From assembly GCA_028698335.1 (NCBI GenBank), contig JAQVDP010000002.1, positions 62,001 to 126,000 of the forward strand: a stretch of 64,000 bases of DNA. Direction: 5' to 3'. Source of the DNA: Nevskiales bacterium (lineage in GTDB: Bacteria; Pseudomonadota; Gammaproteobacteria; Nevskiales; Nevskiaceae). How positions within the stretch are numbered: the stretch's first letter is position 1; each line of letters opens with the position of its first letter. Below, piece after piece: positions 1 to 64,000 of the stretch. The notes under the pieces were generated by a model that did no database searches, was not told where the DNA came from, and worked only from the letters and a program-made list of their open reading frames with translations. The translations under genes and the position numbers were made by a program.

Positions 1-563
1 GCGTGCTCGCGTTTCCGCTGCGGACCGCGGTCAAGACCGGCACCTCCAGCGACTATCGGGATGCGTGGACGGTGGCCTACGACGGACGCTACGTCGTCGG
101 AGTCTGGGTCGGCAACCTGTCGGGGCGGGCGACGTCCGGCGTCACCGGCGCGCGCGGCGCGGCGCTGCTGGTGCGCAGCCTGCTGGCGAGCCTGCCGGCC
201 GATCCGCAGCGGGTCCTGGCGGTCGCGGCGCCGGACGGCGGCGCGGTCGGCAGAGACGCCGACGCCGCGCCGCCGTGGCGCGACGTTCCGGACCAGGCGC
301 GCCTGAGTCAGCCTTTCGACGGCCTGCGCCTGGCGCGGGATCCGAGGATTCCGGATCCACTGGAGGCCTTCGAGTTCGAGCTGGCCTGGGCGGGGACGCC
401 GGTCCAGGTGCGCTGGATCGTCGACGGACAGGTCGTCGCCACCACACCGACCGGTGCCTGGGCGTGGCCGCTGCAGGCGGGGCATCATCGCGCCCAGGCG
501 GAGGTGACGGCGGCGGACGGACAGCGGCAGCGCACGCCCGAGGTGCATTTCGAGGTGTACTGA
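1..563 (+). CDS. pbpC: Penicillin-binding protein 1C, C-terminal part (5' truncated by window)
   Basis: This is the 3' end of a gene that begins before the window. PBP1C is a bifunctional peptidoglycan glycosyltransferase/transpeptidase of the inner membrane facing the periplasm. The visible part holds the transpeptidase KTGTS box (bases 33-47), followed by SDYRDAW and VVGVWVGN, the arrangement seen after the KTG box in PBP1C. About 100 further residues match the position of the small C-terminal domain of the PbpC family (positions roughly 300-563). The glycosyltransferase domain and the SxxK and SxN motifs lie outside the window. The reading frame starts at base 3; any apparent start codon near base 3 is an artefact of the edge. 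Confidence 0.85.
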   Translation, partial: VLAFPLRTAVKTGTSSDYRDAWTVAYDGRYVVGVWVGNLSGRATSGVTGARGAALLVRSLLASLPADPQRVLAVAAPDGGAVGRDADAAPPWRDVPDQARLSQPFDGLRLARDPRIPDPLEAFEFELAWAGTPVQVRWIVDGQVVATTPTGAWAWPLQAGHHRAQAEVTAADGQRQRTPEVHFEVY

Positions 564-584
564 CGGCGGCGCGCCCGGGTGGGC

Positions 585-598
585 CTGATGCCGATCAG
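585..598. promoter_or_regulatory. FNR/Anr-like box upstream of the P-type ATPase
   Basis: The site CTGATGCCGATCAG is a perfect 5-bp inverted repeat around 4 bases and matches TTGAT-N4-ATCAA except at the two outer bases. A GATAGT hexamer (621-626) sits 29.5 bases from the box centre, as expected for a class II activator at -41.5. The predicted start would then lie only a few bases before the ATG at 637, so a leaderless or nearly leaderless message is implied. Binding is inferred. Confidence 0.45.
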
Positions 599-636
599 TG
601 TGCCGTTGTGACGGATCGTCGATAGTGACCGGCATC

Positions 637-3297
637 ATGAGCGAGCACATTCCATCATCGTCCCCACCGCAGAGCGCCGACGTCGACTGGCACCTGCTGT
701 CACCGGAACACAGCGTCGATCAGCTGCGCTCCGACCGCGAACGCGGCCTGTCCGGCGCCGATGCCGCCGCACGGCTCGATGCGCATGGCCGCAACCAGAT
801 CGCGCAGGCCCGCCAGCGCGGGCCGCTGGCGATGTTTCTGGCGCAGTTCACGGACTTCATGATCCTGGTGCTGATCGCCGCCGCGATCGTGTCCGGCGTG
901 CTCGGGGATCTCGTCGATACGATCGCGATTCTGGTCATCGTGCTGATCAACGCCGTGATCGGCTTCCTGCAGGAGTACCGTGCCGATCGCGCGATTGCCG
1001 CATTGCGCGAGCTGTCCGCGCCGCACGCGACGGTGCTGCGCGACGGGCAGGAGCGGGTGATCCCGGCCGACGAGGTTGTGCCCGGCGACATCGTGCTGAC
1101 CGACGCCGGCGACATCGTCGCCGCCGACCTGCGTCTGCTCGACGCCGTGCAGTTTCAGAGCGACGAATCGGCGCTGACCGGCGAATCGCAGCCGGTGGTC
1201 AAGTCGACCGATGCGTTCGACGACGACAGGCCGCTGGCCGAACGCAGCAACATGGCCTACAAGGGCACGCTGGCGGTGCGCGGCCGCGCCATCGGGATCG
1301 CCGTCGCCACCGGGATGCGCACCGAGGTCGGTCGCATCGCCGACCTGCTGGCGGCGCAGGAGGAAGTCCGGACCCCGCTGCAGACCCGGCTGACGCGCTT
1401 CGGCCGGGTTCTGTCCCTGATCATCCTGGCGATCTGCGCGATCGTGTTCGGCGCCGGCGTGCTGCGGGGCGAGCAACCGCTGCTGATGTTCCTGACCGCG
1501 GTGTCGCTGGCGGTCGCGGCGATCCCCGAGGCCCTGCCCGCGGTGGTGACGCTGACGCTCAGCCGCGGTGCCAGTCTGATGGTGCGGGCCAATGCGCTGG
1601 TGCGGCGACTGCCGGCGGTCGAAACCCTCGGCTCGGTGACCTACATCTGCTCCGACAAGACCGGCACGCTGACCCAGAACCGGATGCGTGCGGAACGTTT
1701 CTGGCTGGCGGGCACGGCGCAGCCCGACGCGACGCTGCCGCCGGAGGCCGGGTACGCTCTGGGGCGCATCCTGATCCTGAACAATGATGCGCGACTCGAT
1801 GCCGACGGGCTGCTGCTCGGCGATCCGACCGAGACGGCGCTGATCGAGGGCGCGGCGACCATCGGCCTGGATCCCGAGGCGCTGCGTGAGCAGTACCCGC
1901 GGCAGGCGGAGTTGCCGTTCGACAGCGACCGCCAGCGCATGCTCACGCTGCATCGTCTCGACGACGGGGTTCTGGCGCTGCTCAAGGGCGCGCCGGAGAC
2001 TGTGCTGCCGCGCTGCGCGAGTGCGGTGGAGGGCAGGTTCGACGCCGCGGCGGTGACGGCCCAGGCCGAACGCCTGGCCGCCGACGGCTGCAGGGTTCTC
2101 GCGTTCGCGCAGCGCCGGATGGGTGCGGTGCCGCCGGATCTGGAGCGGGCCGAAAGCCAGATGGAGTTCGTCGGCCTGGTCGGGCTGATCGATCCGCCGC
2201 GGGCCGAAGCGGCCACCGCGGTCGCGGCCGCGCGCCGGGCCGGCATCACCACGGTGATGATCACCGGCGACCACCCGGCGACCGCGCGGGCCATCGCCCG
2301 CAGTCTCGGTCTGCTCGACGCCGACGGCGAGGTGCTGACCGGCAGCGATCTCGACCGCCTGGATCAGGCCGAACTGGAGCGGCGCGTCGAGTCGATCCGC
2401 GTCTATGCGCGGGCCACGCCGGAGCAGAAGATCCGCATCGTCAAGGCGCTGCAGGCGCGCGGCGAGTTCGTCGCCGTCACCGGCGACGGCGTCAACGACG
2501 CGCCGGCACTCAAGAGTGCGCACATCGGCGTGGCGATGGGCAAGGTCGGCACCGAGGTGGCGCGCGAGGCCGCGGATCTGGTCCTGCTCGACGACAACTT
2601 CGCCACCATCGTGGCCGCGGTGCGCGAAGGGCGCCGGATCTACGACAACATCCGCAAGTTCGTCAAATACGTCGCAACGAGCAATTCCGCAGAGGTGCTG
2701 ACGTTGTTCCTGGCGCCGTTCCTGGGGCTGCCGATGCCGCTGCTGCCGATCCAGATCCTGTGGATCAACCTGGTGTCGGACGGGTTGCCGGGGCTGGCGC
2801 TGTCGGCCGAGCCGGTCGACCGCAACGCCATGCAGCGGCCGCCACGCTCGCCGCAGGAGAGCATGTTCGCCCACGGTCTCGGTCATCATGTGGTCTGGTG
2901 TGCGCTGCTGATGTCGGGCGTCACCCTGCTGACGCAGGCCTGGACCTATCACAGCGGTATGGCGCACTGGCAGTCGATCACCTTCACGGTGCTGACGCTG
3001 TCGCAGATGGGGCATTCACTGGCGATCCGCTCGGAAACCGAGTCGCTGTTCACCCAGGGTCTGCTGAGCAATCGTCCGCTATTGGGCGCGGTGCTGCTGA
3101 CCTTCGTGCTGCAACTCGCGGTTCTGTACCTGCCGTGGATGAACGCGATCTTCAAGACCGCGCCGCTGTCGGCGGTCGAGCTGCTGGCCGCGGTGCTGCT
3201 GTCGTCGGTCGTGTTCTGGGCGGTCGAACTCGAAAAGCTGCTGATCCGGCGGGGCTGGCTGTACCGTCGTGCCGGTCCGGATCAGCCGCCGAAGTGA
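637..3297 (+). CDS. Cation-transporting P-type ATPase, probable Ca2+-ATPase (P2A type)
   Basis: An 886-residue inner-membrane pump with the N-terminal cation-ATPase domain and the actuator TGES loop near residue 180. The phosphorylated Asp is at 340 (DKTGTLTQN), with MITGDHPAT near 540 and TGDGVNDAPAL near 614. The membrane segments keep residues that bind Ca2+ in SERCA-type pumps: PEALPA in M4 (Glu kept, usual Gly replaced by Ala), NSAEV in M5 and NLVSDG in M6. This supports Ca2+ (possibly Mn2+) export, although bacterial members are often named only as cation ATPases. The ATG at 637 was chosen because upstream residues are not family-like. The 3' end overlaps the convergent exchanger gene by 16 bp. 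An FNR-like box lies 39 bp upstream. Confidence 0.88.
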   Translation: MSEHIPSSSPPQSADVDWHLLSPEHSVDQLRSDRERGLSGADAAARLDAHGRNQIAQARQRGPLAMFLAQFTDFMILVLIAAAIVSGVLGDLVDTIAILVIVLINAVIGFLQEYRADRAIAALRELSAPHATVLRDGQERVIPADEVVPGDIVLTDAGDIVAADLRLLDAVQFQSDESALTGESQPVVKSTDAFDDDRPLAERSNMAYKGTLAVRGRAIGIAVATGMRTEVGRIADLLAAQEEVRTPLQTRLTRFGRVLSLIILAICAIVFGAGVLRGEQPLLMFLTAVSLAVAAIPEALPAVVTLTLSRGASLMVRANALVRRLPAVETLGSVTYICSDKTGTLTQNRMRAERFWLAGTAQPDATLPPEAGYALGRILILNNDARLDADGLLLGDPTETALIEGAATIGLDPEALREQYPRQAELPFDSDRQRMLTLHRLDDGVLALLKGAPETVLPRCASAVEGRFDAAAVTAQAERLAADGCRVLAFAQRRMGAVPPDLERAESQMEFVGLVGLIDPPRAEAATAVAAARRAGITTVMITGDHPATARAIARSLGLLDADGEVLTGSDLDRLDQAELERRVESIRVYARATPEQKIRIVKALQARGEFVAVTGDGVNDAPALKSAHIGVAMGKVGTEVAREAADLVLLDDNFATIVAAVREGRRIYDNIRKFVKYVATSNSAEVLTLFLAPFLGLPMPLLPIQILWINLVSDGLPGLALSAEPVDRNAMQRPPRSPQESMFAHGLGHHVVWCALLMSGVTLLTQAWTYHSGMAHWQSITFTVLTLSQMGHSLAIRSETESLFTQGLLSNRPLLGAVLLTFVLQLAVLYLPWMNAIFKTAPLSAVELLAAVLLSSVVFWAVELEKLLIRRGWLYRRAGPDQPPK

Positions 3298-4286
3298 AAC
3301 AGCAGCCAGGCGTTGGTCAGATAGAGCGCGACCAGTGACAGGCCGATCCAGCCCATCGTATGCAGCAGGCGTCCGGCGGGGCGGTAGAACAGGCCCACGA
3401 CCGCCAGCCCGGTCATGATCATCGCCGAGATCGCGGAGAATACGTGTGCCGGCGAGACGTCGGCCAGGATCGGGCCGGGCAGGTACAGCAGGTCGTCGAT
3501 CGCGATGATCAGGATGTCGAACAGATTGCTGCCGAGCAGGCTGGCGATCGCCATGTCCAGCGCACCGAGACGCAGGGTCGCGGCGGTCACCGCCAGTTCC
3601 GGCGCCGAGGTCGCCGCAGCGATCAGCAGCGTGCCGACGAAGGACGTGTGCCAGCCGAGCGCCCGGGCGATCTCGTCGCCGATGAACGGCAGCCAGCTGC
3701 CGGCCGCGGCGACGATCGCGGCGGCGGCGGCGTAGCCGAGCAGCGCCCGGCGCAGGCTGATGTGGTCATAGCGCGGGGTTGCCGACTCGACGAACTCGGC
3801 CATCTCATGGCGCTCGTAGCGATGCACCAGCCGCATCGCCACCAGATAGACGAGCACGATCACCGGCACGTAGATCCCGACGTGTCCGATGCCGACCGGA
3901 GCGCCCTGCGCCGTCGCGAGCAACGACAGCGCGGCGATGCCGATCAGGATCGAGCCGAACGCGGCCGACAGGGTGTGTCCGCGATTGGCACGGGTGTAGA
4001 GCGAGTCCGGCCGCGTGATCACCTCGACCACGGCCAGAATCGCCAGGTTGAACACGGTGCTGCCCAGCACGTCGCCGATGGCGATGTCCGGGACACCGGC
4101 GACGGTGACCGAGCTGACGCCGGTGACCAGCTCCGGCAGCGAAGTGACGGTGCCGAGCAGAATCATGCCGGTCCAGTTGCGCCCCAGTCCGGACTTTTCG
4201 GCGATCGCGTCGGCATATCGGGACAGGCGCACGCCGCCGAACCAGATGGCGACGACGCAGGCTCCGAATTCCATCCACATATTCAT
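3282..4286 (-). CDS. Na+/Ca2+ exchanger family membrane protein
   Basis: A 334-residue integral membrane antiporter of the Ca2+:cation antiporter superfamily. Its two inverted halves each carry a signature helix: GTVTSLPEL with GDVLGSTVFN in the first, and AATSAPELAV with SLLGSNLFD in the second. The acidic residue after Pro in each half is the expected ion ligand. The start at 4286 (Met-Asn-Met) has AGGA just upstream; an earlier in-frame Met at 4340 would add a non-hydrophobic tail and cross a regulatory-looking repeat. Converging with a Ca2+-type ATPase, it suggests a calcium export pair. It could instead be a Ca2+/H+ exchanger; the sequence does not settle the counter-ion. Confidence 0.85.
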   Translation of the reverse strand: MNMWMEFGACVVAIWFGGVRLSRYADAIAEKSGLGRNWTGMILLGTVTSLPELVTGVSSVTVAGVPDIAIGDVLGSTVFNLAILAVVEVITRPDSLYTRANRGHTLSAAFGSILIGIAALSLLATAQGAPVGIGHVGIYVPVIVLVYLVAMRLVHRYERHEMAEFVESATPRYDHISLRRALLGYAAAAAIVAAAGSWLPFIGDEIARALGWHTSFVGTLLIAAATSAPELAVTAATLRLGALDMAIASLLGSNLFDILIIAIDDLLYLPGPILADVSPAHVFSAISAMIMTGLAVVGLFYRPAGRLLHTMGWIGLSLVALYLTNAWLLFHFGG

Positions 4287-4320
4287 CGTCCTAGCTTGCC
4301 CCAACGCTGTCCGGGTGCAA

Positions 4321-4334
4321 CTGACATGTGTCAG
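4321..4334. promoter_or_regulatory. Inverted repeat, degenerate FNR-like box upstream of the exchanger
   Basis: CTGACATGTGTCAG has perfect 5-bp arms around 4 bases and fits TTGA-N6-TCAA except at both ends. It lies 34 bp upstream of the exchanger start on the minus strand. No good -10 hexamer sits at class II spacing, so this is the weakest of the nine sites. Confidence 0.3.
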
Positions 4335-4354
4335 CCACACCGGGATCCGGTCGA

Positions 4355-4368
4355 TTGATCCGCATCAG
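4355..4368. promoter_or_regulatory. FNR/Anr-like box upstream of the oxidoreductase
   Basis: TTGATCCGCATCAG matches 13 of the 14 positions of TTGAT-N4-ATCAA, counting the free centre. A TACGCT hexamer (4391-4396) lies 29.5 bases from the box centre, giving a predicted start near 4403 and a leader of about 30 bases to the ATG at 4433. Confidence 0.55.
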
Positions 4369-4432
4369 CCGCCCGCCGTTCGGGCGGCGCTACGCTCGCG
4401 GCCATGGTGTGGATTTTCCCGGGAGTCAGCCG

Positions 4433-5029
4433 ATGCGCAAGGCGGCGCGCCATATTCTGGTCATACAGGGCCATCCCGATCCGTCGGGTCGACACTTCTG
4501 TGACGCGCTGGCAGCCGCATATGCCGACGGTGCACGGGCGGCCGGGCACCGGGTCCGGCGTCTGCGCGTCGCGCGCATCGAGTTCCCGCTGCTGTCCAGG
4601 CGGCAGGACTGGGAGACGGCGGCGCGGACACCGGAGGCGATCCGCGACGCGCAGGACGCGATTGTGTGGGCGGAGCATCTGGTGATCGTCTATCCGCTGT
4701 GGCTGGGGTCGATGCCGGCCCGGCTCAAGGGTTTTTTCGAGCAGGTACTGCGCCCCGGATTCGCGATCGAACCGCTTGCCGGTGGACGTCTGTGGGCGCA
4801 GTGCCTGAAGGGCAGGAGCGCTCACATCATCGTGACGATGGGCATGCCGGGGACCGTATACCGCCTGTATTTCCGCGCGCACAGCCTCAAGGCGCTGGAA
4901 CGCAATATCCTGCGGTTCTGCGGGATCGGTCCGATCCGGGAGACGGTCATCGGCATGGTGGAAGGGGCGGCCGTCCGTCGCGCTCGCGCGCTGGAGCGGG
5001 TGCGTCGCGACGGCGGCAGGGCACGTTGA
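4433..5029 (+). CDS. NAD(P)H-dependent flavodoxin-fold oxidoreductase (quinone/FMN reductase-like)
   Basis: A 198-residue soluble protein with the flavodoxin-like fold of the NQO1/KefF/MdaB family. Features are ILVIQGHPDPSG at residues 8-19 (nucleotide-phosphate loop), VIVYPLWLGSMPARLKGFFEQV mid-protein (flavin and dimer region) and a TMGMPGTVY segment. Such enzymes reduce quinones or other electrophiles with NAD(P)H using FMN or FAD. The start at 4433 was chosen because upstream codons do not look like the family. An FNR-like box with a well-placed -10 element lies upstream. The physiological substrate cannot be read from the sequence. Confidence 0.8.
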   Translation: MRKAARHILVIQGHPDPSGRHFCDALAAAYADGARAAGHRVRRLRVARIEFPLLSRRQDWETAARTPEAIRDAQDAIVWAEHLVIVYPLWLGSMPARLKGFFEQVLRPGFAIEPLAGGRLWAQCLKGRSAHIIVTMGMPGTVYRLYFRAHSLKALERNILRFCGIGPIRETVIGMVEGAAVRRARALERVRRDGGRAR

Positions 5030-5063
5030 GCCGCGTCGCGGAAGACCCCGGGGAGATGAGCCG

Positions 5064-5077
5064 GTGATACAGGTCAA
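5064..5077. promoter_or_regulatory. Weak FNR/Anr-like box upstream of the Lon-family protease
   Basis: GTGATACAGGTCAA differs from TTGAT-N4-ATCAA at two positions. A CATGCT hexamer begins 29.5 bases from the centre (5100-5105). The protease start is still 160 bases further on, so a long leader would be needed. It is reported because it falls in line with the other sites of the island. Confidence 0.3.
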
Positions 5078-5265
5078 TGAGTCGGGCCCTGCGGTCCAGC
5101 ATGCTCGGCTGAAATCCCGGCAGCGGCGATGGCGCCATGCCGGTGAACAGAACAAGAGGAGGCGCTCATGTGGGTTGACGGATGCTGCAGGCGTGAAGTC
5201 GGCGTGGCCGGATCGGGTTCAAGCGTCGTCGGTCCTTTAGGTGTGTCCCGGCTGCCGGAGGCCGC

Positions 5266-7671
5266 ATGATCGACGCGCTCGACAGTCGCCAGCTCTACAA
5301 CGCCTGCGACCTCGACGGACTGGATTTCCAGACCACCGCGGAACTGGAAAGTCTCGACGAGATCCTGGGGCAGGCGCGGGCGCTCGGTGCCCTCAAGTTC
5401 GGCGTCGGCATCCGTCACGAAGGCTACAACGTCTACGTGATGGGGTCCCCGGGGCTCGGCAAGCACGAGGCCGTGCGTCGCGTCCTCGACCAGCATGCGG
5501 TCGAGGCGCCACCGCCGCCGGACTGGTGCTACGTCAACAACTTCGCGTTGCCGCACAAGCCACGCGCGCTGCGCCTGCCGCGCGGCAAGGGGGGCGAGCT
5601 GCAGCGCGACATGCGCAACCTGATTCGCAACCTGCTGGTCCGTCTGCCGGCGGCCTTCGAGGGCGACGAATACCGGGTGCGCGCGCAGGAGATCAAGGAC
5701 GACTTCAAGGCGCGCGAAGAGCAGGCGATGAATGCGGTCGGCGAGCATGCGCGCGCGCTCAACGTGATGCTGATGCGCACGCCGGTCGGTTACACGATTG
5801 CGCCGATGAAGGACGGCGAGGTCCTCGGGCCGGAGGATTTCGACAAGCTCAGCGACACGGAGAAGCACGAACTCGAACAGCACTCATCGACAGTGCGCGA
5901 CGAGCTGCGCGCGGCGATGGAACAGATCGCATCGTGGCAGCGCGATCACGAACAGCGGGTGCAGGCGCTCGACGAGGATGTGACCCGCGCCGTTGTCGAC
6001 ATGCTGATCAACGAGACCAACGGGCGTTATCGCGGCATCGAGGAGATCGGCGAGTTCCTGGACGAGGTGCGCAAGGACATCGTCGAGAATTCGGGCGAGA
6101 TCCGCCGCTTCGCCGCGGAAAACAAGGCGCTGCCGGATGCCTCCCAGCGCCTGACGCCGTTCAACCGCTACTTCGTCAACCTGCTGGTCGACAACAGCCA
6201 GGCGCAGGGCGCGCCGGTGGTGCACGAGGATCATCCCACCTACCAGAACCTGGTCGGCCGTATCGAGCACCTGGCCCAACTCGGCACGCTGCTGACCGAT
6301 TTCACCCTGATCAAGAGCGGTGCGCTGCATCGGGCCAATGGTGGTTATCTGGTCCTCGACGCACGCAAGATCCTGCAGCACGCCTACGCCTGGGACGGGC
6401 TGAAGCGGGCGCTGCGCGCGCACGAGGTGCGCATCCAGTCGCTGGAGCAGATGCTCAGCCTCGGCAGCACGATTTCGCTGGAACCGGAACCGATCGCGCT
6501 GGACGTCAAGGTGCTGCTGGTCGGCGACCGCCTGCTGTACTACCTGCTGAGCCAGTACGACCCGGAGTTCCCGCTGCTGTTCAAGGTGCAGACCGATTTT
6601 TCGGAGGACATCGAACGTTCCGCCGACAGCTCGGCGCTGTATGCGCGCCTGATTGCCGCGGTGCAGCGTCGTGAACGCCTGGCGCCGCTGGCCCGCGGCG
6701 CGGTCGCGCGACTGATCGAACATGCCGCGCGCCGCGCGGACGACGGAGAGAAGCTGTCCCTGCACATGGAGAGCCTGCTCGACGTGATGCGCGAATCCGA
6801 CTACTGGGCCCGGCAGGCGCAGCGCCGGACGATCGAGGCGGGCGACGTCGACCGGGCCATCGACGAGCGCATCCATCGCGGCGACCAGTTCCGTGAGCGC
6901 GTCAACGAGTCGATCCTGCGCAACATCCGCCTGATCCAGACCGACGGATCGGTGGTTGGACAGGTCAACGGCCTGGCCGTGACCGAGATCGGCGCCAACC
7001 GCTTCGGGCACCCGTCGCGCATCACCGCGACGGCGCGTCTCGGCGCCGGCAAGGTCGTCGACATCGAACGCGAGGTCGAACTCGGCGGTGCGATCCATTC
7101 CAAGGGCGTGATGATCCTGTCGGCCTTTCTCGCCAGCCGTTTCGCCCGGACCGAACCGCTGTCGCTGTCGGCGAGCCTGGTGTTCGAACAGTCCTACGGC
7201 GGCGTCGAGGGCGACAGTGCCTCGGTTGCGGAGCTGTGCGCGCTGCTGTCGGCGCTGACCGGTCTGGGCCTGCGCCAGGATCTGGCGATCACCGGGTCGG
7301 TCAATCAGCTCGGCGCGGTGCAGGCGATCGGCGGGGTCAACGAAAAGATCGAAGGCTTTTTCGATATCTGCGCGGCGCGCGGGCTGACCGGCAAGCAGGG
7401 CGTGCTGATTCCGGAGGCCAACGTCAAGCATCTGATGCTGCGGCGGGATGTGGTCGAGGCCGTCGCGGCGGGGCGTTTCAGCGTCTACGCGGTCGGCGAG
7501 GTCGATCAGGCGCTGGAACTGCTCACCGGTGTGCCCGCCGGTGTCGCGGATGCTGACGGCAGTTACCCGGACGATACCGTCAACGGCCGCGCGCAGCAGC
7601 GCCTGCGGGAGTTCAGTCGCCTGCGGCGGGCCTTCGATCACGCGGAAGACGACGATGACGCGCATCACTGA
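5266..7671 (+). CDS. Lon-family ATP-dependent protease (YcbZ-type)
   Basis: An 801-residue cytoplasmic protease. An AAA-type ATPase region has a P-loop-like GSPGLGKHE near residue 62 and a long insertion. The C-terminal Lon proteolytic domain contains the catalytic dyad: Ser651 in EGDSAS and Lys694 in GGVNEKIEG. The 43-residue spacing equals that of E. coli Lon (Ser679/Lys722). The N-terminus lacks the LAN substrate domain, so this is not the housekeeping Lon. It belongs to the roughly 800-residue Lon-related group that includes YcbZ. A GGAGG precedes the ATG at 5266. The last 17 bases overlap the next gene in another frame, suggesting coupled translation. Confidence 0.87.
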   Translation: MIDALDSRQLYNACDLDGLDFQTTAELESLDEILGQARALGALKFGVGIRHEGYNVYVMGSPGLGKHEAVRRVLDQHAVEAPPPPDWCYVNNFALPHKPRALRLPRGKGGELQRDMRNLIRNLLVRLPAAFEGDEYRVRAQEIKDDFKAREEQAMNAVGEHARALNVMLMRTPVGYTIAPMKDGEVLGPEDFDKLSDTEKHELEQHSSTVRDELRAAMEQIASWQRDHEQRVQALDEDVTRAVVDMLINETNGRYRGIEEIGEFLDEVRKDIVENSGEIRRFAAENKALPDASQRLTPFNRYFVNLLVDNSQAQGAPVVHEDHPTYQNLVGRIEHLAQLGTLLTDFTLIKSGALHRANGGYLVLDARKILQHAYAWDGLKRALRAHEVRIQSLEQMLSLGSTISLEPEPIALDVKVLLVGDRLLYYLLSQYDPEFPLLFKVQTDFSEDIERSADSSALYARLIAAVQRRERLAPLARGAVARLIEHAARRADDGEKLSLHMESLLDVMRESDYWARQAQRRTIEAGDVDRAIDERIHRGDQFRERVNESILRNIRLIQTDGSVVGQVNGLAVTEIGANRFGHPSRITATARLGAGKVVDIEREVELGGAIHSKGVMILSAFLASRFARTEPLSLSASLVFEQSYGGVEGDSASVAELCALLSALTGLGLRQDLAITGSVNQLGAVQAIGGVNEKIEGFFDICAARGLTGKQGVLIPEANVKHLMLRRDVVEAVAAGRFSVYAVGEVDQALELLTGVPAGVADADGSYPDDTVNGRAQQRLREFSRLRRAFDHAEDDDDAHH

Positions 7672-8350
7672 GCCGGCCGAGGTCGTCCGGCGCGTGGTCC
7701 TCGCGCTGGAGGCCGCGCCGCCGGACCCGGCTACGCTCGAACTGGCGCTGGGGCTGGCGCGCCGGCTCGACGCCGAGCTGGCCGGAACCCTGGTCGCCGA
7801 CGAGGCGTTGCTGCGCGCGGCGTCGCTGCCTCGGATGACCGAGCTGTCCGCGCATCCGGCACTCGAGCGCAGCCTCGACCGCAGCGCCCTGAGCCGCAGC
7901 CTGCGTCTGCAGGCGGAGCGTCTGCGCGAGCTGCTGGCGCGACGCGCGCCTGCGGCTGGCGTGCGCTGGTCCGTCAGCGGCACGCAGCCGTCGCTGGCCG
8001 ATCTGGTCACCGCGCCGGTGGCCGGCGAGCTGCTGGTGCTGGGCCGCGTGCAGCGGGCGCCGTGGCGGGGCGAGCCCTCGCACGCGCCGGCGGTGCTGCT
8101 GTACCGCGAGGGGGCGCAGCGGTTGCGGGCGCAGGCGATGATCGAACGGGTATTCGGGGCTGCGGCGGCGGGACCGGCATCGCCGGTGTGGGAGTGTCTG
8201 CCGTTCGCGGGCAGCGCGCAGGCGCTGCCTGCCTTGCGGCGCAGGCGGCCCCGGCTGGTGATGCTGCCGGCGGATCTTCTGGTGCAGGATCGCGGACTGC
8301 TGGCGCGTCTCCTGGAGGACCTGGAATGTCCGGTGATGCTGCAGCGCTAG
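7655..8350 (+). CDS. Universal stress protein-like protein
   Basis: A 231-residue soluble protein starting inside the 3' end of the Lon-family gene (17-bp overlap). The opening VVLALEAAP followed by LALGLARRLDAELAGTLV resembles the first strand and helix of the Usp/adenine-nucleotide alpha-hydrolase fold. LLVLGRV and RLVMLPADLLV look like later beta strands. The classical Usp ATP motif (G-2x-G-9x-G-S/T) is not evident, so nucleotide binding is doubtful. Overlap with a protease gene in an apparently oxygen- or stress-regulated island supports a stress role. The longer open frame upstream lies within the protease gene and was not used. Confidence 0.5.
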   Translation: MTRITEPAEVVRRVVLALEAAPPDPATLELALGLARRLDAELAGTLVADEALLRAASLPRMTELSAHPALERSLDRSALSRSLRLQAERLRELLARRAPAAGVRWSVSGTQPSLADLVTAPVAGELLVLGRVQRAPWRGEPSHAPAVLLYREGAQRLRAQAMIERVFGAAAAGPASPVWECLPFAGSAQALPALRRRRPRLVMLPADLLVQDRGLLARLLEDLECPVMLQR

Positions 8351-8416
8351 GCCGGTCCGCGGGGCTGACCGCAGGTTTGCGCGTCGGTGCGGGCGCGATG
8401 GCGTGGGCGCTCGCGG

Positions 8417-8430
8417 TTGATCCGCATCAT
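8417..8430. promoter_or_regulatory. FNR/Anr-like box upstream of the OmpA lipoprotein
   Basis: TTGATCCGCATCAT matches TTGAT-N4-ATCAA except for the last base, and its core is the same as that of the site at 4355-4368. TCGAAT (8454-8459) lies 30.5 bases from the centre as a possible -10 element, giving a leader of about 64 bases to the ATG at 8529. Confidence 0.5.
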
Positions 8431-8528
8431 TGATGGCGCCCGGCTCGGCCTGATCGAATACGGGGCGATTGACGACGGACCGCGCAACGTGCCGCGCGGC
8501 AAGTCAGTTATTCAGGAGAGCGGCGACG

Positions 8529-9224
8529 ATGAAAGCGATTGGATCGATGCTGGTGCTGATGCTCGCCAGCGGTTGCGTCATGCAGAAGACCTACGACGCA
8601 TCGCAGGCGGCGGTGTCCGGCTGTCGTGCCGAGTTGCAGCAGTGCGACGCCGCTCGGCGGCAGTGCGGGACCGCACTGGAAGGCTGCGAGGCGCAGAACG
8701 CGGGCCTGCAGGAGCAACTGACCCAGAGCCGGACCCAGGCGGTCAGCGTCCAGACCGAGGCGCAGGCACTCGAGCAGCGTGCCAATGAGCTGCGCGGCAT
8801 GTTGCAGGCCGAGATTGCCGCCAAGGACGTGGAGATCGAACAACTGCGCGACCGGCTGTCGGTGCACGTACTCGACCGCATCCTGTTCACGACCGGCAGC
8901 GCCGAGATTCTGCCGGCCGGCCGGGCGGTCCTCGACAAGCTGGCGTCGGCGCTGGCGACCGGCAGCGAGTCGATTCGCGTCGAGGGTCATACCGACAGGG
9001 TCCCGATCGGGCCGGTCCTGCAGGCCAGGTACCCGAGCAACTGGGAGCTGTCCACCGCGCGGGCGTCGAGCGTCGTGCGTTATTTCCAGGACCGGCACCA
9101 GATCGATCCGCTGCGCCTCGAAGCGGTCGGGTATTCGATGTACCGCCCGGTCGCGACCGGCGACACGCCGGACGACCTGCAGCGCAACCGGCGCGTGGAG
9201 ATCGTGCTGACCGAGGCGGAGTGA
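8529..9224 (+). CDS. OmpA-family peptidoglycan-associated lipoprotein
   Basis: A 231-residue predicted lipoprotein. The signal peptide ends in a lipobox (ASGC, Cys16). A Cys- and Gln-rich stretch runs into a likely coiled coil (about residues 30-115), followed by an OmpA C-terminal domain with RVEGHTDRVPIG, NWELSTARA and RNRRVEIVL. Such proteins sit in the outer membrane and bind peptidoglycan. Several extra Cys residues occur just after the lipobox (CRAELQQC, RQCGTALEGC), which is unusual. CAGGAG precedes the ATG. Transcription probably starts near the FNR-like box at 8417. Confidence 0.85.
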   Translation: MKAIGSMLVLMLASGCVMQKTYDASQAAVSGCRAELQQCDAARRQCGTALEGCEAQNAGLQEQLTQSRTQAVSVQTEAQALEQRANELRGMLQAEIAAKDVEIEQLRDRLSVHVLDRILFTTGSAEILPAGRAVLDKLASALATGSESIRVEGHTDRVPIGPVLQARYPSNWELSTARASSVVRYFQDRHQIDPLRLEAVGYSMYRPVATGDTPDDLQRNRRVEIVLTEAE

Positions 9225-9300
9225 CCGTCCCGCGCGCCCGCGACGACCGCGGACGGTGCAAGGCGCGTCGTCGGCCCCGGTGGAGTCCGTCCCCGCGGGC

Positions 9301-10152
9301 TCAGCGCAGTCGGTGATGGATGGCCGGTTGCGACAGCGACCGCCGGCGCGTCGGCTGCGGAACGAACGACGGCTGCAGGCCGAGCATCCCTGACAACACC
9401 GCAGCGTTGTGGGGCGCATAGGCCAGCTCGTCGTTGTCGAAGTAGCAGTAGACGTCCTTGCCCTGCTGCTGCCAGTGGCGGATCAGCGTCGCCCAGTGTG
9501 CGAGTGCAGCCTCGCTGTAGCTGCCGCAGTAGGGCGCGCCGGGGCCATGCAGGCGCACATAGATGAATGGTGCGGTCGTGATCATCGGCGTCGTATACCC
9601 GGCCAGATCGTAGACGCACAGGGCGACCCGATGGCGACGCAGGATGTCGAGGATTTCCAGATGCAGCCAGCTCGGGTCGCGCAGTTCGATCGCGTAGCGC
9701 TGATCGGCTGGCAGGGCCTGGAGGAATCCGTTCAGGCGCTCGGCGTCCCGTTTCCAGTGCGGCGGGAGCTGGAACAGCAATGGTCCCAGCGTAGGGCCGA
9801 GCCCGCTGATCGCCTCGATGAGGCGCAGCGTTCCGGCGCCGGCATCCCTGAGCTTGCGGACGTGGGTCAGGTAACGGCTGGCCTTGACCGAGAACAGGAA
9901 GTCGTCGGGAACCTGCTCGCGCCACGATGCGACGGTGCGCGGGCGCGGCAGGCGGTAGAACGTATTGTTGACCTCGACGCTGCCGAAGCAACGCGAGTAC
10001 CAGCCCAGCTCGGCTCCGGCCCGCAGATCCTGCGGATAGAAGGAACCGATCCAGTGCGGATATGACCATCCCGCGGTTCCGATGTGGATCCGGCCTGGCT
10101 TGCAAGGCGGCACAGGGCCCGGGACCCGCTCATTTCTCCTGCGATTCTTCAT
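9301..10152 (-). CDS. DUF72 family protein
   Basis: A 283-residue soluble protein of the DUF72 (YecE-like) family, predicted to adopt a TIM-barrel fold of unknown reaction. Recognisable signatures are RIHIGTAGWSYPHW near residue 20, then VEVNNTFYRLP, FLFSVKASRYLTH, LFQLPPHW, YAIELRDPSW and the late YVRLHGPG and YCYFDNDE. Gene neighbours give no direct functional clue. It is divergent from the phosphotransferase gene at 10335. The start at 10152 is the first Met; a Met is not available nearer to the domain, so it was kept. Confidence 0.8.
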   Translation of the reverse strand: MKNRRRNERVPGPVPPCKPGRIHIGTAGWSYPHWIGSFYPQDLRAGAELGWYSRCFGSVEVNNTFYRLPRPRTVASWREQVPDDFLFSVKASRYLTHVRKLRDAGAGTLRLIEAISGLGPTLGPLLFQLPPHWKRDAERLNGFLQALPADQRYAIELRDPSWLHLEILDILRRHRVALCVYDLAGYTTPMITTAPFIYVRLHGPGAPYCGSYSEAALAHWATLIRHWQQQGKDVYCYFDNDELAYAPHNAAVLSGMLGLQPSFVPQPTRRRSLSQPAIHHRLR

Positions 10153-10250
10153 CTCGCAATCCCTTTTTTATAGTTCTTATGCATCGCCCTTGCTTGCGCG
10201 CGGCTCTCTACATTACGGGATTCTCTCCGTCGGGGCATGCCGGCACGATC

Positions 10251-10264
10251 TTGACGCAGATCAA
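10251..10264. promoter_or_regulatory. FNR/Anr-like box, full TTGA-N6-TCAA match
   Basis: TTGACGCAGATCAA has all eight outer TTGA/TCAA bases and only one mismatch to TTGAT-N4-ATCAA. GATGCT (10288-10293) lies 30.5 bases from its centre, as at the ftsH promoter. It would drive the phosphotransferase/P-loop gene from about 10299. The divergent DUF72 gene shows no matching -10 element. Confidence 0.6.
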
Positions 10265-10334
10265 AGTCCCTTGGGCGCCTTATGCGTGATGCTCTGGCCG
10301 TGATCGAGGCTGTTCGGCCAGCAGGAGTCTGACC

Positions 10335-12026
10335 ATGTCCGTTCCCGAGTCTTCGGTCGACGCTGCCGCCGCGGCGTTGCCCCCGTTGCTGCGCCCGCTG
10401 CTGGGCAAGCAGGCATATCCGCACCCGGTGTCGGCGATTACGCTGCTGCAGACCCACATTTCCTGGGTGCTGCTGACCGGAAACTACGTCTACAAGATCA
10501 AGAAGCCGGTCGATTTCGGATTTCTCGATTTTTCGACGCTCGAGCGCCGCCGCGAGGCCTGCGAGGCGGAGCTGCGGCTCAACCACCGGCTCGCGCCGGA
10601 GCTGTATCTCGGTCTGGTGCAGGTGATCCGCTCGGACGGCGGCGCCCGCATCGGCGACGTCGACGCAGCGGGGGCGGAGGTCGTCGAGTACGCGGTGCGC
10701 ATGCGCCAGTTCGGGCAGGACGCGCAGCTCGACCGCGTGCTGGAGTGCGGGGCGCTGGAGCCGGCGGCCCTGCTGCAGTTGGCGGCCGACATCGCGCGGT
10801 TCCATCTCGATGCGCCGGCTGCTCCCGCCGACAGCGGTTTCGGTTCGGATCAGGCGGTCTGGCAGCCGGTGGAGGACAACTTCGGTGTGCTGGAAGCGGC
10901 GGCGGCGACGCCGCATCAGCGGGCCCAGATCGCGGCGGTGCGACAGTGGTGCCGTGCGTGCTTCCGCGCGCTGCGGGGTCGGCTGGAGGATCGCCGCCGG
11001 CACGGCTGGATCCGCGAAGGGCATGGCGACCTGCATCTGGCCAATCTGGTCCTGATCGAGGGCCGGATCCGGGCCTTCGACTGCATCGAGTTCAGTGCGG
11101 ACCTGCGCTGGATCGACGTGATCAGCGACGTGGCGTTCCTGATGATGGATCTGGCGCATCGCGGGCGCGGCGACCTCGCATACCGCTTCATCAACCGCTA
11201 CCTGGAGGTCACCGGCGACTACGCCGGGATCGATCTGCTCGATTTCTACCGCGTGTACCGCGCGCTGGTCCGGGCCAAGGTCGCGGTCCTGCAGGCCCGC
11301 ACGTCATCGGGATTGGAGCGCCGCGCGCTGATGAGCGCCGCGCAGACCCATCTCGATCTGGCCCAGTCCTGGACCCTGCCATCACAGCCCCGGCTGCTGC
11401 TGATGCACGGACTGTCGGGATCGGGCAAGTCGCGGGTCAGCGCCGAGGTCAGCGCGCTGCTGCCGGCAATCCGTCTGCGCTCGGACGTCGAGCGCAAGCG
11501 TCTGTACGGCCTGGCCGCTGAGGCACGCAGCGGTTCGGCGCTCGATCACGGCATCTACGAATCGGACAGCAGCGAGCGGACCTACGCCAGACTGGCCGAT
11601 CTCGCGCGTGAACTGCTGCGGAGCGGGCACAGCGTGGTCGTCGACGCGACGTTTCTGCGGCGAGCGGACCGCGAACGCTTCGGCGTGCTGGCGGCGGAGC
11701 TGGGCGTACCGCTGCACATCCTGGCGTGTTCGGCGCCGGACGACGAACTGCGGCGCCGGGTGCGCAAGCGTGCGGAGAAGGGCGCCGACGCGTCCGAGGC
11801 GGGGGTGGAGGTCCTCGAGCGGCAGTTCGCGACGGTCGAGCCGCCGGCGGCCGACGAGGCGGCCCTGGTCATTCCGCTTGCAACCGATCTGCCGGGCGCC
11901 GCAAGGCCCGATGTATGCGCGGCCCTGGCCGCGCATGGCCTCGTCTGCCGCTACCGGCGATTCAGAACAGCCACTGCGGGCGCAGGATCAGCACCCCGCC
12001 CAGCATCAGCATCACCGTCCCGCTGA
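10335..12026 (+). CDS. Bifunctional APH-like phosphotransferase / P-loop ATPase
   Basis: A 563-residue fusion. Residues about 30-330 resemble aminoglycoside/choline phosphotransferases: GNYVYKIKKPV carries the ATP-binding Lys, and GHGDLHLANLV plus FDCIEF give the Brenner-type catalytic and metal-binding motifs. Residues about 350-540 form an AAA_33-type kinase with a P-loop (LSGSGKS) and RSDVERKRL. This fusion is a known bacterial family, but its substrate is unknown and nothing points to antibiotic resistance. A good FNR-like promoter precedes it. The last 65 bp overlap the convergent gene, and the Ala/Ser/Pro-rich tail there looks like read-through of an ancestral stop. Confidence 0.8.
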   Translation: MSVPESSVDAAAAALPPLLRPLLGKQAYPHPVSAITLLQTHISWVLLTGNYVYKIKKPVDFGFLDFSTLERRREACEAELRLNHRLAPELYLGLVQVIRSDGGARIGDVDAAGAEVVEYAVRMRQFGQDAQLDRVLECGALEPAALLQLAADIARFHLDAPAAPADSGFGSDQAVWQPVEDNFGVLEAAAATPHQRAQIAAVRQWCRACFRALRGRLEDRRRHGWIREGHGDLHLANLVLIEGRIRAFDCIEFSADLRWIDVISDVAFLMMDLAHRGRGDLAYRFINRYLEVTGDYAGIDLLDFYRVYRALVRAKVAVLQARTSSGLERRALMSAAQTHLDLAQSWTLPSQPRLLLMHGLSGSGKSRVSAEVSALLPAIRLRSDVERKRLYGLAAEARSGSALDHGIYESDSSERTYARLADLARELLRSGHSVVVDATFLRRADRERFGVLAAELGVPLHILACSAPDDELRRRVRKRAEKGADASEAGVEVLERQFATVEPPAADEAALVIPLATDLPGAARPDVCAALAAHGLVCRYRRFRTATAGAGSAPRPASASPSR

Positions 12027-13110
12027 GCAGCTTCAGCCAACGGCCGCCGCGCTCGGTGAGGCGGCTGCGCGACAGGGTCATGACGGCGACGCCGACCATC
12101 AGCGCGTCGTCGGCGATGTAGCCGAGGATGTACAGCCCGAGGTAGGCATAGTGCTGCCAGGGCGCCAGCGCCTGCTGGGTCAGGACCGCGGTGTACAGCG
12201 CCGGCAGCCCGGCGGTGCACAACAGTTCGACGAAGTTCACGACGACCGCCAGCGCCGCGACGGCCAGCATCGATCCGGCGATGGCGTCGGCGTTGAGGAC
12301 CGATCGGACCCGCGCATAGAGCCCCGGCTTGGCGCGATCCGGTATCGACATCGAAATGCCACGCCCGAACGCCACGAAGTCCTTGACGTTGACCGCGCCG
12401 ATCAGGATGGCGAGCGCGCCGAGCCCCCAGCGCAGTCCCGTGGACCAGCCGATGATCATGAACACGTTGAGCCAGGCCGCCATGAACGCGTAGTAGACGG
12501 CGCCGCTGACCAGCACGAAGGTCCCGGCGATCAGTATCATCCGCGTGCGGTTCTGCAGCCGGACCAGCAGCGACAGCAGGAACAGCAGGACCCAGGTTGC
12601 GCAGGGGTTGAATCCGTCGAGCAGCCCCAGCGCCAGCGTGAACAGCGGCAGGCCGAGTTCGGACACGCTGAGTCGGCCGAACAGTGGCGCGTCGACCGTG
12701 TCGTCGCCGTCCTTCGCCGCGGGGGCGTCGGTGGGGGCAAGCAGAGCCAGGATGTCGGGGCCGCTGCGCTCGGCGGTGGCGAATCCGACCAGGGTCCGGT
12801 CCCGATAGACGAAGGTCGGGACGCCCGGCGGCCAGATCCCGGCCAGGCGTGATCGCGTTTCGAGCTCGACGCGGGCGACCGGATCGCGGCCCACGTCGCG
12901 CAGTACGATGGTCAGCTCCGGGCGCTGCGTGCCCAGTGTTTCCAGATAGGCCTTGGCGTCACGGCAGTGCGGGCAGCCCTCGCGGACGTAGACGATCAGC
13001 GGCGCGTCGTCCGCGCGGGCGGCCTCCGCCGCCTGCGCCGACGGGGCCGTCGCCGCGGAGATTGCGACGAGCCACCATGCGATCATCAGCAGAAGGGAGC
13101 GAGCGGGCAT
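11962..13110 (-). CDS. Membrane protein with exported thioredoxin/glutaredoxin-like domain (DsbD-like)
   Basis: A 382-residue protein. An N-terminal signal peptide or anchor (residues 1-28) is followed by a thioredoxin-fold domain with CPHC (Cys46, Cys49) and the cis-Pro motif GVPTFVY. After a linker come about six membrane segments from residue 145. The first contains GFNPCATW, similar to the Pro-Cys motifs in DsbD/CcdA membrane domains, and a later one contains ELLCTAGLP. Electron transfer across the membrane between the paired Cys residues and the CPHC domain is a plausible role. The domain order differs from DsbD. An FNR-like box lies 58 bp upstream. Confidence 0.75.
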   Translation of the reverse strand: MPARSLLLMIAWWLVAISAATAPSAQAAEAARADDAPLIVYVREGCPHCRDAKAYLETLGTQRPELTIVLRDVGRDPVARVELETRSRLAGIWPPGVPTFVYRDRTLVGFATAERSGPDILALLAPTDAPAAKDGDDTVDAPLFGRLSVSELGLPLFTLALGLLDGFNPCATWVLLFLLSLLVRLQNRTRMILIAGTFVLVSGAVYYAFMAAWLNVFMIIGWSTGLRWGLGALAILIGAVNVKDFVAFGRGISMSIPDRAKPGLYARVRSVLNADAIAGSMLAVAALAVVVNFVELLCTAGLPALYTAVLTQQALAPWQHYAYLGLYILGYIADDALMVGVAVMTLSRSRLTERGGRWLKLLSGTVMLMLGGVLILRPQWLF

Positions 13111-13167
13111 CGTCTGGCGGCGGACAGGTGGACACAGTCATCATCGCCAAGACATCGCCGCCCGGCG

Positions 13168-13181
13168 TTGATCCGTATCAG
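13168..13181. promoter_or_regulatory. FNR/Anr-like box upstream of the DsbD-like gene
   Basis: TTGATCCGTATCAG matches TTGAT-N4-ATCAA except at the last base. On the minus strand GATGAT (13140-13145) lies 30.5 bases from the centre. The first four bases of the AI-2E permease's 3' end (13178-13181) overlap the site. Confidence 0.5.
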
Positions 13182-14278
13182 CCGTCCGGCGCCTGCGTCG
13201 GCTCCGGCGGGCCGTCGTGTCCGGGTGCGTGCTCCAGCCAGTGCGCCGTCAGGTTGATGGCCAGGGCCAGCAGGGCCGGACCGAGGAACACGCCCATGAT
13301 GCCGAACGCGAAGATGCCGCCGATCACGCCCATCAGCGTGAGCACGAAGGACAGGCGGTTGGCGCGGCTGATGATCAGCGGTTTGAGCAGATTGTCGATC
13401 GAGCTGATCGCCAGCGCCCCGTAGACCAGCATGAACACGCCCCAGGCCGGCTCGTCGTTGCGGAACAGCCAGATCGACGCGCCGGCCCACAGCAGCGGCG
13501 GGCCGAATGCGATCAGCGACAGGATGAAGGTCAGCGCGCCGAGCAGGAACGGATTGGGGACCCCGGCGATCGCGAAGCCGAGCGTCGCCACCATCGATTG
13601 CGCCAGTCCTGCGCCGACGATGCTGAACATGACCGCGACGATGGTCCGTCGCGCCGTGTCCAGCAGTTCATGGCCGAACGGTCCGGCGACGCGGTCCGCG
13701 GCCGCGGTGACGGCGGCGCCGAGACGGGTGCCGTTGCGGTAGAGGAAGTAGACCAGCAGGATCACCAGCACGAGCTGCAGGGCCGCGTTGCCCAGCGCAC
13801 GGCCGCTGGTGATCGCCATGCGTCGTGCGGGGTCGGCGAAGGTGCCGAGCAGTTCGGCGAGCCGGTGGCCGCCGTTGTCGATGGCCTGCAGCCACCAGGC
13901 CTGCAGCTGGTCGCCGAAGACCGGCAGGTGCTGCAGCCATTCGGGGGGCAATGCGCCGGATTTGAACCATTGATTCGCGGTCTGGACCAGCCAGCCGACG
14001 CCGTCGGCCAGGGACATGACCAGCAGGGTGGCCGGGGCCAGCGCCAGCAGGACCGTTGCGGTGCAGGCGATCGCGCTGGCGATGGCGCTGCGGTATCTGA
14101 GCCGCGCCAGCAGCCACGCGTAGGCCGGCCAGGTCGATACCGCAACGACGATGGCGAACAGGATCGCCGGAAAGAATGGCCGCAGCACCAGCCAGCAGCC
14201 GATGACGAGCAGCAGCACCAGCGCCAGCTGGGTCAGGGCTTCGACGTTGAGGCGTGATCGTGTATTCACGTTCGCCAT
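13178..14278 (-). CDS. AI-2E family transporter (PerM-like permease)
   Basis: A 366-residue inner-membrane protein of the AI-2E transporter/PerM family. It has paired N-terminal helices (about residues 12-55), a helix near 60-85, a central amphipathic soluble region (about 90-150) and four to five C-terminal helices. The late segments GVPNPFLLGALTFILSLIAFGP and the AFGIMGVFLGPALLA region are typical of the family. Characterised members export varied small molecules or Na+, and the name does not prove autoinducer transport. It lies 59 bp downstream of glgA on the same strand and may be cotranscribed with the glycogen genes. Confidence 0.83.
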   Translation of the reverse strand: MANVNTRSRLNVEALTQLALVLLLVIGCWLVLRPFFPAILFAIVVAVSTWPAYAWLLARLRYRSAIASAIACTATVLLALAPATLLVMSLADGVGWLVQTANQWFKSGALPPEWLQHLPVFGDQLQAWWLQAIDNGGHRLAELLGTFADPARRMAITSGRALGNAALQLVLVILLVYFLYRNGTRLGAAVTAAADRVAGPFGHELLDTARRTIVAVMFSIVGAGLAQSMVATLGFAIAGVPNPFLLGALTFILSLIAFGPPLLWAGASIWLFRNDEPAWGVFMLVYGALAISSIDNLLKPLIISRANRLSFVLTLMGVIGGIFAFGIMGVFLGPALLALAINLTAHWLEHAPGHDGPPEPTQAPDG

Positions 14279-14337
14279 GATCCCATGGACGGCATTCCGC
14301 GTCTTGGCTCGAGGGGTTCGGACGCGACCTCGAACGG

Positions 14338-15801
14338 TCAGTGTCCGGCCCCGGCGCTGCCGACGCTACGGTAGAGCTCGAGGTATCGGGCGGCCACGTG
14401 CCGCCACGAAAAGTCGCGGGCCATGCCGGTTCGCCTGAGGCGCTTCCACACGGCGGCGTCGCGGCGCAGCTGCAGGGCCCGGTCGATGCCGTAGATCACG
14501 CCTCCGGCATCGGCGTTGAGAAACTGGATTCCGGTCGCGGTCCCGGCGTCGAGTGAGTCGGCGTCGGCATCGACGACGGTGTCGGCCAGCCCGCCGGTGC
14601 GGTGGACCACGGGCACCGTGCCGTACCGCTGGGCGTACATCTGCGTCAGTCCGCAGGGTTCGAAGCGGGACGGCATCAGGAACACGTCCGCACCGGCGAC
14701 GATGCGGTGCGCAAGCCCCTCGTCGTAGCCGTAGTGCAGGGCGATCCGGTCCGGAGCGGCATGCGCGTGATGACGCAGCTCACGCTCGATCGCGCGGTCG
14801 CCGCTGCCGAGGATGACGAGCTGCACCGGCATCGTCATCAAGGCTTCCATCGCGTCGATCACCAGGTCGATGCCCTTCTGATGCGCGAAGCGGGTGATCA
14901 CGCCGATCAGTGCCGGGGCGTCGTCCTGTGCCAGGCCGAGTTCGGTCTGCAGCGCGAGCTTGTTGGCCTGCTTGCCGGACATCACCCGGACGCTGTTGTA
15001 GCGTTTGGCGATCAGCGGATCGCGGGCCGGATCCCAGGTCCGGTCGTCGATGCCGTTGGCGATGCCGTGCAGCCGATGCGCCCGGGACTGCAACAGGCCT
15101 TCGAACCCGAAGCCGAATGCCGGTGTCTGCACTTCCCGGGCGTAGCTCGGACTCACGGTGGTGACCGCGTCGGCATAGGTGATCCCGGCCTTGAGCTGCG
15201 ACAGGTGACCGTGGAATTCCACCCCCTCCATATGCCACCAGTGCGGCGGCAGGTTCAGCGTGCGGGCAAGCGTTTCCGGAAAGACGCCCTGGTACGCCAG
15301 ATTGTGGATCGTGAAGATGCGCGTGGCGCTGGCGCCGCGCTCGGCCAGCCACGGCATGACCAGCCCCGTCTGCCAGTCGTGCGCGTGGACCACGTCGGGA
15401 TCGAACGCCGGATCGGCACGCTGAACCACCGCCTGCGCGACGGCATCGGCGAACGCGCCGAAGCGCGCGCCGTTGTCGGGCCACGCGTGATGGTGCTCGT
15501 CGTGATACGGATCGCCGGGGCGATCGAACAGCGCCGGTGCGTCGAACAGATACAGCGGCACGTCGATCTGCGGGTGCCGCGCCTGCCACATGTCGAATGC
15601 GTGCACCGGTGTGGCGATCCGTCCGATGCCGCGCACGTCGCAGACCTGGTCGCGCCAGCCGCGATAGGCCGGAACGGCGATTCGCAGGTCCGCGCCGAGC
15701 GCGGCCAGCGCGGCGGGCAGGCTGCCGACGACATCGGCGAGACCGCCGGTCTTGACCAGCGGGAACAGCTCGCTGCTGGTGAAGAGGATCTGCTGTGGCA
15801 T
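14338..15801 (-). CDS. glgA: Glycogen synthase (ADP-glucose type)
   Basis: A 487-residue GT5 glucosyltransferase that elongates alpha-1,4-glucan from ADP-glucose. The N-terminal KTGGLADV (residues 17-24) is the ADP-glucose-binding motif. Further family motifs are HAHDWQTG, TIHNLAYQG, GVITRFAHQKGIDL and, near the end, MPSRFEPCGLTQMYAQRYG. The ATG at 15801 gives the expected N-terminus; the much longer open frame upstream is the shadow of the glgP gene. It is the last enzyme gene of the minus-strand glycogen cluster, 122 bp after glgP. Confidence 0.95.
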   Translation of the reverse strand: MPQQILFTSSELFPLVKTGGLADVVGSLPAALAALGADLRIAVPAYRGWRDQVCDVRGIGRIATPVHAFDMWQARHPQIDVPLYLFDAPALFDRPGDPYHDEHHHAWPDNGARFGAFADAVAQAVVQRADPAFDPDVVHAHDWQTGLVMPWLAERGASATRIFTIHNLAYQGVFPETLARTLNLPPHWWHMEGVEFHGHLSQLKAGITYADAVTTVSPSYAREVQTPAFGFGFEGLLQSRAHRLHGIANGIDDRTWDPARDPLIAKRYNSVRVMSGKQANKLALQTELGLAQDDAPALIGVITRFAHQKGIDLVIDAMEALMTMPVQLVILGSGDRAIERELRHHAHAAPDRIALHYGYDEGLAHRIVAGADVFLMPSRFEPCGLTQMYAQRYGTVPVVHRTGGLADTVVDADADSLDAGTATGIQFLNADAGGVIYGIDRALQLRRDAAVWKRLRRTGMARDFSWRHVAARYLELYRSVGSAGAGH

Positions 15802-15923
15802 CGGGTGTCGGGACGGGAATCGAGGAACGGGACGGCGCGGACGATTGCCGCTGATCCGGGGCGGACGCGGCCGAGCGGTCCCGGGACGCGGGTCCGGAAC
15901 CGCCTGCGGGCGGATGCCTGTGC

Positions 15924-18476
15924 CTACAACCAGACCATGTGACCGGTCTCGAACGGGTGGGTCATCATCGGATGATGCGGATACGCCCGGATGCGGATGT
16001 GCTGGAGGCCGGGCAGGGGGTCGAGCTCGAGTTCGTACGAGGCATGTCCGTCGAGGAGGGTGCCCGGGTTGAAGCGCAGCGCCAGCAGCGGCTCGAAGCC
16101 GTCGAACGGGATCTTGCGGCCGAGCACGCATTCGATCGCCAGATCCTCCGGTGCCAGGCCATTGAGTTGGGCATCGATGCGCAGGCGCAGACGCTGGTCC
16201 GAATACAGCGAGCTCGGCGGCGGTTCGGCGAGCTGCAGCTTGACGCCGCCCCAGGCCTGTTCCAGCTTGCGCTTCCAGGTGGCCAGCTCGATCGCGCCGC
16301 AGTGTCCGTCCTGACTCAGGGCCCGGGCCCGGGCGATCGCCGGGCCGTACGCCGTGCGCAGGTAGTCCTGCATCATCCGTTCGCCGTTGAAATGCGGGAT
16401 GATGGTCTTCATCGAATTCTTCGCCAGCCGTACCCACGCCTCGGACCAGCCGACATTCTCCGGGCCGAAGTACTTCGGGATGACCTGCGACTCGAGGATG
16501 TCCATCAGCTGCTTGCCTTCCTGCGCCGCGCGCGCCGCCGGGTCGAAGTGCGAGCCCACCGGCTTGACCGCGAAGCCGTTGTCGCCGGTGTAGCCTTCCG
16601 GCCACCAGCCGTCGAGCACCGACACGTTGACGACGCCGTTGATGCCGGCCTTCATGCCGGAAGTGCCGCAGGCTTCCATCGGGTATTCCGGTGTGTTCAG
16701 CCAGACGTCGCAGCCCTGCACCAGATTGCGCGAGAAGTGCAGGTCGTAACCCTCGACGACGATCAGACGGCCGATCAGATCGTCTTCCATCGACGCGGCA
16801 TAGAGTTCCCGGATCAGTGCCTGACCGGGCTCGTCGCGAGGATGGGCCTTGCCGGCGAAGATCATCAGCATCGGCCGCTGCGGGTCGTTGAGCAAACGTG
16901 CGATGCGTTCGCGATCGCGCAGGATCAGGGTGGCCCGCTTGTAGGTCGCGAATCGACGCGCGAACCCGACGACAACGGCGTTGGTGTTGGACTCCTGCAC
17001 GAAACGGGTGATCCGGCCGATGACCGCCTCGGGGGTGCCGTTGCGCCGATGCTGTTCGCAGAGGCGTTCGTGCACGTCGATCAGCAGGTCGCGCTTGAGC
17101 TGCTGCCGGACCGCGACGAAACGGTGGTACGGAATCTGGTCGATCGCGTTCCAGTAGCTGCGGTCGAGCAGGTGCTTGGTCCACTCCGGGAAATGGTCGT
17201 GCAGCAGCTGTACCCACAGCCGTGCCATGAAGGTATGCAGGTGGATGCCGTTGGTGATCGCGTTCATCGGGTTTTCGCCCGGTGCGATCTGCGGCCAGAT
17301 GTAGCTCTCGGCCTCGGATACGATCAGACCGTGGATCTGCGAGACGCCGTTGACGAAGCGCGCGCCGCGCAGCGCCAGCGCGGTCATGTTGAAGACACCG
17401 GCGCTGGGTTCGGCGCCGAGGGCCAGGAAGCGCGCCGGATCAACCTTGAGTTCGCGGATCAGCGGCCCGAGAAAATGCAGTACCAGATCGTGCGGGAAAC
17501 GGTCGTGCCCGGCCGGGACCACGGTATGCGTGGTGAACACGGTGCCGCTGGCGACGCACTCCGCGGCGGCATCGAAGTCGATGCCGTTGGCGATCTGCTC
17601 GCGCATGCGTTCGACGATCGAGAATGCCGCGTGCCCCTCATTGATATGCCAGGCGGTCGGCTGCAGGCCCATCGCGCGCAGCGCGCGGACGCCGCCGACC
17701 CCCAGGACCAGCTCCTGCTGGATGCGCATGTCCTGGCCGCCGCCGTAGAGCTGGTAGGTGATCTGTTGCAGCTCCGGCGGATTCTCGGGAACGTCGCAGT
17801 CGAGCAGGATCAGGCGTACGTGGCCGACGTCGGCCTGCCAGATGCGCAGGTGGACGGTGCGGTCGCCGATGGGCGCGTCGACCCGCAGTTCCTGGCCGTC
17901 GGCATCGAGCACCTTCCGGATCGGGAGATCGTCCGACGTCACCGGCAGGTACAGCGCATGCTGCTGGCCATGGGCGTCGATCTGCTGGGTGAAGTAGCCC
18001 TGGTGGTAGAACAGGCCGACGGCGACCAGCGGCACGCACAGGTCGGACGCCGACTTGCAGTGGTCGCCGGCCAGAATGCCGAGGCCGCCCGAATAGACCG
18101 GGAGGCTTTCGTGCAGCCCGTATTCGGCGCAGAAGTAGGCGATCAGGTCGTGATCGGGGTCGAGCAGTTCGCGTAGCTCGTCGCCGGGTCGGGTGCTGCT
18201 ATAGATGTCGAATGCGGACAGCGCGCCGTGGTATTCGTAGAGGAAGTCGGGGTCGACCGCCGCGGCGTCGAGCTTGGCCTGGGCGACCTGGCGCAGGAAC
18301 ACCTTCGGGTTGTTGCCGCACCGCTGCCAGAGATCGGCATCGAGGCGCCAGAACAGGCCGCGGATGCGCCGGTCCCAGCTGTACATCAGATTGGAGGCAA
18401 GGTCCTGCAGTCGCGACAGAGCCTCGGGAAGGCGGGGCTGCAGCTCCAATGTGAAGGTCGATGGTTGAGAGTCCAT
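15924..18476 (-). CDS. glgP: Alpha-glucan (glycogen) phosphorylase, DUF3417-containing type
   Basis: An 850-residue GT35 phosphorylase that releases glucose-1-phosphate from glycogen using phosphate and pyridoxal phosphate. The N-terminal LSRLQDLASNLMYSWD is the DUF3417-type start of the alpha-glucan phosphorylase subgroup. Also seen are AEYGLHESLPVYSGGLG, NEGHAAF, GFARRFATYKRA and EACGTSGMKAGING, which contains the Lys that binds the cofactor. It is distinct from the E. coli GlgP/MalP subgroup. It lies 57 bp after glgB and upstream of glgA on the same strand. Confidence 0.93.
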   Translation of the reverse strand: MDSQPSTFTLELQPRLPEALSRLQDLASNLMYSWDRRIRGLFWRLDADLWQRCGNNPKVFLRQVAQAKLDAAAVDPDFLYEYHGALSAFDIYSSTRPGDELRELLDPDHDLIAYFCAEYGLHESLPVYSGGLGILAGDHCKSASDLCVPLVAVGLFYHQGYFTQQIDAHGQQHALYLPVTSDDLPIRKVLDADGQELRVDAPIGDRTVHLRIWQADVGHVRLILLDCDVPENPPELQQITYQLYGGGQDMRIQQELVLGVGGVRALRAMGLQPTAWHINEGHAAFSIVERMREQIANGIDFDAAAECVASGTVFTTHTVVPAGHDRFPHDLVLHFLGPLIRELKVDPARFLALGAEPSAGVFNMTALALRGARFVNGVSQIHGLIVSEAESYIWPQIAPGENPMNAITNGIHLHTFMARLWVQLLHDHFPEWTKHLLDRSYWNAIDQIPYHRFVAVRQQLKRDLLIDVHERLCEQHRRNGTPEAVIGRITRFVQESNTNAVVVGFARRFATYKRATLILRDRERIARLLNDPQRPMLMIFAGKAHPRDEPGQALIRELYAASMEDDLIGRLIVVEGYDLHFSRNLVQGCDVWLNTPEYPMEACGTSGMKAGINGVVNVSVLDGWWPEGYTGDNGFAVKPVGSHFDPAARAAQEGKQLMDILESQVIPKYFGPENVGWSEAWVRLAKNSMKTIIPHFNGERMMQDYLRTAYGPAIARARALSQDGHCGAIELATWKRKLEQAWGGVKLQLAEPPPSSLYSDQRLRLRIDAQLNGLAPEDLAIECVLGRKIPFDGFEPLLALRFNPGTLLDGHASYELELDPLPGLQHIRIRAYPHHPMMTHPFETGHMVWL

Positions 18477-18533
18477 GGTCGGATTCGCTCTGATCTCGAT
18501 TCTTGTTCGACGTCTTAGAAACAGGATACTGCT

Positions 18534-20756
18534 TTACCGTTCGTCGACCGGTTCCAGGATGACGGCGGCCAGCGGTGGCAGCGTCAGCTCCAGACAGTGG
18601 CTGCGCCCCATCCATTCGATCGGCATAGCATCAAGCGTGCCGAAGTTGCCGGTATTGCTTCCGCCATAGTGTTCCGAGTCGCTGTTGATGCACTCGCGGT
18701 AGCCACCCCCCCGCGGCACGCCGATCCGGTAGCCGCGACGCGGAACCGGCGTGAAGTTGAGAACGACGAGGACGAAGTGCTCGCCGGCCCTGCGCAGGTA
18801 GCTGAGCACCGACTGGCCGTTGTCGTGGCAGTCGATCCATTCGAAGCCCGCGCCGGAGAAGTCCTCGCGGTGCAGTGCCGAGTGGCTTGCGTACAGCCGG
18901 TTGAGGTCGACGACGAGGCGGCGCAGACCCGCGTGGCCGCCATCGGCGAGCGTGTCCCAGTCGAGCGCGGTGTCGTGGTTCCACTCGCGGCCCTGGCCGA
19001 ACTCCTGACCCATGAACAGCAGCTTCTTCCCCGGGCAGGTCCACTGGTAGGCGAACAGCAGGCGCAGATGCGCGAGCTTGCGCCACGGGTCGCCGCTCAT
19101 CTTGCCCAGCAGCGAGCCCTTGCCGTGAACGACCTCGTCGTGGGACAGCGGCAGCACGAAATTCTCGCTGTAGGCGTAGAGCTGACCGAAGGTGAGCTTG
19201 TCATGGTGGTACTGGCGGTAGACCGGATCCAGCGCCATGTAGTCGAGGGTGTCGTGCATCCACCCCATGTTCCACTTCATCGAGAATCCGAGTCCGCCGA
19301 CCCAGGTCGGTCGTGTCACCATCGGCCACGCGGTGGACTCCTCCGCGACGACCACCGCACCCGGGAAGCGTTCGTGCACCACGGCGTTGAGCTGCTTGAG
19401 GAAGGCGATCGCCTCGAGGTTCTCGCGCCCGCCGTGGGCGTTCGGCAGCCACTCGCCGTCCCGGCGCGAATAGTCGAGGTAGAGCATCGAGGCGACGGCG
19501 TCGACGCGCAGGCCGTCGACGTGGAATGCGTCGAGCCAGTACAGCGCCGAGGCGAGCAGGAAGTTGCGGACCTCCGGGCGGCCGTAGTCGTAGACCAGCG
19601 TGCCCCAGTCGGGGTGCTGGCCGCGCCGCGGATCGCCATGCTCGTACAGCGGCGTGCCGTCGTACATCGCCAGGCCGTGCGCGTCGGACGGGAAGTGCGC
19701 CGGCGTCCAGTCCAGGAGCACGCCGATGCCGGCCTGATGAAACGCATCGACCAGGGCGCGGAAGTCGTCCGGCGTGCCGAAGCGGCTGGTCGGCGCGAAA
19801 TAGCCGAGGGTCTGGTAGCCCCAGGAACCGTCGAAGGGATGCTCCATGACCGGCAGCAGTTCGACATGGGTGAAGCCGTGGTCGCGCACGTAGGCCGGCA
19901 GCGTGTCCGCGAGCTCGCGATAGCTCAGCCAGCCACCATCGTCATGGCGACGCCAGGAGCCGAGGTGGACTTCGTAGATCGACATCGGCTGGTGCAGCCA
20001 GTCGTGCTGGCGGCGGTGCTGCATCCACGCCTGGTCCGCCCACGGGTGCCGCGAGATCGGGGCGACGACCGATGCCGTCTGCGGCCGGAGTTCCGATTGC
20101 TTCGCATACGGGTCGGCCTTGAGCGCGACGCGTCCGCCAAGTTGGCGGATCTCGAACTTGTAGACGCTGCCGTCGGCAAGTTCGGGGATGAAGATGTCCC
20201 AAATGCCGCCCGGCTGCCGGCGCATCGGATGGCGCCGGCCATCCCAGCCGTTGAAGTCGCCGACGACGCTGACACGTTCTGCGGACGGTGCCCAGGTCGC
20301 AAACAGGACTCCGTCGCAACCGTCGACGCTGACGCGGTTGGCACCCAGGAAGTGGTGGGCGTCCCAGTGGTTGCCCTCGCCGAACACCTGGCGGTCGAAC
20401 TCGCCGATGGCGCTGGTGAAGGCATAGGGGTCGAGTTCGGCGTGGGTGCCGCCGTTGCGGTCGATCCAGTGCAGGCGGTACTGCGCGGGAATCAGGTCGC
20501 CGTCGCCGGCCCATTCGAACAGGTCGGTGCCGGGCCGCCGCTTCATGTCGGGGCCGTCGACTCCGATGCGGATGGACTCGGCAGCGGGCAGGAACACCCG
20601 CACAGCGGTCCGGGTGCGCAGCTTGTGGGGGCCCAGGAACGCAAACGGGTCGGCATGGGTCGCAGCGGCCAGGGCGGCGATCGCAGCGTCAATCGCGGAT
20701 TCGGGACGGCTGACGGTGCGGCGCGTCTTGCGGCGCTTGTGGCTGGACGTACTCAA
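18534..20756 (-). CDS. glgB: 1,4-alpha-glucan branching enzyme (TTG start)
   Basis: A 740-residue GH13 enzyme that makes alpha-1,6 branches in glycogen. It has an N-terminal CBM48-type region ([31 protein letters not shown]) and catalytic-barrel motifs with the nucleophile Asp in [10 protein letters not shown], the acid Glu in VVAEEST and the [14 protein letters not shown] loop. No ATG lies near the expected N-terminus. The TTG at 20756 overlaps the malQ stop as TTGA and gives about the E. coli length (728 residues), so it was chosen. That overlap suggests coupled translation with malQ. Confidence 0.92.
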
Positions 20757-22099
20757 AGCGGGTACCGGTCGTGTCGGATCAGGTGCTGACGGATCGTTGT
20801 GGCCATGTCGGCGCCGATCTGGGTCCAGTCGAAGCGCCATTGCCAGTTGTTGTCCACCGTTCCGGGCACGTTCATGCGGGCCTCGCTGCCCAGTCCGATC
20901 AGATCCTGCAGGGGCGTCATCGACAGAAAGCCCGGCGACGACCACCCGAACTCGACCAGCGCCTGCGGCATGACCGGGTCGTCCTGCCCGAGCGTCCGTG
21001 CGACAACGGCACGCGCGTTGGCGTCGAGCCGCTGCCACCAGCCGAGCGTCGTGTCGTTGTCATGGGTGCCGGTATAGCAGACCGTATCGGGGAGGTGGCA
21101 GCGTGGCAGGTGCGGATTGTCCGGATCGCCGTCGAAGGCGAACTGCAGGACACGCATGCCCGGCAGTCCCAGCTGGTGGCGTGTCTCGACGACATCGTCG
21201 GTGATGTAGCCCAGGTCCTCGGCGACCAGCTGCGTCCCCTCCAGAACCGGCGCCAGGGCGTCGATGCAGCCGCGACCGGGACCGGGGACCCAGCTGCCGT
21301 CGCGCGCGGATTCGGCCTGGTGGGGGATCCGCCAGAATGCGACCAGACCGCGGAAATGGTCGATCCGGACCAGATCGAAGCGGCGCGCCTGGATCTCGAA
21401 GCGGCGTTTCCACCATGCGTAGCCGCTCTCGGCCATGGCCGACCAGCGGTACGGCGGGTAACCCCACCACTGGCCGTCGTCCGAGAACGCATCGGGCGGC
21501 ACGCCCATGAAGGATTCACACTGGCCGTCGTCGGTCAGCTCGAAAAGCGACCGATGGGCCCAGACATCGGCGCTGTTATGCGCGAGAAACAGCGGGACAT
21601 CGCCGAAGATGCGGATGCCGCGCGCATTGAGTCGCTGCTTGAGCGCCTGCCAGTTGCGCTCGAACCGGCACTGTTCGTGGACGACGCGGGTGATCGCCGC
21701 GGCGTGCCGGCGCCGCGCCGCGTCCAGTGCGGCCGGTGCGCGATCCCGCAGCGGTACCGGCCATGACGGCCAGCCGGCCTGATCATGCTCCGCGCTCAGT
21801 GCCAGGAACAGCGCATAGTCCTCGAGCCAGTCGACGTTGTCGGCGGCAAAGCGCGCCACTTCTTCAGCGGACGGATCGGGTGCGTCCTCGAACAGCGGTG
21901 CGTGACCGGCGAAGCCTGAGTTCGGCTGGTACGGCGAGCCATGCGGGTCGGTCGGCCCCAGCGGGAGGATCTGCCAGACCCTGAATCCGGCCGTCGCCAG
22001 CCAGACGCCGAAGCGATCGGCAGTGTCGAGCAGGGGGCCGGGCGGCAGCGAGGTGACGTGCAGGAGGACACCGGCGCTGCGGGGGATCTGAACGTTCAT
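20753..22099 (-). CDS. malQ: 4-alpha-glucanotransferase (amylomaltase)
   Basis: A 448-residue GH77 enzyme that transfers segments between alpha-1,4-glucans. It opens with [13 protein letters not shown] and has [33 protein letters not shown] (with the nucleophile Asp), LVAEDLGYI (acid Glu) and [14 protein letters not shown]. It is somewhat shorter than the usual roughly 500 residues but keeps all catalytic motifs. The Met at 22099 matches family N-termini; 41 upstream in-frame codons are not family-like. It sits in the glycogen cluster, with its stop overlapping the glgB TTG start. Confidence 0.93.
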
Positions 22100-22181
22100 T
22101 GGTACGCGGTGCCAGGGGCTGTAAACGCTATGGAGGATCGCTGCGTTGCTGCCGGAATTTGCGCGACAAGGCGCGGACCAC

Positions 22182-22204
22182 CGGCCTTGGGGGTTCCAAG
22201 GCCG
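22182..22204. repeat. Perfect 9-bp inverted repeat between the GH57 gene and malQ
   Basis: CGGCCTTGG and CCAAGGCCG flank a 5-base spacer in the 166-bp gap between GH57 (ends 22266) and malQ (starts 22099). As RNA it would form a strong hairpin. There is no T-run after it on either strand, so it is not a standard intrinsic terminator. A role in attenuating or stabilising the cluster mRNA, or an operator, is possible. Confidence 0.4.
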
Positions 22205-22265
22205 AGGTTCGCAACGCCGCATGGCGCAGTTTCCGTCGCAACGATTGCCATGGTGTTAACAGGCC

Positions 22266-23951
22266 CTAGCGACTCGGCAGCATCGCGCCGAGCGCCTTGG
22301 CCGCCTGAGGATCGGCGGCGGCCGACGATATCAGGGACTGTTCGAGCTCCGGCGGGGCGTCGATGCCGAGCCCGCGATACAGCGCCTGCAGGTGGGCGCG
22401 GAACATCAGATCGAAGTCGGACACGGCGGCCTCGGGATTGAAGGCGCCTGGCCACCAGAACCAGTCCGAGCCCTCGCAGATCCCGAGCAGGCGCAGGGCG
22501 TGCTCGCGCGCTGCCGGCGACAGCTCGCCGGCATGGCGGTCGTAGGCTTTCTTGGCGTCGATCAGCAGTTGCCAGCAGCGGTTCTTGTCGGCATGACCGA
22601 TCCAGGTCAGCAGCTGCCCGTGGACCCAGCTGCCGCTGACCACGCGGGGCAGCTCCGGCGGAGGGCTGTCGGCGGCGTTGTCGCAGCATTCGGCAAAGGT
22701 CGCCATCCGCAGGCGGGGATGCGTGCTCAGCGCGCGGTACAGGCCCCGCACGAACTCAATCCCGTTTTCCGGGTAGTACTCCCAGGGATTCTCACCATCG
22801 AGTGCCAGCACCACGGTGCGGCCTTCGCGGTGAGTGGCGAGCTGTTCGACGCGATGAACCAGATCGGCGACAGCGTCGCGCGGTTGCCAGTCCTTGTAGA
22901 CGAATCCGATGCGGTCGGACAGCCCGTCGTCGCGGAAGAAGCACAGCATGTGGTTGCCGCGCAGGCGATAGGTGCAGGAGTGCGGATCGAGCTGTTCGCC
23001 GTGCTGGTGCAGCGTCGCGTTCTGCACCGATTGACTGGTCGCGAACCAGTCGAAGCCCAGCTCGTGCATCAGATCGATGCTCGCCTGGGACACCGCTGCT
23101 TCCGACGGCCAGCACCCGCGAGGGCGGATGCCGAAGACCTGTTCGAAGCGGTCGCGCGCGGATTCCAGATGCCAGCGGGCCTGTTGCCGGCCGCCGGGGT
23201 AGGGCTCGTCCGGCAGCGCCGTGTCCGGCGCGGCTTCGCGCGCGCTGCCGAAGTCCAGCAGCAAGGGCAGGATCGGGTGGTAATAGGGGCTCATCGACAG
23301 TTCGATGCGGCCCTCGGCCGCCATCTGCCGGTAGCGCGACACGAGCTTGGTCAGCAGTTCGCCGATCAGTGCCAGCAACGTGCTGCGGTGGCCGGCATCG
23401 AAGTTGTGTCGGTGGGCGATCAATGCACGTGCGCGGGGATCGCCGCTGCGGACACTCTCCGCCAGCCAGATCAGGTGATACCAGACGACGAGGTCACCGA
23501 CGACCGTGTCGGACAGCGCGGCGATCGCGGATTCGCCCTGTTCCAATGCGTTCCGGGCGGTCTGGGCCAGACGGGCGTAGTCGGTGTATCGATCCTGCGC
23601 ATTGCGCGGGTGGGTGCGCAGACAGGCGCGCAGGACCGCAGTGCGCGCGACGCCGGTGGGAAGTTCCAGCAGGGCGGCGAGCAGCGGCTCGGCGGGTGGA
23701 ATCGCTGCCTGCCCGGCCAGCGCCTGCGCGTCCTGCGCCAGATTCAGCAGCTGGTCGAGCAGGACCGGCGAGAAGTTGATGACCGCCCGGGCCTCGGGTA
23801 CCGCATCGAGGTGCTCGGCCATGTCGGTGTAGCCGCGCAGGGCGTGAAGATAGGTCCAGGGCAGCAGCGGTGAACCGTCGATCCGGTACTCCGGCTGGTG
23901 CATGTGCCAGAGCAGTACGACGGCAGCACGATCATCGCCCTCAGCGGACAT
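22266..23951 (-). CDS. Glycoside hydrolase family 57 protein (alpha-amylase/branching-like)
   Basis: A 561-residue cytoplasmic GH57 protein. The N-terminal WHMHQPEYR is the family's HxHQP signature, followed by PWTYLHALRGYTDMAEHL and INFSPVLLDQL. Later come PYYHPILPLLLDF, RPRGCWPSEAAVSQ and VVLALDGENPWEYYPENG. GH57 includes alpha-amylases, 4-alpha-glucanotransferases and branching enzymes. The COG1449-like layout and glycogen context suggest alpha-glucan trimming or transfer, but specificity is not resolved. The first 11 bases overlap the end of glgC, so translation is probably coupled. Confidence 0.88.
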   Translation of the reverse strand: MSAEGDDRAAVVLLWHMHQPEYRIDGSPLLPWTYLHALRGYTDMAEHLDAVPEARAVINFSPVLLDQLLNLAQDAQALAGQAAIPPAEPLLAALLELPTGVARTAVLRACLRTHPRNAQDRYTDYARLAQTARNALEQGESAIAALSDTVVGDLVVWYHLIWLAESVRSGDPRARALIAHRHNFDAGHRSTLLALIGELLTKLVSRYRQMAAEGRIELSMSPYYHPILPLLLDFGSAREAAPDTALPDEPYPGGRQQARWHLESARDRFEQVFGIRPRGCWPSEAAVSQASIDLMHELGFDWFATSQSVQNATLHQHGEQLDPHSCTYRLRGNHMLCFFRDDGLSDRIGFVYKDWQPRDAVADLVHRVEQLATHREGRTVVLALDGENPWEYYPENGIEFVRGLYRALSTHPRLRMATFAECCDNAADSPPPELPRVVSGSWVHGQLLTWIGHADKNRCWQLLIDAKKAYDRHAGELSPAAREHALRLLGICEGSDWFWWPGAFNPEAAVSDFDLMFRAHLQALYRGLGIDAPPELEQSLISSAAADPQAAKALGAMLPSR

Positions 23952-25215
23952 AGGGCAGTTCCTGTCCGAGCATCTCCGGTGTAACCAGGACCACGCCCTC
24001 GGGGCTGACTTCGAATCGCTGCGCGTCGGCCGCGGAATCCTCGCCGATGACCGTGCCTTCGGGAATGTGGCAGCCGGTTTCGATCACGGCACGGCGGATG
24101 CGGCAATTGGGCGCGATCCGGGCGCGCGGGAGGACGACGCATTCGTCGAGCACGCTGTGTTCCTCGACCCGCACGAACGGGAACAGCAGGGACCGGTGTA
24201 CCGCGGCGCCGGAGACGATGCAGCCGCCGGCGGTCATCGAGTCGACGGCCATGCCCCGGCAGCCGGGGTCGTCGAAAACGAACTTGGCCGGCGGTGCGTG
24301 CACCTGATAGGTCCACAGCGGCCAGTCGTTGTCGTAGATGTCCAGCGGCGGGGTGACCCCGGTCAGCTCCAGGTTGGCGCGCCAGTAGGCGTCAAGGTTG
24401 CCGACGTCGCGCCAGTAACCCTGGGTATTGCCGTGCAGATCGCGAAAAGAGAAGGCGAATACATTGCGGCCTTCGGACAGCGCGGCGGGCAGGATATCGT
24501 TGCCGAAATCGTGCGAGGAGACTTCCTTGCTGCAATCCGAAAGCAGGGTGTCGAGCAGAAAATCGGTATTGAAGGCGTAGATGCCCATGGAGGCCAGGGC
24601 CAGTCCGGGCTTGCCGGGAATCTGCGCGGGCTGTTCCGGCTTTTCCTGGAACTCCAGCACCCGACCCTCGGCGTCGACGCCCATGACGCCGAATTCGCGT
24701 GCCTCGGGCAGCGGGACCTCGATGCAGCCGATGGTGACGTCGGCGCCGGACTCGACGTGCTGCCCGAGCATCATGCTGTAGTCCATCTTGTAGACGTGGT
24801 CGCCACCGAGAATCAGGATGAACTGGGGGTTGTGGGCCCGGATGATGTCCAGATTCTGGTAGATCGCATCCGCCGTGCCCGCATACCAGCCGGGGCCGGT
24901 GCGCTGCTGGGCGGGCAGGATCTCGACGAACTCGTTGAACTCGCGTCGCATGAAGCCCCATGCGTCGTTGAGGTGCGCAATCAAGGAATGCGCCTTGTAC
25001 TGGGTCAACACGCCGATGCGGCGGATGCCGGAGTTGACGCAGTTCGAGAGCGGAAAATCGATCAGCCGGTATTTGCCGCCGAAGGGCACGGCGGGTTTGA
25101 CGCGGTGGCTGGTCAGGGCGCCCAGCCGGCTGCCGCGACCGCCGGCGAGAATCAGTGCCAGGGTGTCTCGGGTAAGCAGGCTGACGAATCGCGACGACGA
25201 CTCGCTCGAGTACAT
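23941..25215 (-). CDS. glgC: Glucose-1-phosphate adenylyltransferase
   Basis: A 424-residue ADP-glucose pyrophosphorylase, the committing step of glycogen synthesis (ATP + glucose-1-phosphate to ADP-glucose + pyrophosphate). Motifs are [15 protein letters not shown] at residues 21-35, [42 protein letters not shown] and the C-terminal left-handed beta-helix region. The family is normally allosterically controlled by glycolytic intermediates. It is the first gene of the minus-strand cluster; no FNR-like box was found upstream, unlike much of the island. Confidence 0.95.
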
Positions 25216-25315
25216 CGATCACCTCGGTAAGTGGGACAAACCATATGGAGGGCGCCGCATCCGATGCGGCGCGCCGCAGCCGCACGGCAGTGCCGTGGCG
25301 GCAGCATAGCCGAGC

Positions 25316-25534
25316 TCAGCGTCGCCAGGAGGCCCGCAGCGATCGGCATTCGCCGCGCCAGCGGCAGCCGGCTTCGTTGCAGCGCTGGCGCTTGTCGGTG
25401 CTGAAGCAGGGTTCGTGACCTTCCCGCATCTGCTGGTTCAGGATCTGCCAGCGGCGGCGAGTCGGATTCAAGGGTGTGTTCTCGGGCCTTGCGGCCGGGA
25501 TTCCCGCTGTGCTGACAACTGCTGTGCCTGCCAT
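25316..25534 (-). CDS. Small cysteine-rich protein, unknown function
   Basis: A 72-residue protein. The GGAGGGA ribosome-binding site before the ATG at 25534 is strong; the longer open frame upstream crosses the regulatory region and was not used. The C-terminal half contains four Cys (C-x8-C-x4-C-x5-C, in CFSTDKRQRC then CRWRGEC) among many Arg and Trp residues, which could bind metal or an iron-sulfur cluster. I do not recognise a named family. An FNR-like box at 25613 with GATACT as -10 is well placed to drive it, so a role under low oxygen is possible but unproven. Confidence 0.6.
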   Translation of the reverse strand: MAGTAVVSTAGIPAARPENTPLNPTRRRWQILNQQMREGHEPCFSTDKRQRCNEAGCRWRGECRSLRASWRR

Positions 25535-25612
25535 GACCACTCCCTCCAGCGCAGTTTCCGATACTGCGCGATCAACTCGGACCGAGTATCGCCACGTCAA
25601 TGACCCACCACA

Positions 25613-25626
25613 TTGACGCAAATCAA
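25613..25626. promoter_or_regulatory. FNR/Anr-like box for the small cysteine-rich gene
   Basis: TTGACGCAAATCAA carries all of TTGA and TCAA and the inner A of ATCAA. On the minus strand GATACT (25585-25590) lies 29.5 bases from the centre. The predicted start is near 25578, leaving a leader of about 43 bases with a strong ribosome-binding site. Confidence 0.6.
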
Positions 25627-25682
25627 TCACCCGGGGCTGTTCGGGCGTCGCGAACGGGAGGACTTGCGACACGCCCGTCCGG

Positions 25683-25696
25683 TTGATGGGTGTCAA
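25683..25696. promoter_or_regulatory. FNR/Anr-like box for ftsH
   Basis: TTGATGGGTGTCAA fits TTGAT-N4-ATCAA except for one inner base. TAAAAT (25720-25725), a near-perfect -10, lies 30.5 bases from the centre, exactly as at the 10251 site. The predicted start is near 25732, about 100 bases before the ftsH ATG. Confidence 0.6.
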
Positions 25697-25830
25697 TTTC
25701 GAACAGCAAAGTTCATACCTAAAATCCGTTGCATGCACATGACCGGATCGTTCCCGTGCGAGCCCGAAGGGCGGGGCCGGGAATCGGCTATCGTGTGTCC
25801 CACAACGATGAATCAACGACCCGGGCGCCG

Positions 25831-27681
25831 ATGAACCAGAAATTCCATTTCAATTTCGCTTACGTACTCGCGGCGATGCTCGCCGTGCTGGTCATCCAGA
25901 CCTATCTGTCCGGGGCGCGCAGCGTCGAGACGGTGCCGTACAGCGAGTTCGTGCAGCTGCTGGACGACGGCAAGATCAGCGACGTGGCGGTGGCGACGTC
26001 GACGTTGCGTGGCGTACTCAGGGAGTCGCGTCCGGACGGAGTGCGCGAGGTCGTGACCCAGCGGGTCGAGCCGCAGATGGCGGCGGCGCTGGAGAAGTCC
26101 GGCGTCAGCTTCCATGCCGTGCGGGAAAACACGTTCCTGCGCGAGATGCTGTCGTGGCTGATTCCGATTGCCCTGTTCTATCTGCTGTGGATGTTCCTGT
26201 TCCGCAAGTTCGCCGAACGCCAGGGCATGGGCGGTGGCCTGATGTCGATCGGCCAGAGCAAGGCGAAGGTCTACGTCGAAGCTGACACCAAGGTCAGTTT
26301 CGCGGATGTCGCCGGTGTCGACGAGGCCAAGGCGGAGCTGCAGGAGATCGTCAATTTCCTCAAGGACCCCGAAGCCTACGGGCGCCTGGGCGCGCGCCTG
26401 CCCAAGGGCATTCTCCTGGTCGGCCCGCCGGGCACCGGCAAGACCCTGCTGGCACGGGCGGTGGCGGGAGAGGCGGGAGTGCCGTTCTTTTCGATCAACG
26501 GGTCCGAGTTCGTCGAGATGTTCGTGGGCGTCGGCGCGGCGCGCGTCCGTGATCTGTTCGTCCACGCGCGCGAAAAGGCGCCGGCGATCATCTTCATCGA
26601 CGAGCTCGATGCCCTCGGGCGGGCCCGCGGCGCATTTCCGATGAGCGGTGGGCATGACGAGAAGGAGCAGACCCTCAACCAGTTGCTGTCGGAGATGGAC
26701 GGCTTCGATCCCCGCCAGGGCCTGGTGCTGCTGGCGGCCACGAACCGGCCGGAGGTCCTCGATCCGGCGCTGCTGCGGGCCGGCCGCTTCGACCGGCAGG
26801 TTCTGGTGGACCGGCCCGACCGGATCGGGCGCATCCAGATCCTGCAGGTGCATCTGCGGTCGGTGCGTCTGGATGATGATGTCGATCCCGAGCGCATCGC
26901 CGCGTTGACGCCGGGCTTTTCGGGGGCCGATCTGGCCAACCTGGTCAACGAGGCGGCGCTGTTGGCCACCCGGCGCGGGGGCGAGGCCGTCAGTGCCGAC
27001 GACTTCACCCGTGCCATCGAACGCATCGTCGCGGGACTGGAGAAGCGCAATCGCATCCTGAATCCGCACGAGCGTCAGGTGGTGGCCTATCACGAGCTGG
27101 GACATGCGTTCCTGGCGTTGTCGCTCAAGGGCGCAGACACGGTGCACAAGGTGTCGATCATCCCGCGCGGCGTTGGCGCGCTGGGCTACACTATCCAGCG
27201 TCCGACCGAGGACCGCTACCTGATGACGCGCGAGGAGCTCGAGAACAAGATGGCCGTTCTGCTCGGGGGGCGGGCCGCCGAGTGCGCGGTATTCGACGAG
27301 ATTTCCACCGGTGCGGCCGACGATCTGGCAAAGGCCACGGATATCGCGCGTAGCATGGTGACGCGGTTCGGCATGGTGCCGGAGCTGGGACAGGTGGTCT
27401 ACGAAGAAGCGCCTCAGAGCTACCTGGGGATCGCGGCGCCGCAGGAGCATGCGTACAGCGACGCCACGGCCGAGCGCATCGATCAGTCGGTTCGGGAGCT
27501 GGTCGACGCTGCGTTCCAGAAGGCGCTGTCGATCCTGCGGGCGCACCGGCCCGAACTCGACCGGACCGCGGAGCGACTGCTGGCGCAGGAAACCCTGCTC
27601 GGCGAGGAGATCAAGGCCCTGTCCGGGCTCGGGATGGATGTCGAGGTGCCGGTTGCCGAGGATGCACGCAAGCCGGATTGA
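25831..27681 (+). CDS. ftsH: ATP-dependent zinc metalloprotease FtsH
   Basis: A 616-residue membrane-bound AAA+ protease that degrades misfolded membrane and regulatory proteins. Two membrane segments (about residues 9-26 and 110-126) flank a periplasmic region. The AAA module has GPPGTGKT, the pore motif [17 protein letters not shown], a Walker [10 protein letters not shown] and the second-region-of-homology [22 protein letters not shown]. The protease site is HELGH (usual HEAGH). It is shorter than E. coli FtsH (644) at the C-terminus. It lies outside the usual rlmE-ftsH-folP setting and has an FNR-like promoter, so it is probably a second copy. Confidence 0.92.
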
Positions 27682-27749
27682 CGGACATCGCCGTCGTACG
27701 GGCGGCGCGTGGGCGCGCCGCGAACAGAAAGGGGAGTTGAGTGGAGCCG

Positions 27750-28565
27750 ATGAGTCATCGCTACCGCGTCGTGGCATTTCCCACCGCGCGCAACCCGATC
27801 GTGGACACGCTCGAACAGGGCAAGCGCCGTCATCACGTGCACGGCTTCGGCGAGGTCGACGTCACCGAGCTGCGTCGGCGCATGCACGCGCTGGGCGAGC
27901 TGCCGGGCGGGGCCCCGTCGCTGACGGCATATCTGGTGTGGTGTCTGGGACAGGCGCTGGGCGAGTTTCCCGAGATCCAGGCCTTCCGGCGCGGACGCAA
28001 GCTGTACCTGTTCGAGGATGTCGACGTGTCGACCATCGTCGAGCGGGAAACCGCCGACGGACTCAAGATGCCCGTCACCAAGATCGTCCGTGGCGCCAAC
28101 CGCCTGGACTATGCGGCGGTGCATGCGCAGATCCGCGATGCGCAGCGTGTGCAGATGAACGGGATTTCGCTCGGCGACGGCAAGGAGGCAAGGATGGCAC
28201 GCCGTTTCGCGCGCCTGCCGCGCTGGGTGCGGGCGCTGGTCTGGTGGAAGATGCGGCGCAATCCGGTATTCGCCAAGTCGATGATCGGGACCGCCAACGT
28301 CACCGCGGTCGGCATGTTCGGTGCGAAGGGGGGCTGGGCCATGGGACCTTCGATCTGGCCGATCAGCCTGCTGGTGGGCGGCATGCTCAAGCGCCCGGCA
28401 GTGGTCGAGGACCGGGTCGAGATTCGCGAGTTTCTGGCGCTGACGATGGCGATCGATCACGAGACCGTGGACGGGGCGCCGGCCGCGCGCTTCGCCACCC
28501 GGCTGGTCGAGCTGATCGAGACCGGCGAAGGGCTGCCGCCCGTCCCGGAGCGGGCCGAGGGCTGA
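27750..28565 (+). CDS. 2-oxo acid dehydrogenase E2-type acyltransferase, catalytic domain only
   Basis: A 271-residue protein matching the catalytic domain of lipoamide acyltransferases (E2). The active-site motif is present as IDHETVDGAPAARF, with the His and Asp of HxxxDG. Other E2-like parts are FGEVDVTELRRR and TIVERETADGLKMPVTKIV. Lipoyl and E1/E3-binding domains are absent, and no E1 or E3 gene is nearby, so it is not a normal dehydrogenase core. Another CoA-linked acyl transfer, or an unlinked E2-like role, is possible. A GTG nine bases upstream (27741, with GGGGAG before it) is an alternative start. It follows ftsH by 68 bp. Confidence 0.75.
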   Translation: MSHRYRVVAFPTARNPIVDTLEQGKRRHHVHGFGEVDVTELRRRMHALGELPGGAPSLTAYLVWCLGQALGEFPEIQAFRRGRKLYLFEDVDVSTIVERETADGLKMPVTKIVRGANRLDYAAVHAQIRDAQRVQMNGISLGDGKEARMARRFARLPRWVRALVWWKMRRNPVFAKSMIGTANVTAVGMFGAKGGWAMGPSIWPISLLVGGMLKRPAVVEDRVEIREFLALTMAIDHETVDGAPAARFATRLVELIETGEGLPPVPERAEG

Positions 28566-28579
28566 CGCAAGGGCGGCCC

Positions 28580-28608
28580 AAAAACAAAGCCCGCCTTCAA
28601 GGCGGGCT
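28580..28608 (-). terminator. Intrinsic terminator of the tRNA-Glu transcript
   Basis: AGCCCGCCTT and AAGGCGGGCT form a perfect stem (28588-28608) around one base, in practice a shorter stem with a small loop. On the minus strand it is followed by a T-rich tail (TTTGTTTTT). It ends the tRNA transcript; on the plus strand the T-run is absent. Confidence 0.75.
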
Positions 28609-28621
28609 CTGTCAGCGCAAT

Positions 28622-28697
28622 TGGCACTCCCAAGGGGACTCGAACCCCTGTTTTCGCCGTGAGAGGGCGACGTCCTAGGCCACTAGACGATGGGAGC
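28622..28697 (-). tRNA. tRNA-Glu (anticodon CTC)
   Basis: The minus strand reads GCTCCCATCGTCTAGTGG at its 5' end, the tRNA-Glu D-arm pattern. It continues to an anticodon loop CTCTCAC (anticodon CTC), the T-loop GGTTCGAGTCC and an encoded CCA end, 76 bases in all. It marks the junction between the stress/glycogen island and the core genes, and no integrase or att-like duplication was seen beside it. Confidence 0.95.
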
Positions 28698-28739
28698 AAA
28701 TTCCTTCGTCCCTGCTATCAGTAGGGTCGAAGGCCGCGT

Positions 28740-28767
28740 ATTATACGCAACCAATGAACTGGCTCAA
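28740..28767 (-). promoter_or_regulatory. Sigma70 promoter for tRNA-Glu
   Basis: On the minus strand TTGAGC (28762-28767) and a consensus TATAAT (28740-28745) are separated by 16 bases and end 43 bases upstream of the tRNA. The -35 element lies inside the first codons of pcnB, so the divergent transcription units overlap. Confidence 0.7.
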
Positions 28768-30088
28768 GGCGTTTCGAACAAAAAAGCGGTCAAAGTCCAT
28801 CGAACCTCGACGTATCCCCCGGGCGGAACATCCGGTTTCCCGCTCGCAGTTCACGCAAGCCACCCTGCGGACGCTGTATGGCCTGAAGGATGCGGGCTAT
28901 GAAGCGTATGTCGTCGGGGGAGGCGTGCGGGATCTGCTGGTCGGTGAGACCCCGAAGGATTTTGACATCGCAACCAATGCGCATCCCGAAGAGGTCAAGC
29001 GGGTCTTCCGCTCGTGCCGGCTGGTCGGGCGCCGCTTCCTGATCGCCCATGTCCGCTGGGGGGGCGAGATCGTGGAGGTGACTACTTTCCGCGGCGCGAT
29101 CACCGATTCCCACGAGCGCGACGAGACCGGGCGCATCCTCTCGGACAACGAATACGGCGACCTCGCCAGCGACGCGTTCCGCCGCGATTTCACGATCAAC
29201 GCCCTGTACTACGACATCCGCGATTTTTCGATCGTGGACTTCGCCGACGGTCTGGGCGACATGGAGCGCAAGTTGATCCGCCTGATCGGCGATCCGGAAC
29301 TGCGCTATCGCGAGGATCCGGTCCGCATGCTGCGCGCGGTCCGGATCGCCAACAAGCTGGGATTCTCGATCGAGAAGAAGACCGCCGAGCCGATCCGGCG
29401 ATTGGCGCCGCTGCTGCGGGACATCCCGCCGGCTCGGCTGTTCGACGAGATCGTCAAGCTGCTGCAGTCGCGCGAGGCGGTGGCCAATCTGCATGGTCTG
29501 CGGGATCAGGGCCTGCTCGCCGAACTGCTGCCGATGGCCGACGAGGCGCTGGGCGACGCCCGTTACCGGCAGTTCATCGATCGCGCGCTGGCCAATACCG
29601 CCGACCGCATCGTGGCGGAGCAGACCGTGAGCCCGGCGTTCCTGTACGCAGCGCTGCTGTGGCCGGCGGTGGCCAAATCGATCAGGACGCTGATCGAACG
29701 CGAAGGCCATCACGCCAATGTGGCCTACGCCCAGGCCTCCGAGCAGGTGCTGGCGCGGGCGATGCAGCACGTGATGATTCCGAAGCGTTTTTCCCTGCCG
29801 ATGCGCGAGATCTGGCAGCTGCAGCCGCGTTTCGAGATGCGCAGGGGCGGTCGCGCCAAGCGCCTGCTGACGCACCCCCGCTTCCGGGCGGCCTACGATT
29901 TTCTGCTGCTGCGGGCCGCCGCCGGTGAGGTGTCGAAGGAACTGGCCGACTGGTGGACGCAGGCTCAGCAAGGCGAGACCTTGCCTGCCGCGCCGCCGGA
30001 GTCCCAGGATGCGCCTCCCGCACGCAAGAAGCGGCGGCGCCGCAGCCGCAGCCGTGGTCGCAAACCGCCTGTTGCCACGAGCGAATGA
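28754..30088 (+). CDS. pcnB: Poly(A) polymerase I
   Basis: A 444-residue class II nucleotidyltransferase that adds 3' poly(A) tails to RNA and promotes decay. The head domain has AYVVGGGVRDLLVGETPKDFDIATNA, where the Gly-Gly-Val-Arg-Asp and DxD residues bind nucleotide and metal. RRDFTINALYYD, RLIGDPELRYREDPVRMLRAVR and a basic tail (KKRRRRSRSRGRK) follow. The N-terminal extension with basic residues is typical of PcnB rather than of the CCA-adding enzyme. Its stop overlaps the folK start as ATGA, indicating an operon. Confidence 0.93.
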   Translation: MNWLKAFRTKKRSKSIEPRRIPRAEHPVSRSQFTQATLRTLYGLKDAGYEAYVVGGGVRDLLVGETPKDFDIATNAHPEEVKRVFRSCRLVGRRFLIAHVRWGGEIVEVTTFRGAITDSHERDETGRILSDNEYGDLASDAFRRDFTINALYYDIRDFSIVDFADGLGDMERKLIRLIGDPELRYREDPVRMLRAVRIANKLGFSIEKKTAEPIRRLAPLLRDIPPARLFDEIVKLLQSREAVANLHGLRDQGLLAELLPMADEALGDARYRQFIDRALANTADRIVAEQTVSPAFLYAALLWPAVAKSIRTLIEREGHHANVAYAQASEQVLARAMQHVMIPKRFSLPMREIWQLQPRFEMRRGGRAKRLLTHPRFRAAYDFLLLRAAAGEVSKELADWWTQAQQGETLPAAPPESQDAPPARKKRRRRSRSRGRKPPVATSE

Positions 30089-30576
30089 CGCAAGGATACC
30101 GGCGCGCCTATGTGGGGCTCGGCGCCAATCTCGGCGACCCCCCTCGGCAGTTGCGGCGTGCGCTGGAACTGCTGGGCGAATACGGGACCGTGCTGCGGGT
30201 GTCGTCGTTCTATCGATCGGCGCCGATGGGCCCGCAGGATCAGCCCGACTACTGCAACGCCGTCGCGATCATCGAAACATCGCTGGAGCCGGCGGCGCTG
30301 ATGCAGGCGCTGCTGGCGACCGAGCGTCGCTGTGGACGGGTGCGTGAGCGCAAATGGGGGCCGAGAGTCCTGGATCTGGATCTGCTCCATGTCGAGGGGG
30401 CGGTTTGCCAGGGCGATGCACTGACGCTGCCGCATCCCGGCATCGGCGTGCGTGCCTTTGTGCTGGTGCCCTGGGCCGAGATCGCACCGGAGGTCCAGAT
30501 TCCCGGGCTGGGACGGGTTGCCGATCTGGCCGCTGCGGTGGACGCCGCCGGACTCGGGCTTTGGGTCGCGGTTTGA
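30085..30576 (+). CDS. folK: 2-amino-4-hydroxy-6-hydroxymethyldihydropteridine diphosphokinase
   Basis: A 163-residue HPPK, which transfers pyrophosphate from ATP to the pterin in folate synthesis. Family motifs are YVGLGANLGDP at the start, SSFYRSAPMGPQDQPDYCNAV, and ERKWGPRVLDLDLLH, where the two Asp bind Mg2+, followed by LPHPGI. The ATG at 30085 overlaps the pcnB stop; upstream in-frame codons belong to the pcnB region. The pcnB-folK-panB order is common in gammaproteobacteria. Confidence 0.93.
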   Translation: MTQGYRRAYVGLGANLGDPPRQLRRALELLGEYGTVLRVSSFYRSAPMGPQDQPDYCNAVAIIETSLEPAALMQALLATERRCGRVRERKWGPRVLDLDLLHVEGAVCQGDALTLPHPGIGVRAFVLVPWAEIAPEVQIPGLGRVADLAAAVDAAGLGLWVAV

Positions 30577-30681
30577 GATCGGCGCGGGAGGCGCTTCTTG
30601 GCGGCGCCCCGGAAACGCGTCCGGATCTGCAAATACGCTAGACTTGCACCGCTTTAGATGGCGGGCGTTTCCGCCAGTGAC

Positions 30682-30757
30682 GGGCGTATGTCTTAGTGGG
30701 CCGCCCATTCTGAAAATCGAGCGGGCGACGCGTGTATGTCTTGGTGGGCCACCGTCG
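30682..30757 (+). promoter_or_regulatory. Tandem hairpin leader of panBC (candidate regulatory RNA)
   Basis: Two adjacent hairpins lie 67 bases before the panB ATG. Element 1 (30682-30706) has stem GGGCG/CGCCC closing the 15-base loop TATGTCTTAGTGGGC (30687-30701). Element 2 (30726-30757) has the loop TATGTCTTGGTGGGC (30735-30749) closed by GTG/CAC, a bulged C at 30731 and an outer stem CGACG/CGTCG. The same pair, in the same order, precedes panD. Conservation of the loops with changing stems points to an RNA structure. A 'pan' RNA motif is known upstream of pantothenate genes in other phyla; its identity with this one could not be tested. Confidence 0.65.
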
Positions 30758-30824
30758 TTCGGACGCGATGCCGGTATCTCCGCAGTCGCCATGACGCGGG
30801 GGCATCGCGAGGAGCCACACTCAC

Positions 30825-31649
30825 ATGGAAAACAGCAAGCCTGTCAACGTCGCCGAGCTGCGGCGGATGCGGGAGGCGGGGGACAAGATTGCCTGCCTGA
30901 CGTGCTACGACGCCAGTTTCGCCCTGGTCGAGGATCGGGCGGGGGTCGACGTGGTCCTGATCGGGGATTCCCTCGGCATGGTGCTGCACGGCGGCAAGAC
31001 CACGACTCCGGTGACGCTCGACGACATTGTCTACCACTCGCGCTGCGTGGCGCCGCACCTGTCGCGTGCCTTCCTGATGGCCGACCTGCCGTTCCTGTCC
31101 TACGCGACGCTGGAGCGGGCCCTGGATGCGTCGCAGCGGGTGATGCAGGAGGGCGGTGCCAAGATGGTCAAGCTCGAGGGCGGGCGCGAGCAGGCGAGCA
31201 TCGTCGAATACCTTGCCGTCCGCGGCGTACCGGTTTGCGCGCATCTGGGGCTGCAGCCGCAGTTCATCCACAAGATGGGGGCGTTCCGTGTTCAGGGACG
31301 CGAGGATGCGGCGGCCGAGGCGATGCTGCACGACGCTCGCGTGCTGGTCGAGGCCGGGGCCGATCTGCTGCTGCTCGAATGCATTCCGGCCGAGCTTGGC
31401 AAGCGGATTGCGGCCGAATCGTCGGTCCCGGTGATCGGGATCGGCGCCGGTGCCGATGTCGACGGCCAGATTCTGGTCCTGCACGACATCCTCAATATTT
31501 CGCCGACGGTGACGCTTGGGCGGACGCCGCGTTTCGTCAAGAACTACATGACCGACGGCGCCGACATCGAGCGGGCGATCGGCAATTATGTAGCCGAGGT
31601 CAAGTCGGGCGCGTATCCAGCCCCCGAGCATTGCTTCGCGGGGGCTTGA
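30825..31649 (+). CDS. panB: 3-methyl-2-oxobutanoate hydroxymethyltransferase
   Basis: A 274-residue TIM-barrel enzyme making ketopantoate from 2-oxoisovalerate and methylene-tetrahydrofolate, the first committed step to pantothenate and CoA. Motifs include MREAGDKIACLTCYDASFA, VVLIGDSLGMVLHG (with the Asp that binds Mg2+), MVKLEGG, VCAHLGLQPQ, LLLECIPAELG and VIGIGAG. GAGGAG stands before the ATG. The stop overlaps panC by one base (TGATG). The leader carries two conserved hairpins. Confidence 0.95.
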   Translation: MENSKPVNVAELRRMREAGDKIACLTCYDASFALVEDRAGVDVVLIGDSLGMVLHGGKTTTPVTLDDIVYHSRCVAPHLSRAFLMADLPFLSYATLERALDASQRVMQEGGAKMVKLEGGREQASIVEYLAVRGVPVCAHLGLQPQFIHKMGAFRVQGREDAAAEAMLHDARVLVEAGADLLLLECIPAELGKRIAAESSVPVIGIGAGADVDGQILVLHDILNISPTVTLGRTPRFVKNYMTDGADIERAIGNYVAEVKSGAYPAPEHCFAGA

Positions 31650-32497
31650 TGCAGACGGTTCATACGATCGCGGCGCTGCGCGAGCAGGTCGCACGCTGGC
31701 GCGAAGCCGGCGAGTCCGTCGCCCTGGTGCCGACCATGGGCAATCTGCATCGTGGACACCTGCGTCTGGTGGAGCAGGCCCGGGGTCATGCGCGGCGGGT
31801 GGTTGCGACGGTTTTCGTCAATCCTCTGCAGTTCGGAGAAGGAGAGGACTTCGGCCGTTATCCGAGGACCCTGGCTGAGGATCAGGCCCGGCTCGAGACG
31901 GCGCAGTGCGATCTGCTGTTCGCGCCGGACGAGGCGCAGATCTACCCCGACGGTCGCGACGATCTGAGCCGGGTCGTGGCGCCGCGGGCATTCGCGGAAC
32001 TCGAGGGTGCCCATCGACCGGGGCATTTCGACGGCGTCGCGACGGTCGTGAGCATCCTGTTCAATCTGGTGCAGCCTGATATCGCACTATTCGGTGAGAA
32101 GGACTATCAGCAATTGCAGCTGATCCGGCGCATGGTGGCCGACCTGCACATGCCGATCAGCATCGTCGGCGTTGCCACGGAGCGCGAGGATGACGGTCTG
32201 GCGCTGTCGTCGCGCAACCAGTACCTGGGCCCGGAACAGCGGCGAAAGGCGCCGGCGCTGCACGCGGCGCTCAGCGCGGTTGCCGCGGGGCTGCGCGGCG
32301 GGCGCCGGGATTTCGAGGCCTTGTGCAGGGAGCAGTTCGAGGCGCTTGCGGGACAGGGGTTCGAGCCGCAGTACGTGGCGATCCGTCGTCCGGACCTGCG
32401 TCCGTCCGAGGCGGGCGACACCGAGTTCGTGGTGCTCGCTGCGGCGGTGCTCGGCACCACGCGCCTGATCGACAATCTGCGGGCAGAGGCCGTGTGA
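31649..32497 (+). CDS. panC: Pantothenate synthetase
   Basis: A 282-residue ATP-dependent ligase joining pantoate and beta-alanine. The nucleotidyltransferase motif appears as PTMGNLHRGHLRL (usual ALHEGH replaced by NLHRGH). VATVFVNPLQFG, HRPGHFDGVATVV, FGEKDYQQL and LALSSRNQYL follow. It starts in the panB stop codon, so the two are translationally coupled. The longer open frame from 30452 runs through folK and panB in another frame and is not coding. Confidence 0.95.
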   Translation: MQTVHTIAALREQVARWREAGESVALVPTMGNLHRGHLRLVEQARGHARRVVATVFVNPLQFGEGEDFGRYPRTLAEDQARLETAQCDLLFAPDEAQIYPDGRDDLSRVVAPRAFAELEGAHRPGHFDGVATVVSILFNLVQPDIALFGEKDYQQLQLIRRMVADLHMPISIVGVATEREDDGLALSSRNQYLGPEQRRKAPALHAALSAVAAGLRGGRRDFEALCREQFEALAGQGFEPQYVAIRRPDLRPSEAGDTEFVVLAAAVLGTTRLIDNLRAEAV

Positions 32498-32538
32498 CAG
32501 GGGCGCGCGGGGCGCTTGCGGGGGAATGTGACGATTGT

Positions 32539-32567
32539 TTGATGCACTGCGCAATTCCGGCTAAACT
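32539..32567 (+). promoter_or_regulatory. Probable sigma70 promoter for panD
   Basis: TTGATG (32539-32544) and TAAACT (32562-32567) are 17 bases apart. Transcription would start near 32574, so the mRNA leader of about 136 bases would contain a GTGAC/GTCAC hairpin (32584-32597) and both conserved tandem hairpins. Confidence 0.5.
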
Positions 32568-32603
32568 CAAGCCTCTTCGCTCAGTGACCACAGTCACGGG
32601 CAA

Positions 32604-32683
32604 CGGGCGTATGTCTTAGTGGGCCGCCCGCCGTTCCAAGACCCGTGGATCGTCGTGTGTATGTCTTAGTGGGCCACCGACGA
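32604..32683 (+). promoter_or_regulatory. Tandem hairpin leader of panD (candidate regulatory RNA)
   Basis: This is the second copy of the paired hairpins seen before panB. Element 3 (32604-32630) has stem CGGGCG/CGCCCG and loop TATGTCTTAGTGGGC (32610-32624). Element 4 (32650-32683) has the identical loop (32660-32674), a GTG/CAC inner stem, a bulged T at 32656 and an outer stem TCGTCG/CGACGA. Compared with element 2, the outer stem keeps pairing with changed bases. CACGGG (32595-32600) and CCCGTG (32642-32647) could form an alternative helix enclosing element 3. The panD ATG is 26 bases downstream, close enough for effects on ribosome access. Confidence 0.65.
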
Positions 32684-32709
32684 CCAAGATCCTAGAGAGA
32701 CCATCCGCC

Positions 32710-33099
32710 ATGCAATTGCACATGCTTAAATGCAAGCTGCACCGCGCCTGCGTGACTCACGCGGAGCTGGATTACGACGGTTCCTGTGCGATTGATTCGA
32801 AGCTGCTCGAGCTGGCTGGCATTCTTGAGTTCGAGCAGATCGATATCTACAACATCAGCAACGGCGAGCGATTCACGACCTACGCGATCAAGGCCGAGCC
32901 GGGTTCCGGCATCATCTCGGTCAACGGCGCCGCGGCGCACAAGGCCCGTGTCGGCGATCGCGTCATCATCTGCGCCTACGGCACCATGGATGCCGGTGCC
33001 GCGCGGACCTACCAGCCGCGCCTGGTGTACCTGGACGAGAAGAATCGCGTCGAACGCACGGCCAACACCATTCCGGTACAGGCTGCTTCGGGCGCTTGA
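32710..33099 (+). CDS. panD: Aspartate 1-decarboxylase proenzyme
   Basis: A 129-residue pyruvoyl-dependent enzyme that makes beta-alanine for pantothenate. The self-cleavage site Gly24-Ser25 is in YDGSCAID. It opens with [18 protein letters not shown], then has [33 protein letters not shown] and a normal C-terminus. It has its own promoter and a leader matching that of panBC, so the two transcripts are probably co-regulated. The stop overlaps the next gene's TTG start. Confidence 0.95.
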
Positions 33100-33734
33100 G
33101 CGCGCGAGACGGCCAGGCTGCGGTTCGCGCCTGGTTTCCCACGCTGATCTATGCGCAGCGCCTGCAGGCCCGTGGCCTGCAGGCGCTCAATCGTGAGTTG
33201 CTCGACGAGTGCTATCGCATTCGCGATCACGACGTGAACGGACAGGCGTGGTCGGAGGGCAACTATCCGCTCGGCTACACCAGTTACGGCTCGCTCGATC
33301 AGCTGCATCGCTTCTCATCGACCTTCGACGCGTTGCGCGAGCGGATCGACGGGCACGTTGCGGCTTTTGCCAAGGCGCTGGACTGGGATCTGCGCGGCGG
33401 GCGCCTGCAGATGACCGACTGCTGGGCCAACATCATGCCGCGCGGATGCGCGCACAGTTTCCATATCCATCCGCAGGCCGTCGTTAGCGGGACTTACTAC
33501 GTCCAGACCCCGAAAGACTGTTCGGGTCTGAAGTTCGAGGATCCCAGGCTCAGCAAGTTGATGGCGGCGCCGCCGCGGCGTGCGCGTGCAGCCGAGGCGC
33601 ATCGGGCGCACATCGTCTATCCGGCCAAGGCCGGTAACGTGGTGCTGTTCGAGAGCTGGTTGCGGCATGAGGTGCCGGCCAGCGCTGTCGACGAAGACCG
33701 CGTCAGCATCAGCTTCAACTATCACTGGATCTGA
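33096..33734 (+). CDS. Putative 2OG-Fe(II) oxygenase (TIGR02466-like), TTG start
   Basis: A 212-residue soluble protein starting with [16 protein letters not shown] double-stranded beta-helix core is suggested by [22 protein letters not shown] and a distal His and Arg in LRHEVPAS and [11 protein letters not shown], the layout of the TIGR02466 group of putative 2-oxoglutarate- and iron-dependent oxygenases. The first metal motif is not perfectly clear. The only suitable start is TTG at 33096, overlapping the panD stop as TTGA, which implies coupling to panD. The substrate is unknown. Confidence 0.72.
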
Positions 33735-33877
33735 GGCGCGGGTGTCGCCGGCTGTGTCTGGCGAGGCGCTGACGGCCCGCCAATCGCCGGGGCTCCGTGT
33801 GCCGGTGCGGACCGGCGACATGACGAATTCACGCGGAGTGGTTAGGCTCGGGCACATGTTTTGCTGCCTTCTTCTAT

Positions 33878-35506
33878 ATGTCCTCACTGACCGCAAGTCC
33901 GGCGTGGCAGGCGCTGGTTGAACATGCCCTCGATCGGGCTTCCACGCGTACCACCGATCTGTTTGCCGAAGACTCCGAACGCGCACAGCGTCTGAGCTGT
34001 GAGGCTGCTGGGCTCTATCTCGACTATTCCAAGCAGCGGGTCGACGCCGAGACTCTTGAACTGCTGCAGACGCTGGCCCGGCAGCAGGCCTTGGAAGCCT
34101 GGCGGGAGCGCCTGTTCTCCGGTGCGCACGTCAACCACACGGAAGATCGCGCCGCGTTGCACATGGCGCTGCGGGCGCGGGCGGGCGATGTCTTCGTCGA
34201 ACGTGGCGACAATGTCGTGCCGATGGTGCATGCCGAGCGCGAACGCATGGCGCGGTTTGCGTCCGACGTTCGTGAGGGGCGCTGGATCGGCGCGACCGGG
34301 CAGGCCATCACGGACGTCGTCAATATCGGCATCGGCGGATCCGATCTGGGCCCGCGGATGGTGTGCTCGGCCTTGGCGCCGCTGATCGACGGGCCCCGCC
34401 CGCATTTTGTCTCCAATGTCGACGGCGCCGATCTGGATGCGGTGCTGCAGCAGGTGCGTCCGGAAACGACCCTGTTCGTGATCGTCAGCAAGACGTTCTC
34501 GACCCAGGAGACCCTCGCCAACGCCATGCACGCGCGCGCGTGGCTGGTCGCAGCGCTGGGCGAGGGTGCCGTGGCGAAGCACTTCGTTGCGGTGTCGACC
34601 CATGCGGAGCGGGTCGCCGCGTTCGGGATCGAGCCGGATCACATGTTCCACTTCTGGGACTGGGTCGGCGGCCGCTACTCGGTGTGGAGCGCGGTTGGGC
34701 TGTCCATCATGCTGGCGCTGGGGGCGGACCGGTTCGGGCAGCTGTGCGCGGGCGCGCGGGCGATGGATGAGCATTTCCGGACCGCACCCCTGGGCAGCAA
34801 CATGCCGGTGTTGCTGGCGTTGCTGACCGTGTGGAATGTCGATTTCCTGGGGTGTTCCAGTCACGTCATGGCGGCCTATGCCCAGCGGCTGGCGCTGCTC
34901 GGGCCGTGGATCCAGCAGCTCGAGATGGAATCCAATGGCAAGCGCGTCACGCGTTCCGGTGAAGTGGTCGACTACCCGACGACGCCCGTGCTGTGGGGCA
35001 CCGTCGGGACCAACGCGCAGCACGCGTATTTCCAGATGCTGCACCAGGGGCCCGCCGAGCACGAGATCGATTTCATCGCGGCGGTTGACGGAGGACACCC
35101 GTATCCGGACCTGCATCAGAAACTGCTGGCGAACTGCTTTGCGCAGAGTTCCGCGCTGATGCGCGGCAAGGATGCGGCTGCGGTGCGTGAGGAGCTATCG
35201 GCGCAGGGCCTCAGCGGCGACGCGCTGGAGCAAGCCGTCCCGCATCGGGTGTTTCCGGGCAACCGGCCGAGCAACACGATCCTGCTGCCGGTCATCGATC
35301 CCTATCATCTGGGAGCGCTGCTGGCTTTGTATGAGCACCGGACATTCGTCGCCAGCGTGATCTGGGGCATCAATCCCTTCGATCAGTGGGGCGTCGAACT
35401 GGGCAAGCAACTGGCCAGGCAGATTCTCGACCCGGCCTCGAAACTTCCGCTGGATCCGTCGACGCAGGCATTGATGGCGCGGGTGCGGATGCACCCGGGA
35501 TCCTGA
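33878..35506 (+). CDS. pgi: Glucose-6-phosphate isomerase
   Basis: A 542-residue isomerase linking glucose-6-phosphate and fructose-6-phosphate. Family signatures are VNIGIGGSDLGPRMV, FVIVSKTFSTQETLANA, FHFWDWVGGRYSVWSAVGL, MESNGKRVTRSG (with the catalytic Glu region), GTVGTNAQHAYFQMLHQG and INPFDQWGVELGK. The length is slightly below E. coli Pgi (549). It connects glycogen metabolism in this window to glycolysis, although it is not adjacent to the glycogen genes. No clear promoter was identified in the 143-bp gap before it. Confidence 0.95.
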   Translation: MSSLTASPAWQALVEHALDRASTRTTDLFAEDSERAQRLSCEAAGLYLDYSKQRVDAETLELLQTLARQQALEAWRERLFSGAHVNHTEDRAALHMALRARAGDVFVERGDNVVPMVHAERERMARFASDVREGRWIGATGQAITDVVNIGIGGSDLGPRMVCSALAPLIDGPRPHFVSNVDGADLDAVLQQVRPETTLFVIVSKTFSTQETLANAMHARAWLVAALGEGAVAKHFVAVSTHAERVAAFGIEPDHMFHFWDWVGGRYSVWSAVGLSIMLALGADRFGQLCAGARAMDEHFRTAPLGSNMPVLLALLTVWNVDFLGCSSHVMAAYAQRLALLGPWIQQLEMESNGKRVTRSGEVVDYPTTPVLWGTVGTNAQHAYFQMLHQGPAEHEIDFIAAVDGGHPYPDLHQKLLANCFAQSSALMRGKDAAAVREELSAQGLSGDALEQAVPHRVFPGNRPSNTILLPVIDPYHLGALLALYEHRTFVASVIWGINPFDQWGVELGKQLARQILDPASKLPLDPSTQALMARVRMHPGS

Positions 35507-35592
35507 GCGTCGCCGGTGGTGCAAACGACGCAGGGCGCCGCTAGGATTGGCTGAAGCCAGCCGGCGTCTCAACACAACCAGGGAGCTTTCCG

Positions 35593-35970
35593 ATGTCAGG
35601 TCTTCGCAGTGTCACCCTCAAGCTCGTGCTCTCCGCATTCATGTTGTCGAGCATTGCCGCGCCTGCGCAAGCCGCGCTGGTCGGGACCGAACAGATGATT
35701 GGTTCGACCGTGCAGGCCGGTTCCAAGCAGCGCGTCGAGGCTTTCATGTCCCGGGCAGAAGTGCGCGAACAGCTGCAGGCCTGGGGCGTCGAGCCGCAGG
35801 AGGCCGCCGCGCGTGTCGCCGCGCTGTCGGATCAGGAACTCGACGCGCTGGCCCGTCATATCGACGAGGTGCCCGCCGGCGGTGGTCTGATCGAAGTCAT
35901 CGGCATCGTCTTCGTGGTGCTGCTGATTCTGGAGCTGGTCGGCGTCACCAACATCTTTACGCGTATCTGA
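35593..35970 (+). CDS. PA2779 family membrane protein
   Basis: A 125-residue protein with a signal peptide (residues 1-27, cleavage likely after AQA). A short helical domain contains REQLQAWGVEPQEAAARVAALSDQEL, and a C-terminal membrane segment (about 99-119) ends in GVTNIFTRI. This layout matches the PA2779 family of unknown function. The next gene, a PA2778-type peptidase, starts two bases after this stop, as in Pseudomonas, so the two probably act together in the envelope. Confidence 0.78.
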   Translation: MSGLRSVTLKLVLSAFMLSSIAAPAQAALVGTEQMIGSTVQAGSKQRVEAFMSRAEVREQLQAWGVEPQEAAARVAALSDQELDALARHIDEVPAGGGLIEVIGIVFVVLLILELVGVTNIFTRI

Positions 35971-35972
35971 GG

Positions 35973-36950
35973 ATGTGGCTGCAGCGATCGCGGCGCATGG
36001 CGCTGCGAGCTGCGGCGCTGGTTGGCGTCGTGCTGATTGCGGCATGTGCGAGTGGCCCGGAGACGCGGCGCGTCGAGGCACAGGTCCGGGTCCTCGAGTT
36101 GGCGGATGTGCCGTTCTTTCCCCAGGAGGAGCGGCAATGCGGACCCGCCGCGCTGGCGACCGTGTTGGCGGCGTCGGGGCTGTCCGTCGACCCCGATCAG
36201 TTGAGTCGGCAGGTCTTTGTCCCCAAGCGCGGGGGCAGCCTGCAGGCCGAACTGGTCGCGGCGGCGCGTCGTCACGGTCGGATCGCCTACGCGCTTGCGC
36301 CGCATATCGATGCGGCGCTGAGGGAGCTGGAGGCCGGGCGGCCCGTGCTGCTGCTGCAGAACCTGGGAATCGGTCCGTGGCCGGTCTGGCACTATGCGGT
36401 GCTGGTCGGCTACGACCCGGCACAGGATGCCTTCATCCTGCGTTCGGGGCGACAGCGGCGTCTGTTGATGCGGACTGACCGCCTGCTGCGGACCTGGGAC
36501 CGGGGCGGTCGCTGGATGATCGTCACCGTGGCGCCGGGCGAACTGCCGGTGTCCGCCGAGCCCGGGAGCTGGTTGCAGGCGGTGGCGCCGATGGAGTCGG
36601 TCGGGCGCGTGGACGAAGCGGCCGCAGCCTACGAGGCCGCGTCAGCGCGATGGCCGCGGGAGCCGATGGTCTGGGCGGCGCTGGGCAACGCGAGCGCGCG
36701 CCGCGAAGACTGGGGTGCGGCCTTGCGGGCCTATCGATCCTCCCTCGAGCTGGATCCCGATGCGGCCCTGGTGCGGAACAACTATGCCTGGGCCCTGCTC
36801 GAGGCGGGGTGTCGGTCGCAGGCAGGGCGTGAGATCGAAGCGGCGCTGGCCGCTGCGCCGGCGGCGCAGCGGGCGATCCTCCAGCAGACACAGCAGGAGA
36901 TCCTGCAGGCGGCGGGCTCCGCTCAGCCGTCCCTGGCCTGCGTGGAGTGA
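35973..36950 (+). CDS. PA2778 family cysteine peptidase lipoprotein with TPR repeats
   Basis: A 325-residue predicted lipoprotein (lipobox IAAC, Cys25). A C39-like papain-fold domain has the catalytic Cys56 in RQCGPAALATVL and His140 in VWHYAVLVGYD. Tetratricopeptide repeats follow from about residue 205 (EPMVWAALGNASARREDW, LVRNNYAWALLEAG). It probably processes or binds peptides in the periplasm, but no substrate is known. An alternative Met at 35997 would still leave a lipobox. The 3' end overlaps convergent queG by 28 bp. Confidence 0.78.
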   Translation: MWLQRSRRMALRAAALVGVVLIAACASGPETRRVEAQVRVLELADVPFFPQEERQCGPAALATVLAASGLSVDPDQLSRQVFVPKRGGSLQAELVAAARRHGRIAYALAPHIDAALRELEAGRPVLLLQNLGIGPWPVWHYAVLVGYDPAQDAFILRSGRQRRLLMRTDRLLRTWDRGGRWMIVTVAPGELPVSAEPGSWLQAVAPMESVGRVDEAAAAYEAASARWPREPMVWAALGNASARREDWGAALRAYRSSLELDPDAALVRNNYAWALLEAGCRSQAGREIEAALAAAPAAQRAILQQTQQEILQAAGSAQPSLACVE

Positions 36951-38005
36951 CGGCGCAGCGCCCAGTCGACATGTTCCCTGACCACCGGATCGGTATCGTC
37001 GCGCCGCGTCATCAGCGCGCTGCGGACGGCGGCATCGGTCGGTGCGTTGCCGAGGGCGACCGCGATATTGCGCAGCCAGCCCGCATAGCCGGCGCGGCGG
37101 AGCGCCATGCCTTCCGTGCGCGACAGCCACTCCGCCTCGGTCCACGCAAATAGGTCGAGCAGCGTCGCGCGGTCGAGGCCGTGGCGGGGTGCGAAGTCGG
37201 CTTCGCGCGATGCTTGGGCGTGGCGATTCCACGGACATACGAGCTGGCAGTCGTCGCAGCCGAAGATGCGATTGCCGATGAGGGGGCGAAGTGCCTCGGG
37301 AATCGAGCCGCGATGTTCGATCGTCAGATACGAGATGCAGCGTCGCGCATCGAGCTGGTGCGGCGCGACGATGGCCTGCGTCGGGCAGACATTGATGCAT
37401 GCGCTGCAGCGCCCGCAGCGATCCGCCGCGCGACGGACGCGATCGGTGGGCAGCGGCAGGTCGGTGTAGATCTCGCCGAGGAAGAACCACGAGCCGGCCT
37501 CGGCGTCGAGCAGCAGCGTGTGCTTGCCGATCCAGCCCAGTCCGGCGTTGCGGGCCAATGCCTTCTCCAGCGCCGGCGCGCTGTCACAGAGCACCCGGTA
37601 GCCGTGAGGCGCGACCGCCTGCTCGATGCGCTGTCCCAGCTTCAGCAAGCGGTTGCGGACGACCCGGTGGTAGTCGCGCCCCAGCGCGTAGCGCGAGATG
37701 TAGGCGCGACTGCTGTCGCGCAGTGCGGCCCAGGCGTCGGCGGCATCCGGTCGATACGGCATCCGCGCGCTGATCACGCTGACAGTATCCGGGCGCAGTC
37801 GCGTCGGGTCGGCGCGCATTTCGGGGTCCCGTTGCATGAACGTCATGCCGGCGTGGCGCCCCTGTGCCAGCCAGTCGCGCAGGTGTGAAAGATCCTCATC
37901 CAGCGACAGGGTCGCGACGCCGGCATCCGAGAAGCCCAGCGCCCGCGCCCATTCGGCAATGCGCAGGGGTAGATCGGTCAGTTCTGCGGGGGTGGGAGCG
38001 GACAT
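36923..38005 (-). CDS. queG: Epoxyqueuosine reductase
   Basis: A 360-residue cobalamin- and iron-sulfur-dependent enzyme that performs the last step of queuosine synthesis in tRNA. Two [4Fe-4S] motifs are seen as CGRCSACINVCPTQAI and CDDCQLVCPWN. ALEKALARNAGLGWIGKHTLLL and FFLGEIYTDLPLP are typical QueG segments. The C-terminus carries a HEAT-like region (GYAGWLRNIAVALGNA). It is divergent from the nnr gene with only 34 bp between starts, so the promoters must overlap. Confidence 0.94.
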   Translation of the reverse strand: MSAPTPAELTDLPLRIAEWARALGFSDAGVATLSLDEDLSHLRDWLAQGRHAGMTFMQRDPEMRADPTRLRPDTVSVISARMPYRPDAADAWAALRDSSRAYISRYALGRDYHRVVRNRLLKLGQRIEQAVAPHGYRVLCDSAPALEKALARNAGLGWIGKHTLLLDAEAGSWFFLGEIYTDLPLPTDRVRRAADRCGRCSACINVCPTQAIVAPHQLDARRCISYLTIEHRGSIPEALRPLIGNRIFGCDDCQLVCPWNRHAQASREADFAPRHGLDRATLLDLFAWTEAEWLSRTEGMALRRAGYAGWLRNIAVALGNAPTDAAVRSALMTRRDDTDPVVREHVDWALRRHSTQARDG

Positions 38006-38039
38006 CGCGGTTCGGTCGGGTGCTTCTTATACTGCGGTC

Positions 38040-39554
38040 ATGCAACAGATCGAATCGAGATTGTATGTTGCCGCGCAGGTCCGCGAGCTGGACCGGCGCG
38101 CGATCGAGCAGCACGGCATTCCCGGATACACGCTGATGCAACGCGCTGCGGCGGCATGCTGGCGGGAAGCGCTGGCCGCGTTTTCGCGTCCGCAGCGGGT
38201 CGCTGTCGTTTGCGGCGGGGGTAACAACGGCGGGGATGGCTACGAGATCGCGCGTCTGGCGCGCGCCGATGGCTGCGAGGTTCGCGTGTTCGCCGTCGGC
38301 AACGATGCGGCGCAGGGCGATGCGGTGACGGCGCGGTCGGCGTGGCTTGCCGACGGCGGCTCCATCGACCGCTTCGGCGGCAGTCTGCCGGCGGCGGACT
38401 GGGTCGTCGATGCGCTGTTCGGAACCGGTCTGTCGCGGGCGCCTTCGGGCGCTGGCGCAGCGGCGATCGCGGCGATTCGCCAGTGTCGCCTGGACAGTGC
38501 CCGCGTGGTGGCGGTCGACGTGCCGTCGGGGCTCGACGCGAGCAACGGCAATGTCCCTGGAGACGCCGTCGATGCCGATCTGAGCGTGACGTTCATCGGC
38601 AACAAGCTGGGCCTGTGGACCGGGCGCGGTCCCGCCCTGGCCGGAGCGCGCCGTTTCGACGCTCTGCAGGTTCCGCCAGCGGTGCACGAGGGCCTCGATC
38701 CAGCGGCGTTGCTGCTCCACACGGCCGGGGCGCGCGCACTGGGCACGCGCGCCCGCGATGCGCACAAGGGGCGATACGGGCATGTTCTGGTGGTGGGTGG
38801 CAATCACGGCATGGCCGGTGCCGCGTTGCTGGCCGGTCGTGCCGCCCTGCGCAGCGGTGCCGGGCTGGTCAGCGTGGCGACACGGGCGGACCATGCTGCC
38901 GCGCTGACCGCGGCGCAGCCTGAGCTGATGGTGCACGGGGTTGCCGATCCGGCCCAGCTCGATGTCCTGATGGCGCGCGCCAGCATCGTCGCGCTCGGGC
39001 CCGGGCTCGGGCAGGACCAGTGGGCGCGTGCGCTGTTCGCGCACGTCGTTTCCGCTGGCGTGCCGCTGGTGGTCGACGCCGATGCCCTCAATCTGCTGGC
39101 GCGCCTGCCGCGCCGGCGCGAGGACTGGATTCTGACGCCGCATCCCGGCGAGGCCGCGCGCCTGCTGCAGAGCGAGGTTCCCGTCGTGCAGGCGGATCGT
39201 CTCGATGCAGCTCGACAGCTGCAGGCCCGGTACGGCGGCGCTGTGGCGCTCAAGGGGGCCGGAACCGTGATCGCGGTGCCTGCGGACGGCCCCGCGCTGC
39301 TGTGTCCCTTCGGCAATCCCGGCATGGCGGTCGGCGGCTCCGGCGATGCGCTGACCGGCGTGATCGCGGCGATGCGCGCGCAGGGACTCGAGCTCGGCCA
39401 GGCTGCGGCGACCGGCGTTCTGGTCCATGCGCTTGCAGGGGACCGCGCGGCGCAGCGCGGCGAGCGCGGCATGCTGCCCAGCGATCTGATTGGTGCGCTG
39501 CGGGCGGTGATCAATCCCACCGCCGGCGGAGGCTCCGGACATGGTGGCGTCTGA
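38040..39554 (+). CDS. nnr: Bifunctional NAD(P)H-hydrate epimerase / ADP-dependent dehydratase
   Basis: A 504-residue fusion that repairs damaged NADH and NADPH hydrates. The N-terminal epimerase domain (YjeF_N, about 1-210) has VVCGGGNNGGDGYEIARL and VDVPSGLDASNG. The C-terminal ribokinase-like dehydratase (about 225-500) has GRYGHVLVVGGNHGMAGAALL, VVDADALNLL, LTPHPGEAARLL and the catalytic GMAVGGSGDALTGVI. The ATG at 38040 follows a TATACT-like -10 (38028-38033). The last 14 bases overlap tsaE, giving an operon with the cell-wall and RNA genes downstream. Confidence 0.93.
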   Translation: MQQIESRLYVAAQVRELDRRAIEQHGIPGYTLMQRAAAACWREALAAFSRPQRVAVVCGGGNNGGDGYEIARLARADGCEVRVFAVGNDAAQGDAVTARSAWLADGGSIDRFGGSLPAADWVVDALFGTGLSRAPSGAGAAAIAAIRQCRLDSARVVAVDVPSGLDASNGNVPGDAVDADLSVTFIGNKLGLWTGRGPALAGARRFDALQVPPAVHEGLDPAALLLHTAGARALGTRARDAHKGRYGHVLVVGGNHGMAGAALLAGRAALRSGAGLVSVATRADHAAALTAAQPELMVHGVADPAQLDVLMARASIVALGPGLGQDQWARALFAHVVSAGVPLVVDADALNLLARLPRRREDWILTPHPGEAARLLQSEVPVVQADRLDAARQLQARYGGAVALKGAGTVIAVPADGPALLCPFGNPGMAVGGSGDALTGVIAAMRAQGLELGQAAATGVLVHALAGDRAAQRGERGMLPSDLIGALRAVINPTAGGGSGHGGV

Positions 39555-40047
39555 CGCCGTGCCGGTTGTCCGCAGATACGATCTCGTGGATGCCGCGGCG
39601 ACCGAGCACCTCGGTGCCGCGATCGCCGCCGCGTTCGACGGCGCGGTCCGCGGGGTGATCCTGTTGCGCGGCGACCTGGGGGCGGGCAAGACCACCCTTG
39701 CGCGAGGCTGCCTGCGGGCGTTCGGCGTTCCGGGCACGATCAAGAGCCCGACCTACACGCTGTTCGAGCCTTACGCCGTCGGGCGCACCCAGGTGCTGCA
39801 CATGGATCTGTACCGGTTGGCCGATCCGGATGAGCTCTGGCAGCTCGGTCTGGACGCCTATCCCCCCGAGGAGGCCCTGTGGCTGGTCGAATGGCCGGAG
39901 CGGGCCGGAGGCGGCCTGCCGGCGGCCGTGCTGGAGGTCGAACTGCGGCATAGTGGCGCGCGACGCGAGGCGTGTCTGAAGGGGGACGGACGCTTGCTCG
40001 ACCGGATCGAAGGGGCGGCCGGGGTCGAATCGAAGGGAGTTTGTTAA
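39541..40047 (+). CDS. tsaE: tRNA threonylcarbamoyladenosine biosynthesis ATPase TsaE
   Basis: A 168-residue P-loop ATPase that works with TsaB and TsaD to make t6A37 in ANN-decoding tRNAs. It has GVILLRGDLGAGKTTLARG (Walker A), IKSPTYTLFEPY, VLHMDLYRLADPDELWQLG (Walker B-like) and LVEWPERAG. The C-terminal tail is longer than in E. coli (153 residues). It overlaps nnr and is followed 95 bp later by the amidase, which has its own promoter. Confidence 0.94.
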   Translation: MVASDAVPVVRRYDLVDAAATEHLGAAIAAAFDGAVRGVILLRGDLGAGKTTLARGCLRAFGVPGTIKSPTYTLFEPYAVGRTQVLHMDLYRLADPDELWQLGLDAYPPEEALWLVEWPERAGGGLPAAVLEVELRHSGARREACLKGDGRLLDRIEGAAGVESKGVC

Positions 40048-40086
40048 GAGATACTCCTATCTTCATGTTTGGTATGGGATTAGTGC

Positions 40087-40115
40087 TTGCAAATAGACGG
40101 GGCGCGCGCTACTGT
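40087..40115 (+). promoter_or_regulatory. Probable sigma70 promoter for the amidase operon
   Basis: TTGCAA (40087-40092) and TACTGT (40110-40115) are 17 bases apart, placing the start near 40122 and about 20 bases before the amidase ATG. Confidence 0.45.
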
Positions 40116-40142
40116 TCGCACTAGTTCCTTCGGGGATAGGCG

Positions 40143-41339
40143 ATGCGTTGGGTAATTTGGCTGTCGATCATGCTGTTCGCGCCCGTGCTGTCGGCGGCGG
40201 AGCTGCGCGATCTGCGCCTGTGGGATGGCCCCGAATCGACCCGTGTCGTGTTCGATCTGAGCGACGACGTGGGGCATGACGTCTTTACCCTGAGCAATCC
40301 CGAGCGTGTCGTGATCGATCTGAAGGGCGTGCCCGCCCAGGCGGTCGCGAGTGTCGACAGGACCCAGGGCAAGGGGTTGGTCAAGAACGTCCGCAGCGGC
40401 GTGCGCGGGAATGGGATCCGCGTGGTGCTCGATATCGCGGACGCCGTCTTCACCAATTCCTTCGAGTTGCCCCCGAGCGACGAATACGGTCGCCGGCTGG
40501 TGGTCGATCTGGCGCGGCCCGAGGCGCAGACCGCGGCGTCGCTGCCGGCGCCGACGACCCGCCTGGCGGACAAGCCGATCGTCGTCGCAGTGGATGCCGG
40601 CCATGGTGGCGAGGATCCCGGAGCGCGCGGACGCAGCGGCCTCAACGAGAAGGACGTTGCGCTGTCGGTCGCGCGCAAGCTCGCCGCGAAGATCAACGCC
40701 ACGCCGAACATGAAGGCGGTGTTGACGCGAGACGGCGACTACTACGTGGGCCTGCGCGAACGGGTCAACATTGCCCGCAAGCATCAGGCCGACCTGTTCA
40801 TTTCGGTTCATTGCAATGCATTTACCAAGCGCGACATGCACGGCACCGCGGTGTACGTGCTGTCCCAGCGCGGCGCCACAGGCGAGCATGCGCGCTGGCT
40901 GGCGCACAAGGAGAACTCGGCGGATCTGGTCGGTGGGGTCGATCTCCACGACAAGGACAACGAGCTGGCGGCGGTACTGATCGATCTGTCGCAGAGCGCG
41001 ACGATGGAAGCCAGCTTCGATGTCGGCAGCCGGATTCTCAATTCGATGAGCAAGATCAACAAGCTGCAGAAGAGCGAGCTGCAACAGGCCGGCTTCGCCG
41101 TGCTCAAGGCGCCGGACATCCCGTCGGTGCTGGTCGAGACTGCATTCATCACCAACGGGCGCGAAGAAAAGTTGCTGGCGAGCCGCAGCTTCCAGGAGAA
41201 GCTGGCGGCGCAGATCTTCGACGGCGTGCGGGGCTACTTTCACAGTTACCGCCCGAAGCAGCAGCTCGTGCTGAATGCCGGCGACGGCCGGATGGTCGCG
41301 GGCGGCGAGAACCATTTCACCCAAGGCGTCTCCCAGTAA
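40143..41339 (+). CDS. N-acetylmuramoyl-L-alanine amidase (AmiB/AmiC type)
   Basis: A 398-residue periplasmic hydrolase that splits septal peptidoglycan. A signal peptide (residues 1-18) is followed by an AMIN domain (about 20-130, ELRDLRLWDGPESTRVVFDLS) for localisation. The Amidase_3 zinc domain has VAVDAGHGGEDPGARG, SVHCNAF and VLVETAFITN with the catalytic Glu. Its place between tsaE and mutL matches amiB in pseudomonads, but the C-terminal LysM domain of AmiB is missing. In E. coli such enzymes need an EnvC- or NlpD-type activator. Confidence 0.92.
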   Translation: MRWVIWLSIMLFAPVLSAAELRDLRLWDGPESTRVVFDLSDDVGHDVFTLSNPERVVIDLKGVPAQAVASVDRTQGKGLVKNVRSGVRGNGIRVVLDIADAVFTNSFELPPSDEYGRRLVVDLARPEAQTAASLPAPTTRLADKPIVVAVDAGHGGEDPGARGRSGLNEKDVALSVARKLAAKINATPNMKAVLTRDGDYYVGLRERVNIARKHQADLFISVHCNAFTKRDMHGTAVYVLSQRGATGEHARWLAHKENSADLVGGVDLHDKDNELAAVLIDLSQSATMEASFDVGSRILNSMSKINKLQKSELQQAGFAVLKAPDIPSVLVETAFITNGREEKLLASRSFQEKLAAQIFDGVRGYFHSYRPKQQLVLNAGDGRMVAGGENHFTQGVSQ

Positions 41340-41383
41340 CGAATACAGGACGGCAGCGTCCAAGTCACTTGGGGGTCCACTCG

Positions 41384-41418
41384 GCCCGGGCGAGCCTGCT
41401 CCCGCCCGGGCTTTTTTT
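41384..41418 (+). terminator. Intrinsic terminator after the amidase gene
   Basis: GCCCGGGCG (41384-41392) pairs perfectly with CGCCCGGGC (41403-41411), with a 10-base loop, and is followed directly by seven T residues. It should separate amidase transcription from mutL, which starts 49 bases further on. Confidence 0.9.
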
Positions 41419-41466
41419 GTCCGGGATCCGGCGCGGACGGGCAGGCGGGCACGCTAAACTGTCCGG

Positions 41467-43329
41467 ATGATTCGTGTCCTTCCTGATCAGTTGATCAACC
41501 AGATCGCCGCCGGCGAAGTGGTTGAGCGCCCCGCGGCCGTCGTCAAGGAACTCGTCGAGAACGCGCTGGACGCGGGCGCCACGCGGATCGAGGTCGAGCT
41601 CGAGCGGGGTGGCACCTCGCTGATCCGGGTGCGCGACAATGGCCGCGGCATTCCCGCCGAGGAGTTGCCGCTGGCACTGCGGCGACACGCCACCAGCAAG
41701 ATCGCCAGCTTCGAGGACCTGGAGCGGGTCGCCAGTCTGGGCTTTCGCGGCGAGGCGCTGCCGAGCATCCTGTCGGTCTCCCGCCTGCGGGTGACCACCC
41801 GGCAGGTTGAAGCGGACCATGGTTGGAGTCTGGGTGGGGACGGTGCGATCGATACCGAGACGCCGGCGCCGGCCGCACATCCGGTCGGCACCAGCGTCGA
41901 AGTGCGCGATCTGTTCTTCAATACGCCGGCCAGGCGCAAGTTTCTCAAGTCCGAAGCCACCGAGTACCGCCAGGCGCAGCAGGCGCTGCAGCGGATCGCA
42001 CTATCGCGTTTCGACGTCGGTTTCGCGCTGCGGCACAACCAGCGCAATGTCTGGGACCTTGCTCCCGCGCTGACCGCGTCGGCACGGCAGGCGCGGGTGT
42101 CGGCGATTTGCGGCGAAGCCTTCGTCGACAACGCGGTGACCCTGGATGAGTCGCGTCTGGGGATGCGTCTGCACGGATGGGTGGGGTTGCCGAGCGTTGC
42201 GCGCAATCAGGCCGATCTGCAGTTCCTCTATGTCAACGGCCGTCTGGTGCGGGACCGGCTGCCGGGCTTTGCCCTGCGGCGGGCGTTCGCCGATGTGATG
42301 CACTCGACCCACTATCCGGCCTATGTGCTGTACCTGGAACTCGATCCAGTGTCCGTCGACGTGAATGTGCATCCGCAGAAAACGGAAGTGCGTTTCCGCG
42401 ACGCCGGGCGCGTTCATGACATGCTGTTCGGCGCGGTGCATCAGCTGTTGCGGGCGGTGCGTCCCGATCCGGAGCGTCACCATCAGGTCGCGTTGTCGGC
42501 GGATGCGCAGTCCGCGTCGGGCGGCGCGCAACCTGCGGGGGATGCGCCGGCGCCGGCGGTCATGCCCGGATACGCGGCGCGCAGCGCGTCGTCGGCACAG
42601 TTCGGGTTCCGCTATGGCGGCGGGTCGCGTCCGGCGTCGGCCTGGCAACTGCGGGAACCGGTCGGGGCGGAGGCGCAGGCATCGGCGCAGCCGGTGACGA
42701 CAACGGTCGCCGATGCGGGCGCTTCGGAGCCGGACGAGCACCCGCTCGGGCATGCGCTGGCGCAGTTGCACGGGGTCTACATCCTGGCGCAGAACCGTCA
42801 TGGCCTGGTGCTGGTCGATGCCCATGCGGCGCATGAGCGCGTGCTCTACGAGCGCATGAAGCGACAGCTGGAGCAGGGCGGGGTCGGCGCCCAGCAGCTG
42901 TTGGTGCCTCGTACGGTGTCCCTGCACGAGGACGAGGCGGACCGGCTGGAGGCGCGCGCCGACGAACTCGCGCGCTACGGCATCGAGATCGACCGTGGCG
43001 GGCCGGGGTCCATCCGGGTCCGGGCGGTGCCGCTGCTGCTGCCGGAGGCGGCGGTCGGCGATCTGCTCGGAGATCTCGCGCGGGACGAAATTGCGTCCGA
43101 GGCCGACAGTCATTTCGGCGGTGCGCTGGAGGCGCAGCAGCGGGTGCTGGCTGATGTCGCGTGCAAATCCGCGATCAAGGCCAATCGGCGCCTGAGTCTT
43201 GCCGAGATGGAGGCCCTGTTGCGCGACATGGAACGCACCGAACTGTCCGGGCAGTGCAACCACGGGCGTCCGACCTGGGTCCAGCTCGGGATGAACGAGC
43301 TCGACCGCTTCTTCCTGCGCGGGCGCTGA
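41467..43329 (+). CDS. mutL: DNA mismatch repair protein MutL
   Basis: A 620-residue GHKL ATPase that couples mismatch recognition to strand removal. The N-terminal domain has IAAGEVVERPAAVVKELVEN, VRDNGRGI, RHATSKI, GFRGEALPSI and NTPARRKFL. A linker (about 345-420) leads to the C-terminal dimer domain. There DAHAAHERVLYE (Asp451) resembles the MutL endonuclease motif DQHAx2Ex4E with Gln replaced by Ala; ACKSAIKAN and QCNHGRPT (Cys597) match further endonuclease-type motifs. Nicking by MutL itself is therefore possible. Confidence 0.95.
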   Translation: MIRVLPDQLINQIAAGEVVERPAAVVKELVENALDAGATRIEVELERGGTSLIRVRDNGRGIPAEELPLALRRHATSKIASFEDLERVASLGFRGEALPSILSVSRLRVTTRQVEADHGWSLGGDGAIDTETPAPAAHPVGTSVEVRDLFFNTPARRKFLKSEATEYRQAQQALQRIALSRFDVGFALRHNQRNVWDLAPALTASARQARVSAICGEAFVDNAVTLDESRLGMRLHGWVGLPSVARNQADLQFLYVNGRLVRDRLPGFALRRAFADVMHSTHYPAYVLYLELDPVSVDVNVHPQKTEVRFRDAGRVHDMLFGAVHQLLRAVRPDPERHHQVALSADAQSASGGAQPAGDAPAPAVMPGYAARSASSAQFGFRYGGGSRPASAWQLREPVGAEAQASAQPVTTTVADAGASEPDEHPLGHALAQLHGVYILAQNRHGLVLVDAHAAHERVLYERMKRQLEQGGVGAQQLLVPRTVSLHEDEADRLEARADELARYGIEIDRGGPGSIRVRAVPLLLPEAAVGDLLGDLARDEIASEADSHFGGALEAQQRVLADVACKSAIKANRRLSLAEMEALLRDMERTELSGQCNHGRPTWVQLGMNELDRFFLRGR

Positions 43330-43334
43330 CTGCG

Positions 43335-44273
43335 ATGACCAGGGGCGCAGTGCCGACGGTTCTGCTGATGGGGCCGACGGCGTCGGGCAAGACCGGCCTG
43401 TCGTTGGCGCTGGCGGAACGTCTGCCGGTCGAGATCGTCAGCGTCGATTCGGCGCAGGTGTATCGGGGCATGGACATCGGCACTGCAAAACCGGATCGGG
43501 CGACCCTCGCGCGGGTCCCGCATCATCTGGTCGATATTCTCGATCCGCTCGAACCGTATTCGGCCGCACGCTTCGTCCGCGACGCGCTGCAGGCGATCGA
43601 GGCGATCAAGGCTCGAGGGCGGATCCCGTTGTTGGTGGGTGGCACGATGTTGTATTTCCGGGCGCTGCGCTACGGCCTGAGCGACCTGCCATCCGCCGAT
43701 GCCGGCCTGCGTGCGCAGATCGAGGCGGACGCCGAGCGGGAGGGCTGGCCGGCACTGCACGCCCGGCTGGCGGTGCGCGACCCAGAGACCGCCGTCAGGC
43801 TGCATCCCAATGACCAGCAGCGGATCCAGCGCGCGCTGGAAATCATCGAACTGACCGGAACGACGCCCAGCGAACTGTTCCGGCGCGAGCGGCCGCCCCC
43901 CCTGGGTGGGGATGCGCTGGCGCTGGCGCTCAATCCCCCGGAGCGATCCGAGCTGCATCGCCGCATCCGGGTGCGGCTGGAGGCGATGATGGCGGATGGA
44001 TTCGTCGAGGAGGTCGAACACCTGTACCGCCGCGGGGACCTCAATCCGGAACTCCCGTCGATCCGGGCGGTCGGATACCGTCAGCTCTGGGAATATGTCG
44101 CCGGGCGCTGGAAAAGGGACGAAGCCGTCGAGCGGGCAGTTGCGGCGACCCGTCAGTTCGCCAAGCGTCAGTTGACCTGGTTGCGATCCGAGCAGGCGGT
44201 CGAGGTCTTCGATCCGGATCGCCCGGATCTGGTCGGCGAGGTGTTTCGCCGGATCGATTCCCGGCTGGCATAA
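43335..44273 (+). CDS. miaA: tRNA dimethylallyltransferase
   Basis: A 312-residue enzyme that adds a dimethylallyl group to A37 of tRNAs reading UNN codons. Motifs are VLLMGPTASGKTGLSLALAE (P-loop), SVDSAQVYRGMDIGTAKP, HHLVDILDP, LLVGGTMLYFRAL, NDQQRIQRALEI, SIRAVGYRQLWEY and TRQFAKRQLTWLR. The ATG at 43335, five bases after mutL, was used; the open frame extends into mutL but is not family-like there. The mutL-miaA-hfq-hflX order is conserved in gammaproteobacteria. Confidence 0.96.
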   Translation: MTRGAVPTVLLMGPTASGKTGLSLALAERLPVEIVSVDSAQVYRGMDIGTAKPDRATLARVPHHLVDILDPLEPYSAARFVRDALQAIEAIKARGRIPLLVGGTMLYFRALRYGLSDLPSADAGLRAQIEADAEREGWPALHARLAVRDPETAVRLHPNDQQRIQRALEIIELTGTTPSELFRRERPPPLGGDALALALNPPERSELHRRIRVRLEAMMADGFVEEVEHLYRRGDLNPELPSIRAVGYRQLWEYVAGRWKRDEAVERAVAATRQFAKRQLTWLRSEQAVEVFDPDRPDLVGEVFRRIDSRLA

Positions 44274-44361
44274 CGACTGCCCAGCGCGTGCTAAACTGCG
44301 CGGGCCGCATCCGGGCAAGCTTTACTGCGGCCGCTGCTTACCTATAAAGGGATAAAATCCA

Positions 44362-44622
44362 ATGTCGAAAGGTCATACTCTACAAGAACCGTTTTTGAAC
44401 GCCCTGCGTAAGGAGCGTATTCCCGTTTCGATCTATCTGGTCAACGGCATCAAGCTGCAGGGGCAGATCGAGTCCTTCGACTCGTTCGTCGTCCTGCTGC
44501 GCAACAGCGTCAGCCAGATGGTCTACAAGCACGCGATTTCCACCGTCGTGCCGACGCGCCCTGTGCGGATCTACGAGGCTGACGCACCGGGCGAGGGCGG
44601 CGGAGACAGCGCGGCTTCTTGA
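44362..44622 (+). CDS. hfq: RNA chaperone Hfq
   Basis: An 86-residue Sm-like protein that pairs small RNAs with mRNAs and binds poly(A). The Sm1 region is [40 protein letters not shown] follows, and the Sm2 motif [14 protein letters not shown] is complete. The C-terminal tail is short and Gly-rich, as in Pseudomonas rather than E. coli. Together with pcnB and rnr in this window it forms part of an RNA-metabolism set. Confidence 0.97.
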
Positions 44623-44680
44623 ATGCGATGATCGATCCGGTCGGTAGTGGGCAGGCGGTCGCGATGGTCGCCACAGCGTA

Positions 44681-45991
44681 ATGTTCGAGCGCCCCAAGGC
44701 CGGTCAGAAAGCAGTCCTGGTCCATCTGGAGTTCCCCGGAACCGACTTCGAGTCGGACCGGCAGGAGTTCGTGGAGCTGGCGCGTTCGGCGGGTGCCGAC
44801 GTCCTTGCCGTGGTCGGCGGGTCGCGGCGTCAGCCGGACCCGGGTCTGTTCGTCGGCTCCGGCAAGGCGGACGAGATTGCTGCGGCGGTGCACGAGCACG
44901 AGGCGGAGCTGGTGATCTTCAATCACGAACTCAGCCCCAGCCAGGAGCGGAATCTCGAAAAGCTGGTGCAGGCCCGCGTGCTGGACCGCTCCGGCTTGAT
45001 TCTGGACATCTTCGCCACCCGCGCGCGGTCGCACGAGGGCAAGCTCCAGGTCGAACTGGCGCAGCTCCAGTACATCTCGACCCGCCTGGTCAGAGGCTGG
45101 ACGCATCTGGAGCGCCAGCGCGGTGGTATCGGGCTGCGCGGTCCGGGCGAAACCCAGCTTGAGACCGACCGCCGGCTGTTGCGCGATCGCATCGCATCGC
45201 TGAAGCGTCAGCTCGAAGCCGTCCGCGGACGCCGCGCGCGATCGCGTGCGGCACGTGAGAAACACGAAGTGCCGGCGGTGTCGCTGGTTGGATACACCAA
45301 TGCCGGCAAGTCGACCCTGTTCAATGCCTTGACCGGCAACGAGACCTTTGCATCCAGCAAGCTGTTCGCAACGTTGGATACGACGGTGCGCAAGCTGGAA
45401 CTGGATCACGGCGAGCCGATCGTGATTGCCGACACGGTCGGCTTCATCCGCGATCTGCCGCACGATCTGATCGCGGCGTTTCGGGCGACGCTCGAAGAGG
45501 CGCGGGACGCACGCCTGCTGCTGCACGTCGTCGATTCCGCGGATCCTGAGCGGATGGCGCGGATCGCGCAGGTCGAGATGGTACTCGACGAGATCGGTGC
45601 CGAGGATGTCCCGGTCCTGCAGGTCTTCAACAAGATCGACCTGCGGGAGGGTGAAGCGCCCCGGATCGAACGCGATGAAAACGGCGTGGCCCGACGCGTG
45701 TTCGTGTCGGCCCGCAGCGGCGCCGGACTGGACGAGCTGCGCACCGCGATCGGTGAACGCGTGCGCGGGGAGCCGGCGCCGTACGAGCTGGTCCTGCCGC
45801 CGTCGGCGGCACGGTTGCGGGCGCAGTTGTTCGAGCGTCGGGCGGTGCTCGAGGAGCACCTCGACGACGCCGGCAATTTTCATCTGAGTGTCGGGATGCC
45901 GATGGCACAGCTGCGTCGGTTGTGTCTGGAGGCCGGCATCGAGATACCGGACGCCGAACACGTGATTGAGGAATGGGAGTGTTCTCCCTAG
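44681..45991 (+). CDS. hflX: GTPase HflX
   Basis: A 436-residue ribosome-associated GTPase that splits or rescues stalled 70S ribosomes during stress. The N-terminal HflX domain (about 1-165) contains FVGSGKADEIA, FNHELSPSQERNLEKL and RTRARSHEGKLQVELAQLQY-like helices. A GGIGLRGPGETQLE linker precedes the G domain with GYTNAGKSTLFNAL (G1), DTVGFIRDLPHDLI (G3) and NKIDL (G4). The gene lies 58 bp after hfq. Confidence 0.95.
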   Translation: MFERPKAGQKAVLVHLEFPGTDFESDRQEFVELARSAGADVLAVVGGSRRQPDPGLFVGSGKADEIAAAVHEHEAELVIFNHELSPSQERNLEKLVQARVLDRSGLILDIFATRARSHEGKLQVELAQLQYISTRLVRGWTHLERQRGGIGLRGPGETQLETDRRLLRDRIASLKRQLEAVRGRRARSRAAREKHEVPAVSLVGYTNAGKSTLFNALTGNETFASSKLFATLDTTVRKLELDHGEPIVIADTVGFIRDLPHDLIAAFRATLEEARDARLLLHVVDSADPERMARIAQVEMVLDEIGAEDVPVLQVFNKIDLREGEAPRIERDENGVARRVFVSARSGAGLDELRTAIGERVRGEPAPYELVLPPSAARLRAQLFERRAVLEEHLDDAGNFHLSVGMPMAQLRRLCLEAGIEIPDAEHVIEEWECSP

Positions 45992-46134
45992 AATTTTCCG
46001 GCCTGATCGACAGGACTGCCGCGGCGCCGTCAGTGACGATGCCGCCCAAGCTTCCGACAGGCCACACCGGACAGATGCGGCTGAAAATCCGCAGCACGAC
46101 AGCAAGACCCACCTAACTTAAGCTGGAGCAATCA

Positions 46135-47280
46135 ATGGCTTGGAATGAGCCCGGACCCGGCCGCGATCCGTGGAACCAGGGGCCGAAGCGCGGTGACGGT
46201 CCGCCCGACCTGGATGCAATGCTCAAGCGCCTGAAGGCGCGTTTTGGCGGTGGCCGTGGGGGCGGTGGCCGCAGCGGCGGATTGCCGTCCGGCATGTTCG
46301 GCCTGGTGGGAGCGGCATTGCTGCTGCTCTGGGGCGCGTCCGGCTTCTACGTGGTCGACGAACAGGAGCGCGCCGTGGTCTTGCGCTTCGGCGAGTATGT
46401 CGCGACGACCGAGCCGGGCCTGCGCTGGCGCATGCCGTGGCCGGTGGAGCAGGAGGAGATCGTCAATGTGACCGGAGTGCGTTCGACCCGCGACCGCGCG
46501 ACGATGCTGACGCAGGACGAAAACATCGTCGACCTCGAGCTGACGGTCCAGTACCGCGTCTCCAAGGTGGAGGACTACCTGTTCAATGTCGATGATCCCG
46601 ATCTGACGATGCGCCAGGCGACCAAGTCGTCGGTGCGCGAGATCGTCGGGCAGTCGAAGATGGATTTCATCCTCACCGATGGCCGCCAGGAAATCGCCGA
46701 CCGCACCAAGCAGCTGCTGCAGGAGCGGATGGAGGAATACAAGACCGGCCTGTTCGTCACCGAGGTCAACCTCCAGCAGGCACAGCCGCCGGAGCTGGTT
46801 CAGGCTGCGTTCGCCGATGCGATCAAGGCGCGCGAGGATCAGCAGCGTCTGAAGAACGAGGCCGAGGCGTATGCCAACGACCGGCTGCCGCGCGCGCGCG
46901 GTGCGGCGGCCCGGCAGATCGCCGAGGCGACGGCCTACCGCGACCAGATCGTGGCCAAGGCCGAGGGTGACGTGGCCCGCTTCAACCAGCTGCTGACCGA
47001 GTATCGCAAGGCGCCGAAGGTGACCCGCGAGCGTATGTATCTCGACACGATGAGTCAGGTCTTCGGCAGCACTAGCAAGGTGGTCGTCGATGTCGACAAG
47101 GGCAGCAGTCCGATGATCTACCTGCCGCTGGATCAGCTGCTGAAGAACGCGCCGCGCTCGGGCAGCTCGTCGAGCGCCGACTTCTCCGGCAGCGCCGATT
47201 TCTCTTCCAGCGCGGATCCGCGCAGCAACACCGCGCCGAGCACGTCTGGCAGCTTGCGCTCGCGCGACAGGAGCCGCTGA
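46135..47280 (+). CDS. hflK: FtsH modulator HflK
   Basis: A 381-residue SPFH/band-7 membrane protein that forms a large cage with HflC around FtsH. The N-terminus is cytoplasmic and Gly-rich (RFGGGRGGGGRSGG), one membrane segment spans about residues 55-75, and the band-7 domain begins FYVVDEQERAVVLRFGEY. A long helical region has EDQQRLKNEAEAYAND. The C-terminus is Ser-rich. The stop overlaps the hflC ATG by one base. The partner FtsH could be the copy at 25831 or a housekeeping copy elsewhere. Confidence 0.95.
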   Translation: MAWNEPGPGRDPWNQGPKRGDGPPDLDAMLKRLKARFGGGRGGGGRSGGLPSGMFGLVGAALLLLWGASGFYVVDEQERAVVLRFGEYVATTEPGLRWRMPWPVEQEEIVNVTGVRSTRDRATMLTQDENIVDLELTVQYRVSKVEDYLFNVDDPDLTMRQATKSSVREIVGQSKMDFILTDGRQEIADRTKQLLQERMEEYKTGLFVTEVNLQQAQPPELVQAAFADAIKAREDQQRLKNEAEAYANDRLPRARGAAARQIAEATAYRDQIVAKAEGDVARFNQLLTEYRKAPKVTRERMYLDTMSQVFGSTSKVVVDVDKGSSPMIYLPLDQLLKNAPRSGSSSSADFSGSADFSSSADPRSNTAPSTSGSLRSRDRSR

Positions 47281-48149
47281 TGAACAACTCGACCCCGATG
47301 GTGCTGGTGGCCGTGGCGATCGCCGCGCTACTGGTCGTTTCGAACACCTTCTTCATCGTCGACCAGCGCGAGAAGGCGCTGCTGTTCCAGGTCGGCGAGC
47401 TCAAGGGCGATGCCTACGGCCCGGGCCTGCACGCCAAGATTCCGTTCTTCCAGACGGTCCGCAAGTTCGACTCGCGGCTGCTGACGCTCGACAACCAGAC
47501 CGAGAACTTCCTGACCGGCGAGAAGAAGAACGTCGAAGTCGACTCGTTCGTGAAATGGCGGATCTCCGACCCGGCGACCTACTACCGCGCGACCGGCGGG
47601 CAGGAGCTGGTCGCTCTGGATCGTCTGAGCGCAATCGTCAACCGCGGGCTGCGTGACGAATTCGGTGCGCGCACGATCCAGCAGGCGGTGTCCGACGAAC
47701 GCGATGTGATCATGCAGGATCTCGAGCGCAAGGTGATCAACAATGTCGGCGAACTCGGGATCGAGATCGTGGACGTCCGCCTGAAGTCGATCAATCTGCC
47801 GAAGACGGTCAGCGAGTCGGTATACGACCGCATGCGCGCCGAGCGCGCCCGGGTCGCTTCGGATCTGCGCGCGCGAGGTGCCGAGGAGGCCGAGAAGATC
47901 CGCGCCGAAGCCGATCGCGAGGCGCAGATCACGCTGGCACAGGCCTACAAGGCGTCCGAAGAGCTGCGCGGTCTTGGTGACGCGAGGGCGGCCGACGTGT
48001 ACGCGGAGTCGTACGGGCAGGATCCCGAGTTCTACGACTTCTACCGCTCGCTGAACGTGTATCGCAGCAGCTTCGGTGGCGGCAGTGACGTTCTGGTCCT
48101 GCAGCCCGACAGTCCGTTCTTCAAGTACTTCCGCGGCGGGGCTCGGTGA
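47280..48149 (+). CDS. hflC: FtsH modulator HflC
   Basis: A 289-residue SPFH/band-7 protein, partner of HflK. A membrane anchor (about residues 7-24) is followed by NTFFIVDQREKALLFQVGEL, GLHAKIPFFQTVRKFDSRLLTL, DSFVKWRISDPATYY and the helical MRAERARVASDLRARGAEEAEKI. The C-terminal SPFFKYFRGG is typical. It starts in the hflK stop, and its own stop overlaps the next gene's GTG. Confidence 0.95.
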   Translation: MNNSTPMVLVAVAIAALLVVSNTFFIVDQREKALLFQVGELKGDAYGPGLHAKIPFFQTVRKFDSRLLTLDNQTENFLTGEKKNVEVDSFVKWRISDPATYYRATGGQELVALDRLSAIVNRGLRDEFGARTIQQAVSDERDVIMQDLERKVINNVGELGIEIVDVRLKSINLPKTVSESVYDRMRAERARVASDLRARGAEEAEKIRAEADREAQITLAQAYKASEELRGLGDARAADVYAESYGQDPEFYDFYRSLNVYRSSFGGGSDVLVLQPDSPFFKYFRGGAR

Positions 48150-48337
48150 ACCTCGACTGGGCCGAACTGCTCAGGGCGTTCGGGCTGGTCATGGTGATTG
48201 AGGGGCTCCTGCCATTCGCGGTGCCGTCACAATGGCGCCGCATGCTTTTGACCGCCGCGCAGATGGAGAGCCGGAGCCTGCGGGTGCTCGGCTTTCTGAG
48301 TATGGCCGGCGGTCTGTTGTTATTGCATTTGACCTGA
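48146..48337 (+). CDS. DUF2065 domain membrane protein (GTG start)
   Basis: A 63-residue inner-membrane protein with two hydrophobic helices (about 6-24 and 45-61) flanking a short polar loop (PSQWRRMLLTAAQMESRSLR). It matches the YjeT-like DUF2065 family, whose genes usually sit between hflC and hisZ or purA. The GTG at 48146 overlaps the hflC stop (GTGA), which fixes the start. Its function is unknown; the position suggests a small accessory of the HflKC complex. Confidence 0.85.
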   Translation: MNLDWAELLRAFGLVMVIEGLLPFAVPSQWRRMLLTAAQMESRSLRVLGFLSMAGGLLLLHLT

Positions 48338-48339
48338 CA

Positions 48340-49332
48340 ATGTCGATACGTAAGTGGATGTTGCCCGAAGGGGTGGAGGAAACCCTGCCGCCGCTGTCGT
48401 GGCAGATGGAAGACCTGCGCCGCAAGCTGCTGGATCACTACCGCAAGCAGGGCTACGAGCTGGTGTTGCCGCCGCTGATCGAGCATCTCGATGCGCTGCT
48501 GACCGGCACCGCGCAGGGGCTCGAGCAGCAGACCTTCAAGCTGACCGACCCGGCCAGCGGGCGTCTGCTGGGGCTGCGGGCGGATATGACCCCGCAGGCC
48601 GCACGGATCGCCGCGCGTCGCTACGCGGACACTGCGGTCGCGCGACTCTGCTACCTGGGGACGGTGCTGCGGACGGTGCCGGACGAACTGGGTGGTTCGC
48701 GCTCGCCGCGTCAGGTCGGCTGCGAGATCTTCGGGGTTCCAGGGCTCGAGGGCGATCTCGAGGCGATGAAGCTGATGATCAAGACCGTCAAGCTCGCCGG
48801 TCTGCGCAAGGTGCACCTCGATCTCGGTCACGTCGGCGTCTACCGCGCATTGACGGGGCGGCTGGGCTTGGATGCCGATGCCGAAGGGGCGCTGTTCGAC
48901 ATTCTGCAGCGCAAGTCGCAGCCGGATCTCGAAAGCTTTGCGTCCGAGCGCGAACTCAAGCCGCGCGTCGTCGACGCGATCGCCGAGCTGATGACGCTGC
49001 ATGGCGATCCGGGCGTGCTGCAGCGGGTTCGTGCGGTGCGCAAACTCGGCGGCGCGGCGGTGGACGACGCGGTGGCGGTTCTCGAGCACATCGTTGCCGA
49101 GCTGACGCGCAGCGATCGCAAGCAGTCGATTCACGTCGATCTCGCGGAACTGCGTGGGTACCGCTACCACACCGGCTTGGTGTTCGCCGCCTTTGCGCCG
49201 GGACACGGACGCGAAATCGCCCGCGGCGGGCGTTACGATGGCGTCGGCGCGGAGTTCGGCGCGGCGCGGCCCGCCACCGGTTTTTCGGCGGATCTCAACG
49301 AATTGCTGCGCCTGGGGTCGTCGTCGACCTGA
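48340..49332 (+). CDS. hisZ: ATP phosphoribosyltransferase regulatory subunit
   Basis: A 330-residue paralogue of histidyl-tRNA synthetase that lacks aminoacylation and forms a complex with short-form HisG for the first step of histidine synthesis. The class II core is seen in WMLPEGVEETLPP, GYELVLPPLIEH, LRADMTPQAARIAAR, CYLGTVLR and RQVGCEIFG. The late YHTGLVFAAFAPGHGREIARGG aligns with the HisRS catalytic end but lacks the HisRS tRNA-binding domain. Its presence implies that the organism has a short HisG. The ATG two bases after the DUF2065 stop fits family N-termini. Confidence 0.92.
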   Translation: MSIRKWMLPEGVEETLPPLSWQMEDLRRKLLDHYRKQGYELVLPPLIEHLDALLTGTAQGLEQQTFKLTDPASGRLLGLRADMTPQAARIAARRYADTAVARLCYLGTVLRTVPDELGGSRSPRQVGCEIFGVPGLEGDLEAMKLMIKTVKLAGLRKVHLDLGHVGVYRALTGRLGLDADAEGALFDILQRKSQPDLESFASERELKPRVVDAIAELMTLHGDPGVLQRVRAVRKLGGAAVDDAVAVLEHIVAELTRSDRKQSIHVDLAELRGYRYHTGLVFAAFAPGHGREIARGGRYDGVGAEFGAARPATGFSADLNELLRLGSSST

Positions 49333-49422
49333 CCGTCGACGGTGGCCACGGCAGCGGCTGTGCATGGTATTGAACGCGTCGTCGCGTTGCGTCCGCTCGG
49401 GGCGCGCGGGGCGGCGTCATGA

Positions 49423-50748
<1,326 letters not shown>

Positions 50749-50912
50749 TCGCCAGCGGCATGCTGTATTCGCGTGTGCTGCCCCGCATCCGGGGCGGCAT
50801 ACGCGGGGCCGTGCAAATCGCGTTAAGCTGCTTCCGGGAGATTCGTCTGCGCCGCCGGTATCGGCTGGGCCGCGAGGCGCTTCCGGAGCCGTTTTGCCGT
50901 TTGCAGCGACCC

Positions 50913-50944
50913 AAAAACGAAAGGCCCAGCATGGGCTGGGCCTT
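50913..50944 (-). terminator. Bidirectional intrinsic terminator between purA and tRNA-Leu
   Basis: A 10-bp stem AAGGCCCAGC/GCTGGGCCTT with loop ATGG (50921-50944). On the minus strand it is followed by CGTTTTTGGG, so it ends the tRNA-Leu transcript. On the plus strand a weaker TTT-GTCATTT run may also stop purA transcription. The 164 bases between purA and this hairpin contain no convincing gene. Confidence 0.8.
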
Positions 50945-50951
50945 TGTCATT

Positions 50952-51036
50952 TGGTGCCGAGGAGAGGACTCGAACCTCCACGGTGTTACCCGCCAGTACC
51001 TGAAACTGGTGCGTCTACCAATTCCGCCACCTCGGC
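50952..51036 (-). tRNA. tRNA-Leu (anticodon CAG)
   Basis: The minus strand begins GCCGAGGTGGCGGAATTGG, the tRNA-Leu D-arm pattern. The anticodon stem CCAGT/ACTGG encloses TTCAGGT (anticodon CAG). A long variable arm, the T-loop GGTTCGAGTCC and an encoded CCA end follow. The size of 85 bases fits a class II tRNA. Confidence 0.96.
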
Positions 51037-51048
51037 TTGAGGGCGCGC

Positions 51049-51077
51049 ATTGTGGCCATCCAATTTATCTTTGTCAA
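51049..51077 (-). promoter_or_regulatory. Sigma70 promoter for tRNA-Leu
   Basis: On the minus strand a consensus TTGACA (51072-51077) and CACAAT (51049-51054) are separated by 17 bases, ending 12 bases before the tRNA. The -35 element shares its last base with the rnr start codon at 51077. Confidence 0.6.
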
Positions 51078-53380
51078 TGAAAAAACAGACCACACGAAAA
51101 AAAAACCATAAACCGTCCGCGAGCGCCTGGCGCGAGCGTGATCCGGACTACCGGAATCAGGAGGCGCAGTACGCCGAACCGGTGCCGAGCCGGCAACTGA
51201 TTCTGGAGACGCTCGCCGATCAGGGCGGGCCGATGACGCTCGACGAGCTGGTCGGCCAGTTCGATCTGAAACGCATGTCCCAGCAGGAGGCGCTGACCAA
51301 ACGTCTGGTCGCGATGGTCCGTGACGGACAGCTGGTCCAGAACCGACGCGGCGCGTACGGGCCGGTCACGCGCATGAACCTGATCTCCGGGAGTGTGCAG
51401 GCCCATCGCGATGGCTTCGGCTTCCTGATCCCTGACGCTGGCGGCGACGATATCTTCCTGCCGCCCCGGCAGATGCGTTCGCTGATGAACGGCGACCGCG
51501 TCCTGGTGCGGGTGGTCGGGCGGGACTACAAGGGGCGCCCGGAAGGCGCGCTCGCGGAGGTCATCGAACGGGTCAGCCGCAGTATCGTCGGCCGCATGCA
51601 TGTCGAGCAGGGTGTCGCCTATGTGATTCCCGAGAACCAGCGCGTCCAGCAGGATCTGCTGATTCCGCCGGAGCACATCGGCGGCGCACGCCACGGGCAG
51701 ATGGTTGTGGCGGAGATCGTGACGCCACCGGGCGCAAGGACGCTGCCGGTGGGGCGCGTCGACGAAATTCTCGGCGAGCACCTGGCGCCAGGCATGGAGA
51801 TCGAGGCTGCCATCCGGGCGCACAGCCTGCCGCACGAATGGCCCGACGCGGTCGAACGCGAGGCGGCGGCGCTGCCGGAAACCGTCGGTGCCGCCCAGGC
51901 CAAGGGGCGGGTCGATCTACGCGATCTGCCGCTGGTGACGATCGACGGGGCCGATGCCCGCGACTTCGACGACGCGGTCCACTGCCGGCCCGTCCGCTCC
52001 GGGATCATGTCCCGCGGCGGTTGGGTGCTGTGGGTGGCGATCGCCGACGTCTCGGCGTACGTGCATCCGGATTCGCCGCTCGACAAGGAGGCGATGCGGC
52101 GCGGCAATTCGGTCTATTTCCCGCAGCGCGTGGTGCCGATGCTGCCGGAGAAGCTCTCGAACGGTCTGTGTTCGCTCAATCCGGACGTGGACCGCCTGTG
52201 CATGGTCTGTGAGATGCGCGTGCTGCCCGACGGGACCGTCGCCAAGTCGCGGTTCTACGAGGCGGTGATGCGCTCGCATGCTCGCCTGATCTACGAGGAC
52301 GTCGCGCAGATGCTCGATGACCCTGAGGGTGAGCTGGCGGCGCGTCACGACGCGATCCTGCCGCACCTGCAGGCACTTGACGGCCTGTTCGACGCCCTGT
52401 TCAGGGCGCGGCAGAAGCGTGGTGCGATCGAGTTCGAGTCCAATGAGACCCGCATCCTGTTTTCGGACGAACGCAAGATCGACCGGATCGTGCCGGTGCA
52501 GCGCAACCGCGCGCATCGCATCATCGAGGAATGCATGATTGCGGCGAATGTCGAGTCGGCACGGTTCGTCGGCCGTCACAAGCTGCCGAACCTGTACCGG
52601 GTGCACGAGACACCGGATCCGATCAAGCTGGCGGCGCTGCGCGAGTTTCTGGCATTGCACGGTGTGCGCCTCGCCGGCGGCGACAAGCCGACGGCGAAGG
52701 ACTACAGCCGCGCGCTGGAGCAGTTGCGCGACCGTCCGGACGCGGGTCTGGTGCAGACGGTGATGCTGCGCTCGATGATGCAGGCGCGCTACAGCCCCGA
52801 CAATCTTGGTCACTTCGGCCTGGCGCTGGAACACTACTCGCATTTCACCTCGCCGATCCGGCGCTATCCCGACCTGCTGCTGCATCGCGCGATCAAGCAT
52901 GCGCTGGCCAAGCGCAAGCCGAAGGACTTCGTCTACGATCACGACAAGATGGTCGGCCTCGGTACGCACTGTTCGATGACCGAGCGTCGTGCGGACGACG
53001 CCACGCGTGACGTCGTTACCTGGCTCAAATGCGAGTTCATGCGCCATCGCCTGGCCGAGGAGTTCGACGGCACGATCAGCAGCGTGGTTGCCTTTGGGCT
53101 GTTCGTCGAACTCGACGATCTGTTCATCGACGGACTGGTGCACGTCTCGTCGCTGCGCAACGACTACTACGAGCATGACGCCAAGTCGCACCGGCTCGTC
53201 GGCAGTCGCAGCAAGATGACCTATGCCCTGGGGGATCGGGTGCGGGTGAAGCTGGTCCGGGTCAACCTCGATGAGCGTAAAATCGACCTCGAACTCGTCA
53301 AGGTGACGGTGCATTCATCGTCAATTCAGGGCGACCCCCCAAAATCCAAACGATCCAGAACCAAGAGGAAGAAGCGATGA
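51077..53380 (+). CDS. rnr: Ribonuclease R
   Basis: A 767-residue 3'-to-5' exoribonuclease able to degrade structured RNA. An N-terminal helix-turn-helix (about 30-95) is followed by cold-shock domains (NLISGSVQAHRDGFGFLIPD). The RNB catalytic core has IDGADARDFDDAV with the metal-binding Asp residues, YFPQRVVPMLPEKLSNGLCSL, FTSPIRRYPDLLLHR and a C-terminal S1 domain (DGTISSVVAFGLFVEL). The short Lys-rich tail resembles that of RNase R. The ATG at 51077 is preferred over one at 51050, which lies in the tRNA-Leu promoter. The stop overlaps the next gene as ATGA. Confidence 0.95.
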   Translation: MKKQTTRKKNHKPSASAWRERDPDYRNQEAQYAEPVPSRQLILETLADQGGPMTLDELVGQFDLKRMSQQEALTKRLVAMVRDGQLVQNRRGAYGPVTRMNLISGSVQAHRDGFGFLIPDAGGDDIFLPPRQMRSLMNGDRVLVRVVGRDYKGRPEGALAEVIERVSRSIVGRMHVEQGVAYVIPENQRVQQDLLIPPEHIGGARHGQMVVAEIVTPPGARTLPVGRVDEILGEHLAPGMEIEAAIRAHSLPHEWPDAVEREAAALPETVGAAQAKGRVDLRDLPLVTIDGADARDFDDAVHCRPVRSGIMSRGGWVLWVAIADVSAYVHPDSPLDKEAMRRGNSVYFPQRVVPMLPEKLSNGLCSLNPDVDRLCMVCEMRVLPDGTVAKSRFYEAVMRSHARLIYEDVAQMLDDPEGELAARHDAILPHLQALDGLFDALFRARQKRGAIEFESNETRILFSDERKIDRIVPVQRNRAHRIIEECMIAANVESARFVGRHKLPNLYRVHETPDPIKLAALREFLALHGVRLAGGDKPTAKDYSRALEQLRDRPDAGLVQTVMLRSMMQARYSPDNLGHFGLALEHYSHFTSPIRRYPDLLLHRAIKHALAKRKPKDFVYDHDKMVGLGTHCSMTERRADDATRDVVTWLKCEFMRHRLAEEFDGTISSVVAFGLFVELDDLFIDGLVHVSSLRNDYYEHDAKSHRLVGSRSKMTYALGDRVRVKLVRVNLDERKIDLELVKVTVHSSSIQGDPPKSKRSRTKRKKR

Positions 53381-54072
53381 ATGTCTTCAGGCTGACCGTC
53401 TGTGCAGCGGTGATCGCTGGTGTCACCGCGTGTGCCGCCGACGATCCGAACCGCCGGGCCAAGACCGGTGCAGCGATCGGTGCCGTCGTCGGTGGCGTGC
53501 TGGGCAACCAGGTCAGCCACGCCCGCGGCGCGCCCATTGTCGGCGCGGTGGTCGGTGCCATCGCGGGCGGAGCCGTTGGCAACTACATGGACAAGCAGGC
53601 GGCCGAGCTGGAGCGCCAGCTTGCCGAGGAAGCCGCCCGTGAGGAACTGCAGATCACGCGAATCTCCGGTGACGCGCTGAAGATCGGCATTGCCAGTGAT
53701 GTCAGCTTCGACGTCGACAGCGCCCAGATCAAGCCGGACGCGCTGAACACCTATGCCAAGATCGCGAACGTTCTGAAGACCTACGACAAGACGGTGATCC
53801 ACGTCGTCGGCCATACCGACTCGACCGGCAGCGACGAGTACAACCAGAGCCTGTCCGAGCGTCGTGCCGCGTCGGTGGGCAACTACCTGTCCGCGCAGGG
53901 CGTGCCGGCTTCGCGCGTGCGACAGGAGGGGCGCGGGGAGCGCGAGCCCATCGCCAGCAATCAGACGACGGATGGTCGTCGCAAGAACCGCCGCGTCGAC
54001 ATCGTCATCAAGCCGGTGATCGAAGGTCAGGAGAATCAGGCCTGGACGCCGCCGCCGTATCTCGGATCGTGA
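53377..54072 (+). CDS. OmpA-family lipoprotein (YiaD-like)
   Basis: A 231-residue outer-membrane lipoprotein (lipobox VTAC, Cys19). A glycine-zipper region (GAAIGAVVGGVLGNQ, GAVVGAIAGGAVGNYM) is followed by an OmpA peptidoglycan-binding domain with VHVVGHTDSTGS-like sequence, LSERRAASVGNYL and RRKNRRVDIVI. This combination is that of YiaD/PA-type lipoproteins. It overlaps the rnr stop by four bases, an unusual operon partner for an exoribonuclease. A strong hairpin follows. Confidence 0.88.
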   Translation: MNVFRLTVCAAVIAGVTACAADDPNRRAKTGAAIGAVVGGVLGNQVSHARGAPIVGAVVGAIAGGAVGNYMDKQAAELERQLAEEAAREELQITRISGDALKIGIASDVSFDVDSAQIKPDALNTYAKIANVLKTYDKTVIHVVGHTDSTGSDEYNQSLSERRAASVGNYLSAQGVPASRVRQEGRGEREPIASNQTTDGRRKNRRVDIVIKPVIEGQENQAWTPPPYLGS

Positions 54073-54092
54073 GTCGATCCGTTTCGTGATGA

Positions 54093-54125
54093 ATTCGCCC
54101 CCGCTGTTGCGGGGGCGAATCGTTT
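54093..54125 (+). terminator. Strong hairpin after the OmpA lipoprotein gene, probable terminator
   Basis: ATTCGCCCCCGC pairs perfectly over 12 bp with GCGGGGGCGAAT around TGTT (54093-54120). The downstream T-run is short (CGTTTC), so termination may be incomplete. Confidence 0.6.
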
Positions 54126-54181
54126 CGGGGGCGCGTGGGTTCTGCGAGAATGCGCGCCGACGATTCGTTCGAGAGGTGGTG

Positions 54182-54964
54182 GTGGCCAAGAGCACTTTGA
54201 TTGGGGGGTTCCACGCGGTGATCGCGGCGCTCGAGGACGCCCACGACAAGCCGTTCGAGGTGTTGCTGGCGGACAGCCGCAACGACGAGCGCGCGCGCAA
54301 GGTGCAGCGTCTCGCGCAGGAGCTGCAGATCCGCTGCCGGGTCGTCAGCCGCAGCGATCTCGATATCAAGGCGCCGGGACTGCGTCATCAGGGTGTGCTC
54401 GCGTACGTGCCCGAGAAGGCGTTCGACAGCGAAGACGTTCTGTACCGCAGTCCGGAGCCCGACCACCTGCTGCTGGCGCTCGACGGCGTGCAGGATCCCC
54501 ACAATCTGGGGGCCTGCCTGCGGACCGCCGAAGCGGCCGGCGTGACCGCGGTGATCCTGCCCCGGGATCGCAGCGCCGGGTTGACCGCGGTTGCGCGCAA
54601 ATCCGCGGCAGGCGCTGCGGAGCGTGTACCGATGATCGCCGTCACCAATCTGGCGCGAACGCTGCAGCGGCTCAAGGAACTCGGGTATTGGGTCACCGGA
54701 CTGGCCGGGGAGGGGGAGGCGACCCTGTTCGACTGCGACCTCAAGGGGCCGACGGTGCTGGTGCTCGGCGCGGAAGGCGAGGGTTTGCGCCGGCTGACCC
54801 GGGAGACCTGTGACCAGCTGGCGCGGATCCCGATGCAGGGGCGGGCGGAGAGCCTCAACGTGTCGGTCGCCGCCGGGGTGTGTCTGTACGAGGCCGTACG
54901 CCAGCGACAGGCGGCCGCCAGGCCGCGCAAGCCGAAGCCCGCTGCCGGGGGCGCCGGTGACTGA
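54182..54964 (+). CDS. rlmB: 23S rRNA (guanosine-2'-O-)-methyltransferase RlmB
   Basis: A 260-residue SPOUT methyltransferase that modifies G2251 in the 23S rRNA P-loop. The N-terminal substrate-binding domain opens GGFHAVIAALED. The C-terminal knot has LLALDGVQDPHNLGACLRTAEAAGV, VLVLGAEGEGLRRLT and IPMQGRAESLNVSVAAGVCLYE. Three GTG codons stand in a row; 54182 is chosen because GAGAGG lies five bases before it. Earlier Met codons lie in the terminator hairpin of the previous gene. Confidence 0.93.
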   Translation: MAKSTLIGGFHAVIAALEDAHDKPFEVLLADSRNDERARKVQRLAQELQIRCRVVSRSDLDIKAPGLRHQGVLAYVPEKAFDSEDVLYRSPEPDHLLLALDGVQDPHNLGACLRTAEAAGVTAVILPRDRSAGLTAVARKSAAGAAERVPMIAVTNLARTLQRLKELGYWVTGLAGEGEATLFDCDLKGPTVLVLGAEGEGLRRLTRETCDQLARIPMQGRAESLNVSVAAGVCLYEAVRQRQAAARPRKPKPAAGGAGD

Positions 54965-54975
54965 CGCCGCCGATG

Positions 54976-55004
54976 TTGCAATAAGCACCTGATTTGCCTA
55001 AAAT
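54976..55004 (+). promoter_or_regulatory. Sigma70 promoter of the rpsF operon
   Basis: TTGCAA (54976-54981) and TAAAAT (54999-55004) are separated by 17 bases. Transcription would start near 55011, leaving a leader of about 120 bases before rpsF with at least two hairpins. Confidence 0.75.
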
Positions 55005-55010
55005 CCGCGC

Positions 55011-55130
55011 CCCCGTTTCGCGGTTGCGCGGGCGGTGGTTTGTTCCCAGAAGCCTTGCTCCATGCAGGCCGGATGCGATCCGGCACGCGGGGGCCGCGCA
55101 TGAAAAGATGCGTGTTCACAAGGAGATGCA
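55011..55130 (+). promoter_or_regulatory. rpsF operon leader with hairpins (possible S6:S18 autoregulatory site)
   Basis: The leader can form GCCGGAT/ATCCGGC around position 55075 and CGCAT/ATGCG at about 55097-55112, the latter just before the AAGGAG ribosome-binding site. In other bacteria S6:S18 represses its own operon through an rpsF leader RNA. Whether this leader has that motif was not established; only the hairpins are seen. Confidence 0.35.
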
Positions 55131-55574
55131 ATGAGACATTACGAAATCGTGGTCATGGTGCACCCGGACCAGAGCGAGCAGGTTCCGGCCATGATCGAGC
55201 GGTACAAGGGCATGGTCGAGGCCGGTGGCGGCAAGGTCCATCGCCTGGAGGACTGGGGTCGTCGCCAGCTGGCGTACCCGATCGCCAAGGCGCACAAGGC
55301 CCATTACGTGCTGATGAACGTCGAGATCGGCCAGGAAACGGTCGACGAGCTCGAGAACGCGTTCCGCTTCAACGATGCGGTGATCCGCCGACTGGTGATT
55401 CGCACCGACAAGGCGGTGTCCGAGCAGTCGCCGCTGTTCAAGGTCCCGGACGAGGACAAGAAGCCGAGCGAGTCCCGCGGCCGCAGGGATGACGCCGATG
55501 AAGCGTCCTCCAATGACGACGACAACAGCAAGGGCGAAGCGGACAGCGACGCCTCCGAGCAAGCAGGAGCCTAA
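55131..55574 (+). CDS. rpsF: 30S ribosomal protein S6
   Basis: A 147-residue small-subunit protein binding 16S rRNA as a dimer with S18. It has [20 protein letters not shown] at the start, then [25 protein letters not shown] and [12 protein letters not shown]. The acidic, Ser-rich tail after residue 110 is longer than in many species and may be a substrate for glutamate addition, as known for E. coli S6. AAGGAG precedes the ATG. It is the first gene of the rpsF-rpsR-rplI operon. Confidence 0.97.
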
Positions 55575-55577
55575 GTC

Positions 55578-55805
55578 ATGGCACAGTTTTTCCGTCGCAA
55601 GAAGTCTTGCAAGTTCAGCGCCGAGGGCGCTCCCGAGATCGACTACAAGGATCTCAACGTGCTCAAGCAGTACGTCGGTGAGAACGGCAAGATCGTGCCG
55701 GCCCGCATCACCGGTACCAAGTCGCGCTATCAGCGTCAGCTCGCGCTGGCGATCAAGCGTGCGCGCTACCTGGCGCTGCTGCCGTACTCGGATAGCCACG
55801 GCTAA
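55578..55805 (+). CDS. rpsR: 30S ribosomal protein S18
   Basis: A 75-residue small-subunit protein, partner of S6. It begins [13 protein letters not shown] and contains [34 protein letters not shown] and [12 protein letters not shown], the normal S18 core and C-terminus. It starts three bases after rpsF and is translated from the same operon mRNA. Confidence 0.97.
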
Positions 55806-55816
55806 GGAGAACGTCC

Positions 55817-56278
55817 ATGGAAGTGATTCTGCTTGAGAAGATCAAGAAGCTGGGCGATCTCGGCGACACCGTCACGGTGCGCGCGGGCTACGGACGCAAT
55901 TACCTGATCCCCCAGGGCAAGGCGCTGCCGGCGACCGAACCGAACCGCAAGGTGTTCGAGGAGCGCAAGGCTGAGCTGTTGAAGAAGGCGCAGGACAGCA
56001 TCAGTGCTGCGCAGCTGCGTGCCGACAAGCTCGCCGGCCTGACCCTGACGATCAAGGCGCTGGCCAGCGAAGAGGGCAAGCTGTACGGCTCGGTCGGCCC
56101 GGGCGAGATCGTCGACGCAGCCGCTGCGGCGGGTGTCGATGTGCACCGCAACGAGATCGACATGATCAGCGGTCCGATCCGCACGACCGGCAGCTTCGAG
56201 GTCAGCGTGCAGCTGCACTCCGAAGTCGCAGCGACGATCACCGTCGTGGTCGAGGAGAGCCGTTCCGCGGCTGCCTGA
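55817..56278 (+). CDS. rplI: 50S ribosomal protein L9
   Basis: A 153-residue large-subunit protein near the L1 stalk. The N-terminal domain is VILLEKIKKLGDLGDTV with GYGRNYLIPQGKA. A long helix then leads to a C-terminal domain with KLYGSVGPGEIVDA. AAGGAG lies before the ATG. It is the last gene of the ribosomal operon, followed by a terminator. Confidence 0.97.
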   Translation: MEVILLEKIKKLGDLGDTVTVRAGYGRNYLIPQGKALPATEPNRKVFEERKAELLKKAQDSISAAQLRADKLAGLTLTIKALASEEGKLYGSVGPGEIVDAAAAAGVDVHRNEIDMISGPIRTTGSFEVSVQLHSEVAATITVVVEESRSAAA

Positions 56279-56301
56279 TCGCAAGGTTGCGCGACAGCAA
56301 G

Positions 56302-56330
56302 ACGGCCCGCCCAGCGCGGGCCGTTTGTCA
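56302..56330 (+). terminator. Intrinsic terminator of the rpsF-rpsR-rplI operon
   Basis: ACGGCCCGC pairs with GCGGGCCGT (56302-56324) around five bases, followed by a short T-rich stretch TTGTCATT. It separates the ribosomal operon from dnaB. Confidence 0.75.
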
Positions 56331-56372
56331 TTCCGGCGCCGGGACTAGGTCCAACCGTGGCCGCGCGCTAAC

Positions 56373-57794
56373 ATGCCCCTACTCTTTAGTTCCCCGTCCG
56401 CTCCCGCCGTGAACGTACCCGCGACCAAGCTGCAGGCGCAGCCCAAGCTGCCGCCGTATTCGATCGAGGCCGAGCAGTCCGTGCTCGGTGGCCTGATGCT
56501 CGACAACCGGGCCTGGAACGATCTGGCGGACCGCCTCTCGCCCGAGGATTTCTATCGAGAGGATCATCAGCTGATCTATCGGGCGATCAGTGAGCTGGTC
56601 GGGACGAACCGTCCGTGTGACTTCGTCACCCTGACGGAGCATCTGAAGACCCAGGGTCAGCTCGATGCCGCGGGAGGGCTGGCGTACCTCATGACGCTGG
56701 CCAATGACACCCCCAGCGCCGCCAACGTGATGGCCTATGCCGAGATCGTGCGCGAGCGTGCGGTGTTGCGCGGTCTGGTACAGGTCGGCGGGGACGTCGC
56801 CGAGCTCGGATACCGACCGGAGGGGCGCAGCTACGGCGAACTGCTCGACATGGCGGAGCAGCGGGTCTTTGCGCTGCGCTCGCGGGCCGATCATGCGCGC
56901 TCGACCTACTTCTCGATGCCGGAACTGATGGACGGCCTCGAGCGCAAGATCGAGTACCTGAGGGACAATCCGACCGGTCTGGCCGGCCTTTCGACCGGCT
57001 TCACCGATTTCGACAAGATGACCACCGGGCTGCATGCGGGTGATCTGGTGATCCTCGCCGGGCGTCCGTCGATGGGCAAGACCAGTTTTGCCCTGAACAT
57101 CGCCGAACACGTGGCGCTGTACGAGAAGAAGCCGGTCGCCGTGTTCAGTATGGAAATGCCGGCCGAGCAGCTGGCGCTGCGTATGGTTTCGTCGTTCGCC
57201 CGGATCCCGATGGGGAACCTGCGCAGCGGCGAGCTGGAGGATATGGACTGGGATCGCCTGGTGTCGCAGGGATCGCTGATCCGCGAGGCGCCGCTGTACA
57301 TCGACGAGACGGGTGCGTTGTCGCCGCTGGAGGTCCGCGCGCGGGCGCGACGCATCAAGGCCCGCCATGGCCTGGGGCTGATCGTGGTCGACTACATCCA
57401 GCTGATGCAGGTGCCGGGCACCAAGGACAACCGCACCGGCGAAATCGCAGAAATCTCCAGAAGTCTCAAGGCTTTGGGGAAAGAACTTGAAGTGCCTGTG
57501 ATCGCTTTGTCGCAGCTCAACCGTGGCGTCGAGCAGCGCGACAACAAGCGCCCCCGCATGGCCGACCTGCGCGAGTCCGGTGGTATCGAGCAGGATGCCG
57601 ATCTCATCGTCTTCATCTACCGCGATGAGGTCTACAACAAAGAGTCTCCGGACAAGGGCACGGCCGAAATCATCATCACCAAACAGCGTAACGGTCCGCT
57701 CGGCATGGTGCGGACCGCGTTCCTGGGCCAGTACACGCGCTTCGACAATCTCGCCCAGAGCAGCAGTTACGACGACTACGACCCCTCCGAATGA
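56373..57794 (+). CDS. dnaB: Replicative DNA helicase DnaB
   Basis: A 473-residue hexameric helicase that unwinds DNA at the replication fork. The N-terminal domain starts PPYSIEAEQSVLGGLMLDN. The RecA-like domain has GLSTGFTDFDKMTTGLHAGD, LAGRPSMGKTSFALNIA (Walker A), FSMEMPAEQL, LIVVDYIQLM (Walker B) and SQLNRGVEQR. No intein is present. The ATG at 56373 lacks a clear ribosome-binding site; a GTG at 56409 is the alternative. The stop overlaps alr as ATGA. Confidence 0.96.
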   Translation: MPLLFSSPSAPAVNVPATKLQAQPKLPPYSIEAEQSVLGGLMLDNRAWNDLADRLSPEDFYREDHQLIYRAISELVGTNRPCDFVTLTEHLKTQGQLDAAGGLAYLMTLANDTPSAANVMAYAEIVRERAVLRGLVQVGGDVAELGYRPEGRSYGELLDMAEQRVFALRSRADHARSTYFSMPELMDGLERKIEYLRDNPTGLAGLSTGFTDFDKMTTGLHAGDLVILAGRPSMGKTSFALNIAEHVALYEKKPVAVFSMEMPAEQLALRMVSSFARIPMGNLRSGELEDMDWDRLVSQGSLIREAPLYIDETGALSPLEVRARARRIKARHGLGLIVVDYIQLMQVPGTKDNRTGEIAEISRSLKALGKELEVPVIALSQLNRGVEQRDNKRPRMADLRESGGIEQDADLIVFIYRDEVYNKESPDKGTAEIIITKQRNGPLGMVRTAFLGQYTRFDNLAQSSSYDDYDPSE

Positions 57795-58882
57795 TTCCGC
57801 GCGTCACCGCGACGATCGACCTGTCGGCGATCCGCAGCAATCTGGCGACCCTGCGCAGGCTGGCACCGCGGTCGCGGATCATGGCGGCGGTCAAAGCCGG
57901 CGCCTACGGTCATGGTGCGGTGCCGGTGGCTCGCGCGCTGGCCGGCGCCGGGATCGATGCGCTGGCGGTGGCCTGCCTGGAAGAGGCGATGCAGTTGCGT
58001 CAGGCCCACGTGCAGGCGCCGATCGCGCTGCTCGAGGGCGTGATCTCGAGCGAGGAGGCCGCGCTGGCGGTGTACGAGCGCCTGCAGATCGTCGTCCATG
58101 ACCATTGGCAGATCGAGCTGCTTGAGCGCCTGCCCGGCAGCGCGCGTCTGTCACTCTGGTTCAAGATCGACACCGGCATGCACAGGCTCGGATTCCCGGT
58201 GGCGGACGTTCCGCGGCTGGTCGAGGTGCTGCGGCGTCACCCGGGCTGGTCCTTCGCCGGCTGGATGACGCATCTGGCCTGCGCGGACGAACCGGACAAT
58301 CCGTTCACCCGGGAACAGATCGAACGCTTCGGGCGAGCACTCGACGGCGTGCCCGGCGCCCGTTCGATCGCCAATTCCGCCGGCATGCTGGCCTGGCCGG
58401 AGGCCCGGGTCGACTGGGTGCGGCCTGGATTGGCGCTGTACGGCTGTTCGCCGCTGCCCGGTCGCAGCGCGGAGGCGCTGGGTCTCCGGCCGGCGATGCG
58501 CCTGGAGGGGCGGGTGCTGGCGGTGCGGGAATACGCGGCGGGCGAGTCGATCGGTTATGGCCGGACCTTTGTCTGCCCCGAGCGCATGCCGGTCGCGGTG
58601 GTTTCGGTCGGCTACGCCGACGGCATGCACCGCGCATTTCGCAACGGAACGCCGGTGCGGGTGCGAGGGCGGACCGCGTATCTGGCCGGACGGGTGTCGA
58701 TGGACATGGTCACGATCGACGTCCGCGGCATCGACGATATCGCGGTGGGCGATCCGGTCCTGCTGTGGGGCGAAGGCTTGCCCGCCGAGGAAATCGCCGG
58801 ATACGCCGGGACGCTGTCGTACGAGCTGTTCTGCGGGCTGACCCAGCGGGTGCGCTTCAACTACGTCGGCGGAGCGATCTGA
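57791..58882 (+). CDS. alr: Alanine racemase
   Basis: A 363-residue PLP enzyme making D-alanine for peptidoglycan. The cofactor Lys35 is in AAVKAGAYGHG (usual NAYGHG has become GAYGHG). FKIDTGMHRLGF, MTHLACADEP, RPGLALYGCSP, GYGRTFV, VSVGYADGMHR and GRVSMDMVTIDV, with the second catalytic region, follow. It is coupled to dnaB by a four-base overlap. Confidence 0.95.
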   Translation: MIPRVTATIDLSAIRSNLATLRRLAPRSRIMAAVKAGAYGHGAVPVARALAGAGIDALAVACLEEAMQLRQAHVQAPIALLEGVISSEEAALAVYERLQIVVHDHWQIELLERLPGSARLSLWFKIDTGMHRLGFPVADVPRLVEVLRRHPGWSFAGWMTHLACADEPDNPFTREQIERFGRALDGVPGARSIANSAGMLAWPEARVDWVRPGLALYGCSPLPGRSAEALGLRPAMRLEGRVLAVREYAAGESIGYGRTFVCPERMPVAVVSVGYADGMHRAFRNGTPVRVRGRTAYLAGRVSMDMVTIDVRGIDDIAVGDPVLLWGEGLPAEEIAGYAGTLSYELFCGLTQRVRFNYVGGAI

Positions 58883-58914
58883 TCCGGCGCGGGCGGGTCC
58901 CCGACGGGGCCGGT

Positions 58915-59229
58915 TCAGCGAATCGACGGCGACAGGCGGCGCAGGGCTTCGGCTGTGCTGGTGGCGCCGGTACGATCAATGTCGTCGCGGCTGTACACGC
59001 TGCCGGGAGCGCTGATGCAGGGGCGCTCCGCGGACGTCTTGATGCGGCTTCCGGTCTCGGTCAGGCAATGGGCATCCGCTGCGCGCGCCTCGGGTGCGTC
59101 CGACGTCATTTCCGGGGCGGCGACCGTGGTTTCAGCGGCGGTCGTGTCGTTCGCCCGGGCGGCGGTGGGGCCGCTGGCCAGAGCGGCCAGCACAATCAGC
59201 GCGGGGACGAGGTGTACGGAGCGGGACAT
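58915..59229 (-). CDS. Small exported protein with TonB-plug-like segment, unknown function
   Basis: A 104-residue protein with a signal peptide (about residues 1-26, ending ARA). The mature part is Ala/Thr-rich, then CLTETGSRIK, a second Cys in AERPCISAPG and YSRDDIDRTGATSTAEALRRL. The last segment strongly resembles the start of a TonB-dependent receptor plug (GSRI... DIDRTGATS.AE.LRR), but no plug end or beta-barrel follows. It is the last gene on the minus strand after the kinase-phosphatase-FHA set, 71 bp from the FHA gene. Whether it is a stand-alone family or a remnant is not certain. Confidence 0.6.
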   Translation of the reverse strand: MSRSVHLVPALIVLAALASGPTAARANDTTAAETTVAAPEMTSDAPEARAADAHCLTETGSRIKTSAERPCISAPGSVYSRDDIDRTGATSTAEALRRLSPSIR

Positions 59230-59300
59230 GGGGCGAGCCTCCTGTCATCGACGACGGCGTCAGCCGTCATTATCGCGGCGGGTCCTTGCCGGGGGCTGAA

Positions 59301-60008
59301 TCAGCTGACGACGACAAAGGTCATCTGTGTCCCCATCAGTTCCACCGTGTCCTGGTCGTTGAGCTTGCGGGCGCGGCTGTCGATCGGCTGGCCGTTGAGC
59401 AGCGGCTTCTGGGCGCCATCGGAACTGCCGACGTTGACGATGTAGTAGCCGTCGGCGCGGCGGGTGATCGCCGCGACCTGAACGCCCGGCTTGCCGACGG
59501 TCGTCAGCGCCTTGGACAGTTCGAGTTCCTTGCCGGCGTTCGGGCCGCTGATCACCTTCAACTTGCCGAGCAGCGGTTTGCTCGGTTCGGCTGCCGGCGT
59601 CGGCGGTGTTTCGCCGGGTTGCGCCGTCGCCTGGTCGACCTTCTGCTCGAACGCCGCGCCGAACTGACCGGGCTTGAGGATCATGGTCTGTTCGAAGTCG
59701 TCGTCAGCGGCCGCCTCGCCTTCATAGCGCAGCGTATTGCGGCCGATGACGATCAGGTCGTTGTGCGACAGCGGGTGTTTGGCGATGGGTCTGTCGTTGA
59801 CCTGAGTGCCGTTGGTCGAGTCCAGATCCTCCAGAAAGGAGTCCTGCAGGATGGTGATCACCACGGCGTGGTGTCCCGAGACAGCCTTGTCGTTCAACGT
59901 GATGTCGTTGTCGGCGTGGCGCCCGATGGTGATCCGCTCCTTGGTCAGCGGGAACTCCTCGGTATGGCCGTTGCTGTCGGTGACGATGAGTTTGCCCACT
60001 AGAACCAC
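59301..60008 (-). CDS. Double FHA-domain protein
   Basis: A 235-residue soluble protein. The first FHA domain (about 5-95) is canonical: ITIGRHADNDITLND, VSGHHAVV and LEDLDSTNGTQVND, the residues that bind phosphothreonine. A Pro- and Ala-rich linker contains QTMIL (Thr108). A second, degenerate FHA-like domain (about 147-232) has TTVGKPGVQVAAITRR and LLNGQPID. It should recognise proteins phosphorylated by the neighbouring kinase. Its start overlaps the phosphatase gene by 10 bp, so the two are coupled. Confidence 0.88.
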   Translation of the reverse strand: MVLVGKLIVTDSNGHTEEFPLTKERITIGRHADNDITLNDKAVSGHHAVVITILQDSFLEDLDSTNGTQVNDRPIAKHPLSHNDLIVIGRNTLRYEGEAAADDDFEQTMILKPGQFGAAFEQKVDQATAQPGETPPTPAAEPSKPLLGKLKVISGPNAGKELELSKALTTVGKPGVQVAAITRRADGYYIVNVGSSDGAQKPLLNGQPIDSRARKLNDQDTVELMGTQMTFVVVS

Positions 60009-60829
60009 TCCATAAGACGTTCGAACCAGCGCCGCCCTTGCGTCAGCGGCGCATCCACACGCGCGAGTACGACCGAGACATTGTCCTTGCCGCCGTTCCG
60101 GTTTGCCAATGCGACCAAAGCGGTCGCTGCCGATTGTAGATTATCCGTGCGTTTTTCAAGCGTTAAGCGGATATCCTCGTCCGGAACCATATCCGTCAGG
60201 CCGTCCGAACACAGAATCAGCACGTCGCCGACCTCGATCGGCTCCTCGATGATGTCGACGAGCACATCGGGCTCGACGCCCAGCGCCCGCGTGACGATGT
60301 TCTTGCGCACGAGGCGGGCGGCATCGTCGCGGCTGTAATGTCCGCGTGCGATCAGCTCCTCGAGCAGCGAGTGGTCTCGGGTGATCTGCTCGAGACTGCC
60401 GTCGCGGAGGCGATACAGACGCGAGTCGCCGACGTAGGCGATCGACATGCGGTCATCGTGGAGCAGGCAGGCGACGATGGTGGTCCCCATACCCGCGCAC
60501 TGCGGCTGGCTTTGCGAGACCGAATAGATCGTCCGGTGGCTTTCCTCGACCGCCGATTTCAGAAGCAGGGCGGCGCCACTGTAGCCCGATTCGGCGTCGA
60601 TCTCGGCGGCCTGGATCGTCGGCCATGCCTTGCGGCTGCTTTCCAGGACCGTGTTGACGGCGATGGCGCTGGCGACCTCGCCGGCGTTGTAGCCACCCAT
60701 GCCGTCGGCAAGCACCAGCAACCCGATGTCGGGTTCCTCGCCAACCGAGTCCTCGTTATTGGTCCTGAGCTGACCGGTGTCGGTCAGCAGAGCCGTCGCG
60801 ACCTTGCCCTTCAGTGCCATCGCGGTCAC
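59999..60829 (-). CDS. PP2C-family serine/threonine phosphatase
   Basis: A 276-residue metal-dependent phosphatase that should reverse the kinase encoded just upstream. PP2C motifs are present in order: TDTGQLRTNNEDSVG, VLADGMGGYNAGEVAS, GMGTTIVA, AYVGDSRLYRLRDG, ITRDHSLLEELI, LILCSDGLTDMV and NGGKDNVSVVLA. The metal-binding Asp residues are all kept. No membrane segment is seen. It overlaps the kinase gene by four bases; a Met three codons inside (60820) is an alternative start. Confidence 0.92.
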   Translation of the reverse strand: MTAMALKGKVATALLTDTGQLRTNNEDSVGEEPDIGLLVLADGMGGYNAGEVASAIAVNTVLESSRKAWPTIQAAEIDAESGYSGAALLLKSAVEESHRTIYSVSQSQPQCAGMGTTIVACLLHDDRMSIAYVGDSRLYRLRDGSLEQITRDHSLLEELIARGHYSRDDAARLVRKNIVTRALGVEPDVLVDIIEEPIEVGDVLILCSDGLTDMVPDEDIRLTLEKRTDNLQSAATALVALANRNGGKDNVSVVLARVDAPLTQGRRWFERLMEWF

Positions 60830-63486
60830 GCGTTGAGGTCGCCGGCGATGCCGCGCAGGTCCCGCGCGAGTTCGGCGCCGCGCTGATAGCGTTGACCGGC
60901 GTCCTTCTGCAGCACCTTGTCGATGATCGGCCCGAGCTGCGCCGGCAGATCGGGGCGCAGCACGGTGATCGGCGCATGCGGCTCGTTTGCGATCTTGAAC
61001 ATCAACGTCGCCATCGAGTCGGCCTGGAACGGCAGTGCGCCGGTCAGCAACTGGTACAGCGTCACGCCCAGGGAGAACAGGTCGGAGCGGCCATCGACCT
61101 TCTTGCCGGCGAGCTGTTCCGGGGACATGTAGCTGGGGGTGCCGAGAACCATCCCGGTCTTGGTCTTGCTGGAGTCAGTGATGCGTGCGATCCCGAAGTC
61201 CATCAGTTTGAGCGCCTGAGTCGCGTCGACGAGCATCATGTTGGCAGGCTTGATGTCACGATGGACGATGCCGTTGCTGTGGGCGTAGTCCAGTGCATCG
61301 GCAGCATCGGCGACAAGCTTGAGGACGTCGCCGACCGGCAGCAGCGCGCCGGGCTTGATGTGACGTGTCAGGTCGTGCCCCTTGATGAACTCCATCGCGA
61401 TGTAGGCCAGATCGTGTTCTTCACCGGCGTCGAAGATCGCGACGATGTTGGGGTGGGCCAGGCGCCCGGCGGTCTCGGCTTCGCGGAAGAAACGCTGTTT
61501 GACGCCCTCCAGCTCGTCGGCCTCGAACTCCTGGGACAGGGCCATGGTCTTGATCGCGACCTGACGGCCGATCTTGGGGTCCTTGCCCATGTAGACCACG
61601 CCCATTGCGCCCTTGCCGAGTTCGCGCTCGACCTGATAGCGGCCGAGCATCGGTTTTTCGACCGTGTTGGCGCCGTCGAGAATCATCGTGCCGCCTGGGT
61701 GTCCGCCCGAACCTCCGAGAATCACGGTCTCGGCCATCTTGCGGGCGCGGCCGAGCTTCTGTTCGATGTCGCGGAAGCCGCGGTTGTAGCCGGCGATGTA
61801 CTGATACGCGGCTTCGGCCTTGTTGAACTGGCGCTTGCGTTCGAAGTCCAGCGCGAGGTTGTAGATCAGATCGAGAACCTTGTCGTCGACGGGCTGGACG
61901 CGCCGGAACTTCTCGAATGCCATGTCGAGCTGACCCTGGCCCTGGAATGCCAGGCCCAGCATCCGGTTGGATTCGGCGCCTTCGGCTTCGCTGGACTGCT
62001 TCAGGCGCTCGGTGATGTTGAACTTCTTCACCGTCATCAGGGCATGGCCGGCGAGCAGGAAGACCGTGGCGACGGTCAATTTGAGCCACATCGCCTGTGT
62101 GACCATGAGCCCCAGCTGTGCCCCGAGCAGGCCGGCGGCGAGGAGCAGGGTCAGAATCGCCGCCCAGGTCGCCTTGAGGCGGGGCAACAGCAGCGCCAGA
62201 TACAGAAGCAGCACCGCGAAAATCCCCAGTTCCGCCCAGCGCGCCCAGGCGGGGCGCGTATAGAAGTCCTGCTGCAACAGGCTCGACACCGTGTGGGCGA
62301 GGGTGACGACCGGCGATGTCGCCGCCGCCACCGGAGTGGCGAAGGTGTCGCCGGTGCCGACCGCAGTGGTCCCGATCAGCACGATCTTGTCCTTGTAGCG
62401 TGCCGCGGGCAGCTTGCCGGACAGGACGTCGTAGGCCGAATCGACCGGAAATGCGGGCTGGCCGGCCTGGGGACCGTAGAAATGACTGTACATGCGCAGC
62501 GCCGGGCTCGTGGCAATGGTGAGCCCCCCCATGGCAACGCCTTCGCCCAGTCGCAGTTCGATGTCGGCGGGCCGAAGATTGAGCGCGCCTGCGGCGATCA
62601 TCAGCGACAGCGACGGATAGAATTCGTCATAGTGCTGCAGGACCAGCGGTTCGAAGCGGACCGCGCCGTCGACGTCCGGAGTGACGTTGAGGTGTCCGAT
62701 GGCTTCTGCCTGGCTGGCGATGACTTCGATCGGAATCTGGCTGGCGTGGGTTGGCAAGGGCAGCTCGCCCCGTGCCCTTGCGCCGACGCGGTCCTGGACG
62801 TCGCTCAGCGCGTCGCGCCGGATGTAGTCCGGCAGCGGTGCGTCCGGCCGGCCCTGAGGGCGACCGATTTCGAACACCATCGGCAGGATGACGTTGCCGG
62901 CATTGGCCAGCGAGTGGCCCAGTCTGGCGTCGGTCGAACCGCCGGAACGGCTGGCGTCCCGGATCCTGACCAGCAGGTCGGTCATCAGGCGCCGATAGTC
63001 CCGCGCCAGGGCCGACTGGCCGTAAGCGTCGGCGATGCCCTTGATCGCCGGATGCGCGTCGGCACTTTCGTTGAGCATCAGCCCGAAGGTGTCGACCTCG
63101 ACCGGAATCTGCTGGGTCAGCGGTGAGCGCGCCAGATCGTCGGCGATGCTCTTGAGCTGCTCGGCGCCTTCGCTGCGCTCAGGTTCGAGGTACAGCGCCG
63201 TCGAGGCGATCAGCTTCGGGGCGCCATCGCTGAGTGTGTCGAGCAGGCGCGCCTGCAGCTTGCGCGGCCATGGCCAGCGTCCGAGATTGCGGATCGACTC
63301 GTCGTCGATCGCGACGATCGCGATGCGCTCCGAAGGCGCGCGGTCGCGGGAGCGGACGCCGAGATCGTAGCCGTAGCGTTCGAGGGATTCGAAGCTGTTG
63401 CGGAACACGCCGAAAGCGAGTGCGGCGAATACGATGGCGAACGCAACGGCTGCGAACCAGTCCCGCGTCCAGAATCTCTGTTTCAC
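60826..63486 (-). CDS. CHASE2-domain serine/threonine protein kinase
   Basis: An 886-residue transmembrane Hanks-type kinase. After an N-terminal anchor (about 11-29), an extracytoplasmic CHASE2 sensor follows (about 35-400: IAIVAIDDESIRNLGRWPWPR). Several membrane helices (about 410-490) and a TPR-like helical region come next. The kinase domain (about 612-880) has ELGKGAMGVVYMG, VAIKTM, IVHRDIKPANMM near 741 and LMDFGIARI. Thr587 and Thr600 lie in ETVIL and GTMIL peptides just before the kinase domain and may be autophosphorylation sites. The external signal is unknown. It is the first gene of the minus-strand signalling cassette. Confidence 0.92.
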   Translation of the reverse strand: MKQRFWTRDWFAAVAFAIVFAALAFGVFRNSFESLERYGYDLGVRSRDRAPSERIAIVAIDDESIRNLGRWPWPRKLQARLLDTLSDGAPKLIASTALYLEPERSEGAEQLKSIADDLARSPLTQQIPVEVDTFGLMLNESADAHPAIKGIADAYGQSALARDYRRLMTDLLVRIRDASRSGGSTDARLGHSLANAGNVILPMVFEIGRPQGRPDAPLPDYIRRDALSDVQDRVGARARGELPLPTHASQIPIEVIASQAEAIGHLNVTPDVDGAVRFEPLVLQHYDEFYPSLSLMIAAGALNLRPADIELRLGEGVAMGGLTIATSPALRMYSHFYGPQAGQPAFPVDSAYDVLSGKLPAARYKDKIVLIGTTAVGTGDTFATPVAAATSPVVTLAHTVSSLLQQDFYTRPAWARWAELGIFAVLLLYLALLLPRLKATWAAILTLLLAAGLLGAQLGLMVTQAMWLKLTVATVFLLAGHALMTVKKFNITERLKQSSEAEGAESNRMLGLAFQGQGQLDMAFEKFRRVQPVDDKVLDLIYNLALDFERKRQFNKAEAAYQYIAGYNRGFRDIEQKLGRARKMAETVILGGSGGHPGGTMILDGANTVEKPMLGRYQVERELGKGAMGVVYMGKDPKIGRQVAIKTMALSQEFEADELEGVKQRFFREAETAGRLAHPNIVAIFDAGEEHDLAYIAMEFIKGHDLTRHIKPGALLPVGDVLKLVADAADALDYAHSNGIVHRDIKPANMMLVDATQALKLMDFGIARITDSSKTKTGMVLGTPSYMSPEQLAGKKVDGRSDLFSLGVTLYQLLTGALPFQADSMATLMFKIANEPHAPITVLRPDLPAQLGPIIDKVLQKDAGQRYQRGAELARDLRGIAGDLNA

Positions 63487-63652
63487 CGCAAAGTCCCCCC
63501 GGAACCCTAGATGAGTCGCCCCTGCTCCGCGCCTTGAGAGGTCCCCGATGCTCCTGCGCGCGGTCGATGGGCTAAAGTGATAGTACCCGTTTTCATCTCA
63601 TGGAACAGACCGCCGTCGGGCGGCCCGATCCGGAAGGAACCCTCTGGCAAAC

Positions 63653-64000
63653 ATGGCAAAAGCACGCACCGAGTACGTCTGTCAGGCGTGTGGCGCTCAT
63701 CAGCACAAGTGGAGCGGTCAGTGCCCCGACTGCGAGGCCTGGAACACGCTCGTGGAGGTGGCCGCACAGCCGCGTCAGCGCGCCCGCGGCGGCGGCATGT
63801 CGGGCGTGGCCCTCGGACAGATCCAGCGGCTCAGCGAGGTCAATCTCGAGGAGGTGCCGCGGGTTGCGGTGGGCATGGGCGAGCTCGACCGGGTGCTCGG
63901 TGGCGGGGTGGTCAGCGGGGCGGTCATCCTGATCGGCGGCGATCCGGGCATCGGCAAGTCGACCCTGCTGCTGCAGGCCCTGTCGGCGTTGCAGCAGCGT
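63653..64000 (+). CDS. radA: DNA repair protein RadA, N-terminal part (3' cut by window)
   Basis: The first 116 residues of RadA (Sms), a RecA-like helicase that aids branch migration in recombination. The N-terminal zinc finger is C10-x2-C13 and C24-x2-C27 (YVCQACG, GQCPDCEAWN). A linker with GELDRVLGGGVVSGAVILIGG leads into the Walker A DPGIGKSTLL. GGAAGG precedes the ATG at 63653. The gene runs on past the window edge. It is divergent from the kinase gene with 166 bp between starts. Confidence 0.95.
   Translation, partial: MAKARTEYVCQACGAHQHKWSGQCPDCEAWNTLVEVAAQPRQRARGGGMSGVALGQIQRLSEVNLEEVPRVAVGMGELDRVLGGGVVSGAVILIGGDPGIGKSTLLLQALSALQQR

Follow-up and report, generated by a model that had tools for sequence, protein, structure and literature searches.

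A tandem-hairpin RNA family in the panD and panB leaders of Nevskiales, a probable control element for pantothenate synthesis

Vitamin B5 synthesis feeds all CoA, and its control at the RNA level is little understood. The closest described system is the pan motif, RF01749, a stem with two conserved bulged A residues that is reported from three phyla, including B. subtilis (Weinberg et al. 2010, PMC2864571). Most copies of this motif occur in tandem and its authors suggest a dimeric protein-binding motif; the passage that describes it names no ligand or binder (PMC2864571). Judged by that passage, the element described here shares with the pan motif the tandem hairpins and the location in pan gene leaders, but has a YAU bulge, a GYCU/GGGC helix and a UNKU apex where the pan motif has its two bulged A residues, and among the genomes searched was found in Nevskiales only, in contrast to three phyla. 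It would be another, independent answer built on a like tandem principle. Two small near-identical tandem hairpins in a leader are also a feature of the guanidine-II (mini-ykkC) riboswitch, which resembles the Nevskiales element in this respect and differs from it in loop sequence and genes. Translational control by leader-binding regulators and by coupling through upstream open reading frames (uORFs) offers a further parallel, in that the element lies beside the ribosome-binding site and stop and start codons overlap; the difference is that the uORF start here seems to have been copied from panD. Outside an earlier survey that reportedly lists 224 candidate RNAs and was not part of the comparison, no description of this element was found in the open-access literature, and a word search of the accessible text of PMC11109978 returned no pan terms.

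The element was noticed in a 64-kb stretch of DNA from a Nevskiales bacterium (hereafter the window; all features lie on its + strand). NCBIfam models identify the neighbouring genes as folK, panB, panC, panD and a TIGR02466 protein, and the equivalog models confirm the assignment of panB (30825..31649, TIGR00222), panC (31649..32497, TIGR00018), which has no element of its own, and panD (32710..33099, TIGR00223). The TIGR02466 family protein is encoded immediately 3' of panD, at 33096-33734. Conserved 15-nt cores are located at 30687-30701 and 30735-30749 before panB and at 32610-32624 and 32660-32674 before panD. Three are identical, and the core at 30735-30749 differs by an A-to-G change at position 9. 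Allowing up to 3 mismatches, the window holds 4 matches to the core, against a shuffle mean of 0.33 (0 of 100 shuffles reach 4), and at up to 2 mismatches the same four cores are the sole matches in the 4.3-Mb genome.

The preliminary description had claimed two hairpins in each leader, in the same order and with a loop spacing of 48-50, and this is what the sequence holds, the core starts being 48 nt apart in the panB leader and 50 nt apart in the panD leader. Its GGGCG/CGCCC stem for the first hairpin of each pair is likewise present. In panB, hairpin A (30682..30706) reads GGGCG-[UAU bulge, GUCU/GGGC helix, UAGU apex]-CGCCC; it and hairpin A of panD (32605..32629) are placed by sequence and covariance models, and their core fold is assigned by analogy with relatives. 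The second hairpin, described as GTG/CAC with a one-base bulge and an outer stem, is found as such in the window by sequence and covariance models, as CGACG-C(bulge)-GTG-conserved core-CAC-CGTCG before panB (30726..30757) and as TCGTCG-T(bulge)-GTG-conserved core-CAC-CGACGA before panD (32650..32683). The bulge does not hold as a general feature: at the two positions involved, 48 and 40 of the 63 distinct second hairpins from relatives retain an uninterrupted G-C pair.

On folding energy alone, 135 of 146 hairpins adopted the same core: a stem, the YAU bulge, four GYCU/GGGC pairs and a four-base UNKU apex. The stretch previously described as a 15-nt loop would, on this prediction, consist of a bulge of 3 nt, a helix of 4 bp and an apex of 4 nt. 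The core helix is nearly invariant and shows no covariation beyond C or U opposite G (one-sided, 108 to 18), so its pairing, for which folding energy and this one-sided U/C change speak, is predicted rather than proven. Hairpin B of leaders L188 and L194 has a 16-nt core whose extra base falls near the apex, as would be expected for a loop; these two were excluded from A3, from the B counts and from the B and inter-hairpin tests. When the whole leader is folded, competing structures often displace one hairpin or the other.

The outer stem covaries. In it, 50 cells had changed on both sides, compared with 14.6 under shuffling (none of 500 shuffles reached 50), while the percentage paired and the score for covariation each exceeded all 500 shuffles; most copies were gathered with a stem-bearing model, which is biased towards pairing, and the rows are related, so these ranks are not probabilities. 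The other two of the five measures were unremarkable, namely the pairs with two-sided change (58 of 500 shuffles as high) and the pair types (185 of 500). Across 126 distinct hairpins one outer-stem pair is C-G in 59, U-A in 34, U-G in 30 and something else in 3, and it ranks first by z of all column pairs when the hairpins are combined and when hairpin A is taken by itself, though not for hairpin B. The 19 leaders collected purely by their core sequence showed weaker covariation (9 of 500 shuffles scored as high), with 8 U-G and no C-A at the C-G/U-A/U-G columns. Over five stem pairs there are 33 G-U or U-G wobbles against 2 A-C or C-A mismatches, an asymmetry that a DNA palindrome would not give and that indicates an RNA on this strand. 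The preliminary description had proposed a structured RNA with compensatory stem changes and had staked this on stem covariation and on conservation before pan genes in relatives; the first is upheld by three of five measures lying above every shuffle, and the second by the distribution given below. Between the hairpins, column pairs reach z 6.3 (A9-B9, A5-B9, A3-B5 and others), none of which resembles base pairing, and shared ancestry would give such signals. Pairing of the 3' strand of hairpin A with the 5' strand of hairpin B was dismissed on visual examination, since several Solimonas leaders have hairpin B strands that each vary in step with the partner strand of hairpin B.

The distribution was followed with a tandem covariance model (R1), built from 19 leaders, and a single-hairpin covariance model (R2), all counts being taken over related species with duplicates collapsed. 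The core pattern occurs in pairs throughout the window's family. Among 85 genomes of the order, R1 matched 75 places in 57: 56 of the 58 genomes of the window's family, one in family f5 and none of 26 in four other families. The two genomes of the window's family in which the element was not found, G048 and G035, gave no PanD match either; for PanB, G048 is likewise without a match and G035 yields just a fragment, located where a contig ends, and as both are about 90% complete, the absence may reflect missing sequence rather than loss. With R2, each element-bearing genome of the family holds two or four hairpins, except G031 (one) and G014, whose weak third match (C29, E 0.006) we take as chance; the 58 genomes contain no convincing lone hairpin. 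With filters off, R2 gave nothing better than E 0.9 at 20 PanD loci belonging to the order's other families, and the f6 genomes G076, G077 and G081 gave no PanD match in a search that did not include G082-G084. Beyond the order, R1 matched nothing in a class sample of 369 genomes besides the window's own genome, and a 398-genome search gave one further match (E 0.005), taken as chance. Filtering was stricter in whole-genome searches of more than 40 genomes, where only a few candidates from each genome were scored (12 in the 369-genome sample, 17 in the 398-genome search), so weak distant relatives could be missed. A paired-pattern scan of an 84,980-species collection, which needs exact patterns and so misses diverged copies, returned 61 loci, of which 47 reach 60 bits with R1 and the other 14 reach 21 bits at best or have no R1 match. 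Most of the 47 are in records named as genera that we take to belong to Nevskiales, the order that includes Solimonas. A search of 72,556 plasmid records by blastn with the panB leader found no match. The element is present in cultured species, including Solimonas, Hydrocarboniphaga and Sinimarinibacterium, so its ligand or protein can be hunted directly. Some element-bearing records (L065, L075, L079, L094) are labelled Rhodospirillales, Verrucomicrobia or Lysobacteraceae, and these labels look wrong; by eye, the records compared under these names or under Gammaproteobacteria correspond to genomes of the window's family.

In the genomes searched the element is exclusively associated with pan genes. 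Of the 73 places fetched, which are all 75 except the window's own two, 56 immediately precede panD and the other 17 immediately precede panB, always in the orientation of the gene, and the 58 family genomes have no convincing copy elsewhere. Both hairpins are present at every place, with core starts 46-53 nt apart and a linker of 21-28 nt between hairpins A and B. The model ends 18-34 nt before the ATG in all 56 panD copies and 50-145 nt before the matched start in the panB copies. A panD copy alone occurs in 39 genomes; in the 30 whose panB loci were examined, panB has no element, the strong matches lying on the panD side and the rest scoring at most 15.7 bits. Many of these panB genes show, by eye, a TATAGT-like box close to the start. 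PanZ, another control of PanD, gave weak matches in 3 of the 58 family genomes, one of them over the cut-off, while among the controls the search found E. coli and Synechococcus; PanZ is thus not convincingly present in the family.

The element lies downstream of a promoter-like motif. The pattern TTGN3-N16-18-TANANT was found upstream in 63 of 73 relatives' leaders, compared with 1 of 1460 shuffles, and mostly ends 32-37 nt before hairpin A, which places the element in a transcribed leader whose start is deduced from these motifs. In the window, a strict promoter scan of the region found none. A putative -10-like box of panB, TAGACT (30639..30644, from sequence), stands 37 nt from hairpin A, a usual distance among relatives, with no good -35 seen, and a candidate panD promoter, TTGATG-17-TAAACT (32539..32567, from sequence), was not listed by the strict scan. 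A further hairpin, P0, may form a tentative part of the leader, GGCGG/CCGCC before panB (30660..30675) and GTGAC-CACA-GTCAC before panD (32584..32597), both proposed from the sequence and from relatives' leaders. A hairpin at this position beats shuffles in 27 of 72 relatives' leaders at ≤0.05 and in 42 of 72 at ≤0.1, weak support for a feature that seems common and is not universal. P0 is variable, often GTGAC-N4-GTCAC, and sits just downstream of the promoter-like motif, as at 32584-32597 of the window. It also resembles the TGTGA-N6-TCACA palindrome of a CRP-type site. An intrinsic terminator was considered as well and rejected, there being no terminator-like site in the window region.

The geometry of the start codons is equally regular. 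The panD start is situated 29-45 nt past the hairpin B core. Genus g3, to which records named Nevskia belong, has nine panB leaders (L148, L150, L157, L159, L162, L181, L188, L190 and L192). Each of them carries a uORF of 20-38 codons that starts 29-33 nt downstream of the core of hairpin B, with ATG in eight and GTG in one (L181). Despite the differing lengths, its stop overlaps the panB start as RTGA (ATGA or GTGA) in nine of nine, where the panB start was assigned from frame, Shine-Dalgarno sequence and overlap. In the comparison of starts, which covered the eight leaders with an ATG, the stretches around the uORF start resemble panD starts beyond the shuffle maximum in six of eight: 33 of 41 positions in L148 (shuffle maximum 26), 29 in L157, 28 in L159, 26 in L150, 25 in L192 and 24 in L162, with shuffle maxima of 23 to 26. 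The likeness is not above shuffles in L190 (23, maximum 24), L188 (21, maximum 27) and the g1 leader L189 (16). These sequences are most simply explained by a copying of the panD leader, first codons included, to a site before panB in g3, which would offer a concrete route by which a regulatory RNA is copied to a second gene of a pathway. A uORF placed where panD would start, with a stop overlapping the panB start, points to translation initiation as the step concerned.

Other panB leaders are less uniform. Further leader ATGs occur in L148, L150 and L190, one of those in L150 stopping early. Among the other eight fetched panB leaders, the stop also overlaps in L189 (start at +23) but not in L187, whose ATG lies at +36; for the remainder, the candidates listed include no upstream ATG followed by a stop. 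The window's panB leader has two upstream ATGs, one of which stops inside the leader while the other has no stop within 600 bases. In Solimonas-type panB leaders the start is far from hairpin B, and most contain a further predicted hairpin between hairpin B and the Shine-Dalgarno sequence, which in several it pairs; this bridging hairpin is not uniform, and L191 has no clear one. In the window it corresponds to P3, a predicted fold of GCGATGCC/GGCATCGC at 30764..30809.

The window's panD leader is predicted to be bistable, with the 5' half of hairpin A pairing at 0.80 with the ribosome-binding region (Shine-Dalgarno AGAGAG and spacer, 32694..32709). Shuffling this region lowers the value to 0.12, with one of the 20 shuffles reaching 0.80. 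The alternative pairing stands above all 20 shuffles in just 13 of 54 panD leaders, and across 48 leaders 3 of 100 permutations of the partners did as well. Strong pairing in a subset alone speaks against a single conserved switch; the pairing is a lead, not a rule.

Several explanations for this conserved leader structure may be weighed. It had been left undecided whether the element is a member of the pan family or a new class. Divergent membership of RF01749 would account for the same genes, the tandem hairpins and the 5' leader, all noted for that motif in the passage describing it (PMC2864571), and all 73 places do carry tandem copies before pan genes; this is a likeness of use rather than membership. 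We consider it highly improbable and reject it, because RF01749 at E 0.1 found none of the 58 family genomes under the stricter filters, whereas the controls matched in B. subtilis and Bacteroides ihuae among 14, one over the cut-off; nor does the element have the two bulged adenosines. Searches with Rfam 15 (4227 families) gave only two tRNAs in the whole window at the gathering score and no match in region 30560-32720 at E up to 5, and a new class is favoured. An operator in DNA, bound by a transcription factor and resembling hairpins through its palindromy, would suit the inverted repeats and the nearness of the promoter. Such an operator is nonetheless very unlikely: the conserved core is non-palindromic and confined to one strand, the element lies in what would be the transcribed leader, mostly 32-37 nt beyond the promoter-like motif, core spacing varies over several nucleotides and the uORF geometry does not fit, and we reject it on the wobble/mismatch asymmetry. 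One conserved sequence in two transcripts might equally be the target of an antisense small RNA, an idea to which we give scarcely any credence, as most of the conserved core bases are predicted to be paired and a middle position is free to vary. A fully complementary small RNA in particular is rejected, since the 15-mer, with up to 2 mismatches allowed, has no counterpart on the reverse strand anywhere in the genome.

The choice between a small molecule and a protein is less clear-cut. A metabolite-binding riboswitch, in which the hairpins bind pantothenate, a CoA-pathway compound or beta-alanine, for example as a dimer in the manner of the guanidine-II tandem hairpins, would explain the exclusive link to one pathway, the near-invariant unpaired YAU, the strict pairing of two equal units and the bistability predicted in a subset that includes the window's panD. 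We regard it as possible but somewhat doubtful. With a hairpin of 25 nt and a bulge of 3 nt, each unit is small for an aptamer pocket, no expression platform appears to be shared throughout, the alternative pairing standing out in few panD leaders and a hairpin that pairs the Shine-Dalgarno sequence being predicted in several panB leaders, and the inter-hairpin signals are of a kind for which ancestry would suffice. That the unit is small, strictly sequence-conserved and duplicated leads us to prefer a protein, which is a matter of judgement.

The twin hairpins are thus very probably a control element for pantothenate synthesis. The view of them as a regulatory RNA of the pantothenate genes has been sustained as regards a conserved, pan-specific and covarying structure, and the control itself is what we infer from it. 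On balance we favour, with modest confidence, the reading that these tandem hairpins form a new family of cis-regulatory RNA in Nevskiales, through which a bound factor sets the translation of panD and panB. Each pan transcript would begin with the promoter, often P0, hairpin A, the linker, hairpin B and the ribosome-binding site, and each hairpin would present the same near-invariant surface, a YAU bulge over the GYCU/GGGC helix with its UNKU cap. The two hairpins may act jointly as one binding site, the binder most likely being a dimeric or cooperative trans factor, probably a protein, that reports pantothenate or CoA sufficiency. Its binding would alter how translation initiates 29-45 nt after the core of hairpin B, the target being panD itself or, in Nevskia-type panB, the short uORF coupled to panB. 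Cooperative binding, the nature of the factor and action at the level of translation are putative, as is feedback repression by the end product, which is suggested by pathway logic. More tentatively, the element could be a new dimeric sensor RNA for pantothenate or CoA, either a riboswitch or an RNA plus a sensor protein. On this view it would have originated at panD within Nevskiales and, in the Nevskia lineage at the least, have been duplicated together with the panD start to a site before panB; the duplicated start would there have turned into a leader ORF relaying the signal by translational coupling.

Two other families of the order show peculiarities at panD. Two f6 genomes (G065:C28 and G068:C58, loci L220 and L219) encode PanD-like proteins that are only 37-39% identical, and the stretches fetched around them contain no panB or panC match. 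In family f3, loci L207, L210 and L213 have a GAGGTTCGCC stretch before the panD ATG. Before panD, L207 and L210, and by sequence L213, also carry a different, long GC-rich hairpin of the GCTGGTGCG...GCGCCAGC type, which is predicted in L207 and L210, is missing from the best fold of L213, and is possibly another panD leader RNA.

What the first reader, a model, noticed from the sequence alone, without database searches (positions are those of the whole stretch)
30682..32683. Four copies of a hairpin with a near-invariant 15-nt loop control both pantothenate transcripts
Seen directly: panB and panD leaders each contain two hairpins in the same order. The loop TATGTCTTAGTGGGC is identical in three copies and differs by one base in the fourth. 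The first hairpin of each pair has a GGGCG/CGCCC stem. The second has GTG/CAC, a one-base bulge and a longer outer stem. Loop-to-loop spacing is 48-50 bases in both leaders. The outer stems of elements 2 and 4 keep pairing while bases change (A-T against T-A, G-T against T-A). This is the pattern of a structured regulatory RNA that co-regulates pantothenate synthesis, perhaps sensing pantothenate, beta-alanine or a CoA-related ligand, or bound by a protein. A 'pan' RNA motif is known from other phyla, so this could be a gammaproteobacterial member or a new class.
Basis: partly seen in the sequence, partly recalled or inferred. Interest (0 to 1): 0.9.

Follow-up and report, generated by a model that had tools for sequence, protein, structure and literature searches.

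The report
Tandem hairpins in vitamin B5 leaders
Paired, nearly identical RNA hairpins sit in front of the vitamin B5 (pantothenate) genes of one bacterial family and probably control how much vitamin is made; they match no family in the RNA catalogue searched.

Summary
In detail: four copies, all in the panB and panD leaders and nowhere else in the 4.3-Mb genome at up to 2 mismatches. The '15-nt loop' is mostly not a loop: the consensus is a 5-bp stem, a 3-nt Y-A-U bulge, a 4-bp inner stem and a UNNU tetraloop. Outer stems covary; the inner stem does not. A covariance model finds it in 56 of 58 genomes of the family and 1 of one in another family; the two misses also give no PanD match. At E<=0.001 it is in none of 368 other class and 397 other phylum genomes, overlapping samples. 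All 57 genomes carry it before panD, 18 also before panB. The second core ends 29-38 nt before the panD start in 55 of 56 leaders. Rfam 15, 'pan' (RF01749) included, does not match. Best reading: a new, clade-restricted leader RNA analogous to pan, probably protein-bound and acting on translation. A ligand-sensing riboswitch is not excluded. Sensor and direction of control are unknown.

The parts
30659..30676 (+). P0 hairpin of the panB leader (TGGCGG / CCGCCA)
   Evidence: Fold z -2.47; P0 region in 18 panB leaders mean z -0.63 versus +0.22 in 17 upstream controls
30682..30706 (+). Hairpin e1 of the panB leader: GGGCG-UAU-GUCU-UAGU-GGGC-CGCCC
   Evidence: Core match; fold; model R1 45.6 bits
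30722..30761 (+). Hairpin e2 of the panB leader, with 1-nt bulge (C30731), 3-nt bulge and extended lower stem
   Evidence: Fold -19.7 kcal/mol, z -1.85; R1 38.3 bits; lower-stem covariation in 18 distinct relatives
30757..30815 (+). Predicted SD-sequestering stem of panB: GTTC 30757-30760 (overlapping the 3' arm of e2) with GAGC 30812-30815 around hairpin 30764-30809; SD GAGGAG at 30809-30814
   Evidence: region after e2 folded alone: SD unpaired probability 0.23 here; partner at +7 to +12 after the e2 core in 9 of 9 Solimonas-type panB leaders
30825..31649 (+). panB, 3-methyl-2-oxobutanoate hydroxymethyltransferase
   Evidence: TIGR00222, 297.9 bits, above cut-off
31649..32497 (+). panC, pantoate--beta-alanine ligase; start overlaps the panB stop (ATGA)
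   Evidence: TIGR00018, 307.9 bits
32539..32567 (+). Promoter-like sequence of panD: TTGATG, 17-nt spacer, TAAACT
   Evidence: Read by eye, 8 of 12 consensus matches, below the scan's cut-off of 9 (one search lists no promoter); a 'ta.A.t' block recurs in aligned panD leaders
32584..32597 (+). P0 hairpin of the panD leader (GTGAC-CACA-GTCAC)
   Evidence: Fold z -1.74; 56 panD leaders mean z -1.43 versus -0.30 upstream control
32604..32630 (+). Hairpin e1 of the panD leader
   Evidence: R1 48.3 bits; fold -14.1 kcal/mol
32650..32683 (+). Hairpin e2 of the panD leader, with 1-nt bulge (T32656) and 3-nt bulge
   Evidence: R1 37.4 bits; fold z -2.13
32710..33099 (+). panD, aspartate 1-decarboxylase; start codon 35 nt after the e2 core
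   Evidence: TIGR00223, 164.3 bits; position

Best explanation
This is a cis-acting tandem-hairpin RNA in the 5' leaders of panD (in every genome that has the element) and of panB (in part) in Nevskiaceae-like bacteria. Each hairpin presents the same recognition surface: a stem with a 3-nt Y-A-U bulge below an inner GYCU/GGGC stem and a UNNU tetraloop. Two copies about 49 nt apart are read together by a trans-acting factor, most likely a dimeric or two-site RNA-binding protein, which changes translation initiation at the start site next to the second hairpin. The purpose is presumably feedback control of pantothenate (CoA) supply. Shown by sequence: predicted structure, tandem layout, gene association, clade distribution, fixed distance to the panD start. 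Inferred: transcription of the leader, binding of a factor, protein rather than ligand, translation as the controlled step, and feedback repression.
For: Gene-specific location: only 4 core matches in the genome, all before panB/panD; in the family 88 of 93 matches at up to 1 mismatch lie before panB/panD, and the other 5 lack the arms (my tally of the rows). All 57 genomes carry it before panD, 56 with both copies by pattern and G036 with a diverged second copy. 46 of 52 tandem-pattern stretches among public genome contigs lie before panB/panD. Consensus fold and covarying outer stem: 40 cells with double-sided changes versus 4.9 in shuffles, covariation score 0.165 versus 0.102; extended e2 stem 28 versus 11.4 cells, score 0.292 versus 0.160, and every slid register has a lower score. 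Two aberrant copies insert bases only in bulge or loop and keep the stems (G036 e2; G025 panB e2). e2 core to panD start 29-38 nt in 55 of 56. In 9 of 9 Nevskia-type panB leaders a short ORF with an SD-like sequence starts +29 to +33 after e2 and its stop overlaps the inferred panB start. No terminator-like site in 30500-32800. Tandem bulged hairpins before pan genes were read as a dimeric protein site in the pan motif paper (PMC2864571, passage).
Against: No binding, expression or transcript-start data. The inner stem has no double-sided change: 3 of 4 pairs never vary, 1 varies on one side. The number of pairs with a double-sided change is not striking: 3, reached by 30 of 500 shuffles; 6 in the e2 set, reached by 218 of 500 shuffles, and 8 in the +1 register. 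In whole-leader folds the hairpins often lose to other pairings: e1 has probability 0.5 or more in 23 of 56 and e2 in 35 of 56 panD leaders (my tally of the rows). No consistent SD partner was found in panD leaders, so control would differ between panD and Solimonas-type panB. No candidate binding protein was searched for. Core conservation is inflated by the patterns used to find relatives.
Confidence: 0.55

Rival explanations
1. A ligand-sensing tandem riboswitch: each hairpin, or the pair, binds pantothenate, beta-alanine, pantoate or CoA directly, and e2 formation competes with or buttresses SD pairing.
For: 16 of 29 columns are at least 90% conserved; tandem copies; in 9 of 9 Solimonas-type panB leaders the predicted anti-SD abuts or overlaps the 3' arm of e2, a switch-like layout.
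Against: Very small hairpins with a variable tetraloop; no common expression platform in panD leaders: post-e2 region mean fold z +0.19. Clade restriction and a two-gene regulon are unlike most vitamin riboswitches (general knowledge). One search folded the region after e2 without the 5' arm of e2, so competition itself was not computed.
Confidence: 0.28
2. A DNA operator for a transcription factor: the repeats are read as double-stranded DNA.
For: Repeats with inverted arms close downstream of the predicted -10.
Against: The conserved core is not palindromic; arms change on both sides while pairing is kept, including a bulged register; two aberrant copies have insertions only in bulge or loop; distance to the panD start codon is 29-38 nt in 55 of 56.
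Confidence: 0.05
3. A pairing target for a trans-acting small RNA.
For: A long conserved stretch and repeated sites.
Against: No reverse-strand match to the core with up to 2 mismatches in the genome; much of the conserved stretch is paired in the predicted hairpin. Shorter or G-U-rich pairing was not tested.
Confidence: 0.05
4. A leader-peptide element: the core contains AUG-UCU-UAG, a minimal ORF.
For: ATG TCT TAG is present in three of the four window copies.
Against: AG is only one of several states at the variable loop positions (AG, GG, TT, TG, AT, CG) and 5 of 104 copies have CTG in place of ATG, so neither start nor stop is conserved.
Confidence: 0.02

Closest known systems
pan RNA motif (Rfam RF01749)
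   Same: Lies before operons with panB, panC or the aspartate decarboxylase gene; simple stems with conserved bulges; mostly in tandem; suggested dimeric protein-binding motif (PMC2864571, passage)
   Different: [quoted passage not shown] subtilis included. Here there is one 3-nt Y-A-U bulge, an inner GYCU/GGGC stem and, in most Solimonas-type e2 copies, one extra single-base bulge. RF01749 does not match this genome or its leaders but matches B. subtilis
PanZ-CoA control of PanD (E. coli)
   Same: Feedback on pantothenate synthesis at the PanD step (PMC4410942, abstract and passages)
   Different: Acts on the protein, not on a leader RNA; conserved in a small group of gamma-proteobacteria including E. 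coli (title of a cited paper seen). PanZ was not searched for here
Tandem small-hairpin riboswitches such as guanidine-II (recalled, no call)
   Same: Two small hairpins with the same conserved nucleotides in a leader
   Different: Guanidine-II conserves its loops (recalled); here the middle of the tetraloop varies and conservation lies in bulge and inner stem; no Rfam match to either leader

Membership tests
pan RNA (RF01749) | Matches the family's covariance model (cut-off 36.2 bits) | tested here: not met
   No match in the window at gathering score, in both leaders at E<=10 or genome-wide at E<=0.001; B. subtilis control rings
[quoted passage not shown]
   Consensus has one 3-nt bulge with A in 99 of 104 copies; the extra single-base bulge of e2 is mostly C or T and absent in some copies
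pan RNA (RF01749) | Located before panB, panC or panD | tested here: met
pan RNA (RF01749) | Mostly in tandem | tested here: met
   Pairs with core spacing 46-53 in 56 panD leaders
Riboswitch (any class) | Direct ligand binding | not testable with these tools
   Needs in-line probing
Riboswitch (any class) | Expression platform coupled to the aptamer | tested here: inconclusive
   Predicted SD pairing next to e2 in 9 of 9 Solimonas-type panB leaders; no consistent one in panD
Protein-bound leader RNA | A cognate binding protein | not tested
   No protein candidate was searched for
Cis-regulatory structured RNA (general) | Conserved, covarying structure with gene-specific location | tested here: met
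   covariation in the outer stems only

The most novel reading that the evidence does not exclude
The first RNA that senses the pantothenate/CoA branch directly: a tandem riboswitch for pantothenate, beta-alanine or CoA in which hairpin 2 gates the ribosome-binding site, filling the CoA gap named in a review of riboswitch ligands (PMC9971707, passages).
Probability: 0.25. Interest if true: 0.92.

Novelty: new variant of a known kind. Interest (0 to 1): 0.68.

Why it matters
[quoted passage not shown] coli (PMC4410942, passages), and a 2022 review notes that no CoA riboswitch is known (PMC9971707, passages). A two-hairpin element tied to panD and panB in a family with deposited strains (for example Solimonas flava DSM 18980) gives a small, directly testable RNA. 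If a protein reads it, it may be an independent invention of what the pan motif does, and its partner could be pulled down with a 29-nt bait.

Tried and rejected
Rfam match: none at gathering score except two tRNAs; one search lists three weak sRNA matches (E 5-10) inside the panB/panC coding region, none in the leaders; none in the leaders at E<=10. pan genome-wide: none. Broad gammaproteobacterial distribution: not borne out by the model searches. Analogous tandem repeats in other panD leaders: 47 leaders scanned; the window's own and G059's are positive (16 and 15 of 16 identical bases); in the other 45 the best 16-mer repeat had 10-13 identical bases, against mean 10.6 and maximum 12 in 40 random sequences. 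Other regulated genes: two extra weak model hits inspected (25-26 bits) lie before no recognisable gene start; one (L190) keeps a possible GCACG/CGTGC stem and is unresolved. Further extra hits in G020, G024, G040, G059 and G084 were not inspected. uORF inside the hairpin: rejected. A conserved SD partner in panD leaders: none found. A whole-leader consensus fold of panD leaders in Python ended with exit -1 and no output and was not repeated; only the alignment was made.

Biases to note: core conservation is inflated by ascertainment, because relatives were found with patterns allowing 0-2 mismatches. The model found a few more diverged copies (G010 e1, two G015 panB copies, G036 e2). The 104-sequence alignment kept distinct copies with at most 2 substitutions whose distance to a tblastn-extrapolated panB/panD start was under 300 nt. 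Searches over 40 genomes used stricter filters and may miss weak relatives. Gene starts in relatives are extrapolated from tblastn, not annotated. PanD was sought in 22 of the 27 order genomes outside the family. Not tested: any protein partner, PanZ, short sRNA pairing.

Full report
Observation. In the whole genome (4,298,632 bases, 44 contigs) the core TATGTCTTRGTGGGC with up to two mismatches occurs at exactly those four places, each without a mismatch and on the coding strand of the pan genes; the reversed-pattern control gives 5 matches at that tolerance and none at one mismatch, where the pattern still gives 4. The genes are folK, panB, panC, panD, a TIGR02466 protein and glucose-6-phosphate isomerase. 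panB and panC overlap (ATGA), so the panB leader probably serves both.

Structure. From 104 distinct copies found before panB or panD, RNAalifold gives an outer stem, a 3-nt bulge on the 5' side, a 4-bp inner stem and a tetraloop. The four window copies fold the same way singly, z -1.77 to -2.13. So the '15-nt loop' is a Y-A-U bulge, a GYCU/GGGC stem and a UNNU loop. The outer stem covaries: the pair of columns 6 and 24 is CG in 46, UA in 29 and UG in 26 of 104 copies; cells with double-sided changes number 40 versus 4.9 in shuffles; sliding the register drops paired cells from 96.4% to 41-58%. The count of pairs with a double-sided change (3) is weaker, reached by 30 of 500 shuffles. The extended, bulged e2 stem of Solimonas-type genomes covaries too (18 distinct sequences; 28 versus 11.4 cells; score 0.292 versus 0.160), although 7 of 18 do not pair at the position next to the bulge, some copies lack the bulge, and the number of pairs with double-sided change (6) is no higher than in shuffles (218 of 500) or in the +1 register (8). 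The inner stem is supported by folding energy and by two copies whose insertions fall in loop or bulge only (G036; G025), not by covariation.

A further hairpin. Just upstream of e1 lies a hairpin (P0) whose sequence differs between genomes. In 56 panD leaders that region folds better than its shuffles (mean z -1.43) while an upstream control does so little (-0.30). In 18 panB leaders the effect is weaker (-0.63 versus +0.22 in 17 controls). The region after e2 in panD leaders is not structured (+0.19).

Distribution. The core with up to 1 mismatch is in 50 of 58 genomes of the family; of 93 matches, 88 lie before panB or panD and 5 elsewhere without arms (my tally). With the covariance model R1 at E<=0.05 it is in 58 of 85 genomes of the order: 56 of 58 in the window's family, the 1 genome of family f3, and 1 weak hit (G084, E 0.0097, not inspected) among the remaining 26. 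The two family members without it (G017, G031) also give no PanD match. Of 22 order genomes outside the family that were searched for PanD, 19 have a match; apart from G059 none of the 19 printed leaders shows the element. In samples of 369 class and 398 phylum genomes, which overlap, only the window's own genome matches at E<=0.001, although 123 of 185 sampled class genomes have PanD. A tandem pattern scan of genome contigs (84,980 species) gave 52 stretches; 46 lie before panB or panD, with titles such as Solimonas, Nevskia, Sinimarinibacterium, Hydrocarboniphaga, Panacagrimonas, Stagnimonas, Fontimonas, Algiphilus and Polycyclovorans; for 6 (L083, L087, L088, L094, L109, L125) no panB/panD match was found beside them, and L094 and L109 are visibly repeats. 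The family name Nevskiaceae is taken from these titles.

Placement. All 57 genomes (56 of the family, plus G059) carry it before panD: 56 with both copies by pattern, G036 with a diverged second copy at 21.8 bits. Eighteen also carry it before panB, nine in the window's own genus-level group (Solimonas-type) and nine in another (Nevskia-type). Core-to-core spacing before panD is 46-53, 40 of 56 at 49-50, and the second core ends 29-38 nt before the panD start in 55 of 56, 45 in one. For panB the direct distance is longer, but in 9 of 9 Nevskia-type leaders a short ORF with an SD-like sequence starts 29-33 nt after e2 and its stop overlaps the inferred panB start (ATGA or GTGA, read from the sequences printed). 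In 9 of 9 Solimonas-type leaders, when the region after e2 is folded alone, the panB SD pairs with bases 7-12 nt after the e2 core, at or inside the 3' arm of e2 (SD unpaired probability 0.00-0.28). That region folds only moderately better than shuffles (mean z -1.31; Nevskia-type +0.22), and these leaders are related, so 9 of 9 is not nine independent events.

Mechanism. I read this as a leader element that acts at the first start site after hairpin 2. A tandem of like bulged hairpins is the shape of a dimeric protein site, as was proposed for pan RNA (PMC2864571; I saw the passage on the pan motif). No terminator-like site was found in 30500-32800. Direction is open: overlap of e2 with the anti-SD in Solimonas-type panB would make e2 formation release the SD, while a bound e2 close to the panD SD would more likely block. 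In whole-leader folds of 56 panD leaders e1 reaches probability 0.5 in only 23 and e2 in 35, the SD is unpaired with mean probability 0.37, and no partner is common; the printed fold of L160 shows arms of e1 and e2 pairing with each other. This could be part of a switch or a limit of the energy model.

Known relatives. Rfam has no match in the leaders, and RF01749 pan finds B. subtilis but not this genome. Literature searches listed no description of such an element in these bacteria; several lists were capped (15 of 32, 15 of 153 and 8 of 745 shown), and I saw listings only, apart from the papers named here. In the main texts of PMC11109978 and PMC8632094 I searched for pantothenate, panB, panD, Nevskia, Solimonas and coenzyme A and found none but one reference title; in PMC7266159 for pantothenate, panB, pan motif, coenzyme A and protein-binding, none. 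Supplementary files could not be opened. [quoted passage not shown] PMC9971707 (passages) lists CoA among cofactors without a riboswitch.

Verdict. Real, specific, and not in Rfam 15; a new candidate RNA class of a familiar kind, in the samples searched restricted to one family and one genome of another family of the order. What reads it is the open question.

Noticed in passing
L058, L059, L060, L062, L063, L065, L066, L186, L187 (Nevskia-type panB leaders): A short upstream ORF (20-38 aa, starting MQxT in 6 of 9) begins 29-33 nt after hairpin 2 and ends overlapping the inferred panB start codon, 9 of 9: translational coupling or a leader peptide.
   Followed up: partly
window 30659-30676 and 32584-32597; panD and panB leaders of relatives: A third hairpin (P0) of variable sequence just 5' of hairpin 1; in some genomes (for example G038) it reads TGTGA-N6-TCACA, which resembles a CRP-type site (motif recalled), but other genomes have unrelated stems.
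   Followed up: partly
L102, L115, L111, L126: Contigs titled Rhodospirillales, Verrucomicrobia and Lysobacteraceae carry Nevskia-type pan leaders; probably mislabelled bins.
   Followed up: no
G017, G031: Two family members, 91% and 90% complete, have neither the hairpins nor a PanD match: possible beta-alanine auxotrophs, another route to beta-alanine, or gaps in the assemblies.
   Followed up: no
G072, G081 (L178, L177): In two genomes of family f6 the only PanD-like match is distant (37 and 39% identity) and has an unrelated leader.
   Followed up: no
L190 1589-1619 (G053): A weak model hit (26.2 bits) away from the pan genes that keeps a possible GCACG/CGTGC stem around a core with an insertion.
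   Followed up: partly
window 28625-28697 (-) and 50955-51036 (-): Two tRNA genes, the only Rfam matches at gathering score in the window.
   Followed up: no
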